A stretch of 36,505 nucleotides of DNA, from positions 1 to 36,505 of the IMG/VR virus record IMGVR_UViG_3300005253_000386; one strand, given 5' to 3'. The notes under the pieces are model-generated. The model was not told the origin of the DNA. It did no database searches and worked only from the letters and a program-made list of their open reading frames with translations. Below, piece after piece: positions 1-36,505 of this stretch (position 1 is the first letter of the stretch; each line of letters begins with the position of its first letter). A program made the translations under genes and the position numbers. The stretch comes from a virus.

Positions 1-563
1 GGTCCCAACTTTTCCGTCAAATCAAGAATGGCTTCAGCCCGTAATGCCGGGTCGCTTACTGCCTTCGTTCCCGCCGCTTTCCTTCTTTGAATGATCTGAT
101 CCTCGGCTTCGTTCAACAGCTTAAACGTGTCTTCCGGCTCTGCCGGTCGCGGCTGTGCGCGGGCGACCTGCGCCCGTTCCTCCAGGACGTTTCTCTGCTG
201 TCCTTGCAGCCGTGCGAACGCTCTGTCCCACAGCTCCGCATCTCCCTGAGTGGCCCGGGAAAGAATGGATTCCACGCTTGTCTCAAGTTGCTCAGAAGTT
301 TTCGGCGTCAATCCCACTCCCTGGCGCTGTTGATTGTTCAGGATGAGTCCACGCAAAATCAGCGGCCTGAAAACTTCCTTCTGCGCTACACTCAGCGGAA
401 TAAGTTGCTGGCCGCGAATAAGATTGGCTCGCTCTGTTTCGGCAACACCCCTTTCGATTGCAGGCGTAGCGAAACGCATCAATCCCTGAGCAGCAAATCT
501 CGATGGATCGCTGGCCTGCCGTGCTGTTGCGATCTCCGCTGGGCGTCCTTCTAAATGTGGCAT
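1..563 (-). CDS. Internal virion protein candidate (3' part missing)
   Basis: The frame opens at an ATG overlapping the TAA of the gene before it (TAATG) and runs off the window start, giving about 187 residues (MPHLEGRPAE... to ...LTEKLG). It is rich in Ala, Gln, Arg and Glu, has long predicted helices and no cysteines. Such composition is common in internal or ejection proteins of short-tailed phages. It is the third consecutive gene to begin Met-Pro-His. The last visible residues would join naturally to the partial gene at the other end of the window (36120-36505), apart from a frame offset of about two bases. The family is not recognised; the assignment rests on position and composition. 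Confidence 0.6.
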   Translation of the reverse strand, partial: MPHLEGRPAEIATARQASDPSRFAAQGLMRFATPAIERGVAETERANLIRGQQLIPLSVAQKEVFRPLILRGLILNNQQRQGVGLTPKTSEQLETSVESILSRATQGDAELWDRAFARLQGQQRNVLEERAQVARAQPRPAEPEDTFKLLNEAEDQIIQRRKAAGTKAVSDPALRAEAILDLTEKLG

Positions 564-1246
564 TACGGTCTAAACTCCTCACCGATTACCGGAACGAATC
601 CGTGCTCGGCCGCGAAGTTTGCTATGGCTTCGTTTCTGTCGGCAAGTTCAGTCAACCCCCTGGATTCGGCTCCCGCCCGCGATCTTCCGGCCAATCCTCC
701 ACCAATCGAAATAGCAGTTTGTACCCCTGCGGATGGAGCCACCCCACCTATCGTGGCTCCAAGGTTCGCTCCAATTCCAATGGCCTCCCTAGTTGTTAAG
801 CCAAGGGTTGGAGCAAGTCCAACGAAAATAGCGCTCAGGCCCAATGCACCTATGTCGCTTATCACCTGTCGCTCTCCGGCCTTCTGAACATCTTGAAGAA
901 AATCGCTTATGGCGTCCACATTCATGCGGTTTCTGAGTTCTTCTCTTTGTCGTGCGCGTTGAATGTCTGTCTGAAACTCCTCGCGCCGAAACTCTCTCCT
1001 CTCCGCTCCGATTTCTTCCTGACGTTCAGTGGCCGTGGTGAATCGGCCTGCTCCAGCTTGTTGTTCTATCAACTGTTGCCGACGACCCTGTTCACCCAGC
1101 GATAGAGCCTGACCAAGAAGCCCTCCACGACGTTGTGTCCTTGCAAGACTCGCGGCTGATCTTTCTCTGGCGACACCTACTCCAGCAATCCGCGCCGCCT
1201 CTGGCGAAACGTCAGCAAATGTGAGATCGGACGGAGTGTGTGGCAT
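563..1246 (-). CDS. Internal virion protein candidate with hydrophobic segment
   Basis: A 227-residue protein. The N-terminal half is highly charged and helical (many R, E and Q, roughly residues 20-120). The second half has a glycine/alanine-rich hydrophobic stretch around residues 130-175 that could insert in or cross a membrane. This pattern suits a virion protein ejected with the DNA, but no family is recognised. The start ATG directly follows the TAA of the preceding gene, and the stop overlaps the next ATG, so the three MPH-starting genes are probably translated as a coupled set. A simple minor structural protein is the alternative. Confidence 0.6.
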   Translation of the reverse strand: MPHTPSDLTFADVSPEAARIAGVGVARERSAASLARTQRRGGLLGQALSLGEQGRRQQLIEQQAGAGRFTTATERQEEIGAERREFRREEFQTDIQRARQREELRNRMNVDAISDFLQDVQKAGERQVISDIGALGLSAIFVGLAPTLGLTTREAIGIGANLGATIGGVAPSAGVQTAISIGGGLAGRSRAGAESRGLTELADRNEAIANFAAEHGFVPVIGEEFRP

Positions 1247-1948
1247 TTATTTCAGGAAAAAGAACGGATCGAATCCGTCGCTTTTCCTTGCCTGCTCCTC
1301 TGCAAACCTTCTTGCATTGGCTTCCTTGATCTGATTCGCAAGTTGTTGGTTTTCAAATGCTCTCCTTCCAAACGATTCTTCACGTGCCAACTGTACATCT
1401 TCTTCGCGTCCCAATCCCTCAAGCGTCAATCCAAGATCAAATCTCGCCCCACGTTCACGTTCGCCAACTTGCCTCATAGCTATTCCTAAAAGACCCTGAC
1501 GCTGCCGCTCTCTTCCTTCGCGTTCAGTAAGAATGTCTCTGGTTGCCTGCTCCAAAATATTTCCGCGTTGTCCAATAAATTCAGCTTGAAGCCCTGCAAC
1601 CCCACGTTCAGCTCCCGCTTGCGCCTGTCCTCCGGTAGCACCAAAACCTCTACTGAGCGGATCAAGCGTTCCTCGTCTGGCCACAACCGGCTCCAGGGCT
1701 CTCTGTTGTGCTTCAATCTCTCGTAGAATTGGTGCGGCCTCTGCCGCAGCTTCTTCCTCGCTGACATCGAAGAGATCCGCAAATGTTGGTGCGGTCGGAA
1801 TGAGGGCTCCCCCTGGTGCCTGGAAAAATGTTTGTCCAGAAGGTGAGACAACAGTTTGCAGCCCCGTTGGTCTAGCAGCGAATCCAGCAAGTGCCTGTTC
1901 CCTTAAAAACTCGGTCGCCAGTGGCTGATGTCCGGGAATGTGTGGCAT
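1247..1948 (-). CDS. Internal virion protein candidate, Gln/Glu/Arg-rich
   Basis: A 233-residue protein starting MPHIPGHQP. A Pro/Gly-rich N-terminal third is followed by long helical segments dense in Q, E and R (about residues 70-230), ending FDPFFFLK. It is probably a minor or internal virion component because it lies between the fibre-like genes and two similar proteins. Upstream of the ATG is a GGAG, then TTATAATAA and the palindrome GGCATGCC that contains the start codon. The same arrangement precedes the gene starting at 15443. No enzymatic motif is visible. Confidence 0.6.
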   Translation of the reverse strand: MPHIPGHQPLATEFLREQALAGFAARPTGLQTVVSPSGQTFFQAPGGALIPTAPTFADLFDVSEEEAAAEAAPILREIEAQQRALEPVVARRGTLDPLSRGFGATGGQAQAGAERGVAGLQAEFIGQRGNILEQATRDILTEREGRERQRQGLLGIAMRQVGERERGARFDLGLTLEGLGREEDVQLAREESFGRRAFENQQLANQIKEANARRFAEEQARKSDGFDPFFFLK

Positions 1949-1984
1949 GCCTTATTATAACTCCACGGTCTGGTTTCTTGTCAG
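1944..1984 (-). promoter_or_regulatory. Possible promoter / conserved start-site motif
   Basis: On the minus strand TATAAT (1959-1954) lies 12 bases before GGCATGCC, which contains the start codon of the gene beginning at 1948. A CTGACA hexamer (1984-1979) lies 19 bases upstream of the TATAAT, a longer spacing than the usual 17. The TTATAATAA plus GGCATGCC combination recurs at 15439-15456. It could be a promoter or a conserved translation-start context. Confidence 0.3.
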
Positions 1985-1989
1985 TTCGG

Positions 1990-2721
1990 TCATGTCCTGA
2001 TGTCCCGGTATCCCATCACCTGAATCTTCGTATCGTTGGTGCTTTTGTTCGCTCGATATTGTATGGTCTGAGATGAATCGCAACCGCAAATTGTGTTTGC
2101 GCGTTGTAGGGCACCTCCCGTCAACGTCTTGATTGCCATGATGGATGTTCCCAATCCGGCAACGGTATTTCCCAGGTCTTTATTCCGGATAAACACTCCT
2201 CGGTCAAGTCCACTCGCATCATTTGAGCGTATTGACAACATCAACTCTCGACACGTTTCTGGTGCAGCCGTGGAACAGATAACATCAGTGAAATCGGTTG
2301 GAGAAGTCGAAACATCTATTTTCTCAAAATCAGGTTGGGTTGTATCTTCATTCCACCAAAACAAGTCATGACCAGCGGAGTTGACGATACGATAGAAATT
2401 GCTGTTTGCGTCATTTCGCATCCATCCCAATCGCAACTTATTTGTCTCTCCTCCTGGGACAGCAGGTCCACTGGCCGAAAGGGAGAGCAATGCAATGAGC
2501 GATGCAGGTAAACCCGCCCCATCACAAGCAACCCAAACTGACCACCACGAATTTGCCGTCTCGCTTCCCGCATCTCTGCCGTTCGCCCCCAGCACATTGA
2601 GATCAGCGACAAGACTTACATTCTGGTGCTCGACCCCTTGGATCACAAGGGTGTCAGCCGTAATATTTACTTTTCCCGGATCTGCACCGTTCGACAGTTG
2701 CAACCCATTGGCTAAATTCAT
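1990..2721 (-). CDS. Fibre/adhesin-like virion protein, paralogue 1
   Basis: A 243-residue protein. The central domain carries the pattern ANGRDAGSETANSWW, then a run of hydrophobic Ser/Ala residues (LLSLSASGPAVP), RLGWMRNDA, and WWNEDTT. This pattern is familiar from tail, neck or fibre proteins of many tailed phages. It aligns over nearly its full length with the next gene upstream (2718-3575), including the ending (YRDIR against YEDIR), so the pair arose by tandem duplication. The start ATG overlaps the upstream stop. Its position after the propeller-like tail protein fits a receptor-binding or tail-tip decoration role, which is inferred. Confidence 0.65.
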   Translation of the reverse strand: MNLANGLQLSNGADPGKVNITADTLVIQGVEHQNVSLVADLNVLGANGRDAGSETANSWWSVWVACDGAGLPASLIALLSLSASGPAVPGGETNKLRLGWMRNDANSNFYRIVNSAGHDLFWWNEDTTQPDFEKIDVSTSPTDFTDVICSTAAPETCRELMLSIRSNDASGLDRGVFIRNKDLGNTVAGLGTSIMAIKTLTGGALQRANTICGCDSSQTIQYRANKSTNDTKIQVMGYRDIRT

Positions 2722-3575
2722 CTGATATCCTCGTATGCGATCACGTCAATGATGACATCGTGAAGGGTATTGTCAGTGTGGTACTCGAAAATTTGGCTGG
2801 CATCCAGAGTCACGAATCCGTGTCTCTTGCCGTTCATCACGTTGCCCACACTGAGCCACGGAACTTGCCCTGCGTTTGAGAGCCCGTTTTCTCGCAGATA
2901 TAGATTTAGTAAATTGTTGGGAACAGATATGATTTGACCGGCGACTTTAATCCTACGGCACGTTGATGGCGCAACAGGTGAGGCAACTACATCAGCGAAC
3001 GCTAGAGCTGAAGTCGCAACATTGAGCACACGAAAGTCGGTTGCCGTTGTATCTTCATTCCAGGTGAACAAGTTGGAATCTGGAGCATTGCTTGAACGGT
3101 AGAATTGCGCTGCCGCGTTCCTCCTTCTCCAACCCACTCTCCTGAAGAAGCTGAAATCCAACGGAATCGCTGGCGCTGTTGCGGACAGAGAGAATAGTCC
3201 GGCCAATGTTGAAATGTTTTCTATCGGTGTTGAGGCAATGACAAAAAAATGATAGCTAGTGTTTACGGTCGGACTTCCTACATCTAATCCGTTTGCTCCA
3301 ACAGGGTTCGTAATATCAGCGGTGATATCTATGTCCCTGAAACCAATTCCACCTACCGACAGTTTGTCAGCAGTGACTCTTGCCTCATTTCGATCTCCGG
3401 TATCCAAAATCTGGAGTTGATCCTGATACTTCAGTAACGATAACGGGCTTCCAACATCTCCAAGTAGTCTCTCCAGGAGAATAGCCTTCTCTAGCGCGAA
3501 TTCATTGTCCCTGTGTCCATGATGAAATGTTTGACCCCGAGGAACCAGCCCCTTATTTAGATTCGGAGCTACCAT
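2718..3575 (-). CDS. Fibre/adhesin-like virion protein, paralogue 2
   Basis: A 285-residue protein when started at the ATG that overlaps the upstream TGA (TGATG). An in-frame start at 3614 would lengthen it by 13 residues inside the upstream gene. A helical N-terminal piece (about residues 1-65, possibly the virion attachment part) precedes the same domain as its paralogue: ANGLDVGSPTVNTSY, LFSLSATAPAIP, GWRRRNAAAQFYR, TWNEDTT, APSTCRR. The extra N-terminus suggests this copy anchors to the tail and the shorter copy derives from its C-terminal domain. Function is inferred from family resemblance and location. Confidence 0.65.
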   Translation of the reverse strand: MVAPNLNKGLVPRGQTFHHGHRDNEFALEKAILLERLLGDVGSPLSLLKYQDQLQILDTGDRNEARVTADKLSVGGIGFRDIDITADITNPVGANGLDVGSPTVNTSYHFFVIASTPIENISTLAGLFSLSATAPAIPLDFSFFRRVGWRRRNAAAQFYRSSNAPDSNLFTWNEDTTATDFRVLNVATSALAFADVVASPVAPSTCRRIKVAGQIISVPNNLLNLYLRENGLSNAGQVPWLSVGNVMNGKRHGFVTLDASQIFEYHTDNTLHDVIIDVIAYEDIR

Positions 3576-5164
3576 CAGATTTTCCCCATATCCTTGAGTT
3601 GATACTGAACCCAACGAATTTTGCTTTGAACCCCAGCGGTAGGGAACGTTACCCTGATCCTCCAGTAACGAGCTGAGTTAAATCCGTTGAGTTTCTTAAA
3701 TTCTCCTCGGGACGTGCTACCGAGCGTTGGCGAGAAAACAGTTACGAACCCTCCCTCTTCTCTCGCCACAGCCACAGTTGAATTACCTCCTGATGTCTGT
3801 GCGCCTTTAATTATTGTGCTTTCGAGTGCATATTTTTTCTCACGATCTGGCCCAAATATTCTCCTGGAGGTCCACTGTGATACGAACGTTGTGCCGTCAT
3901 CATCTGGCGCACTGTCAACGAAGTTCCTAATCCGTCCGTCCTTCCCGCCCAAGTAGATCGTTCGATTGTGATACTCGGCTGAGTTTGGCCCTGCGGTCGT
4001 CGATGGGAATGTCCAGTTCCACCACGTCCCATTGGTCTTTGAAAATACTACTGCCTCTGAAGTGCGCTCTGTGCTCAGTGGTGTTTTTAGAAAAAATAAA
4101 GCCAGTTCCCTTGAAGCCCAATAGACCGCTTTTTGATTTTTATCATCCATCTCTCCGTCACTTGGTGGAATTTGCTGTGGAAATGCGGCCTGAATGATCG
4201 GTCGAACCTTGTGTCCTACGAGGTCAACCGCAAAACCTTTCACTGCGTATATATTGTCCGGATATTGACTCCCCGCATTTGCTCCTTCTCCCCATGTTGG
4301 CGCAACAGCAATTCCCATCATCACTCCACCTACATCCACTGCACTCTTTGAACTAAATCCTCCAATCGAAGTCGTGAGCCGTTCAAGCCTCCATAGCTCT
4401 TGTGCAGCTCCGGTCATCGCCCACAGACTCGTTTGCTTGATCAAGTACAGGATGTCTCCTATGCTTTTTACTCCGGTAAGATGGTCCTGATGTCCAAACG
4501 GCCGTATATCTTCTCTGTTTAATGCCGGATGCGTTCTAGGATCAGCAGTGTCACTCCATCCAAATTCATGAACACGCCTATCCACTCCAGCATCCGCTCC
4601 AATCAAATGATCTCGATGCCACGCTGCCGTTCTATATGCACCTTGTGTTGTGTTTGCACTTATTTGGAAAAGACCCGTTGCGCCCCTGAATTCTAGTTTT
4701 CTTTCCGCATTTACGGCTCCATCGCGTCTGGTAGTAACTTGAATCATGTCGAATGAAGCCGGGATAAGTTCTGCGGATCCAATATCTACTCCTGGTGGAA
4801 CTGAAGAATCGACCTCGTTAATTATTTCTGCGAATGACGAAAAATCTGCCCCATTCAATCTTGCGATTGCCAAGAACGTTGACCCTGATCGGTTATAGAG
4901 ACAATACAAACTATCCGTTACAAGAGAACCTATATCATCAAATGGAATCATCGCAAAACGCACCATGTCGAAAATTCCTCTGGCGTCCGTTGTAATTCTT
5001 GTTGCTATCGTCTGTACAGTCCCCGGTCTCTTGAGAAGTCCGTCGTGATCCGGATAGGTATTTATAGTGTCGTCGGTTTCATGATCCGGTAAGGCTTCTC
5101 TTGCTGCGATCCTATTGATTCCTCCAACGTGAGGAAAGATGAGCTGTGGTTCAAGTAGTGACAT
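3575..5164 (-). CDS. Tail hub / stabilisation protein, beta-propeller-like (P22 gp10-like)
   Basis: A 529-residue protein started at the ATG two bases after the upstream TAG; a GTG at 5197 would add 11 residues. The N-terminus (MSLLEPQLIFPHVGGINRIA, then ...HDGLLKRPGTVQTIAT) is typical of large podoviral tail proteins that begin with a statement of parameters and fold as repeated beta-blades. The rest is beta-rich with recurring W/Y motifs (WHRDHLIGA, GDILYLIKQTSLWAMTG, AVYWASRELALFFL). By synteny with portal, adaptor and fibre genes it should form part of the tail tube or hub beneath the portal. Assignment to the gp10-like group is by pattern, not search. Confidence 0.65.
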   Translation of the reverse strand: MSLLEPQLIFPHVGGINRIAAREALPDHETDDTINTYPDHDGLLKRPGTVQTIATRITTDARGIFDMVRFAMIPFDDIGSLVTDSLYCLYNRSGSTFLAIARLNGADFSSFAEIINEVDSSVPPGVDIGSAELIPASFDMIQVTTRRDGAVNAERKLEFRGATGLFQISANTTQGAYRTAAWHRDHLIGADAGVDRRVHEFGWSDTADPRTHPALNREDIRPFGHQDHLTGVKSIGDILYLIKQTSLWAMTGAAQELWRLERLTTSIGGFSSKSAVDVGGVMMGIAVAPTWGEGANAGSQYPDNIYAVKGFAVDLVGHKVRPIIQAAFPQQIPPSDGEMDDKNQKAVYWASRELALFFLKTPLSTERTSEAVVFSKTNGTWWNWTFPSTTAGPNSAEYHNRTIYLGGKDGRIRNFVDSAPDDDGTTFVSQWTSRRIFGPDREKKYALESTIIKGAQTSGGNSTVAVAREEGGFVTVFSPTLGSTSRGEFKKLNGFNSARYWRIRVTFPTAGVQSKIRWVQYQLKDMGKI

Positions 5165-5166
5165 GG

Positions 5167-5529
5167 CTATCCGTTGTGATTGTGACCAATGAGACACTTA
5201 GCTGTACACATTTTCTTTCGATGGAATTGTTCCTCGATCCTCTCAAGTTCTGCGTCTAATCTTCCCTCGGCTTTATCTGACGGACGTGAACTGACCACGA
5301 TGTTTGACACCGTACTTTTAATCCGTGCCACAACAACACCTTTTTCGTTTTCAAGATCAACCACAAGGTTTATAAAATCCCCATTGGGTTTCATGTCCAC
5401 GATGACTTTGTTGAACTTTTCTCTTCGTGGCAACTTGGCCTTTCGCCCCTGTGGCATTTCTGAAAACTTGTTGCCTTTTGGAATTTCTGGCCTATTCGCC
5501 TTGGTAGGCTTCTCCTGTTCCGAAATCAT
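5167..5529 (-). CDS. Small virion or morphogenesis protein, unknown
   Basis: A 120-residue protein. The basic, Lys/Pro-rich N-terminus (residues 1-40) precedes a short beta-strand region (FNKVIVDMKPNGDFINLVVDLENEKG), a charged helix (RLDAELERIEEQFHRKKM) and a tail with two Cys and several His. The ATG overlaps the TGA of the adaptor gene and the stop is two bases before the next ATG, so it is translated between two tail proteins. No family is recognised; a minor tail completion role is a guess from position. Confidence 0.55.
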   Translation of the reverse strand: MISEQEKPTKANRPEIPKGNKFSEMPQGRKAKLPRREKFNKVIVDMKPNGDFINLVVDLENEKGVVVARIKSTVSNIVVSSRPSDKAEGRLDAELERIEEQFHRKKMCTAKCLIGHNHNG

Positions 5530-7151
5530 CAGGTTGCGATGTACGTGTGAGACTCTTCAATCAGCTCAGGGAAATGCACAGCCACAAAATCAGCTTCCTT
5601 TTGCTGCTGTACTACCGCTGCGGCCGCTGCGGCCTGGAAGTCCTCGTTGTACTTCAATCCACGCACAATCGCCCCTTCAATGATGGCTCCCTGGAGTAGT
5701 GCAGGAAGTAAGAACGTATTGTCCGAATCGTTCACCATGATCGGCGGCGAACGCTGGTAGGTCAGGTGTAGCTCGTATATCGCATCTGGAAATGGATTCA
5801 GTTGTATCGTCAAAAATGTCGCGCTTATTTCCCATGGCATCAATTCTGCTATCAGGACTGGTATCGTATCTCTGCTTTCATAAATAATTATTCCTTTGGA
5901 GTTTTCGCTTTTCCCAACTCCAATTACTCCAAATACTTGCCCTGCAAATAGATCTACTGCTGCCAATGCCGGCGCGGCCAGTGTTTCAAACTTCTCAATC
6001 CTGCTTCGTTGGTCGGTTGTATAAAGATTCGCCCCCACCCTCAGATCTGCATCCTCCGTTGCATCGGTAGATCTCACTTGCATCCCATTCGGGAATAATT
6101 TTTCTACTGACGTATCGTCATAAACGAGATCGTCAATCACGGCGGTTCCAGACGCTCCCAATGTTAATCTCCCGGTAACATGAAGCCTACTTACCGTTGG
6201 CTGAGTTGTTGTTGCTGATGCCTGAACAATTCCATCTATACGAAAAGTCACTAGGGCGTTTTCGTCAATTTCAACTTCCACTATTGCTGAAGCATTTGTA
6301 TTCAGTGTGGTTGGCGTTCCAACAAGAGTTCCATCAACGTTAAAAAGGTGTGACAAGAATCCTGTCGGACCCCAAATTAGATCTACTGACCATGGCATAC
6401 CAGCGAGCCCGGTAAGTAACTGGTTTGCAGTGGGATCCAGCCCGTCGCTCACTCCCACCTGATAGCGCGTACTCGTCGCTGGCGAAACTGGACTTTGGAT
6501 AGCGAATCGAAACACAGATCGTGTCGTTGTAGGTACATCACGACGGTAAGGAAATCCAAGTACATCATCAACAACATCGAAACTCAATGACTGAGCACCA
6601 GTGATCGGATTTGTCGTGCTCACTGTTCCTACTGAGTAGTTTGGTCCAGTTACGCCCCAACCATCCTGTCCGTCAAGATCCACAAGTGCCAATGTTTCAA
6701 ATCCCTGCGAGTACAGGAAGGTTCCTCCACCTGGAAATACTGAGCCTTCTTTTATGAAGAGTGCAATATCCCTTGGGATGTCCGGATCCTGCTTGAGATC
6801 AGCATTGTAAAATTTCCGCTCGAATTCGTTCATGGAGCGAATCTCTAACGGAAACCACTCTATCGGAGAAACGTTTTCATCCAGAATTTTTGCTTCCATG
6901 ATTTTCACCATGTCCCTCGGGACATTCCTGATGATGAACGGATTAACTGGATCCGGTTGGGCTCCCTGTGAAATTGTAGTCCTCCACTTTGCAACCAGTT
7001 CCGGAAAGACCCACTTCGCTGCGTACTCCATAAATTGCTCGTTCAGCCACGCATTAACGTTTCTGATCCCCGTCGCATCTCCGGTTTGCCGGATAGCTGT
7101 CAGCACTTGGTCCCTCATCGTTTTGAATGAGTAGATTTTACCGGCTGGCAT
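5529..7151 (-). CDS. Head-tail adaptor (P22 gp4-like) with inserted lectin-like domain
   Basis: A 540-residue protein. The first ~120 residues (FKTMRDQVLTAIRQTGDATG, VNAWLNEQFMEYAAKW, IMEAKILDENVSPIEWFPLE) and the last ~130 (YELHLTYQRSPPIMVNDSDN, LPALLQGAIIEGAIVRGLKY, then an Ala/Gln-rich helix) resemble the helical adaptor proteins that bind under the portal. Between them, about residues 140-350, lies a beta-rich region (FETLALVDLDGQDGWGV, GAQSLSFDVV, VEVEIDENALVTFRIDGIVQ, AVIDDLVYDDTS) with the pattern of concanavalin/LamG-type jelly-roll domains. Known adaptors of this group are about 160-250 residues long, so the length comes from this insertion. Confidence 0.65.
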   Translation of the reverse strand: MPAGKIYSFKTMRDQVLTAIRQTGDATGIRNVNAWLNEQFMEYAAKWVFPELVAKWRTTISQGAQPDPVNPFIIRNVPRDMVKIMEAKILDENVSPIEWFPLEIRSMNEFERKFYNADLKQDPDIPRDIALFIKEGSVFPGGGTFLYSQGFETLALVDLDGQDGWGVTGPNYSVGTVSTTNPITGAQSLSFDVVDDVLGFPYRRDVPTTTRSVFRFAIQSPVSPATSTRYQVGVSDGLDPTANQLLTGLAGMPWSVDLIWGPTGFLSHLFNVDGTLVGTPTTLNTNASAIVEVEIDENALVTFRIDGIVQASATTTQPTVSRLHVTGRLTLGASGTAVIDDLVYDDTSVEKLFPNGMQVRSTDATEDADLRVGANLYTTDQRSRIEKFETLAAPALAAVDLFAGQVFGVIGVGKSENSKGIIIYESRDTIPVLIAELMPWEISATFLTIQLNPFPDAIYELHLTYQRSPPIMVNDSDNTFLLPALLQGAIIEGAIVRGLKYNEDFQAAAAAAVVQQQKEADFVAVHFPELIEESHTYIAT

Positions 7152-7453
7152 TATCTACGAAACCCGCTTACCCCAAATACTTTCCTTCTCGTTTGACTTC
7201 CGGAAACAATGACTTTCCCACTTGGACAGGCATTGTAGTCAATGAATTTGTCTCGCTCCTTCCGCTCTAAAAGATGCGAGAGAAATCTTCCCCCGTATCC
7301 TTTTGGAGCATCGCAGAACTTGGTGTGCATGATTCCTTGCTGTGCGGATTGCTGATGGATGCAGTGCTTGCATCCTTCGTGTCGATTTCCTTTGTCATCC
7401 CACTGGATGGTGATGACCGAGGCTGGTTGCTTACAGTTTGGGCAGTATTGCAT
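7151..7453 (-). CDS. Small zinc-finger protein, unknown
   Basis: A 100-residue protein starting MQYCPNCKQP. It has CPNC at residues 4-7 and CKHC at about 28-31, a likely treble-clef or zinc-ribbon pair, with a basic C-terminal half. It sits between the head decoration-type gene and the adaptor gene. Its ATG is only seven bases after a strong hairpin and has no visible Shine-Dalgarno sequence, so its expression may differ from its neighbours. Its stop overlaps the adaptor start (TAATG). Function unknown. Confidence 0.6.
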   Translation of the reverse strand: MQYCPNCKQPASVITIQWDDKGNRHEGCKHCIHQQSAQQGIMHTKFCDAPKGYGGRFLSHLLERKERDKFIDYNACPSGKVIVSGSQTRRKVFGVSGFRR

Positions 7454-7460
7454 AAGAGAA

Positions 7461-7485
7461 GGGCGTCCGGGTTCTCCGGACGCCC
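7461..7485 (-). terminator. Hairpin between capsid module and adaptor genes
   Basis: Perfect 10-bp inverted repeat, GGGCGTCCGG and CCGGACGCCC, with a five-base loop. It lies eight bases after the stop of the 7493-7996 gene. On the minus strand the stem is followed by TTCTCTT, only a weak U-tract, so it may be a partial rho-independent terminator or an mRNA-end stabiliser that raises capsid expression over the downstream tail genes. Confidence 0.6.
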
Positions 7486-7492
7486 CCGATCC

Positions 7493-7996
7493 TTATTTGC
7501 TCTTCAGGAACTCAACGAAGAACTGGAACGCCGTGATCGTGTTGAGCGCATCGGCCACGCTTATCGTCACAGTTATGTCCAGATCCCGATCCAACGTTTG
7601 ATTCACCGTAACCGGCGTGGCACCAATCGCCAGTGCGTTGAGTGCCGCGATGTTCGATGTCGTTTTCAGTTTGGGTAGGACTGTTCCAAGTGCTCCCGTT
7701 GAGCGAACCGTGAACTCCCAAACGATTTCGACACGTCCACCCGCACCACCTGCCGCCAGTGCGCCAGACGAGATGATGTCCAACCCGCCAAGCCGACCAA
7801 TAAACGTAAGGTTCGGTGTTCCCGTTGAACCATAGATTGCATCCAACGTGACCCGAATTACTTCTCCCTCCATAAAACTCCCGGCACCAATGGTCTTTGC
7901 CGTCGCCAGTGCCGTCTGCACGGTACTGTTGGCAACTGCCGTCCCATCAGCCTCCAGGCTGTGGATTAACCCTCTGCTTGATCCAAAGTCACCCAT
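7493..7996 (-). CDS. Head decoration or minor capsid protein candidate
   Basis: A 167-residue protein with no cysteines and a strong beta-strand pattern rich in Thr, Val, Ala and Gly (EGEVIRVTLDAIYGSTGTPN, GGRVEIVWEFTVRSTGA, VNQTLDRDLDITVTISVADA). It lies immediately downstream of the major capsid gene and ahead of a hairpin, the usual place for a highly expressed decoration or head-fibre protein. A GGGGGGTGA sequence about ten bases before the ATG can serve as ribosome binding site. A similar composition is seen in the product of 31149-31628. The assignment is from position and composition. Confidence 0.55.
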   Translation of the reverse strand: MGDFGSSRGLIHSLEADGTAVANSTVQTALATAKTIGAGSFMEGEVIRVTLDAIYGSTGTPNLTFIGRLGGLDIISSGALAAGGAGGRVEIVWEFTVRSTGALGTVLPKLKTTSNIAALNALAIGATPVTVNQTLDRDLDITVTISVADALNTITAFQFFVEFLKSK

Positions 7997-8013
7997 GGTT
8001 TACGTCACCCCCC

Positions 8014-8862
8014 TTACGCGTTTTCGGACTGGAGGATCTGAACATGGTCGTCACGAGTCCTCACAACCCCAAACAGGTTCCACAGGATGATCCGCTTTGC
8101 CAGATCCTCCCGGGTAATCACGGTCGTCATATCCTTCTGAACTCCGATTGCATACGCCTCTTCCTGGAACATAAAGTTGATCGTTCGGACCGTTCCACCT
8201 ACGTCCCGACGCCGCACTCTCGTTCCCATCAACGGCTCCGCACCGTAAATCGTCTGAAGGAATCCGGTCTGTGTCGGAGTCGCTTCCGGTCGAATCCCGA
8301 AACCGATGAACCGGATGTTCACGAATTTGTCGATCAACAGAATCGCTCCCTGTTGCCCAGGGCTCACGTACAGGAATCTCCTCATCTGCGGAACGTCGGC
8401 CGCGTCAAGCGCGACTTTCGCCTGCAAAATGAGGATGTCCGTGAGATCGGTCGGGACATCGATTCGGTTCGTGTTACCAGTTTCCAGCGCCAGAATGGTG
8501 TCCTCAATGAACTGACCGTGAGCTACACCGGCCTTTCTGACGAACGCACGCTGGTTGTCGAATGACAACTGAACATCTTCCGCATCCGGGAAGTCTCTCG
8601 TGGCTTCACGCGGCTGGTTGATGATCAGCGATACGCTGCTGGGGTTCTCTTTCTGCGGGGTAACTCCACCGAGATCCCCGATACGGTTGGTGATGACATC
8701 CAGCACTTCAGGGATGTCGATTTGCTGGAATTTCTTTCCTGTGACCAAACGGGACTTGTCGATGATCCTGGTCTTCATGAAGAACATCGCATTGCGCTGT
8801 TCCAGCGCTTCCATTGCGATGTCGGTCTTAGACCAAGTTAAACTTCCTACTGGTTCCGGCAT
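8014..8862 (-). CDS. Major capsid protein, HK97-fold type
   Basis: A 282-residue protein that should form the icosahedral shell. It follows the portal and scaffold-like genes and has the expected features: an N-terminal helix, a beta/alpha P-domain with a long helix (DLTDILILQAKVALDAADVP), a segment typical of A-domains (PGQQGAILLIDKFVNIRFIG) and a late motif EPLMGTRVRRRDVGGTV. It is short for the family, consistent with a separate scaffold. Start: ATG preceded at good spacing by GAGGAGG, the strongest ribosome binding site in the late block. That site lies in an inverted repeat with upstream leader sequence (8867-8950). Confidence 0.85.
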   Translation of the reverse strand: MPEPVGSLTWSKTDIAMEALEQRNAMFFMKTRIIDKSRLVTGKKFQQIDIPEVLDVITNRIGDLGGVTPQKENPSSVSLIINQPREATRDFPDAEDVQLSFDNQRAFVRKAGVAHGQFIEDTILALETGNTNRIDVPTDLTDILILQAKVALDAADVPQMRRFLYVSPGQQGAILLIDKFVNIRFIGFGIRPEATPTQTGFLQTIYGAEPLMGTRVRRRDVGGTVRTINFMFQEEAYAIGVQKDMTTVITREDLAKRIILWNLFGVVRTRDDHVQILQSENA

Positions 8863-9038
8863 GCTCCCTCCTCAACGATGTAAGTTTTATGTCCTTTGTT
8901 CACTCCCAGCGATTTCCTGCGCTGGTGCATCGTTGCCCGTTGTGAGGAGGCTGCCCCGACGGTGATTGTCTGCGCCGTCACATCATCGCCCGTGTCGTGA
9001 GCGTGCCGAACTGCTATGCCTGGATTATACCAATCCAG
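8847..9038 (-). CDS. Possible small ORF ahead of the capsid gene, no normal start
   Basis: An open frame of 63 codons in the same frame as the scaffold gene, after its TAA and a second TGA. It reads DWYNPGIAVRHAHDTGDD..., then ...MHQRRKSLGVNKGHKTYIVE..., ending just inside the capsid gene. The reading looks protein-like. The only candidate starts are CTG (9038), GTG (about 8984) and ATG (about 8930), none with a good ribosome binding site. It could be a small head protein, a degraded scaffold C-terminus, or chance in a structured leader. Confidence 0.25.
   Translation of the reverse strand: MDWYNPGIAVRHAHDTGDDVTAQTITVGAASSQRATMHQRRKSLGVNKGHKTYIVEEGACRNQ
8867..8950 (-). promoter_or_regulatory. 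Leader structure that can hide the capsid ribosome binding site
   Basis: On the + strand, 8867-8880 (cctcctcaacgatg) is complementary to catcgttg (8928-8935) plus aggagg (8945-8950), interrupted by a nine-base bulge. In the capsid mRNA this would pair the GAGGAGG ribosome binding site with upstream CCTCCT. It is a candidate for translational control of capsid synthesis; not tested by folding. Confidence 0.45.
9024..9032 (-). promoter_or_regulatory. Candidate extended -10 promoter for the capsid gene
   Basis: The minus strand reads TGGTATAAT, an extended -10 element with perfect TATAAT, about 160 bases before the capsid start. No good -35 is found at 17 bases, as is allowed for extended -10 promoters. 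It lies inside a 7-bp hairpin (9020-9038) just after the scaffold stop. Transcription would begin near 9017 and produce the structured leader described above. Confidence 0.4.
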
Positions 9039-9044
9039 TCAATC

Positions 9045-9785
9045 TTATTCCTGTTCCTCTTCTTTTTTGGCTTCCTTGTGCATTTTTAGTGCTTCTGAAA
9101 TCTTTCCAGAGGTATACAATTCCCTGGCCTGATCACGTTTTGACTTCGGTTGTCCAGGCGTCCCGCCCCCGGCAGGAGCGCCCCCAAGCGCCGTCTTTTC
9201 AACGGTACTGGCCGGATCCCTTGGAAGCTGCGCTCCAAATTTCTTGTCATATTCCAGGTAGGCAAAGTAGGCATCCCGGGCGTGGTTGCCAGTACCAAGA
9301 TCATATTTTTTAACGATCTCTTTGATCCTGGCTTCGTACTGCGGATCTTTCCGTGAAGCCGGAGCGCTCATCAGTTTGTCCCACTCCCGCCGCGAACTGA
9401 ACTTATCCTCTAGGACCTCAATGGCAGTGTCCACATAACTGTGTCCTTCAGACTGAAATCTCGCTTGCTTTTCTTCCTTAGTTTCCCTTTGCGATGGACG
9501 CGCCGCCCTTTCTGCGACTCTTTCCTGCTCAAGAAATGCCAGCTTTGCTTTTGTCTCTTTCGCCTCTTCGACGGCAGCATCACGCTCGCCCTTGAGGCGA
9601 ATTCCCGCTGCCTGCTCTGACGATGGCTCCGGTTCTGTAATTGTAGTTTCAACTGGCGGCGGCGGCACCCCTTCTTCAGTGGGAACTGCGGTTGCCTGAT
9701 TGTTTTCCGGTTGACCGTCTCCTGGGACTACCTGTGTCGCAGGAGATCCTTCCGGTAGTTCTTGATTCACAACTTCATCAGCCAT
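9045..9785 (-). CDS. Capsid scaffold-like protein
   Basis: A 246-residue acidic, low-complexity protein. The first ~55 residues are Pro/Glu/Thr-rich and probably disordered. Residues ~60-110 form a charged coiled coil (AAVEEAKETKAKLAFLEQER). A more ordered helical middle follows (SYVDTAIEVLEDKFSSRREW, ARDAYFAYLEYDKKFG), and a basic/acidic C-terminal helix closes it (KRDQARELYTSGKISEALKM). This composition and its place between portal and major capsid genes match scaffold proteins, which assemble inside the procapsid and bind the shell through a C-terminal helix. Its ATG overlaps the TAA of the gene before it. Confidence 0.75.
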   Translation of the reverse strand: MADEVVNQELPEGSPATQVVPGDGQPENNQATAVPTEEGVPPPPVETTITEPEPSSEQAAGIRLKGERDAAVEEAKETKAKLAFLEQERVAERAARPSQRETKEEKQARFQSEGHSYVDTAIEVLEDKFSSRREWDKLMSAPASRKDPQYEARIKEIVKKYDLGTGNHARDAYFAYLEYDKKFGAQLPRDPASTVEKTALGGAPAGGGTPGQPKSKRDQARELYTSGKISEALKMHKEAKKEEEQE

Positions 9786-10189
9786 TACTCCTCCTCGCTT
9801 GGTTCATCTTTTTCTTCAGATATAGCATCCAGTTTCCTATCGTTGGCATCTCGATCCAGCTCTTTTTGACCTGCCTTTAGTTCCTGTAGATTTATTTCTT
9901 CGATTTCAATTAACAATGCCGATGCCAATGCAAGCCCTTTCGCGTAGATCGCTCCGGTGTTATTAACCTTTTTCCCGCTAACCTCAACTTGCATGTCCAA
10001 ATTTTGTATCCGTATTGTCTCCATGAATATCCCTTTCAGCAACGGCCAACCTTCTTGTTGTGTTAGTTGTTTTAGATGAACCCCTTTCTGATACTCGTCA
10101 AAATTCGATCCATCCTTTCCGGCCAGGAATTTATGTACATCGTTTTCATCCTTCAGCCAATTTCTGATTAAATTCTTAATCCACTTCAT
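9785..10189 (-). CDS. Portal-adjacent protein, unknown
   Basis: A 134-residue protein. The basic amphipathic N-terminus (MKWIKNLIRNWLKDEND) is followed by a mixed domain with GAIYAKGLALASALLIEIEE and a very acidic C-terminus ending DEPSEEE. It is translationally coupled to the portal gene, overlapping it by four bases (ATGA). Genes in this slot often encode small head-assembly factors, and the acidic tail suggests interaction with the basic portal or scaffold. No family is recognised. Confidence 0.6.
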   Translation of the reverse strand: MKWIKNLIRNWLKDENDVHKFLAGKDGSNFDEYQKGVHLKQLTQQEGWPLLKGIFMETIRIQNLDMQVEVSGKKVNNTGAIYAKGLALASALLIEIEEINLQELKAGQKELDRDANDRKLDAISEEKDEPSEEE

Positions 10190-11955
10190 GCTGGCACCGG
10201 CATGCGAGCTGCTGGTGGTTGCGAAAGAATCTGTTGGATCCTTGCGCTATTTACCAGTTGCGATGCGTTCTCACCGTAGAGGATGAGCGTCTTCTTGGTG
10301 AGCTGGAGAATCGCCGGCATGATCACGGGCTCAAGCCTCGGATTCAGTTGTACGACCTGTGCAAGTTGCTGGATCGACTGGTTAATATTTCTCAGCAACG
10401 GACGCCGGAATTCCAAATCTGTAGCTACCTTCATCTGGAACTGTGCTCGGCGCAAGAGGTTTTGCTTGGAATTCAACTGCCCTCTCACAACACCGTCCTC
10501 TCCTGTGATGCTGACCCCAAATTCAAACGGCAGGAATTGTTCGTTGAGTTCCGCCTGTGTCTCAAGGAACTTTTTCGACATTTCTGCGGAGAAGATAATC
10601 GCATACGTTGCAATCTTCCGTGCTGACTCCGTGGCGATATTCCTGATCTCCGTGGCGGTCCCGCCCTGCTTAATCCCCTGCACGTTCGAGCTGGCCCCAC
10701 TGGTCGCCCTCATCTCCTCGATGTCGATTGAATCCAAGGCCATCCCTGGTCTCAATACGCTCGTATCCACATGGAGTTGAGCCATCACGCCGTCGATCAC
10801 TGAGTTGAAGATCTTCCCCGGGAAAAGCCTCACACGCGATGTCACCTTTCCTGGAATTCCACCTGTCCGCTGCCACATCCCAAACAACGCCATGGTGACG
10901 ATATCCGTCATGAGATTCCTTCGTTCATTGATGGCGATGTATTTGTCTGCAAGGATATCTCCCATCCCAATCCCATAGAAGTCTTCTTCGTTCGGAAGAA
11001 AACGGCACGCGCCGAATGGAAGCCGTCCGTGAGCATACGGGTTGACCATCTGTACGATCCATTCACGTCCGTTGACGATCAGGATTCTCCAGATCAGCGG
11101 CAGAGCTTTCTTGCTATTGGGATCCCTCGGGTTCTTCATCGTCGGATGAATACCCCAATAGTCATCCACGTGGAGAAGATTGTTGTCTCTTGATGTGAAG
11201 TATCCTTGGTTCAATCTGATGTTTTCGGAAACCTCACCGCCTTCCGAGGTAAATTTCCCCTTGAGATCTAGTGTATTCAAGTCTCGGGTTCTTGTTCCTG
11301 GTGCTTTTGCCAATCGAATGTTCTCAACCAGTCCACTCAGTTCTTCACGTGTGATCTCATACTCCATTGAGGCCCACAACATATCGTCGATTTCCATGGT
11401 CCGAGGCGGAAAATGGAATCGCCAGATTGGAACGTGCTTCCAATTCGGTCCGTCAAACACTACGCCTTTGGTAAATCTCGGTCCCACATCAATCATTCGT
11501 TCGCGGAATTTCCAAGGCCAATACGCGATGCAGGTTCCGTGGTTGAGTCCTGACCGCATACTCATCATCATTTTGCTTCTCAGGCCCATGTCTTCATGCT
11601 GCTGACGCATGATTGACTGTGTGGACTGTGAGGCTTCGATCACGTCACTACGAGATTCGTTGGACCACGGCATGAACCAAGGATCATCACCCCAATGCAC
11701 AGCGTCAACGGCTGACGTGACAGACTCTACGTTGCGGTGATACTCAAGGCTCCCTGTATTCGCTCTCGGTCTTCCGGGCTCTGCCGCACGCCGCTCCTCT
11801 CCCAACGCACGATACATACGGTCGTTCCGTCTGGCGTTTCGCACAAACTGACCACCGTAATCTATGTGCTCCTGGACTCTCTCCATAATTATTCTCGAAA
11901 TCGGCGGTTCGTTCACCTTCGATTCCGTTATTACATTTGGTACGTGTTCAGCCAT
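10186..11955 (-). CDS. Portal protein
   Basis: A 589-residue protein expected to form the dodecameric portal vertex through which DNA is packaged and ejected. It follows the large terminase directly (TAATG overlap). It has the podoviral portal layout: a helical N-terminal region (VQEHIDYGGQFVRNARRNDR), a core with W/P-rich motifs (DAVHWGDDPWFMPWSNES, THGTCIAYWPWKF-like), a motif YAHGRLPFGACRFLPNEEDF near residue 310, a long helix with the DKYIAINERRNLMTDIV pattern, and a C-terminal Gln/Asn-rich helix. Length and order fit the family well. Confidence 0.85.
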   Translation of the reverse strand: MAEHVPNVITESKVNEPPISRIIMERVQEHIDYGGQFVRNARRNDRMYRALGEERRAAEPGRPRANTGSLEYHRNVESVTSAVDAVHWGDDPWFMPWSNESRSDVIEASQSTQSIMRQQHEDMGLRSKMMMSMRSGLNHGTCIAYWPWKFRERMIDVGPRFTKGVVFDGPNWKHVPIWRFHFPPRTMEIDDMLWASMEYEITREELSGLVENIRLAKAPGTRTRDLNTLDLKGKFTSEGGEVSENIRLNQGYFTSRDNNLLHVDDYWGIHPTMKNPRDPNSKKALPLIWRILIVNGREWIVQMVNPYAHGRLPFGACRFLPNEEDFYGIGMGDILADKYIAINERRNLMTDIVTMALFGMWQRTGGIPGKVTSRVRLFPGKIFNSVIDGVMAQLHVDTSVLRPGMALDSIDIEEMRATSGASSNVQGIKQGGTATEIRNIATESARKIATYAIIFSAEMSKKFLETQAELNEQFLPFEFGVSITGEDGVVRGQLNSKQNLLRRAQFQMKVATDLEFRRPLLRNINQSIQQLAQVVQLNPRLEPVIMPAILQLTKKTLILYGENASQLVNSARIQQILSQPPAARMPVPA

Positions 11956-13424
11956 TAGTTTAGTGGCCTCCCTGAGATTGGATGGAATTCTATTTGTTCT
12001 TCCACTTCTGAATTCGTATTCGGGTCCATACTATTCTGTGAAGGAATGTAGATCGGGCCACGCTCAACCAGTTGTTCAGTGGTAATTACGATTGGCGTTG
12101 CCCACAGGGTCATCGCTCCATATCTGGCAGCGTCGGCCGCGTGACAATCTGCATGGCGCTTGAATCCGCCTCCGGCTGGTTCGAGATCCCTGTCCTCCAG
12201 CGACGACAAGTTTTGAGACAACTTCGTAGCTTGACCTTCCACAATCATAAACATGTAGTAGTCGGATGGATTCGCTTGCGTCTGCATTATTCTTATGTGC
12301 TGAATTGACGCCTGGAACCTGTTGTCGGCCTTCTCGCATCTTAGTCCCGCATTGTTGAATTCGTCAGCTACCGACTTTCCATCTCTTTCACGATCCCAAG
12401 CATGCGGATCCAGGTAGGTAATATCCGGCAGTGGATGTTTTCCCTTGATAAGTTGAACCACTTGTGTCGGTGTCCGGTTTTTTACCGTGAACTCTTTGAA
12501 AATGATGATCCGACCATCAGGCGTTCTCGCGCACCACAGGAATACCGTCTCATCCGCGAATCCCCAATCACAGGCTCCGAAGATGTAGCATTGATCGCGG
12601 ATCGCGTTCCAGTCCTGCACCGACAAGAGATGCCCTTCGGGCCATGGCCTCGCAACAAATTCTGGAAACACCAGACCTTCATATCCAAGAAACTGTCCGA
12701 GCCATTCCTGCGCGTAGTAGTCTGGCGTCATCTCTTTGTCACCGCCCATGCCCGGCATATACCGCAGTAATTCTTCGTAAGGTATCGTCATCACGTCTGG
12801 CTGTCCGAAGATCCAGCTCTTGTGACCTTTGAGCGCACTTTTTCCCCAGCCTTTCATGAAAGTTCGATAGTAATGCTGGCGTCCTTTCGGAGTTGAGAGA
12901 TTGAGAACTTTTCCTTTTTTGTTTGCCAACGCCAGATCAAGTACCTCATTGAACCCCAGGATTGGCGAGTACGCCTTCTCGTCGTTGCACGCTCCCAGCG
13001 GGTGGATGCCCCGCAGGGCGTCGAAGTTGTCCATCCCCACCAGGATGATCGACTTCCCGTCTATCAGTCTGATCACTAGATCCTGGGAGTTTTCTCCCAC
13101 CTTGATCTTTACTGGTTGGTCCTCCAGGAACTTGTTCCACTTGTCCCAAATGTTCCTTTTGGCCTGCTTGTATGACGGGCTCGTGAACACCGCTACGTCC
13201 CGGAACTGACTCTCCAGGGTTTCCAGGGTCAACCACTTCATTCCGAAGTCTGTTTTCCATATCCCCCGGCCCCCCGAGACCGTCTTCTCCCTGGCTGGAT
13301 CGTTGAGCACTTCCCCCTGCCAATCCAGCATCTCCATTCGGATGGACCTGTCCACGATTTGGATATTCGTGGGCAAATGGCGCAGTTTTGTTGGTGATAA
13401 GAACTCTGATAACTGCGTCCCCAT
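11955..13424 (-). CDS. terL: Terminase large subunit
   Basis: A 489-residue packaging motor. The ATPase domain carries a P-loop-like GGRGIWKT (residues 51-58) in which the Gly before Lys is replaced by Trp. An acidic pair D148-E149 occupies the Walker B/catalytic position, and a coupling motif STPKG spans 177-181. The RuvC-like nuclease domain has D286 (ACDWGFAD), D339/D344 (LDPHAWD) and D426/D431 (HADCHAADAARYG). The start ATG is supported by GGAG seven bases upstream. It overlaps the small-terminase frame and is coupled to the portal gene. The identity is clear; the odd Walker A is discussed separately. Confidence 0.9.
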   Translation of the reverse strand: MGTQLSEFLSPTKLRHLPTNIQIVDRSIRMEMLDWQGEVLNDPAREKTVSGGRGIWKTDFGMKWLTLETLESQFRDVAVFTSPSYKQAKRNIWDKWNKFLEDQPVKIKVGENSQDLVIRLIDGKSIILVGMDNFDALRGIHPLGACNDEKAYSPILGFNEVLDLALANKKGKVLNLSTPKGRQHYYRTFMKGWGKSALKGHKSWIFGQPDVMTIPYEELLRYMPGMGGDKEMTPDYYAQEWLGQFLGYEGLVFPEFVARPWPEGHLLSVQDWNAIRDQCYIFGACDWGFADETVFLWCARTPDGRIIIFKEFTVKNRTPTQVVQLIKGKHPLPDITYLDPHAWDRERDGKSVADEFNNAGLRCEKADNRFQASIQHIRIMQTQANPSDYYMFMIVEGQATKLSQNLSSLEDRDLEPAGGGFKRHADCHAADAARYGAMTLWATPIVITTEQLVERGPIYIPSQNSMDPNTNSEVEEQIEFHPISGRPLN

Positions 13425-13839
13425 CTTTTATCTCCAGACTCTTCTGACTTTCCCGCACATCAGCTTCCACCGTATGCAATGTATCGGCTATGGTCTTCAG
13501 TTCTCGTGAGTCTAATTTGCCATCTGATTTTCCCTCCAAGGCAGCGTCTATCTGATCCAGCACCTTTGTTCGCATCTCTGTTACTCGGCGCTGATCTTTG
13601 TAAAGCTGTACCTGTGCGTCGTTCGTCTGGAGTTTCGCTAGATTTGCCTCCACCTGATCTTGTAGCTTCTTCAAACGATCCGCCCATTTGTTCCGACGCA
13701 CAAAATTCCTGATGGTGCTCGGCGGCATAGACATGATCTGCTTGAGAAACGTGAAGTAATGAGTGACCTTCCCGTTGAGGTATGCGGTCTCGAACTGCGG
13801 CCACAACTCCTCGTCGAACCATTTCTTGGGAAGATCCAT
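12946..13839 (-). CDS. Terminase small subunit (long 3' overlap with terL)
   Basis: The first ~135 residues look like a small terminase: a helical DNA-binding start (LPKKWFDEELWPQFETAYLN, MPPSTIRNFVRRNKWADRLK) then a coiled coil (LKKLQDQVEANLAKLQTNDA) and a short strand (GDAVIRVLITN). It would recognise the packaging site and feed DNA to TerL. The frame continues 160 codons into terL, where it turns Gly/Pro/Gln-rich and low in hydrophobics, as expected from out-of-frame reading of terL. Family members are usually about 130-190 residues long. The functional domain ends near 13400; whether the extension is made is unknown. Confidence 0.7.
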   Translation of the reverse strand: MDLPKKWFDEELWPQFETAYLNGKVTHYFTFLKQIMSMPPSTIRNFVRRNKWADRLKKLQDQVEANLAKLQTNDAQVQLYKDQRRVTEMRTKVLDQIDAALEGKSDGKLDSRELKTIADTLHTVEADVRESQKSLEIKDGDAVIRVLITNKTAPFAHEYPNRGQVHPNGDAGLAGGSAQRSSQGEDGLGGPGDMENRLRNEVVDPGNPGESVPGRSGVHEPVIQAGQKEHLGQVEQVPGGPTSKDQGGRKLPGSSDQTDRREVDHPGGDGQLRRPAGHPPAGSVQRREGVLANPGVQ

Positions 13840-13848
13840 CAGGCAAGA

Positions 13849-14589
13849 TTACGAGCCCGTGTTGTTGCCCGTCTGGTTGGCAGCATCCGCCGCCGCCTTG
13901 TCGGCCGCTTCCTTCTCCACCCTATCAGCCTCAGCCTTCTCCGCCGCTTTCTGCGCCAACCAATCATCCTCGTCTTTCTTGACTCGCGCGGCTTCAGCGT
14001 CACCTCTGGCCTTGGCGTCGGCCGCTTCCTGTGCTCGGTTTTGTTCCTCTCGTTTTTCCTCGTCACGCTGAACAGCTACCGCACGCGAATCCGCCTCAAT
14101 CTTCACTGCTTCGCTGAACTTAACCCAGCCCATCTTTGGATTCAACGGATGAGGAACCATGATGTCCTCATTCGTCGCATCTCTGGATGCCTGATGCACT
14201 GCCGTCAGAATGAATTCACTTTCACCAGCCTTCAACGTGGTAATAAACCCCATGGTCTTCAACTGCGCTTCGTGTCTCTTGATAGCCCTGATTCCGTTGT
14301 CACGCTTTTCCTTGTCGGCAGTCGTAGCATTAACTCGTCCCAGGACAAATGTCCCCGTCATGACCATCGAGCAGTCGTGATGCTTCGCCTCAACATTCCA
14401 ATCCAGCGCTTGAAATTCGTTCACCCAATGATTCATCCGTGCCAGAGCTTGTGCGATTTCCGTTGAGAGTTCTTCCTTGAGTTTTTTGGGGCTGATGTTT
14501 GCTGGAGTATTTCTGGTGTCCGGTCCCTTCCTTGCCCTGGGTCCTTGGTCCTGCGTGTCTCGACTCGTTTGATTAGTTCCGATGGGCAT
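13849..14589 (-). CDS. Unknown protein with C-terminal coiled coil
   Basis: A 246-residue protein. I chose the ATG at 14589 over a TTG six bases upstream because AGGAGG sits at ideal spacing. Residues ~40-150 form an ordered domain (LSTEIAQALARMNHWVNEFQ, IRAIKRHEAQLKTMGFITTL). Residues ~165-235 are a nearly pure A/E/K/D/R coiled coil. It lies directly before the small terminase. It could be a packaging or procapsid-associated factor, but no family is recognised. Confidence 0.6.
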   Translation of the reverse strand: MPIGTNQTSRDTQDQGPRARKGPDTRNTPANISPKKLKEELSTEIAQALARMNHWVNEFQALDWNVEAKHHDCSMVMTGTFVLGRVNATTADKEKRDNGIRAIKRHEAQLKTMGFITTLKAGESEFILTAVHQASRDATNEDIMVPHPLNPKMGWVKFSEAVKIEADSRAVAVQRDEEKREEQNRAQEAADAKARGDAEAARVKKDEDDWLAQKAAEKAEADRVEKEAADKAAADAANQTGNNTGS

Positions 14590-14959
14590 TTGCAATCCTC
14601 CTGGTTTGTTTTTCCGAATCGTCGATTATGATAGGCCGCCATTCAGGAGGCTGAAACATAACCCGTATCCCTGGTTGGTCCTTGTAGTTTTCTTCAAAGG
14701 CAATAGAAGGCCACTGGTCCGTCCCACCTTTGTGATAAAACAATATCCCGGTCGGCCCCGCCTGGTTGCCGAGGCCAGATTTTGCCAACAGATTCTTCCA
14801 TTCAAAATCTTTCTTGATCCTGCTCGGATCCATGGTGTAGTCCGGCTCAAGAAGTAAGCCATGGTCTAATCCGTCGATTCCCAGCACTCTGAAAAATCCC
14901 ACGTTGAGCATTTCCATCTGGACCATTTCGATTCCATCAACGTCCCTGAAACTCTTCAA
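14573..14959 (-). CDS. Small unknown protein
   Basis: A 128-residue protein of mixed alpha/beta pattern (MVQMEMLNVGFFRVLGIDGL, AGPTGILFYHKGGTDQWPSI, GIRVMFQPPEWRPIIIDDSE). The start is a TTG overlapping the upstream TGA (TTGA), with GAGG about seven bases before it. This start is unusual but occurs at other junctions in this genome. The gene overlaps the next one by 17 bases. No family recognised. Confidence 0.5.
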   Translation of the reverse strand: MKSFRDVDGIEMVQMEMLNVGFFRVLGIDGLDHGLLLEPDYTMDPSRIKKDFEWKNLLAKSGLGNQAGPTGILFYHKGGTDQWPSIAFEENYKDQPGIRVMFQPPEWRPIIIDDSEKQTRRIANAHRN

Positions 14960-15219
14960 CTCACGACCTCAATCTTGCTTCCTTCCAGCGTGTTATCTTT
15001 CACGGCTCTCTCAACCCACTTGAACATCCCGAATTTTTGCGGTCCGCCGTAAAAAATACACATGAGCGGCGTCAGTCCACCAATCTCCTTGTTGCGCGTT
15101 AGAAGCCAACGCTTGATCTTGTCCAGGTCGCCGTGGAAATAGTCGTGGATTTTCACGGTCAGCGTCACGGCATCGACAATAACGGTCCCCGGATCCGGCC
15201 GGGTCTGAGTGCTGTTCAA
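14956..15219 (-). CDS. Small unknown protein
   Basis: An 87-residue protein. I prefer the TTG at 15219, which overlaps the upstream TGA. A start at 15306 would give 116 residues but would lie almost wholly inside the upstream gene. Visible features are VIVDAVTLTVKIHDYFHGDL, a basic helix (KIKRWLLTRNKEIGG) and MCIFYGGPQKFGMFKWVERA. No family recognised. Confidence 0.5.
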   Translation of the reverse strand: MNSTQTRPDPGTVIVDAVTLTVKIHDYFHGDLDKIKRWLLTRNKEIGGLTPLMCIFYGGPQKFGMFKWVERAVKDNTLEGSKIEVVS

Positions 15220-15443
15220 GGTACGATCACCCGGGACAGCCAAAACATCAGCATCGGGCCGGCACACAGGGCCAGCGCATAGCAGATCCAATTTGCAAAT
15301 GCACATGTTCTCTCGAACTCTTCCGCGAATTCCTTTGAAACTTGAAGCGGAGGGTCAGTCAGGCCCACCAATTTCCCAACGTGTCTTCGTTGGTCAATGT
15401 AACCATGCAGGTCCATCGGTTTCAACCGATCTTTATGCGGCAT
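15216..15443 (-). CDS. Small membrane protein
   Basis: A 75-residue protein with a charged N-terminal half and one C-terminal membrane segment (ANWICYALALCAGPMLMFWL). The ATG lies inside the palindrome GGCATGCC, preceded by GGAGG and TTATAATAA, the same context as the gene at 1948. Its neighbour 15451-15729 is also a single-span protein. The pair could be accessory membrane proteins, for example superinfection-related, but nothing in the sequence shows that. Confidence 0.55.
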   Translation of the reverse strand: MPHKDRLKPMDLHGYIDQRRHVGKLVGLTDPPLQVSKEFAEEFERTCAFANWICYALALCAGPMLMFWLSRVIVP

Positions 15444-15456
15444 GCCGTTATTATAA
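15439..15456 (-). promoter_or_regulatory. TTATAATAA-GGCATGCC start-site motif, second copy
   Basis: The minus strand carries TATAAT (15455-15450) followed by GGCATGCC around the ATG of the gene starting at 15443. It differs from the copy at 1944-1960 by one inserted base. No good -35 lies upstream, so a translation-start context is as likely as a promoter. Confidence 0.3.
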
Positions 15457-15729
15457 CCTCCCGGTCCCGGTCATTAGCATGATGACCAATAACGCCAATA
15501 CCAGCACAGTTTCTACGAACCTCGGCCACCACAGTCGCTGGTCCTCCCAGCGCTTAATCCACGATGGATGGACTGGAACCCACGCATCTTCCTTCGGGAA
15601 ATTTTTGGCGTTCAACAACTTGACCGCATCCAGGATGTCCTGATCGGTCAGTGTCGTTGGTGCGACCACAACCGTCCCAAACAATAAGATCTCTCGCTGG
15701 ATTTTCATCTCCAATTCGGCCAGCCTCAT
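15451..15729 (-). CDS. Small membrane protein
   Basis: A 92-residue protein. I start it at the ATG overlapping the upstream TGA (ATGA); an earlier in-frame start would sit inside the upstream gene. A soluble N-terminal region (LAELEMKIQREILLFGTVVV, DILDAVKLLNAKNFPKEDAW) is followed by a C-terminal membrane segment (FVETVLVLALLVIMLMTG). Seven bases separate it from another small membrane protein. Function unknown. Confidence 0.55.
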   Translation of the reverse strand: MRLAELEMKIQREILLFGTVVVAPTTLTDQDILDAVKLLNAKNFPKEDAWVPVHPSWIKRWEDQRLWWPRFVETVLVLALLVIMLMTGTGRL

Positions 15730-15938
15730 GCCGCCACCCTGTCTCCTGGAAACACGGTCACGCCATAACGCTCCAGCGGCGTCATCTCGCCCCAGTATTC
15801 GCGCAATGTCACATTGACCGCGTAATCCAACTCCCGGCAAAAATCCCTCTCTCGCTCTTTCTCAACTTCACGTTTCGCAAATTCTACGATCATGCTGTCT
15901 GTCACAAACGCCTGCTCGTCCCAAACCGTCACGCTCAT
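15726..15938 (-). CDS. Small unknown protein
   Basis: A 70-residue, mainly helical, charged protein (MSVTVWDEQAFVTDSMIVEF, KREVEKERERDFCRELDY, MTPLERYGVTVFPGDRVAA). It overlaps both neighbours by four bases (ATGA), indicating translational coupling. No family recognised. Confidence 0.5.
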   Translation of the reverse strand: MSVTVWDEQAFVTDSMIVEFAKREVEKERERDFCRELDYAVNVTLREYWGEMTPLERYGVTVFPGDRVAA

Positions 15939-16141
15939 GAAACCCCCTCTGTCACCTTCCTCATCGAAAACCAGTTCTTCATCAGACCCTTCCGGTTAAC
16001 CACCCACAGGTGCGGCCATCTCCATCCCCACTTCCAATTCCACCCCAGGGCAAATCCCGGACCCCAGATGTCCCTCCCTTTCCGCTTCACCCAAATCTGG
16101 AACCCCGTCTTCCCCACCCGAAATCCTACGTTCAAATCCAT
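15935..16141 (-). CDS. Small Trp-rich protein
   Basis: A 68-residue protein beginning MDLNVGFRVGKTGFQIWVKR, with a striking Trp/Gly run (WNWKWGWRWPHLWVV) and a basic C-terminus. The ATG at 16141 has GGTGG at suitable spacing; upstream in-frame GTGs to 16225 would extend it by up to 28 basic residues. The end overlaps the next ATG. Aromatic strands alternating with polar residues suggest a small beta protein. The stretch 16142-16302 otherwise holds no convincing gene. Confidence 0.4.
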   Translation of the reverse strand: MDLNVGFRVGKTGFQIWVKRKGRDIWGPGFALGWNWKWGWRWPHLWVVNRKGLMKNWFSMRKVTEGVS

Positions 16142-16302
16142 TTCACATTCCACCTGAAACCCCCTTCTCCCTCTCGGATTTTTTTCCACCTTTCTTTTCC
16201 CCACAGACCTCACACCCACACACACTTACACTTGGGACAACCCTCATGGGGAACACGGGTTTCCGCGACTCGGATCCGGGGTCCCCAACCCCCCCCTCGC
16301 CG

Positions 16303-16410
16303 TCACGGCGTCCCGACGAGCCACAGCGTCCCCCAGATCGCCATCACGACCACCCACCACCCCACAGCACACACCACAAGCAGCCATGAGCAACCCTCTC
16401 GCTTGATCAT
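16303..16410 (-). CDS. Short single-span membrane protein
   Basis: A 35-residue protein. A basic start (MIKREG) is followed by one long hydrophobic segment (CSWLLVVCAVGWWVVVMAIW) and a short tail. The ATG overlaps the TGA of the upstream gene (ATGA), which supports this start over longer in-frame versions. Too short to assign. Confidence 0.45.
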   Translation of the reverse strand: MIKREGCSWLLVVCAVGWWVVVMAIWGTLWLVGTP

Positions 16411-16835
16411 CCTATTGCCAGCTCGGCCTCGCTCTCTCTCTTGCAGCGCTTGCATAGCCTCACCTTCGCTTGATCCAACGTGCGCTGATACCACTGGTCG
16501 GTCATCTCCCCGCATCGCTTGCACCATCCCCGGTCCTTACCCGGCCCTAGCTCTCTCGGCTTCAGGTCAGGCCCCGGTATCACGTGGCTGAGGTCAATCC
16601 CCTGCGATAGGTTCGTAGCGGCTGAGTCCGCTGCACCGCCCAACGTACCCGGCGGCAGGAAGGATTGAACCACCGGTTCCCCCAGCGTTTCACTCGCCAC
16701 TGTCATCCTTGGCGCACGCTCCTTCACCTTGCGCGCCGCTCTCCGCTTCGATTCTACAATCCGCCTGCACGCTCGGCATGCCCTGCGGCCTGGGCATTCC
16801 TCGCTACCGCATATGCTGACCCTCTTTGGTGGCAT
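16407..16835 (-). CDS. Zinc-finger protein, unknown
   Basis: A 142-residue protein started at the ATG inside GGCATGCC; a GTG at 16874 and an ATG at 16856 are alternatives. The N-terminus has a Cys cluster (CGSEECPGRRACRACRR, residues ~8-24) within a very basic segment. The C-terminus has CKRCGEM and CKRCKRE, a second zinc site. The middle is Pro/Gly/Ser-rich and probably disordered. Two zinc modules joined by a linker suggest nucleic-acid binding. It is the first gene of the leftward block after the origin-like region. Confidence 0.5.
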   Translation of the reverse strand: MPPKRVSICGSEECPGRRACRACRRIVESKRRAARKVKERAPRMTVASETLGEPVVQSFLPPGTLGGAADSAATNLSQGIDLSHVIPGPDLKPRELGPGKDRGWCKRCGEMTDQWYQRTLDQAKVRLCKRCKRESEAELAIG

Positions 16836-16877
16836 GCCATGAATGTACCACGCCATGACACCATCCCATGTCACCTT

Positions 16878-16893
16878 TGTTTCACGTGAAACG
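16878..16893. other. parS-like site (ParB binding)
   Basis: TGTTTCACGTGAAACG matches the widely conserved chromosomal parS consensus TGTTTCACGTGAAACA at 15 of 16 positions. The central 14 bases (GTTTCACGTGAAAC) form a perfect palindrome. ParB clamps load at such sites and spread. No parA or complete parB partner gene is recognisable in the window; a ParB-like domain occurs only in a virion protein (34378-36120) of a different group. The site therefore most likely addresses host ParB. Confidence 0.75.
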
Positions 16894-16928
16894 GCCCCCT
16901 TCCCTCCTGGTTCCTCCCATCCCCCTTA

Positions 16929-17018
16929 GGAATAGTAGTAGTAGCCTGTTGAAACCTGTTGATAACTCCTTAATCCCTGTCTGCATATCCTCTGCGTGTG
17001 TTGATAACCTGTGAACAC
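16929..17018 (-). other. oriC-like element: DnaA boxes plus DnaA-trio
   Basis: On the minus strand, in order: TTATCAACA (16965-16957, 8/9 to TTATCCACA), one base, GTTTCAACA (16955-16947), GG, then CTACTACTACTATTCC (16944-16929). The opposite strand of the last element reads 3'-GATGATGATGATAAG-5', four perfect DnaA-trios plus a fifth variant. Tandem boxes, a GC spacer and trios in this order match the bacterial basal origin unwinding system. Another TTATCAACA lies at 17007-16999, next to a weak box GTGTTCACA (17018-17010). The flank beyond the trios is not AT-rich, which is atypical. Confidence 0.6.
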
Positions 17019-17086
17019 TCCAAAGCCGGACGTTCCCCTCCAACCTTTACATGCCACGTTGTCCCCCGTGCTCGTGCTGGTAGAGC

Positions 17087-17284
17087 CTACGTTTCCGAAA
17101 GAGACAAGCCAACCCCACCACCAAGCTCGACATCAACCGCCCTCCAGAGATTAACCGCTTCGGCTTCGTCTTTCGCTCGCGCGCCGGGCCATTCGTTGAC
17201 GATCTGCCCCGCGAGTGATTCCGCCAGCGTCCGGGCGCACGGCCTCACCCGCTCCGACAAGCCCCACATCTGGTATGGGATCAA
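17087..17284 (-). CDS. Possible small protein in the control region
   Basis: An open frame of up to 65 residues (TTG at 17284; an internal ATG at 17269 gives 60), reading LSERVRPCARTLAESLAGQI and KDEAEAVNLWRAVDVELGGG. The residue pattern looks more like a helical protein than the opposite strand does. Neither start has a ribosome binding site. It lies alone between the origin-like element and the hexamer cluster, a place where a regulator could sit, but I see no helix-turn-helix. Confidence 0.3.
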   Translation of the reverse strand: MIPYQMWGLSERVRPCARTLAESLAGQIVNEWPGARAKDEAEAVNLWRAVDVELGGGVGLSLSET

Positions 17285-17339
17285 CAGCTAAACCCATAGC
17301 TTCGACTCTCGCGCATCGTGTCACACCATATGTTGTGCG

Positions 17340-17428
17340 TGTCAGAAATTCATACCAGGGCTTGTGATGTCAGCATCCGTCAACTGACACCCTGACACCG
17401 ACCCCAAGCGCTTGTGGATTCTCTGACA
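17340..17428. repeat. Cluster of TGTCAG/CTGACA hexamers
   Basis: Five copies in 89 bases: TGTCAG at 17340 and 17368; CTGACA at 17384, 17392 and 17423. The last three are followed by CC (CTGACACC). The copies at 17368 and 17384 form an inverted repeat with a ten-base spacer. They lie 180-270 bases before the first rightward gene and could be operators or iterons. No convincing promoter is visible between here and 17608. Confidence 0.4.
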
Positions 17429-17607
17429 CCCCACCACCACCATTGGTAGAAGCTCTTGGCATGACACATGCAATATCAGTCCTTGCCAATGGTACAAACG
17501 AATAGCCTTCCTAGTGTGGTGGTTCTCGGTTCCTCTTTGGCAGGGGCTAAGTTGTGCGCTGTGTACCCAGTGTATTCGCCGAGGATTCACCTTCAGGAGA
17601 TTCAACG

Positions 17608-17838
17608 ATGAAAAAGTGGACTCTGCCCGATTGGATGAAACCCTACGTTTGCCTGCTCTCCAACGTTCAGACCGAAGAGGACGTAGAGCGGCTCATGAAT
17701 AACCACACAGCAACAGTATTCGAGAACGCACCGCTCGCTTTGATCTGCGTGTCACTTAAATCTCAGGTCACCCTTTTGAATCGACTGCAAGACCGTGGTT
17801 TACTCTTGCTCGATTCTGCCCTGGAGGATCACAGCTAA
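17608..17838 (+). CDS. Small early protein, unknown (first rightward gene)
   Basis: A 76-residue protein (MKKWTLPDWMKPYVCLLSNV, then TEEDVERLMNNHTATVFENA and LALICVSLKSQVTLLNRLQD). The ATG has GGAG at good spacing; longer in-frame starts lack one. It ends E-D-H-S-stop, and those codons contain the GGAGG used by the next gene. It opens the rightward island. No family recognised. Confidence 0.6.
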   Translation: MKKWTLPDWMKPYVCLLSNVQTEEDVERLMNNHTATVFENAPLALICVSLKSQVTLLNRLQDRGLLLLDSALEDHS

Positions 17839-17840
17839 TG
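17823..17840 (+). repeat. Gene-junction repeat, copy 1
   Basis: GGAGGATCACAGCTAATG joins two rightward genes. It encodes the upstream C-terminus (EDHS), supplies the ribosome binding site GGAGG and overlaps stop and start as TAATG. Identical to copy 2. Confidence 0.7.
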
Positions 17841-18014
17841 GAAATGACAACTCCATGCAAAGTCACCAAGGATAACGTAGAGCTGTTTCGTGGTACCAAC
17901 ATCGAATGTTATAGTTTCATCCTCAGACACCAGCCACAGTCAGTTGACTGGGCAATGAAATACTCCGGTTACAGGATTGAGCCAGTCGAAGCGCAACAGG
18001 AGGATCACAGCTAA
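17838..18014 (+). CDS. Small early protein, unknown
   Basis: A 58-residue protein starting MEMTTPCKVTKDNVELFRGT and containing a short helical part (QPQSVDWAMKYSGYRIEPVE). The start overlaps the upstream TAA (TAATG), and the end is a second copy of the same junction, so it is a self-contained cassette between two repeats. No family recognised. Confidence 0.55.
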   Translation: MEMTTPCKVTKDNVELFRGTNIECYSFILRHQPQSVDWAMKYSGYRIEPVEAQQEDHS

Positions 18015-18016
18015 TG
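17999..18016 (+). repeat. Gene-junction repeat, copy 2
   Basis: GGAGGATCACAGCTAATG, identical over 18 bases to the copy at 17823, again linking an EDHS-stop C-terminus to an overlapping start. Confidence 0.7.
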
Positions 18017-18328
18017 AGTATTACTCGACGAATTCCCCCGTGTGCAGCAAAAGTGTTGGACTGTATTCGTAAGAATGTGAAGCGGCCTCGCCGCTTGCCT
18101 CGGTTAACAGGTTCTAACCGCTTGCGTTGGTTTAAGCGAACCGCAATGGTGTGCTGTCCAATGGGCTTACTCCCTGGCGCAATCTCACCGCAGCCATGGG
18201 TTAAACGCCATCTAAAAGGCTGGGATCTTCCTGGCCGTGGAATCAAATGCTTTGCTATTTGGTGGGATGAACAACAAGACGCCCGCGCTGCCGTTAATGC
18301 AGTGTGGCCCAAGGAGGTACACAGCTAA
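18014..18328 (+). CDS. Small basic protein, paralogue of 19510-19830
   Basis: A 104-residue protein: MSITRRIPPCAAKVLDCIRK, then a basic region, CCPMGLLPGAI, a variable part and the C-terminal motif FAIWWDEQQDARAAVNAVWP. The motif spacing IPxxAxxVL, CPMGLxP, WWDxQxD, AAVxAVWP is shared with 19510-19830, so they are clear paralogues. The conserved Cys, Trp and Asp residues suggest a compact alpha/beta fold. Function unknown. It ends in VHS-stop at a third junction repeat. Confidence 0.6.
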   Translation: MSITRRIPPCAAKVLDCIRKNVKRPRRLPRLTGSNRLRWFKRTAMVCCPMGLLPGAISPQPWVKRHLKGWDLPGRGIKCFAIWWDEQQDARAAVNAVWPKEVHS

Positions 18329-18330
18329 TG
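18313..18330 (+). repeat. Gene-junction repeat, variant copy 3
   Basis: GGAGGTACACAGCTAATG differs from copies 1 and 2 at two positions and again overlaps stop and start. Confidence 0.6.
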
Positions 18331-18753
18331 AGTGATTACCAGTACAGAGCACAAGGAAAAAGTTTCCTTGCAAAATGTAAAGCGAAAATGACCGTGAGGT
18401 ATTTAGGCTATCGGCCCCACTTTGATGACGACAAAGAAAGCCGGGATGTGTTCGGCATTACCTTCAGGCGCATGCGTGGTTCCTGCTCTATCGCGCACAG
18501 ATTTGGTATAACGTTCGGTCAGTCCACCGCCGATAGCACCGGGAGCGGTGACAACAAGCCTTCAGCCTATGCCGTGTTGACTTGCCTTACCAAGCGTGAC
18601 CCCGGAACCTTTGAGGAGTTCTGTGCTGAATATGGATACGATACCGACTCGCGTAAAGCAGAGAAAACCCATAAAGCCGTTGTCGCAGAATGGAACCAAG
18701 TTAAAGGGTTCTTCACTGACGACGAGATCACAGCCCTGGCCGAGATCAACTGA
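18328..18753 (+). CDS. Conserved phage protein, function unknown
   Basis: A 141-residue protein. The C-terminal half has the pattern SAYAVLTCLTKRDPGTFEEF, CAEYGYDTDSRKAEKTHKAV, then EWNQVKGFF and ITALAEI. I recognise this as a domain seen in many siphophage and podophage early regions, without a firmly established role. The N-terminal half (KMTVRYLGYRPHFDDDKESR, RMRGSCSIAHRFGITFGQS) is beta-rich. Start at the TAATG overlap. It is the longest conserved protein of the island. Confidence 0.7.
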   Translation: MSDYQYRAQGKSFLAKCKAKMTVRYLGYRPHFDDDKESRDVFGITFRRMRGSCSIAHRFGITFGQSTADSTGSGDNKPSAYAVLTCLTKRDPGTFEEFCAEYGYDTDSRKAEKTHKAVVAEWNQVKGFFTDDEITALAEIN

Positions 18754-18755
18754 CC

Positions 18756-19079
18756 ATGAACCACACACCGGGACCGTGGAACGTGAAACCCGATTGCTCT
18801 GGGAATGATCCTCACGTTTACCGGATTGACGATGCAAAGGGTCAGACCGTGGCTAGAGACATATCTCCTCAAGATGCACCTCTACTTGCCGCTGCACTTG
18901 ATTTGTTTGCGGCACTAAAATACATGAATCACATGGGCGGAGATGATCGCGGAGGATACTGCATCTGTCCACTTAAGGACGGCTCTGCCCCGGACCATAA
19001 ACATGCCACGGTCTGCAAAGACGCACGCCAAGCCGTAGCCAAAGCTGAAAGTAGACAGAAAACAAATGAAAACGTGTAA
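18756..19079 (+). CDS. Conserved small phage protein (HTPGPW family)
   Basis: A 107-residue protein starting MNHTPGPWNVKPD. The HTPGPW start, a short beta region, NAPLLAAA-like segment (DAPLLAAALDLFAALKYM) and an Ala-rich end are familiar from many phage early regions, where the role is unknown. Cys residues in CICPLKD and TVCKDA add a possible metal site. It starts two bases after the upstream stop and overlaps the next gene by 14 bases. Confidence 0.65.
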   Translation: MNHTPGPWNVKPDCSGNDPHVYRIDDAKGQTVARDISPQDAPLLAAALDLFAALKYMNHMGGDDRGGYCICPLKDGSAPDHKHATVCKDARQAVAKAESRQKTNENV

Positions 19080-19338
19080 GGATTGTGATGGATCAGGGGT
19101 TACAGGGGTTGGGTGGCCGCTGGAGCAATGTGAGACATGCGCCGGAACGGGAGAATATATGATGCAGGAAAGTATCGCAGCAGAATTACTTGACGCCCTA
19201 GTGTTTATCCTACCCATGGCCAAGGGTTATGCTCATGCTCACCCGGTAGGAGGAAATCAAGACAAAATCCGGCACGCCGAACAAATCATCGCCAAAGCTA
19301 CCGCCGCACCTGCGGCAAAGGATACTGACAATGGATAA
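19066..19338 (+). CDS. Small protein with DnaJ-like zinc motif
   Basis: A 90-residue protein: CKDCDGSG (residues 4-11) and CETCAGTG (about 20-27) are two CxxCxGxG units as in DnaJ-type zinc fingers. They are fused to a helical domain (IAAELLDALVFILPMAKGYA, DKIRHAEQIIAKATAA) of a kind common in phage early proteins. It may bind protein or nucleic acid through the zinc module. It overlaps both neighbours. Confidence 0.6.
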   Translation: MKTCKDCDGSGVTGVGWPLEQCETCAGTGEYMMQESIAAELLDALVFILPMAKGYAHAHPVGGNQDKIRHAEQIIAKATAAPAAKDTDNG

Positions 19339-19510
19339 TGCTACCGCTTCCCTTATCGCTTCCTTGCGTGATGTGCTTGAGGCTGTGAGATATGCTCGAA
19401 ACATTAAAGACGCTGGACAAGCTGACGATGCAATGAGTGACGCCGACGTGCGTGTGGATGAGGCTATCCATAAAGCCAACTTCGCACTAATGGCAGAGGA
19501 TGACAGCTAA
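19331..19510 (+). CDS. Small helical protein, unknown
   Basis: A 59-residue, mostly helical acidic protein (MDNATASLIASLRDVLEAVR, ADVRVDEAIHKANFALMAED). It overlaps the upstream gene by eight bases and ends EDDS-stop at the fourth junction repeat. No family recognised. Confidence 0.55.
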   Translation: MDNATASLIASLRDVLEAVRYARNIKDAGQADDAMSDADVRVDEAIHKANFALMAEDDS

Positions 19511-19512
19511 TG
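19495..19512 (+). repeat. Gene-junction repeat, variant copy 4
   Basis: AGAGGATGACAGCTAATG is two bases different from copies 1 and 2 and has the same role: C-terminal EDDS codons, ribosome binding site and TAATG overlap. Confidence 0.6.
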
Positions 19513-19830
19513 CCTATCACTGGACCGATTCCAGACGAAGCAAAGCCAGTTCTTGAGGCTATACGTGAATCAGTGTCACGCCCACCGGACCTGCCCGTGC
19601 GTGAGTTTTATGGTCGCCTTCGGTGGAGACATTCTCGGCCAGACAGAGAAGGCTTCGCCTGCCCAATGGGACTACACCCAGCAGCCATTATCTGCTGTCC
19701 ATATATGTGTAGGGATTTTCCCGTAGCTAGCTGTACCGGCGAGAATATTCTGAGTTTTGGTATGTGGTGGGACCGCCAGACAGATGTTCAGGCCGCTGTC
19801 GATGCGGTTTGGCCGGAGCATAAAACATGA
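19510..19830 (+). CDS. Small protein, paralogue of 18014-18328
   Basis: A 106-residue protein sharing with 18014-18328 an IPxxAxxVLxxIRxxVxRP start, RLRW, ACPMGLHPAAI and the ending FGMWWDRQTDVQAAVDAVWP. It has extra Cys residues (CCPYMC, SCTGEN), which could form a metal site missing in the paralogue. Both copies start right after a junction repeat, consistent with duplication by recombination between repeats. Function unknown. Confidence 0.6.
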   Translation: MPITGPIPDEAKPVLEAIRESVSRPPDLPVREFYGRLRWRHSRPDREGFACPMGLHPAAIICCPYMCRDFPVASCTGENILSFGMWWDRQTDVQAAVDAVWPEHKT

Positions 19831-19964
19831 TAGTGCAGACGGATCTAGAATCCTCCGAGATTGCGGTGCTCAAGACCGCCGTGGAATTGCTGACAGCGGC
19901 CGGTTACACGCTGACGGCTCGGCTCCTGCGAAACGTCCTGCTCAAGATGGGCCTCAATGTCTAA
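19827..19964 (+). CDS. Very small helical protein
   Basis: A 45-residue protein (MIVQTDLESSEIAVLKTAVE, LLTAAGYTLTARLLRNVLLK). The start overlaps the upstream stop (ATGA) and the end overlaps the next gene by eight bases. The regular amphipathic helix pattern and tight coupling support it as real. Role unknown. Confidence 0.5.
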   Translation: MIVQTDLESSEIAVLKTAVELLTAAGYTLTARLLRNVLLKMGLNV

Positions 19965-20142
19965 CCTCATCGTGCCGTCAGAAAGCTGTATGTGTTTGGG
20001 ATGTGGTAAACATTTCCCATTCTCACAGCTTCAGCACGTGAACTATGAAGATGACCTAAACGTGGAAGCCGTGGACCGTAAGTCCCCGTGCTGCAAATCT
20101 GAATATATCCTGGTGCAGGATATAGAGGAGAGAAATTGCTGA
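19957..20142 (+). CDS. Small zinc-ribbon protein
   Basis: A 61-residue protein with CLGC (CMCLGCGKHF, about residues 11-20) and CC (SPCCKSEY, about 44-51), a probable two-knuckle zinc ribbon. It overlaps the 45-residue gene upstream and is coupled to the next gene by TGATG. Function unknown. Confidence 0.6.
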   Translation: MSNLIVPSESCMCLGCGKHFPFSQLQHVNYEDDLNVEAVDRKSPCCKSEYILVQDIEERNC

Positions 20143-20381
20143 TGAACATTAAGGACGGTGGCGGAGCGTTTCCCCAAGTACCTCAACTCGACCTTGGAAA
20201 AGATGGCGAGATCAAGCTGCGATGTGATGGCATATCTGTCTTAGACTATTTCGCGGCAGCGGCGTTGACCGGCCTGTTAGCAAATAGCGATGGGTGTGAA
20301 TACATGGCTGAACATGCAGACATGGCTTATTGTGCCGCTATTGCCATGCTGTCCGAGCGTGAGAGTAGGAATAAACCGTGA
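20142..20381 (+). CDS. Small conserved phage protein
   Basis: A 79-residue protein started at the ATG overlapping the upstream TGA. It contains the pattern GISVLDYFAAAALTGLLAN followed by a helix (YMAEHADMAYCAAIAMLSER). A 'DYFAAxAL' helix of this kind occurs in many small phage early proteins of unknown role. An N-terminal GGGAFPQVP segment fits the same group. Confidence 0.6.
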   Translation: MNIKDGGGAFPQVPQLDLGKDGEIKLRCDGISVLDYFAAAALTGLLANSDGCEYMAEHADMAYCAAIAMLSERESRNKP

Positions 20382-20785
20382 GCACGCCAACAGGCGACCT
20401 CGGCCCACAGCATACCGGACCCCGGGAAGGTGCTTGTGATCGGTGCAATCAACGTCCCGGGACAGATGAATACAGGGGCGCATGGCTTTGCGATCACTGC
20501 CTTGAAGATGAAGAACGCGCCGACAACCTACAACGCCAGGAGGATGAACGCATGGAAGAACAAGAGGACAGACTTTACAACGAAGCGATTAAGGTTGCCC
20601 GGGGCGATGCCTCCATTGAACCTACCCGTGAGCATGTCCGTGTGCTGTGGGATCGCATTGTGTGGACAACTGGCCGGATCGAGAAGATGAAATCTATGGT
20701 AGAGAGCGCTTCAGGTAACTTGAAAAAGGCTATAGTTTCCCATCACACAACGGAGAAAGAAAACCTCGGCCATTCATCCAAGTAA
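20378..20785 (+). CDS. Zinc-finger plus coiled-coil protein (last rightward gene)
   Basis: A 135-residue protein from a GTG overlapping the upstream TGA. CDRC (about residue 20) and CDHC (about 38) form a probable zinc ribbon. A long charged coiled coil follows (EDEERADNLQRQEDERMEEQ) and then a helical end. Its last 56 bases overlap the 3' end of the leftward gene 20730-21056, so the two operons converge without a spacer and without a visible terminator. Confidence 0.6.
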   Translation: MSTPTGDLGPQHTGPREGACDRCNQRPGTDEYRGAWLCDHCLEDEERADNLQRQEDERMEEQEDRLYNEAIKVARGDASIEPTREHVRVLWDRIVWTTGRIEKMKSMVESASGNLKKAIVSHHTTEKENLGHSSK

Positions 20786-21056
20786 TTATTATCTGTCCTC
20801 TTGTGAGATGCACTAAGTAGGCGCTGGCCGCAATGTCTTTTATGGCCTTGAGAAACTTTATGCTATCCTTGCTCGTGGGTTTGCTTCCCGCCTTCAACTG
20901 AACGACTTCCGTGTGATCCTTGAACAACGCGATTACGTCGAAACTGCTATGGCTTCCAGCCGTCCGCATCGCGTGCAATGCGCCATGCCGTAAGTACCAC
21001 TTGACCAGCCACCGCTCTGCGTTCGCTCCCTTGCGATACTGCCCTCCGGGTTTCAT
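20730..21056 (-). CDS. Holliday-junction-resolvase-like (Hjc/RecB-type) nuclease
   Basis: A 108-residue protein started at the ATG overlapping the methyltransferase stop (ATGA). It has the archaeal-type resolvase signature: GANAERWLVKWYLRHGA (E14), GSHSSFDVIA (D40) and VVQLKAGSKP (Q53, K55), the PD-(D/E)XK core. Length (about 110 residues) fits Hjc-like proteins. It would cut branched DNA formed by recombination or replication, working with the annealing protein, nuclease and SSB of the same operon. It is the last leftward early gene. Confidence 0.7.
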   Translation of the reverse strand: MKPGGQYRKGANAERWLVKWYLRHGALHAMRTAGSHSSFDVIALFKDHTEVVQLKAGSKPTSKDSIKFLKAIKDIAASAYLVHLTRGQIIITWMNGRGFLSPLCDGKL

Positions 21057-21640
21057 GTCTTCCCCTCCTCCGCTGGCTGCGCTGCGGGTGGCGTCAACCC
21101 CCGATTGAATAATTGAGTTTTGCCCAGACTCGAGATCTCTGTTTCTAGCGGCCAGACCTGTTGGTTCATGTGCGAATCGACAACGTGACTTAATCCTCCG
21201 TTTCCAGGAAAAAGGTCGATCACCTCGTCTCCCCGCTTTACGTTCACCACGTCTAGCAACCAATGATAAAACTTGTTTGGCTTCTTCCCTACCACCTGCT
21301 GCTTGACCAATTCATGCATGTAAGTGTGAGCTTCACACCAATCTAAACGCCCGTATTCTCTAGGCCTGCGCTTGCGCCCTCCGTGGACAATAACCGGCTC
21401 CCAATAGTATGACGGATTGGATGTCGCCATCGAACCGCCGAACGTCTTAACCCAGGCCATGATCCTATACTTGCAGGTCAGCATGGGCAAAACGTAGGCG
21501 AGGTTTTTCTGATTCGTGGATAGCGCGAAGGCATCGAAGTCGTGCTCCAGATGCCAGATGAGTATCTTATGGTTCACTCCGCGGCCGCCGTAATGCTTCT
21601 CGCATCCAGGATATGGTGGATCCGCGTAGCAGAATTTCAC
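21053..21640 (-). CDS. DNA methyltransferase, DPPY type (beta-class order)
   Basis: A 195-residue protein from a GTG overlapping the upstream TGA. The catalytic motif YADPPYPG lies at residues 5-12. The S-adenosylmethionine-binding motif (VIDLFPGNGG, 140-149) lies near the C-terminus, so motif IV precedes motif I as in beta-class N6-adenine/N4-cytosine enzymes. There is no obvious target recognition domain. It could modify phage DNA against host restriction. Chemistry of the target base is inferred; the sequence specificity is unknown. Confidence 0.75.
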   Translation of the reverse strand: MKFCYADPPYPGCEKHYGGRGVNHKILIWHLEHDFDAFALSTNQKNLAYVLPMLTCKYRIMAWVKTFGGSMATSNPSYYWEPVIVHGGRKRRPREYGRLDWCEAHTYMHELVKQQVVGKKPNKFYHWLLDVVNVKRGDEVIDLFPGNGGLSHVVDSHMNQQVWPLETEISSLGKTQLFNRGLTPPAAQPAEEGKT

Positions 21641-21855
21641 CGCTTCCTCCCCTTGCCCACCTTGCCGGTCAGTAGCGTTTCAGTTCTGACTACACGGACA
21701 ATCGAATATGGGCCTTTATCGGGAAGCTTCTCGCACAAATATTTCATCGCATACTTAGCAGAGCCCAAATCCCAAAACACTTCGCGACCCGCGTTGGGGC
21801 TTCTCACTTCCCATTGTCTTCCTATGTCCAGCGTAATGGTCCGGGTCTTTTTCAT
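21637..21855 (-). CDS. Small unknown protein
   Basis: A 72-residue basic protein (MKKTRTITLDIGRQWEVRSP, VFWDLGSAKYAMKYLCEKLP, GPYSIVRVVRTETLLTGK). It overlaps both neighbours by four bases. The beta-hairpin plus helix pattern suggests a small nucleic-acid or protein-binding fold. No family recognised. Confidence 0.5.
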   Translation of the reverse strand: MKKTRTITLDIGRQWEVRSPNAGREVFWDLGSAKYAMKYLCEKLPDKGPYSIVRVVRTETLLTGKVGKGRKR

Positions 21856-22157
21856 GCTTGCACCCGCGCCCTTCTTTTTGCAAACATATCAAGGAGATTG
21901 ATACTGTTGTTGCCAAGAAATAGGTGGCGAGGATTCGTACAGATTGGGTTGTCGCACGTATGCAGAACAAACGAACCCTTGGGAATCTTCCCGTTATGAA
22001 TCCACCACGATATCCGGTGAGCACCTACCTCCTTCCCGTTGACACACATGTGGCCATATCCGTCACTGTCCTTAGATGCTTTCCAGCCCCAGCACCCTTT
22101 GGCTTTTATCACGTTCGCCCAAAACCGTGGCGCAACTGGCCGTGGTGGACAACTCAT
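21852..22157 (-). CDS. HNH endonuclease
   Basis: A 101-residue protein. The core reads AHRISWWIHNGKIPKGSFVL, then HTCDNPICTNPRHLFLGNNS with the catalytic His, zinc-type Cys pair (CDNPIC) and NPRHL. The N-terminal CWGWKASKDSDGYGHM fits the free-standing HNH family common in phages (homing-type or packaging-associated). It overlaps both neighbours by four bases. A second HNH gene at 24781-25119 shares the fold and a 20-base stretch of identical DNA. Confidence 0.8.
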   Translation of the reverse strand: MSCPPRPVAPRFWANVIKAKGCWGWKASKDSDGYGHMCVNGKEVGAHRISWWIHNGKIPKGSFVLHTCDNPICTNPRHLFLGNNSINLLDMFAKRRARVQA

Positions 22158-22411
22158 GTCTTATGCTCCCCCTCGCCCTTCGGCTCACTGGGCTGCGGGT
22201 TGAACGATATCACGCAGTCATCTGGAATCAGATAATTCAGCAGCTTATCGTCCACCCAAACGACCACATTGATTAGCGCGATTGCTACCTTGCGCTTTGG
22301 GCGTCCATACAAGTTCAGGTTTTGCGCCGTGGGCTTTAATTGCTTCTCCATCCAGGCCAGCACTTCATGCACAGTACCCAGCACCCTGCGCCAGGGCTTC
22401 CACCATCTCAT
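22154..22411 (-). CDS. Small unknown protein
   Basis: An 85-residue protein (WKPWRRVLGTVHEVLAWMEK, KRKVAIALINVVVWVDDKLL, ISFNPQPSEPKGEGEHKT). Its last codons form a purine-rich ribosome binding site for the HNH gene. The hydrophobic middle (VAIALINVVVWV) might be a buried strand. No family recognised. Confidence 0.5.
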   Translation of the reverse strand: MRWWKPWRRVLGTVHEVLAWMEKQLKPTAQNLNLYGRPKRKVAIALINVVVWVDDKLLNYLIPDDCVISFNPQPSEPKGEGEHKT

Positions 22412-22611
22412 GTCCCCTCCCCCTCGCTCACTGGCTGCATTGACTCAAACGGGACGACCAGACAGTAGGCCCACGCCGCCACGTAATTAGTCGCACAACA
22501 CGGACTGACGCTGTTCAGTGAACCCATGTGCTCATCGATCAGCTTCACGAAGCTCTTTTTAAATGGCTCCCCGCACATCAAACACACGAAGTTAGCTTTA
22601 TCTTCATCCAT
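22408..22611 (-). CDS. Small zinc-ribbon protein
   Basis: A 67-residue protein (MDEDKANFVCLMCGEPFKKS...) with CLMC and a later CC in SPCCATNY, a probable zinc ribbon resembling the rightward product 19957-20142 (SPCCKSEY). It ends SEGEGT-stop, which encodes the next gene's ribosome binding site. Start at the ATG overlapping the upstream gene by eight bases. Confidence 0.55.
   Translation of the reverse strand: MDEDKANFVCLMCGEPFKKSFVKLIDEHMGSLNSVSPCCATNYVAAWAYCLVVPFESMQPVSEGEGT
22409..22428 (-). repeat. Early-gene junction repeat (SEGEGT), copy 1
   Basis: These 20 bases are identical to 22883-22902. They encode the C-terminal residues SEGEGT of one gene, the GGGGAGGGG ribosome binding site and the ATG of the next. 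Confidence 0.65.
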
Positions 22612-22885
22612 GTTGCTCCCCCTCGCTCTTGGGCTGGCGCTTCGCAACTTTTCTTTTCTTATCTGGACGCCATCGTTTCACGATAATTCGATAGGGACAT
22701 CCTGGACTCCTGTCCTCACAGGAACCACTTTGCAATCCTCTGATTACACAATTCGTCATCCCCCTAAATGTTCGCTCTTCACCACGGAAAAATGTAACCC
22801 ATTTTCCTTTGCCCGGCCCTTTCCAAATTCTTAAAAGCTCATTAGACAAAGGCACATACTGAACAGTTACCAACCTTTCGCTCAT
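22604..22885 (-). CDS. Small basic protein, unknown
   Basis: A 93-residue protein (VTVQYVPLSNELLRIWKGPG, MTNCVIRGLQSGSCEDRSPG, YRIIVKRWRPDKKRKVAKRQ) with three Cys residues and a strongly basic tail, ending SEGEQHG. It overlaps its neighbours by four and eight bases. Possibly a small nucleic-acid-binding protein; no family recognised. Confidence 0.5.
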   Translation of the reverse strand: MSERLVTVQYVPLSNELLRIWKGPGKGKWVTFFRGEERTFRGMTNCVIRGLQSGSCEDRSPGCPYRIIVKRWRPDKKRKVAKRQPKSEGEQHG

Positions 22886-23121
22886 GTCCCCTCCCCCTCG
22901 CTGCGCCCAACGTCGCCTCGCAGGGCTCTTGCTAACACTTTGATACGTCCAGAGGATATCTGCCCACTTCCATATACCTTGGCCTCTTCCACCACATCAG
23001 CCGCCGCCTCGGCTATGCGGATCAGGCGGTTCAGGGTCGGCTTAGGGACAGGAAACGCCTCTATGTCCCATCGCCTATTCATCCAGTCGTTCAACTCTTT
23101 CAACAACGCGGAAATGGTCAT
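22882..23121 (-). CDS. Small helical protein, unknown
   Basis: A 79-residue protein, mostly helical (MTISALLKELNDWMNRRWDI, LNRLIRIAEAAADVVEEAKV, GRIKVLARALRGDVG), ending SEGEGT. Coupled on both sides by ATGA overlaps. No family recognised. Confidence 0.5.
   Translation of the reverse strand: MTISALLKELNDWMNRRWDIEAFPVPKPTLNRLIRIAEAAADVVEEAKVYGSGQISSGRIKVLARALRGDVGRSEGEGT
22883..22902 (-). repeat. Early-gene junction repeat (SEGEGT), copy 2
   Basis: Identical 20-base copy of 22409-22428 at another junction. Related but diverged versions lie at about 21054, 22155 and 22609. Confidence 0.65.
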
Positions 23122-23540
23122 GGCTTATCCTGCTCAACTGGCTGGGCTTCGGTCATTTGGTTTTTGTTGTATTTGGTAACAGCGTCGTACAACTTCTCCC
23201 TAGGACATCCCGCGTTACATATTCTCGCGCTGTTCGCGGCTTCATTCCCACCGCAAACAGGACACCAATATTCGGTTTTCGTATCGTCGTTAGGATCGAA
23301 AACTCCATCGGTAAATTCGATCAGTGTTTCTGCCGCTATAAGCACTGCAACAAACTTCACCCGCTCGTCAGCACGGGCGGCGGCTTCGGCTTGCCCAATA
23401 ACCATTTGAATCAAAGCGATCATCTGTGAGCGCGTCACTATCGGCACCGGCAGGTCGCCCAAGTTGGCGATCATGCTCCCTACACCGGACATCAGCTCCA
23501 TAGCTCTCTGCCTTGCACTCATCCCCTGGGGCGGCGTCAT
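23118..23540 (-). CDS. Unknown protein with zinc motif
   Basis: A 140-residue protein started at the ATG overlapping the upstream gene, with AAGGAAAC before it. The N-terminal two-thirds are helical (MSARQRAMELMSGVGSMIAN, IALIQMVIGQAEAAARADER, VAVLIAAETLIEFTDG). The end carries CPVCGGNE and CNAGC, a probable zinc site. No family recognised. Confidence 0.5.
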   Translation of the reverse strand: MTPPQGMSARQRAMELMSGVGSMIANLGDLPVPIVTRSQMIALIQMVIGQAEAAARADERVKFVAVLIAAETLIEFTDGVFDPNDDTKTEYWCPVCGGNEAANSARICNAGCPREKLYDAVTKYNKNQMTEAQPVEQDKP

Positions 23541-24118
23541 GTTTCCTTCTTCGCATTGAAAGGATGGAGCGGATTGCACGAGTATTCACATCCGCCCTCG
23601 CAATCCCAAGCGTGGACATAGATCCACTGCCGCCCACTGTCGCCACCCCTTTCCAGATTTCCATTGAGTGATGTTTCTCCATTCCGAAGTTTGATCCAGT
23701 AGTCCGCAGGATTGATCGGTGTCGCTTCCTGCTCCTGCTCTTGCTCAGGTGACTGCGTAGCAACACGTGCTTCGGCTTGCCGCTTGAGAACGAAGATCGC
23801 CAACGCTCGATTAAAACCCTTCACGCTTTCCGAGGCGTCTCTGTAGTCCTTGACGGAGTGTCCCTGATGCTGGTGCTCGGCCTCACATTGACAAACCTCA
23901 TTCAACTGAGCCGCTAACTCTTCAACCACTGGATCCAGTTCACCTGAACGCTCAACCGTTTTATTCTCTTTTCGCTTTCTCTCTTCCTCTTGGCGCTTGA
24001 ACGCCTGTTCTTTCTCCCTGGCTTCATGCTGACATTTGAAACAAACGCCAACCTCAAATTCCTGCGGATTGCTCAAAACACTAACGTTGCAGTGTCGGCA
24101 TGTGTGCGCGTTCTTCAT
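23537..24118 (-). CDS. Zinc-ribbon and coiled-coil protein, unknown
   Basis: A 193-residue protein. N-terminal CRHC and CFKC (residues ~7-10 and ~26-29) make a zinc ribbon. A charged coiled coil (~32-55) follows, then a helical domain with CQCEAEHQHQGHSV and a C-terminal part (NPADYWIKLRNGETSLNG, WDCEGGCEYSCNPLHPF) with three more Cys. GGAGG precedes the ATG. The repeated Cys/His suggests several bound zinc ions. Function unknown. Confidence 0.55.
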   Translation of the reverse strand: MKNAHTCRHCNVSVLSNPQEFEVGVCFKCQHEAREKEQAFKRQEEERKRKENKTVERSGELDPVVEELAAQLNEVCQCEAEHQHQGHSVKDYRDASESVKGFNRALAIFVLKRQAEARVATQSPEQEQEQEATPINPADYWIKLRNGETSLNGNLERGGDSGRQWIYVHAWDCEGGCEYSCNPLHPFNAKKET

Positions 24119-24119
24119 G

Positions 24120-24374
24120 TTAACCTCCCGTTTTCACGGCCTGCCGCAGCTCGTGCCATTCATGGTAGTTGTGCGTCACCTGATCTATCTTGAGATTCAA
24201 TACGGCTTCAACTGCATCTGTTAGTCTTTTCGTTTCCTGCTGTCCCTCGCAACGCGCAACGAATATTATGTTTCTCAAATTCTTGGCGTCCTCAACCAGC
24301 AAGTAGTTGTCATGGTATTCGATAAACCTTTCAAGCTGACCGCTCGCGCTGCCGTCCTCACCTTTTAGTGCCAT
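24120..24374 (-). CDS. Small unknown protein
   Basis: An 84-residue helical protein (QLERFIEYHDNYLLVEDAKN, LTDAVEAVLNLKIDQVTHNY). It overlaps the DUF3307 gene by ten bases and has a weak ribosome binding site, so it is probably coupled. No family recognised. Confidence 0.5.
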   Translation of the reverse strand: MALKGEDGSASGQLERFIEYHDNYLLVEDAKNLRNIIFVARCEGQQETKRLTDAVEAVLNLKIDQVTHNYHEWHELRQAVKTGG

Positions 24375-24721
24375 CCAATCGCCAGTAGCATCCAGCCGAC
24401 TTTACAGATCATGTGGATTGCTTGGTCCTGATGAACCGTTGTCCAGTTCTCGCACTTTGCAAAGTCAGTCATCCAATGAATAACTGTTTCAGCCATCCCT
24501 AGGGCAACACTTCCCGTTGCCAAAGCAACGGCCCCACCGTGAGTCAAGGCGTGAGCCGTCATCCAGTACGGCCAAACTGTAGCCAACGTCTGGCCGGGTG
24601 GAATGTTGTCCGGAACACGGTGTCGGTTTTTTCCTACAGTCATGTCACGCGGCTGCAAGGGAAAGTCTGCCAACGCATGCCCTACCATCATCCACCAGAA
24701 CATAACTATCGCTTCGGACAT
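24365..24721 (-). CDS. DUF3307 membrane protein
   Basis: A 118-residue protein with the DUF3307 pattern: GHALADFPLQPRDM near the N-terminus, TAHALTHGGAVALATG in the middle, and ETVIHWMTDFAKCEN and DQAIHMICKVGWMLLAIGW near the end. Conserved His and Asp residues lie within or next to about three membrane segments. The family is known from bacteria and phages but has no established function. It is preceded directly by a 16-codon Lys-rich gene. Confidence 0.65.
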   Translation of the reverse strand: MSEAIVMFWWMMVGHALADFPLQPRDMTVGKNRHRVPDNIPPGQTLATVWPYWMTAHALTHGGAVALATGSVALGMAETVIHWMTDFAKCENWTTVHQDQAIHMICKVGWMLLAIGWH

Positions 24722-24772
24722 TTATTTACCCTGCTTCTTTTTCTTCTTGCGCTTCTTACCGTGTGCACCCAT
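24722..24772 (-). CDS. 16-residue lysine-rich micropeptide
   Basis: MGAHGKKRKKKKKQGK, with GGAG at correct spacing before the ATG and a TAA directly abutting the ATG of the DUF3307 gene. It may be a real basic peptide or a leader that couples or limits translation of the membrane protein. It lies between an HNH gene and DUF3307. Confidence 0.45.
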   Translation of the reverse strand: MGAHGKKRKKKKKQGK

Positions 24773-24780
24773 GTTGTCTC

Positions 24781-25119
24781 CTATGCCAGCTCCAGGGCTG
24801 GCGTTGTGTGCCAAATGCGATTGCTCAAGATCGAATGTTCAACGTGTCCTATCGTTCTCAGGTGCGCCGGGTTCACACAATCTTTGTTTCCGCACTTGTG
24901 GTGAATGTCCACGTCGTTTGGTATCGGGCCTCGATGCAGCAACCACGATATCCGGTGAGCATACTGTGGGCTGTGTGACTTGCTCATGTTCTTGATCCGG
25001 CCGTATCCTTTACGGTCTATCTGTCCTATCCAGATCCAGCAATCAGGCGCGGCAGCGTAACCCACCTTTGACACTTTCGACCAGAACCGATCAGCTATCG
25101 GTTTTGTTTTTCTGTCCAT
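24781..25119 (-). CDS. HNH endonuclease, second copy
   Basis: A 112-residue protein. It has CWIWIGQIDRKGYGRIKN, then AHRISWLLHRGPIPNDVDIH, HKCGNKDCVNPAHLRTIGHV, the full HNH core with a zinc-type Cys pair and NPAHL. It starts IADRFWSKV, like APRFWANV of 21852-22157. The ATG follows GGAGGGTGA at good spacing and overlaps the upstream gene by 25 bases. Role is nicking or double-strand cutting, possibly homing; not tied to packaging by position. Confidence 0.8.
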   Translation of the reverse strand: MDRKTKPIADRFWSKVSKVGYAAAPDCWIWIGQIDRKGYGRIKNMSKSHSPQYAHRISWLLHRGPIPNDVDIHHKCGNKDCVNPAHLRTIGHVEHSILSNRIWHTTPALELA

Positions 25120-25454
25120 TGTGGTTCACCCTCCTTGTAGTTGGCTCCGGACATCATGCCATTGCAATAGTGACATATCGGGAATACCCCCTCTTCGGAC
25201 ATCTTGCTTTCCGGATGAGATAATCGTCCCTTTTTATGGCCAACACACAGCCTTCCAAGTCTGAATTTCCAGTGCCCATCAATTTTCTCAACGATGTCAG
25301 CAACCGGGACACGCTCATAATCCGGACATTTCGCACAGTGAATAACCCCGTCCGCTGTTCGATCTCGAACTGTGAAACCACGAGTTGAGTTCTTACTCCA
25401 CCGTGCCAAGGTGGCCTGTTGAAATCTGGCGTACTCACGCTGGCCCTTGCCCAT
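25095..25454 (-). CDS. Zinc-binding protein next to SSB, unknown
   Basis: A 119-residue basic protein (MGKGQREYARFQQATLARWS) with CAKC (HCAKCPDYERVP), a His/Cys pair in LGRLCVGHKKGRL and CHYC (FPICHYCNGMMSG). Two zinc sites are likely. The ATG is preceded by GGAGGGGAC inside the end of the SSB gene, so it is coupled to SSB. No family recognised; a DNA-binding accessory factor is plausible. Confidence 0.5.
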   Translation of the reverse strand: MGKGQREYARFQQATLARWSKNSTRGFTVRDRTADGVIHCAKCPDYERVPVADIVEKIDGHWKFRLGRLCVGHKKGRLSHPESKMSEEGVFPICHYCNGMMSGANYKEGEPQWTEKQNR

Positions 25455-25842
25455 CGTCCCCTCCAAATAGCGTCGGCGCTTTTTCTTCAGCGGCCGGTGG
25501 CTCTGCTGGAGCTGCGGCCGGGGCTATCATCGGCTCCACGATCAGCTCAACATTGGCCGCAATCAGTTCCCATTTCCACCTCTTGTTTCCTTGGTGCTCG
25601 AACGCCCGGTTTGCCATCCGGCCACGTACCTGTAGGTAGGATCCATCCAGGTAGTGCTCAGTCTGCTGCGCGAGGTTTCCCCAACACACGATGTCGAATG
25701 ACGTGTGGCTCGTCTTGGGCTCACCGGCCTTGCTGATATAGTTCTCTTCGGTTCTGATTGTCAGCTTGGTCAGCAAACTTCCTCCCTGCACCTGTACCGT
25801 TTCCCGCCTTTGCACCAGGCCACTTACGAAGATGACGTTCAT
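25435..25842 (-). CDS. ssb: Single-stranded DNA-binding protein
   Basis: A 135-residue protein with a single OB fold: MNVIFVSGLVQRRETVQVQG, LTKLTIRTEENYISKAGE, TSFDIVCWGNLAQQTEHYLD, GSYLQVRGRMANRAFEHQGN, KRWKWELIAANVELIV. The C-terminus is Pro/Ala-rich and ends LFGGDDGQGPA, so it lacks the canonical DDDIPF tip and may bind host SSB partners weakly. It protects single-stranded DNA during replication and annealing. It is coupled to the Cas4-like nuclease gene by ATGA. Confidence 0.8.
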   Translation of the reverse strand: MNVIFVSGLVQRRETVQVQGGSLLTKLTIRTEENYISKAGEPKTSHTSFDIVCWGNLAQQTEHYLDGSYLQVRGRMANRAFEHQGNKRWKWELIAANVELIVEPMIAPAAAPAEPPAAEEKAPTLFGGDDGQGPA

Positions 25843-26888
25843 TTCCTTGCCCCCTTTGCAATCCGTTTCACCGTGATCGCCGTGAACGGAGCGCGAGTGA
25901 ACTTGACCTCTTGCCCTCCCGGATCATGTCGCAGGTATGCTTTCAATCCCTTCTCTATGATTGGTTTCCCGTATTCTTCCAGGCGTCTTTTCAATGCCGT
26001 CTGAACCTTCTCCCTCATTTCCCCGATCACCGCCGCCCGTTGGCTATACTTGACGTATTCCTCAATCGACGGCGTGATAATCTTTGCCATTCTGATTCCG
26101 CCCATTTCCCTGTTGAGCGCCTTGCAGCGCCGAGCCAGTCCACAGCTCGTGCAGCGTCGGTTGAATGTCGGCTCTCTCTTGTGCGTACCCATCATCCGAG
26201 TGACCACTGACCGGGCATACCGTTCAGCGTCATCGGCGTCTTTAAGATCTGCCTTGGCTTCCATCGTTATGTCATGAAATATACTGACCCATCGCTTGCG
26301 AAATGTCCGTAATGGATTCAGCCCCAATGATTCGGCCAGCGGTGGGTATCTGAGACACCAGTTGTAAAGTCCCATTTGAAAATCGGCCTCCAACTCTTCC
26401 TGAGATGGGATCAATCCCCATAGCTTGAAGTCGGTAATGGCGCACTCTCCCATGTCCAGACGGTCCAGGCGGTCTATCTTTCCCTGGATCTTCACCGGCC
26501 TTTGGCCCGGCCCCATGTGAAGTGGTGCCTCAATGGGAACCTCCACCCCGATAATTTGACTTCGTTCCATGTTGGACTTGGCTGCGTAATCTCTCATCCA
26601 ATCGCAGAACTTAGCGTAGTAGCCATAGTCCTTAAACCCGGTCAGTGATACCAGTGCTCCCTCAATGTCCTCTTCGGATATTCCATCCTTGTTTTCCATC
26701 AAGGCGATGTTTACTTTGGCTATGGACTCATGACCTTTTTTCCCGAACGTAGCCATCCGACTGTCCATCGGATGCCCCAACCGATATTCCCAATCGTGCC
26801 GCTTTTCACACTCATCAGCTAACGTGATCTCCGTGAAGCTGGAGTGTGGATCGGTCGGGTGGTAGATTCCCCGGGGCTGTGCCTTCAC
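25839..26888 (-). CDS. PD-(D/E)XK nuclease with Fe-S cysteines (Cas4/RecB-like)
   Basis: A 349-residue protein from a GTG overlapping the upstream TGA. Nuclease core: H53 (GHESIA), D139 (GKIDRLD), D153 and K155 (ITDFKLWG), and Q171-Y175 (QMGLY), as in RecB/Cas4 enzymes. Four cysteines, C27 and C246-C249-C255 (CTSCGLARRC), match the split Fe-S cluster ligands of Cas4/AddB. A C-terminal ~80-residue extension is helical. It probably resects ends to expose single strands for the neighbouring annealing protein. No cas genes or CRISPR array are nearby. Confidence 0.75.
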   Translation of the reverse strand: MKAQPRGIYHPTDPHSSFTEITLADECEKRHDWEYRLGHPMDSRMATFGKKGHESIAKVNIALMENKDGISEEDIEGALVSLTGFKDYGYYAKFCDWMRDYAAKSNMERSQIIGVEVPIEAPLHMGPGQRPVKIQGKIDRLDRLDMGECAITDFKLWGLIPSQEELEADFQMGLYNWCLRYPPLAESLGLNPLRTFRKRWVSIFHDITMEAKADLKDADDAERYARSVVTRMMGTHKREPTFNRRCTSCGLARRCKALNREMGGIRMAKIITPSIEEYVKYSQRAAVIGEMREKVQTALKRRLEEYGKPIIEKGLKAYLRHDPGGQEVKFTRAPFTAITVKRIAKGARK

Positions 26889-27859
26889 GCCGCTTCTTTC
26901 ATCTTGTTCAGTTCTTCAACTATCTTCTTGTGGCCCGAGGATCCCTCTGTTACACCCTTTAGATTGTCAGCGTAATCAGCCAACTTCTCGGCCGGAACCT
27001 CTTTGATGCTTTTCACATTCTCTTTGGCGTGGATGTACTTGTGCAGCAATCCCGTGTCCAGTTTCAAGCGGTGCCCTTCGGCGTGCAGCCGAGCGTTGGC
27101 CTTCACCCATGGATCGTCGTGTTCGATTTCTTTTCTTTTTTCGGTTGCTGTCTTTCCGCCCCGCATCTCCGCTTCTGTCGGCGTTCCCATGGCTGGACTC
27201 CCCTTTGCCACTGTTGGGCTGGTTTTCTTGTCATCCTCTTCAACGACCTCACCCATGACCACTCGTTCCATCTCTTCTTTGCTGAGTATCCGATCACCTT
27301 GCCTCATATGCCCGTCATAAGGAGCCAACTCAACAATGCAGGGCACACCTATATTCGTGGCATCTCGACCGGCCCGAGCTTTCGCCCTAGTTTCCGCATG
27401 GCGAGGCAATGCGCTCTTTGCCCATGAGTTATGAACACACGCATCACCTTCGGCGGCGAACACTTGACCGTTCCTCAGTGTAATCACCACTCTGGATCGA
27501 AACGTAACATCTCCCGCACTGGCGTTGTAACACTTGCAAGGTCTGTCCGGCAACGAATCCGGTATTATCGACTGAACACCACGACGATGTAGGTTATCCA
27601 AGATGGGAGGATAGGGAACGAAGGGTTTCTCGGTCTGCTTGCCACTCTTCTTATCCGTTTGAAGAACCCATAAGATTTGCTCGTTTGTCATCACCGGCCG
27701 GAAGTAATCCTTGTGTGAAACTATCTTGACTCCCAGCTTTTTCACCGCCGCCAACGCCAGCGTGTCCTGCTTGGGTATGTCGGACGTTAGACTTCTCTTG
27801 CGGCGAACCACCATTGCCCTCTTTCGCCTTTTGGCTATCGCTCTGGTTTTTTTCTTCAT
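26885..27859 (-). CDS. Rad52-like single-strand annealing protein
   Basis: A 324-residue protein. A very basic N-terminus (MKKKTRAIAKRRKRAMVVRR) is followed by the annealing core: TFRSRVVITLRNGQVFAAEG (residues ~119-138) and HAETRAKARAGRDATNIG (~154-171), the beta-hairpin plus conserved helix of Rad52/Sak-type recombinases. A conserved CKCYN precedes it. The C-terminal ~120 residues are charged and probably flexible. It would anneal complementary strands, with SSB and the nuclease. Subfamily is not certain. Confidence 0.65.
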   Translation of the reverse strand: MKKKTRAIAKRRKRAMVVRRKRSLTSDIPKQDTLALAAVKKLGVKIVSHKDYFRPVMTNEQILWVLQTDKKSGKQTEKPFVPYPPILDNLHRRGVQSIIPDSLPDRPCKCYNASAGDVTFRSRVVITLRNGQVFAAEGDACVHNSWAKSALPRHAETRAKARAGRDATNIGVPCIVELAPYDGHMRQGDRILSKEEMERVVMGEVVEEDDKKTSPTVAKGSPAMGTPTEAEMRGGKTATEKRKEIEHDDPWVKANARLHAEGHRLKLDTGLLHKYIHAKENVKSIKEVPAEKLADYADNLKGVTEGSSGHKKIVEELNKMKEAA

Positions 27860-28503
27860 GTGGTGAACGACGTAGAGGTTTTCTTTGACGCCTTGATTCC
27901 CGGTATCTCCTCACCGTCCGCAAGACCTTGCAATATTTTCCCGTGCTTTACTTCCAGGTACTTAGCTGGGATACGATTGATTTCCAAAACCTCATATTCC
28001 CACACGCTCTTCTGTTTTGAACCTTCGACCGTTTGCTTTGTCGCCTCTGGCATCGGCGGCGGCGGCGGAGCTGCGTGCCCCGATGATTCGGCGCGCTTCA
28101 CCTGAGCACCATAGTTTTTACCTATACGCTTTCGCTCTTGTGCGGCAACCTCTTCGACCTTACGATTTTTCTGATCCGTGTAATAGGACACCTTTTCCTC
28201 AAGAGTATCCACGGTGGCCTGAGCATCGTCGCGCGGTCCCTTGAACATTTGATTGATCGTGCGCGTGTGCTTTGTCATCGGATCAACGATTTCCTTCCGC
28301 TGAATTTCCAGGGAATCTACCAGCGCCTTTGCGGCCTGCCCTCTCTCCGTGGCTAGTTTTCCAGAGGCTTCGCTGTTCACCGTCATGCCCTTTGCGTCAG
28401 CCAACATCACCTTCACATTGGACCCAAGCTCTTGCAGAATCGGCTTTGGCTTAAACAGTTTCTCCAGATCTGCTACTTGATTTACGACCGCCAGATCGGT
28501 CAT
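27856..28503 (-). CDS. Coiled-coil protein of the recombination module
   Basis: A 215-residue protein. Long helices (residues ~1-130, including TVDTLEEKVSYYTDQKNRKV) are followed by a Pro-rich linker (APPPPPMPEA) and the C-terminal domain SVWEYEVLEINRIPAKYLEV, DGEEIPGIKASKKTSTSFTT. That C-terminal pattern is common in phage proteins encoded beside recombinases, where the role is not settled. It is coupled to the annealing gene by ATGA. It may bind DNA or the recombinase. Confidence 0.65.
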   Translation of the reverse strand: MTDLAVVNQVADLEKLFKPKPILQELGSNVKVMLADAKGMTVNSEASGKLATERGQAAKALVDSLEIQRKEIVDPMTKHTRTINQMFKGPRDDAQATVDTLEEKVSYYTDQKNRKVEEVAAQERKRIGKNYGAQVKRAESSGHAAPPPPPMPEATKQTVEGSKQKSVWEYEVLEINRIPAKYLEVKHGKILQGLADGEEIPGIKASKKTSTSFTT

Positions 28504-28747
28504 CTTTGCCCTCCTTTTCTTTCGCTTTCGCCAACTGCTCCCGGCATATCCTGAACACCGGATTGTCGTCGGTCAAAGCGTCTTGTTGTGAATACCTGCT
28601 TTCGTCCACTGCCCCACCAGCGCAGGCCGCGTGGACCGCTTCCTTGGTTTCCTTCTCCCACTCAATCCATGCTCCAAGCCTTATCGGCTTTTTGCAGACC
28701 GGGCAGGTCCCGTCGAATTTTGCTCGTATTTGGATGGTGCTCTCCAG
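28451..28747 (-). CDS. Zinc-binding protein lacking a normal start codon
   Basis: The frame reads IQIRAKFDGTCPVCKKPIRL, GAWIEWEKETKEAVHAACAG, VFRICREQLAKAKEKEGKDD, which looks like a real small zinc protein (CPVC with H/C). The upstream in-frame stop (28757-28759) leaves only a CTG (28747) or an ATC as start. It overlaps the 3' part of 28681-28845 in another frame and runs 53 bases into the next gene. It could start at CTG, arise by frameshift from the upstream ORF, or be hit by a sequence error. Confidence 0.45.
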   Translation of the reverse strand: MESTIQIRAKFDGTCPVCKKPIRLGAWIEWEKETKEAVHAACAGGAVDESRYSQQDALTDDNPVFRICREQLAKAKEKEGKDDRSGGRKSSSRSGETV

Positions 28748-28845
28748 TGTCTTGTCTTACAGCTTGGACACTCACGGATGTCCTCAACCTTTTTCCGTGG
28801 CGACCACTCATACCTGCACTTCACACAAGTAAGTTTCTTCTTCAT
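28681..28845 (-). CDS. Zinc-ribbon protein, first gene of the leftward early operon
   Basis: A 54-residue protein from the third of three nearby in-frame ATGs (28857, 28851, 28845). It reads MKKKLTCVKCRYEWSPRKKV and IRECPSCKTRHWRAPSK, a classic CxxC...CxxC zinc ribbon of the kind found in phage early regions. The promoter's -10 box lies over the two upstream ATGs, so only the third can be translated from that promoter, on a nearly leaderless message. The last ~20 residues overlap the next ORF in a different frame. Confidence 0.6.
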   Translation of the reverse strand: MKKKLTCVKCRYEWSPRKKVEDIRECPSCKTRHWRAPSKYEQNSTGPARSAKSR

Positions 28846-28852
28846 AGTCATA

Positions 28853-28881
28853 ATCATATACCCCTTTCAGGATCCTGTCAA
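28853..28881 (-). promoter_or_regulatory. Strong sigma70-type leftward early promoter
   Basis: TTGACA (28881-28876), a 17-base spacer and TATGAT (28858-28853) on the minus strand: a perfect -35 and a 5/6 -10 at optimal spacing, directly before the early operon. The expected start of transcription is near 28846, at or next to an ATG. The spacer contains the palindrome CAGGATCCTG. Confidence 0.8.
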
Positions 28882-29020
28882 GCCCTTGCCCTGGGCGAAG
28901 GTCCACCCCGGGCTAAATCTCACAAACCATTGGTGTTTAATGCTTTCAGAGTTCTGGATCCAGAATTCCGGATCCGGCCGGGTCAGGGCGCCCTCGCCCT
29001 GGAACAAGGTTCGGGGCGAG
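28868..29020. repeat. Inverted-repeat-rich region between lysin gene and early promoter
   Basis: The 229 bases between the lysin stop and the promoter hold no convincing gene but several palindromes. These are CAGGATCCTG (28868-28877), TTCTGGATCCAGAA (28952-28965), CCGGATCCGG (28968-28977) and AGGGCGCCCT (28985-28994). Two mutually exclusive 7-bp stems also occur: 28984-28990 with 28995-29001, and 28993-28999 with 29014-29020. They could be operators or a terminator/antiterminator arrangement at the end of the late transcript. Confidence 0.35.
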
Positions 29021-29110
29021 CCTTGGTTACGTGTTCTGGTGGCATCGAGCATTTCGCTGTGCCGACACGCAAGGTTGTCGCCCCTTACCTGTATTACATG
29101 ATGACCTACT

Positions 29111-29677
29111 TCAGTCGCGCATCAACCATCCCCCGATGAATGTCTCGTATCGCTTCTGTTCTTCCGCCAGCCGTATGTACCGCCGACGCCGGAGTGTGTT
29201 GATCGCTCGGAATGTCGCGATGGGTACCCACCAAGCCATGGACAGCGCACGCTTCAGCGTCCTGATGGTTTTCTTTCCCACCTTCCCATCCACAACCAAG
29301 TCCGCATACCTGACTCCCTCTTTGTTGAACAAGTTCAAGGCTCTCTGCAAAAACCTTCCCATTGTACGAGGTCCGCAGTTCACGGCTCCATCAAACATTT
29401 CATCCGCTATCTTCGGTGGCATGTCACCGCAACGCAACTTGTCCCAATACCTGAGCCTGTAAATTCTCAGGACCTCCGCAAAGGGAATGTCCCTCATTGG
29501 TCCTCGGTATCCGTTGTGTCTTGCTACCCCGATGGTTATTCCGTAGTTGGTTTCCTTGCCCTTGTCGCGTGGATGGTTCGCGTAGCCGGTCTTTCCCTTG
29601 ATTGGCTTTCCATTCTTCCAAAATCTGACGCCTTCGTTCTTGAGAAGTTTGTTTATGACACTGCCGAATTTAGCCAT
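29111..29677 (-). CDS. Endolysin, GH108 (DUF847) type
   Basis: A 188-residue protein expected to cleave peptidoglycan at the end of infection. It has the family layout: the N-terminal Glu region (LLKNEGVRFW), HPRDKGKETNYGIT (~36-49), YRLRYWDKLRCGDMPPKIAD, EMFDGAVNCGPRTMGRFLQR. A C-terminal peptidoglycan-binding-like half follows (NLFNKEGVRYADLVVDGKVG, KKTIRTLKRAL). No signal peptide is visible, so it depends on a holin. Two membrane-protein genes lie just upstream. Confidence 0.85.
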   Translation of the reverse strand: MAKFGSVINKLLKNEGVRFWKNGKPIKGKTGYANHPRDKGKETNYGITIGVARHNGYRGPMRDIPFAEVLRIYRLRYWDKLRCGDMPPKIADEMFDGAVNCGPRTMGRFLQRALNLFNKEGVRYADLVVDGKVGKKTIRTLKRALSMAWWVPIATFRAINTLRRRRYIRLAEEQKRYETFIGGWLMRD

Positions 29678-29689
29678 ACGCCAGACTGT

Positions 29690-30052
29690 TCAGACCTTCT
29701 CTGCGGTCTTTTTCTTCTGGAGTCCCCGAGACACCATGTATCCCACGGTGACAACGGCAATTCCAATCAGTGCGGCAATTCTCAGGCCAGTCGGCATCGA
29801 GTCATCAAACAGAATCTTTCCAAACGTTCCGTCTGCTGCAATCAATACCACGAACTCGGTGCTGTTGATGCCTGGCTTGATCGCCCGGATCTCCTTGACG
29901 AGACTGACGGCTATTTGCATGTCACGCAGATCTGGCTTTTTCCCTGGCGACACCAGTTCAACCACGGAATCAAGCGTCTTTCCTACCCCTGGCAACAGAG
30001 TCCCCACTGCGTTCTTAACTACATTCAAGAAACTTCTCGGCGTAAATGCCAT
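29690..30052 (-). CDS. Holin-like membrane protein candidate
   Basis: A 120-residue protein. A soluble N-terminal part (SFLNVVKNAVGTLLPGVGKT, LRDMQIAVSLVKEIRAIKPG) is followed by a C-terminal membrane segment (LRIAALIGIAVVTVGYMV) and a basic tail (SRGLQKKKTAEKV). It is 12 bases upstream of the endolysin gene, as expected for a holin or lysis-timing protein. The single clear segment and long soluble part make it unlike classical holins, so the name is from context. Confidence 0.5.
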   Translation of the reverse strand: MAFTPRSFLNVVKNAVGTLLPGVGKTLDSVVELVSPGKKPDLRDMQIAVSLVKEIRAIKPGINSTEFVVLIAADGTFGKILFDDSMPTGLRIAALIGIAVVTVGYMVSRGLQKKKTAEKV

Positions 30053-30053
30053 A

Positions 30054-30359
30054 TCATCCTCCCTTTATCATTTGAATTATTTGATTCCTCATTCCTTCCA
30101 TGTCACTACGGTGGTTTTCCATAATCACGCTCATTTCTTGCCTGTGTTCCTGCGCTCGCCTCGCCTCATCTTGGTCCAACTTCTCGAACCTCTTTGTGAT
30201 TGCACCAAAATTAGAGAATACCGTCTTGAATCTGGACTGAAACACGAACGTCATGATCCCACTCCAACTCATCCCTATCACCCAAGTGACCGCAATAGTT
30301 TTAGCGGCACCCCAAAACAGTGACCAAAGAGCGGCTTCAGTTGCATGCGGCAAGTGCAA
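30054..30359 (-). CDS. Membrane protein with coiled coil (holin or spanin candidate)
   Basis: A 101-residue protein: an N-terminal hydrophobic segment (LWSLFWGAAKTIAVTWVIGM) extending to IMTFVF, then a long charged coiled coil (EKLDQDEARRAQEHRQEMSV). An N-terminal anchor with a coiled-coil periplasmic part is the layout of inner-membrane spanins, but I see no lipoprotein outer spanin partner. The start appears to be TTG with GGGATGAA before it. It lies in the lysis cassette. Confidence 0.5.
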   Translation of the reverse strand: MHLPHATEAALWSLFWGAAKTIAVTWVIGMSWSGIMTFVFQSRFKTVFSNFGAITKRFEKLDQDEARRAQEHRQEMSVIMENHRSDMEGMRNQIIQMIKGG

Positions 30360-30371
30360 TTCATCCCATCC

Positions 30372-31148
30372 CTATGCTGGCCGTAGTGACAATCCTACGG
30401 TTATAGATTCGTCCTGGTTGTTTCCAGCATTGTCCCACCGGACATTAACGGTCGAGGCTCCGGCCAGCGTGGCTCCTTTGGACTCGGCGTGTCGATCCGT
30501 GGACGCTGGCCCATGGTGTAATTCTGTGTATCGGTTCGTCTGACCTCCACCCGGCTCAGTCAAATCATGATTGTGCCTTCCGTGTATCCACGCCACCACC
30601 AATTCGCCAATGTTCGATGGAACGTTCAATGAGTGCTGCTCCGTCTGTGATCCAGCGGCGACTTCAGCGCCAAATGGGGCAATCTGATTTACTCCATTAA
30701 ACTGCCACGCCGAAGCAATGATCCCAGCACCAGCCGCATCAACTCCCAATGTCGTAACGACGATATCTTCTGTGCCAACCAGCGGGTTCAGTATGTACCA
30801 CATCTCCATCCTGGCGCAAAAGGACGGAGGGCCACAGGAGATCGGCGTCGTGCTTCCGAAGGAAAAACCAAACGTCATGCTCCCCCCGCCGCGAGTTACA
30901 TCCTGTATCGCCGTACTGGGGCCGACGTAAACGTTTTCTCTTGCGATCAATGCAAGTTGGAGCCGTAACGGACAGGTGCTTGCGGCGATCACTACGTTGG
31001 AAAGTGTCAGCGTCGTTACTACGTCCGTGAGGTTCACTCCACCTGATTGAACGCTGACAAATGCCAGTGGCTCAACGCACGCTGCGGCGGCACCACTGTA
31101 AACCGCCGCAGAAGAAAACGGGCTAATCCCTGCTAAGGTAAGTCCCAT
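30372..31148 (-). CDS. Surface-type virion protein, unknown
   Basis: A 258-residue beta-rich protein. The end (HAESKGATLAGASTVNVRWD, then ESITVGLSLRPA) carries a pattern common in phage tail and head surface proteins. The middle (NIGELVVAWIHGRHNHDLTE, GGQTNRYTELHHGPAS) resembles jelly-roll adhesins. Low Lys content and many Ser, Thr, Ala and Gly also fit a virion exterior protein. It may be part of a fibre or decoration; no family name can be given. Confidence 0.5.
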   Translation of the reverse strand: MGLTLAGISPFSSAAVYSGAAAACVEPLAFVSVQSGGVNLTDVVTTLTLSNVVIAASTCPLRLQLALIARENVYVGPSTAIQDVTRGGGSMTFGFSFGSTTPISCGPPSFCARMEMWYILNPLVGTEDIVVTTLGVDAAGAGIIASAWQFNGVNQIAPFGAEVAAGSQTEQHSLNVPSNIGELVVAWIHGRHNHDLTEPGGGQTNRYTELHHGPASTDRHAESKGATLAGASTVNVRWDNAGNNQDESITVGLSLRPA

Positions 31149-31628
31149 TTACTCGATGATGATGTACATCGTCACATCAATCCGTTGTGCGGCCGTCCAC
31201 GTTGCACCCGATTGAATGACCAACTGAACGAACATATTTGTTGCCAACGTGTCAGCGCTGAACACTTTCCCAACGTTTGGCTTCGATGCCACTCCCCATG
31301 TCCTCCAATCTGCCGCAACAATGCTGATGTGTCCCAACGTGTTTAGTTTATCGGCAGCACTGAGAGTGAACGCAGCATTGTCGGCTATTTGGGCAAAACT
31401 TGCCCTGGAAAGATAAATGTCCAGATTGGGATTGTTTTGTTCAGAGTCAGCGGCATCGACCGTCTGGACGATTCCTTTTCTTCCATTCGCCAAAACTACA
31501 CCGGCAACCGTTTGTATTGTTCCTAACGTGTCCCCAGCAACATATGCCGCCGTACCCGGGACAACGCTGAACGTGACCTGGATGATGCTCTGCTTTTCTG
31601 CTTCAATAAGATTTACTCGGGTTGGCAT
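31149..31628 (-). CDS. Surface-type virion protein, unknown
   Basis: A 159-residue beta-rich protein (IIQVTFSVVPGTAAYVAGDT, NLDIYLSRASFAQIADNAAF, NMFVQLVIQSGATWTAAQRI, DVTMYIIIE). GGAGAGAAG precedes the ATG, and the stop abuts the next ATG. The style matches 7493-7996, so both may be head-surface jelly-roll proteins. The assignment is by composition and synteny. Confidence 0.5.
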   Translation of the reverse strand: MPTRVNLIEAEKQSIIQVTFSVVPGTAAYVAGDTLGTIQTVAGVVLANGRKGIVQTVDAADSEQNNPNLDIYLSRASFAQIADNAAFTLSAADKLNTLGHISIVAADWRTWGVASKPNVGKVFSADTLATNMFVQLVIQSGATWTAAQRIDVTMYIIIE

Positions 31629-31663
31629 GGCTTCTCTCCTTGGTGTGTTATTTTACATGATGC

Positions 31664-34351
31664 CTAGAACAGTGACTCGACCGTGATTTCTCCAGATTCT
31701 CTCCTGGCAAGCCCGCTAGCACGAAGTAGCCCTCCACCTTCCCTGATTTGTTCAAACGCTCTTACGCCTGCCCGGCCGCCTGGAATAGCCAGCGGCAACG
31801 TCCGCTTGAATTCTCTCAGTCCTTCAGCCCTGCCCCGTGACAGCGCCGATAGCGCCAGCCCCATCTGTGGGATCGGGCCTACGCCAAATCGCGCAAACCC
31901 AGCGGTGAATCCCAGTGGCCGCGCTGCATCCGGAATGATCGGCCATACGTTGTCACGCATGTCCAATCCGGATACCTCCGCTCCACTTGTGATGACGGCC
32001 GTTCCAACCATGTACCGAATGATCCGTTGAACGTCCTGGTTCGCAAAGTCTAGATTCTTTAGAGCCTTTGCAGTTCTTACTGGGGACAGGAATTCAATCT
32101 GCCTGAACGGGAAGGATCCGAGCTGTCCGAAGAACTTTCCTAACGGGCTTTGAAACGCAAGCGGTGTCCCTGTGCTCATGTAGTTGAACTGAGTCAGGTT
32201 CGCCGCTTTCCTCCCCGCCGCCGCCGCCGCTTCCTTGGTGGCCTTAATTCCGGCCTGTAGCCCAAGACGTTCTGCAACTTGTCGCGTTAAAGTCCCTTCG
32301 ATGGCTCCGAAGTACACCCCAAGATATGCCGAGCTGCGGTTGATGTTCTCTGCGGCCTGAAACATGAACATCAACTTGTCGCCTAGCGCGTTCTTGATAG
32401 CCAGCGGTGCGCTCTCCTGTACGAGTTCCCATCTAGACAGGTTGATAACATTCGAGTCCTTTAGAATTTGCTGGATCTCTTTGTTTCCAAGTTTCCCCGC
32501 CGCCATCTCCCTGTATCCGCGCATGAATACTTTCGTCCCAAACTCTGAGAAGGTGTTGATGCCTTGGGACAGGTTTGTGAGAGCAGAATCCACGGCTCCC
32601 CCCAGCGCACCCAAGAACATATTTCCACGAACAAAATCAGCACCTTGCCTGAACGCTATGTGCAAGGGAGCGTTCATCAGGTTCGCTGTGGACTGTTTGA
32701 TAGATTGCCGAAGCGATGTTACGGGTATCGCTCCAGCAAGCATGTTCATCATCGAAGCCATCTTCTGGAAGAATCCTCCAAGCCTAACCTCTGTGGCGTG
32801 CTTGGCCCCAATTTGGTACGAGGCGTAGTCCGTCAGATACCTCGCGGTGGATTCTGGCATCTTTGCCTGATTCTTGAGAAGCCCTTTCAGTTGCTCATGT
32901 GGACGCCGTAGATATATGTACTTCATCGCAGCTCGCGTGTACGAGTCCATGGCTCCGACCACATCCTCAACGTATCCTGTGGCACCTAAACGTGTCTTGA
33001 GAAACGGGTCCTCAACCTTTCCAATGTACTTCACCGCTGAAGCCAGATCCACCGCCACAAGTTCCTCGGCACCCTGAAGCTCAAATATCCTTGGCATGTA
33101 GTCTTGAATCCTTCTCTGCTCTACAATGCCCAGTCGATCCGCAAATTCCTTGAGAATTCCCCTGATCTCATCTGCTGCCACGATGCCTTCCTGTCCGGCT
33201 ACAGCGAAATCTGCCTGCGTTGCCGTCCGGTCAACAATCTTGTAAACGGACTGGCTTTTTTCGTTTCCTTTCCTGATACCTGACTTCTTGTAGATGCCCA
33301 CCAACCGTTTCCCCATGTTCACCAGAGCGTTCAGCCGAGCCTCATGCGCCCCTTGATACATCTCAGAGATTGCCCCAAGACCAAGCTCTTGCATCACGAC
33401 ATCAGTTGGTCTTACCCAAGACACCGATGTTGCCGTGCCGATGTTCTTCGGGTTCTCGATGATGTTCAGGATCCGCTGGAGGATGATCGGCTCAATGCGC
33501 CCGTTAGCCATGTCCGCAATAACGTTTTCAATCCCCTGATCCAGCGGCTTGAATTCTCTACGAGCACCAGCGCCAAGCGATCTCGGGTTCGGCGGCTCCC
33601 ATTTACCCATCGTCCCAAACTTCTCAATGTTGGCGTCGGTCGCCAATGAACCCGGCTGTGTCACGTGTCGCTCGATGGTCTGCTCCTGGAGTCTGGCAAC
33701 TGGAATCTCTTCTGTTACCGGCCGTGCTTTAACCCGTTGAATGGCTCTTTGAAGCAGCACACCTTTATCCGTTGATCCACCAAAAAAGTCTCCAGTGGTC
33801 GTGTCGATCTTTGCCGCTGCCTCGATGTATTCATCGAATACATCTCTGATCTCTTTGATCTTCGGAGATCTGCTCAGGAATTCAAGAAGTTCCACGTGCG
33901 AAGCTGACCTAGGCGTGACAGCAAAAATCTCACCCTGTCCCAACAACTGCTTGAGGGTTAGTCCCTCAGAATTCATCTTGAGAACGTCCTGGATCGCCAA
34001 CTTGATCTCCCCTCCCAATGCAAGGGGTGTCTGGTTGACCCTGGCAAGGTTGCCTGCTGTTTGTGTGAGCGCAGCCGCAACTCTTCCAAGTCCTGATTCA
34101 GCAGGCATCTCAGTCAATATCTGGATGAGATCGGTGTTCTCCGGCCCGAGCGTATCTGCGAGGAGGGCTTGCTTCACTCTCCGCTGTACCTCGGCTCGAT
34201 TGATCCCCGTCTTCGTCAACAACAGCTCCTTGTCTGGAATATCATCAATGAATCGCTTGATGAAGGCTTTGTTGGTGGCCGCAAAGAGGTTTCCTCCCTC
34301 TCCAGGTGAAAAAATACCCAAGTGTTTCCGGACAATCTTGGAATCGGCCAC
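31664..34351 (-). CDS. Large internal virion/polyvalent protein (C-terminal part of a split gene)
   Basis: An 895-residue protein from a GTG. The first ~100 residues (VRKHLGIFSPGEGGNLFAAT, KAFIKRFIDDIPDKELLLTK) match the segment that normally follows the ParB-like domain in DdrB-type polyvalent proteins, so it seems to continue the ORF 34378-36120. The rest is long and helical, with Ala/Gly-rich hydrophobic stretches (MASMMNMLAGAIPVTSLRQS, VRGNMFLGALGGAVDSALTN) and FNYMSTGTPLAFQSPLGKFF near residue 735. Such giant late proteins are usually packaged and ejected with the DNA. No peptidase or transglycosylase motif is visible. Confidence 0.6.
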   Translation of the reverse strand: MADSKIVRKHLGIFSPGEGGNLFAATNKAFIKRFIDDIPDKELLLTKTGINRAEVQRRVKQALLADTLGPENTDLIQILTEMPAESGLGRVAAALTQTAGNLARVNQTPLALGGEIKLAIQDVLKMNSEGLTLKQLLGQGEIFAVTPRSASHVELLEFLSRSPKIKEIRDVFDEYIEAAAKIDTTTGDFFGGSTDKGVLLQRAIQRVKARPVTEEIPVARLQEQTIERHVTQPGSLATDANIEKFGTMGKWEPPNPRSLGAGARREFKPLDQGIENVIADMANGRIEPIILQRILNIIENPKNIGTATSVSWVRPTDVVMQELGLGAISEMYQGAHEARLNALVNMGKRLVGIYKKSGIRKGNEKSQSVYKIVDRTATQADFAVAGQEGIVAADEIRGILKEFADRLGIVEQRRIQDYMPRIFELQGAEELVAVDLASAVKYIGKVEDPFLKTRLGATGYVEDVVGAMDSYTRAAMKYIYLRRPHEQLKGLLKNQAKMPESTARYLTDYASYQIGAKHATEVRLGGFFQKMASMMNMLAGAIPVTSLRQSIKQSTANLMNAPLHIAFRQGADFVRGNMFLGALGGAVDSALTNLSQGINTFSEFGTKVFMRGYREMAAGKLGNKEIQQILKDSNVINLSRWELVQESAPLAIKNALGDKLMFMFQAAENINRSSAYLGVYFGAIEGTLTRQVAERLGLQAGIKATKEAAAAAGRKAANLTQFNYMSTGTPLAFQSPLGKFFGQLGSFPFRQIEFLSPVRTAKALKNLDFANQDVQRIIRYMVGTAVITSGAEVSGLDMRDNVWPIIPDAARPLGFTAGFARFGVGPIPQMGLALSALSRGRAEGLREFKRTLPLAIPGGRAGVRAFEQIREGGGLLRASGLARRESGEITVESLF

Positions 34352-34377
34352 ACCATCGGCACCGTGTCGGGTGGAGA

Positions 34378-36120
34378 CTACCCGCTACAGAGCCGCACCC
34401 TCTCTGAGAGCGCCCTGTCGCGCTTCTGCTCGGCAATCCCCAGCCCTGCCGTCTGCCTTCCATTCGACTCTCCCAAGAATCTTTCAAGCGTCAGCCCATC
34501 ATCCACATCGTCAACCACCCGCAATAGAATCGGCTTCCGCAACGCATCCACCTGTTCCGGAGCAAGCCCAAAGCCTTGAGCGTTTTCCTTCAGGAACTTC
34601 CTGTACGCTTTCGCCTTCTCAGGTTCAGCAGCGTAGATATTCTTTATCACCTGCGTTCGTACATTTCCGGTCATGGCTTGCAGGTCTTTGGTCACGATTG
34701 GAGTTCCAATATCCGTTGTCACCGATGATCCAAGTCTCTTGGCATCGAATGTCCCCTGGATCCTCGCTATCTGCATCTGTGTGGCAACGTCGTCACGGAA
34801 TCTTGGCTGAAGGATATCCCTGAATCCTGGCTCGAAGCTGTTCCTCACGTCATCCACTTCAGCCAGCACGTACCGTCCACTTACTCTCGCGCTCGAAGTG
34901 GGTGTTGAGGCTTCAAACTGTGCTCCGACGTTCTTCACGGCCGGCGACAATGGTTGCTGCTTGGTCAGCGCCAGCAGACCAGCTTCATCAGCGGTGATAC
35001 CCTCCGCAGCGCGTGCCGCAACAGGCCCAACAACTCTCTGGCCTGCCCCAACAACTTGTCCCTCAACAACGCCGGGTGCAGCACCAGCGGGAGCTGGAAG
35101 TGCTCGCTGTCCAGGTATCGCTTGCGCTGGTGCTGGCTGTCTGAACCCTACGGCTGGCTCCAATGCAAGCCGTGCCTGCGCCTGAGCCGCAGGCCCCGCA
35201 AGTTGCGCTTGTCCCGGTATCACCTGTCCCGGCGCTGGCTGCCTGAACCCTACCGCTGGCTCCAGCGGAATCTGCGCTCGCGGTTGTCCTTCGAGAAGCC
35301 GAGCTGCCGGTTGCTCTGGCCCAAACATCCTTGTTTGCCTTGCCGCTGCCGTTGGAGCCGCCTGCAACTCTTCTTTACTGAGGATCCTGAATTCTCTTCT
35401 ACCCTCTGCGCCTATCAGTTGCTCAAAGTTTTTCGCAAAGTCCTTCGCTATCTCCGCATCGCTGGTCTGCCAAACCTTGCGAATAGCTTCTACGGCCTCA
35501 TCGCGCGTTACGGCTCCACCCTCCCTGAACAGTTTGGCCAGCTCCGGATTTTTCTTCAGTGTGTTGATCGTCGCTTCCGTCAGGATCTTTCCGGCCTGCC
35601 TGGACAGAGTTTCCTTCGCCACTGTCTTTGCCACTATCAGCCCCGCCGCCCTTGCCGCTCTGAGCGTTATAGCAGGGACCGATGCCAAAACTTCGGTTGA
35701 CGCTGCGGCCAGGGACGCTATGGGTGCAATAACCTTTGGTGAGATATTGAGGGCTGTACCTGCTTCTATAATTCCTCCAGCCACAAGCCGTCCACCGAAT
35801 TCAAACAATTGGAATGGAAATTGAAGAAGTTCTCCAACATTCTCCGGCGTAAGCCGTTGAAATTTCGGAAATACCTCTTCTTCCTCAAGGCCAAATGGTT
35901 CCGCTGATGGTTCCGCAGGAGCGCCAGGAAGACGTGTCGCAAATATACGACCCAGCGTTGACGCCCTTTGCGGTTCTTCTCCTTGTACTCTTTCCAGAAA
36001 TCTTTGCAGCGTTGGAGCCACCGGAACTCGTCCGGCCGGTGCCGCTGGAGCTGCACCAGGAATCTGTGGTCCTTTCGGACCCTTGGTCAGTTGCTCAAAC
36101 AGTTCTCGTGCTGGTGCCAT
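34378..36120 (-). CDS. Virion protein with DdrB/ParB-like domain (N-terminal part of a split gene)
   Basis: A 580-residue protein. The N-terminus is Pro/Ala-rich. Hydrophobic segments lie at ~105-155. Two imperfect repeats LEPAVGFRQPAP-Q-IPGQ sit in a Pro/Ala/Gln-rich linker (~283-345). Residues ~430-560 resemble the ParB-like domain of DdrB-type polyvalent proteins (GTFDAKRLGSSVTTDIGTPI, VIKNIYAAEPEKAKAYRKFL, LRKPILLRVVDD). The ORF stops just after NGRQTAGLGIAEQKRDRAL, where the family normally continues. The continuation is found 26 bases later in another frame, in 31664-34351. Confidence 0.6.
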   Translation of the reverse strand: MAPARELFEQLTKGPKGPQIPGAAPAAPAGRVPVAPTLQRFLERVQGEEPQRASTLGRIFATRLPGAPAEPSAEPFGLEEEEVFPKFQRLTPENVGELLQFPFQLFEFGGRLVAGGIIEAGTALNISPKVIAPIASLAAASTEVLASVPAITLRAARAAGLIVAKTVAKETLSRQAGKILTEATINTLKKNPELAKLFREGGAVTRDEAVEAIRKVWQTSDAEIAKDFAKNFEQLIGAEGRREFRILSKEELQAAPTAAARQTRMFGPEQPAARLLEGQPRAQIPLEPAVGFRQPAPGQVIPGQAQLAGPAAQAQARLALEPAVGFRQPAPAQAIPGQRALPAPAGAAPGVVEGQVVGAGQRVVGPVAARAAEGITADEAGLLALTKQQPLSPAVKNVGAQFEASTPTSSARVSGRYVLAEVDDVRNSFEPGFRDILQPRFRDDVATQMQIARIQGTFDAKRLGSSVTTDIGTPIVTKDLQAMTGNVRTQVIKNIYAAEPEKAKAYRKFLKENAQGFGLAPEQVDALRKPILLRVVDDVDDGLTLERFLGESNGRQTAGLGIAEQKRDRALSERVRLCSG

Positions 36121-36505
36121 TATCTCCTCGGTCCAAGATCTTCAAAGGCTGATGGTTGGCCTGCTCGCACTGGTCTTCCTGGTCTATCTATAATCCCGGC
36201 CGTGGATGTCCTTGGTGGTTGAGCTGCTGGCGCTGCTGCCGCTGCTGGCGTTCCCGGTATGGTGATCGGTATGTTCAACCCTTCCGCAGCTGTCGTGGTA
36301 AAGAATCCAAGCGTTTTCTGCCACAAGGATCTGTCATCTCGGATCATGTCAGTCAAACCGAGGAGATACGTTTCTACTCTCGGTCCACCAAAGTTGTTAA
36401 AGAACGCAATGTCTTGTCTACTTGCCGACCATTCCTTGACTTGCTCCGCAGCCTTCGTTGGACTGAGTTGACCGAGCATGAAATTGATCACCGAGACCGC
36501 TGGCA
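36120..36505 (-). CDS. Virion protein, 5' part missing
   Basis: The frame is open to the window end. Visible residues are AVSVINFMLGQLSPTKAAEQ, VKEWSASRQDIAFFNNFGGP and a Pro/Ala-rich tail (IPGTPAAAAAPAAQPPR). An internal GTG at 36491 could be read as a start, but the frame continues upstream and no ribosome binding site is visible. It is probably the C-terminal part of a longer internal virion protein, plausibly the one starting at 563 if the map is circular. The stop overlaps the next ATG (TAATG). Confidence 0.5.
   Translation of the reverse strand, partial: PAVSVINFMLGQLSPTKAAEQVKEWSASRQDIAFFNNFGGPRVETYLLGLTDMIRDDRSLWQKTLGFFTTTAAEGLNIPITIPGTPAAAAAPAAQPPRTSTAGIIDRPGRPVRAGQPSAFEDLGPRR

Follow-up and report, generated by a model that had tools for sequence, protein, structure and literature searches.

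Polyvalent proteins of phages join several domains in one chain, and some of these chains are later cut by proteases. For DdrB of phage P1, the available text of PMC5512222 (Iyer et al. 2017) proposes cleavage by the metallopeptidase at the protein's own C-terminus, and the processed protein is incorporated into the phage head. The DdrB-like ParB polyvalent proteins, P1 DdrB among them, carry a ddrB-ParB domain (PF18763) with a further module directly behind it, and in the Epsilon15-like gp16 proteins (Alcaligenes phage Piluca gp47 and Acinetobacter phage TPWB-05) ParB and the next module are encoded by late virion genes. The locus described here has the same domain and the same module. However, the two parts share one polypeptide in P1 DdrB and are fused in gp16, whereas here they are split into separate frames with stops between them. 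Within our literature searches on DdrB-like ParB and polyvalent proteins we know of no printed report of such a split, and the term 'split' does not occur in the available text of PMC5512222.

Split genes have been described in other phages, such as 43A/43B of phage 44RR, nrdA of Aeh1 and the topoisomerase genes of T4; the halves of nrdA and of 43A/43B are reported to function together, and the interruption of 44RR gene 43 is untranslated (PMC2988022, available part). The present locus resembles the 44RR gene 43 type in that relatives have a continuous gene and an insertion separates two open frames. However, those split genes code for replication or nucleotide enzymes, whereas here a polyvalent protein is interrupted by an insert of about 70 nt. 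Another comparison is offered by T4 gene 60, where ribosomes bypass a gap of 50 nt, bypassing being reported to fall beyond 56 nt in the available text of PMC11194080. There too a non-coding gap lies between open frames of what is elsewhere one protein, but the gap at our locus is longer, the join that restores the family length has no exactly matched codons and no stop stands at the take-off.

Organization of the locus

The window analysed is a whole IMG/VR virus record, linear and 36505 bases long, and the genes concerned lie on its minus strand near the record end. A partial ORF0 (36120-36503) runs off this end and its stop overlaps the start of ORF1 in TAATG; it had no family match above the cut-off (best in Pfam DUF3693, E 0.19; none among the PHROG profiles). 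ORF1 (34378-36120, 580 aa) begins with an ATG preceded by a GAGGAG-type ribosome site and consists of an N-terminal part without known relatives followed by a complete ddrB-like ParB domain. ORF2 (31664-34351, 895 aa) begins with a GTG and comprises a post-ParB helical module followed by about 700 aa without detectable relatives. The initial annotation had placed ORF2 in another frame after a 26-base gap with stops near 34380-34395, and this description was accurate: 26 nt separate the ORF1 stop (TAG, 34378-34380) from the GTG assigned to ORF2 (34349-34351), a second TAG (34385-34387) closes the ORF2 frame upstream, and the open stretches of the two ORFs overlap only at 34384-34378.

The GTG of ORF2 has no clear ribosome-binding site, and its ribosome-site energy is weak (-5.4 kcal/mol). 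Sites equally weak or weaker were found for 10 of the 31 other starts scored, which were our own pick from the ORF list, and several of these lie where genes touch. The minus strand of the junction showed neither a promoter-like nor a terminator-like site, and the plus strand has one weak promoter-like site.

Elsewhere in the window, an endolysin-like gene (29111-29677) matched Glyco_hydro_108 (E 7.4e-21) and PG_binding_3. Two neighbouring ORFs at 1990-3614 matched nearly the same stretch of phrog_17105 (222-306 and 223-308), which suggests a duplication. A palindromic parS-like 16-mer at 16878-16893 has one mismatch to TGTTNCACGTGAAACA, which we take to be the parS consensus, with 0.01 matches expected by chance. 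The site reported in the initial annotation is thus real, but to call it 'beside' the ParB domain was an overstatement, as the two lie about 17.5 kb apart.

The ParB domain of ORF1

The ddrB-type ParB domain that had been recognized near the end of ORF1 was confirmed by PF18763 (E 1.1e-20; 74.5 bits against a curated cut-off of 27.6; profile positions 4-120 of 121). It spans residues 411-536 (34513-34890, minus strand), and at the sequence level this match places it in the ddrB-ParB family. The break falls about 30 residues past the end of the Pfam domain, which is itself uncut. Of the 10 columns that 171-172 relatives share without exception, 8 are kept in the window, including Q43, R47, G77, G90, N91, R93 and Y109, and the two that are missing, A166 and D169, both lie at the break; 36 of the 56 columns conserved at 90% or more are kept. 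R93, the arginine of G-N-x-R, and the tyrosine Y109 are both invariant in 172 relatives and probably correspond to the conserved pocket arginine and tyrosine named in PMC5512222. Two other positions of the conserved pocket are changed in ORF1 (E88 to M, D46 to F), neither residue being found there in any of the 172 relatives. Ahead of the domain, a P/A/Q-rich linker (35090-35310) contains two copies of the imperfect direct repeat LEPAVGFRQPAPxQxIPGQ.

Both halves in relatives

The segment that follows the ParB domain in relatives begins ORF2, as had been proposed. Positions 260-410 of phrog_5143 matched ORF1 409-558 and its positions 424-538 matched residues 16-135 of the ORF2 frame, and phrog_2299 and phrog_14693 likewise matched first the ORF1 end and, at later profile positions, the beginning of the ORF2 frame. 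When 54 relatives (47 loci and 7 named phages) were combined into a profile, its columns 10-165 aligned with ORF1 (107 bits, E 2.5e-32) and its columns 172-356 with ORF2 (64 bits, E 1.9e-19; 33800-34339, minus strand), with six columns unmatched between them. Only these two frames passed the profile, the next best of 703 sequences (all stop-to-stop frames of the window of at least 40 aa and 200 shuffles of the ORF2 head) reaching E 3.5. By these profiles the start of ORF2 falls inside the DdrB-associated region.

In the named phages, including P1 DdrB, both parts occur in a single protein. When viral contigs were scanned with an alignment of the joined region, at least 560 of 599 candidates were confirmed, and the best 80 were kept; blastp of the two halves from the window against these best 80 loci found both in the same ORF in 68, in different ORFs in none, and the ParB half alone in 12. 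The profile was also applied to 209 loci, made up of these 80 and two further sets of 49 and 80. At 206 of them a single hit ran unbroken over the junction and at three only ParB was hit, and relatives with two separate complete proteins, the case that the initial annotation had named as speaking against its reading, were found at none. The 206 loci represent 163 distinct sequences, which group into 101 clusters at 90% identity and into 41 at 50%. The 209 loci were picked by conserved peptides of either half and are a sample, not a survey, and they share with the profile 47 loci that had been picked for having the two halves together in one ORF. Of the 129 loci whose ids do not occur in the profile, some of them other stretches of contigs already in it, 126 span the junction. 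Comparison across these relatives strongly supports a shared ancestry of ORF1 and ORF2 as parts of what is one protein elsewhere.

The ORFs of the three ParB-only relatives (L123, L128 and L130) stop or change close to this junction. By eye they look truncated or recombined, and they were excluded from the evidence for fission.

The AlphaFold model of ORF2 has a confident helical domain at residues 1-180 (pLDDT mostly 75-94) and is poor past the module (mean pLDDT 55.0), where the C-terminal region of about 700 aa (31667-33800) appears mostly helical at low confidence. This region had no match in Pfam, NCBIfam, phages, plasmids or 50 related viral records, no sequence match in solved structures and none by hhalign to three groups of relatives. 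No peptidase was found here in the Pfam and NCBIfam scans.

Position of the break in the fold

The AlphaFold model of the same region in a relative (L014) has a pLDDT of 89.7. Foldseek gave no match for it at E 0.001 or better, while in a second aligner the nine top rows were all N-domains of ParB, Noc, PadC or pNOB8 at Z 5.8-8.0, most of them below 8, a level about which this aligner warns. The alignment stops at model residue 162 in eight of the nine, and the list contained no clear match for the helical module. The break maps to the next helix (model residues 167-175), where E169, A171 and D174 are invariant in 47 sequences. By this model ORF1 thus keeps a complete ParB-N fold and ORF2 starts with the next module. 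The ParB-N fold in the model of this relative is shared with the ParB/Noc partition proteins, from which the window's protein differs in belonging by sequence to the ddrB-ParB family and in the distance of the parS-like site. In a side comparison, gp4 of E. coli phage vB_EcoM_APEC (L010, 2946-5558) was found to be without just the post-ParB module (residues 678-857 of Piluca gp47) and to keep the C-terminal tail, and the same junction is therefore marked as a module boundary.

We consider it fairly probable that the gene was split by an insertion at this domain boundary, that its two products are co-transcribed and that ORF2 is translated by weak reinitiation at its GTG. A broken gene, in which the insertion with its stop inactivated the polyvalent protein and left ORF2 as an untranslated remnant that has so far not decayed, is an unlikely explanation. 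The poor start of ORF2, the two changes in the ORF1 pocket, the destruction by the break of a motif invariant in 171 relatives and the existence of the truncated ParB-only relatives are in its favour. However, the frames of ORF1 and ORF2 are fully open throughout their 580 and 895 codons, the seven invariant residues from Q43 to Y109 named above are retained, and the break lies at a domain edge, which a random hit need not have done.

The extra segment at the junction

Between the invariant E164 and the conserved G187, 168 of 172 relatives have 19-23 residues (22 in 137; four were not scorable), and the corresponding stretch of the window measures 134 nt (44.7 codons). The window thus has about 65-77 extra nt, which shift the frame by -1. 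The most likely figure is 68-71, since the commonest spacing gives 68 and the best-scoring join of the halves gives 71. The extra segment as compared with relatives (34349-34419, minus strand) holds the ORF1 stop and ends at the ORF2 GTG, its edges being uncertain by several nt, as moving the join by a few residues alters the score by no more than a few bits. It lies inside E-x-A-x-x-D, a motif invariant in relatives, and column 166, which is alanine in all 171 relatives with a residue there, departs from it in the window. Its GC content is 66% against 52% for the window, and the codon log-odds drop across it in all three frames, in 12-codon windows that are noisy.

No copy of the segment, tandem or dispersed, was found in the window (a local score of 23 was reached by 81 of 100 shuffles); against phages and plasmids it gave only weak short matches (best E 0.3), and its exact 22-base core had no match in viral contigs. 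No endonuclease gene was recognized at the insertion site. No tRNA, tmRNA or known RNA family was found at the junction. The only Rfam row was a chance snoRNA match (E 4.7) away from it.

An artefact of sequencing or assembly of this metagenomic contig, with the real gene continuous, is less probable still than a broken gene. In its favour, the contig is linear, with no second copy for comparison, and such an insertion occurs in no scorable relative. However, an artefact would need 65-77 extra bases and not a single indel, the segment is not copied from other DNA of the window, and the flanking column 166 also departs from its alanine.

Programmed recoding, also raised in the initial annotation, would yield one protein by a -1 shift or by bypass of the segment as in T4 gene 60: ribosomes skipping 62-71 nt of GC-rich structured mRNA would make a full-length polyvalent protein and a shorter ParB-only protein from one message. 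We regard this as very improbable. The best join of the halves made in silico matches the profile as a single domain, with 193.5 bits compared with 175.5 for the halves set end to end, and regains D169; moreover, few minus-strand stretches fold as stably as the segment (28 of 3644 do so at least as stably). However, for a sequence of this composition the fold is unremarkable (z -0.92; equalled in stability by 13 of 184 stretches with similar GC), and the codon signals known from recoding were missing. No take-off and landing pair of exact codons restores the family spacing, the products of exact pairs being longer or shorter and scoring lower; the pairs that restore the length need wobble (GCG to GCC with 62 nt skipped, GAC to GAT with 71 nt) and have no stop directly after their take-off codons. 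The best-scoring gaps of 62-71 nt lie past the T4 range, gaps of 44-59 nt being found for lower-scoring pairs, and by eye there is no -1 slippery heptamer in the bases open in both frames. Were it a recoding element after all, it would add to the few cases of ribosome bypassing.

A simple sequence error, another suggestion of the initial annotation, is not supported as the sole cause, and a one-base frameshift was rejected as such, because about 70 nt are extra (the junction measures 134 nt against 57-69 in relatives) and the flank has lost residues invariant in 171 relatives.

Probable insertional fission of the polyvalent gene

Natural fission is thus favoured among the three options that had been proposed, but it falls short of proof, as the search for close relatives gave none with a conserved split. 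Close relatives of the phage were sought through ORF2, the ParB part, the terminase and the portal, and none was found in viral contigs, phage records, plasmids or 50 of 80 related viral records. A pattern search with the ParB part gave 32 matches, none of which was confirmed, and weak portal matches were seen in 3 of the 50 related records.

If the gene was divided by fission, its ancestor would have been one gene encoding a ParB-N-like domain with the helical module directly behind it, the arrangement seen in P1 DdrB and in nearly all sampled relatives. An insertion of 65-77 nt just behind the ParB fold would have brought a stop, shifted the frame by -1 and left a usable GTG. ORF1 and ORF2 would then be read from one transcript. 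ORF1 would yield the ParB-N protein, and reinitiation or coupling at the GTG at 34351 would yield a separate helical protein from ORF2. This GTG, 26 nt past the stop, lies slightly beyond the reinitiation window of seven codons quoted in the available part of PMC2988022. Both products are presumably late proteins and, by analogy with P1 DdrB and from the late-gene context, may enter the virion. The ParB part could be injected and act in NTP sensing or as a nuclease, and would no longer have to travel with the helical part.

A split that separates the ParB part is not foreign to the family, because P1 DdrB is thought to cut itself and its processed form is found in the head. If natural, a fission right behind the ParB domain would be a second way of freeing this domain, besides cleavage by a protease, and it would give a ready split pair in which each half of the polyvalent protein can be tested.
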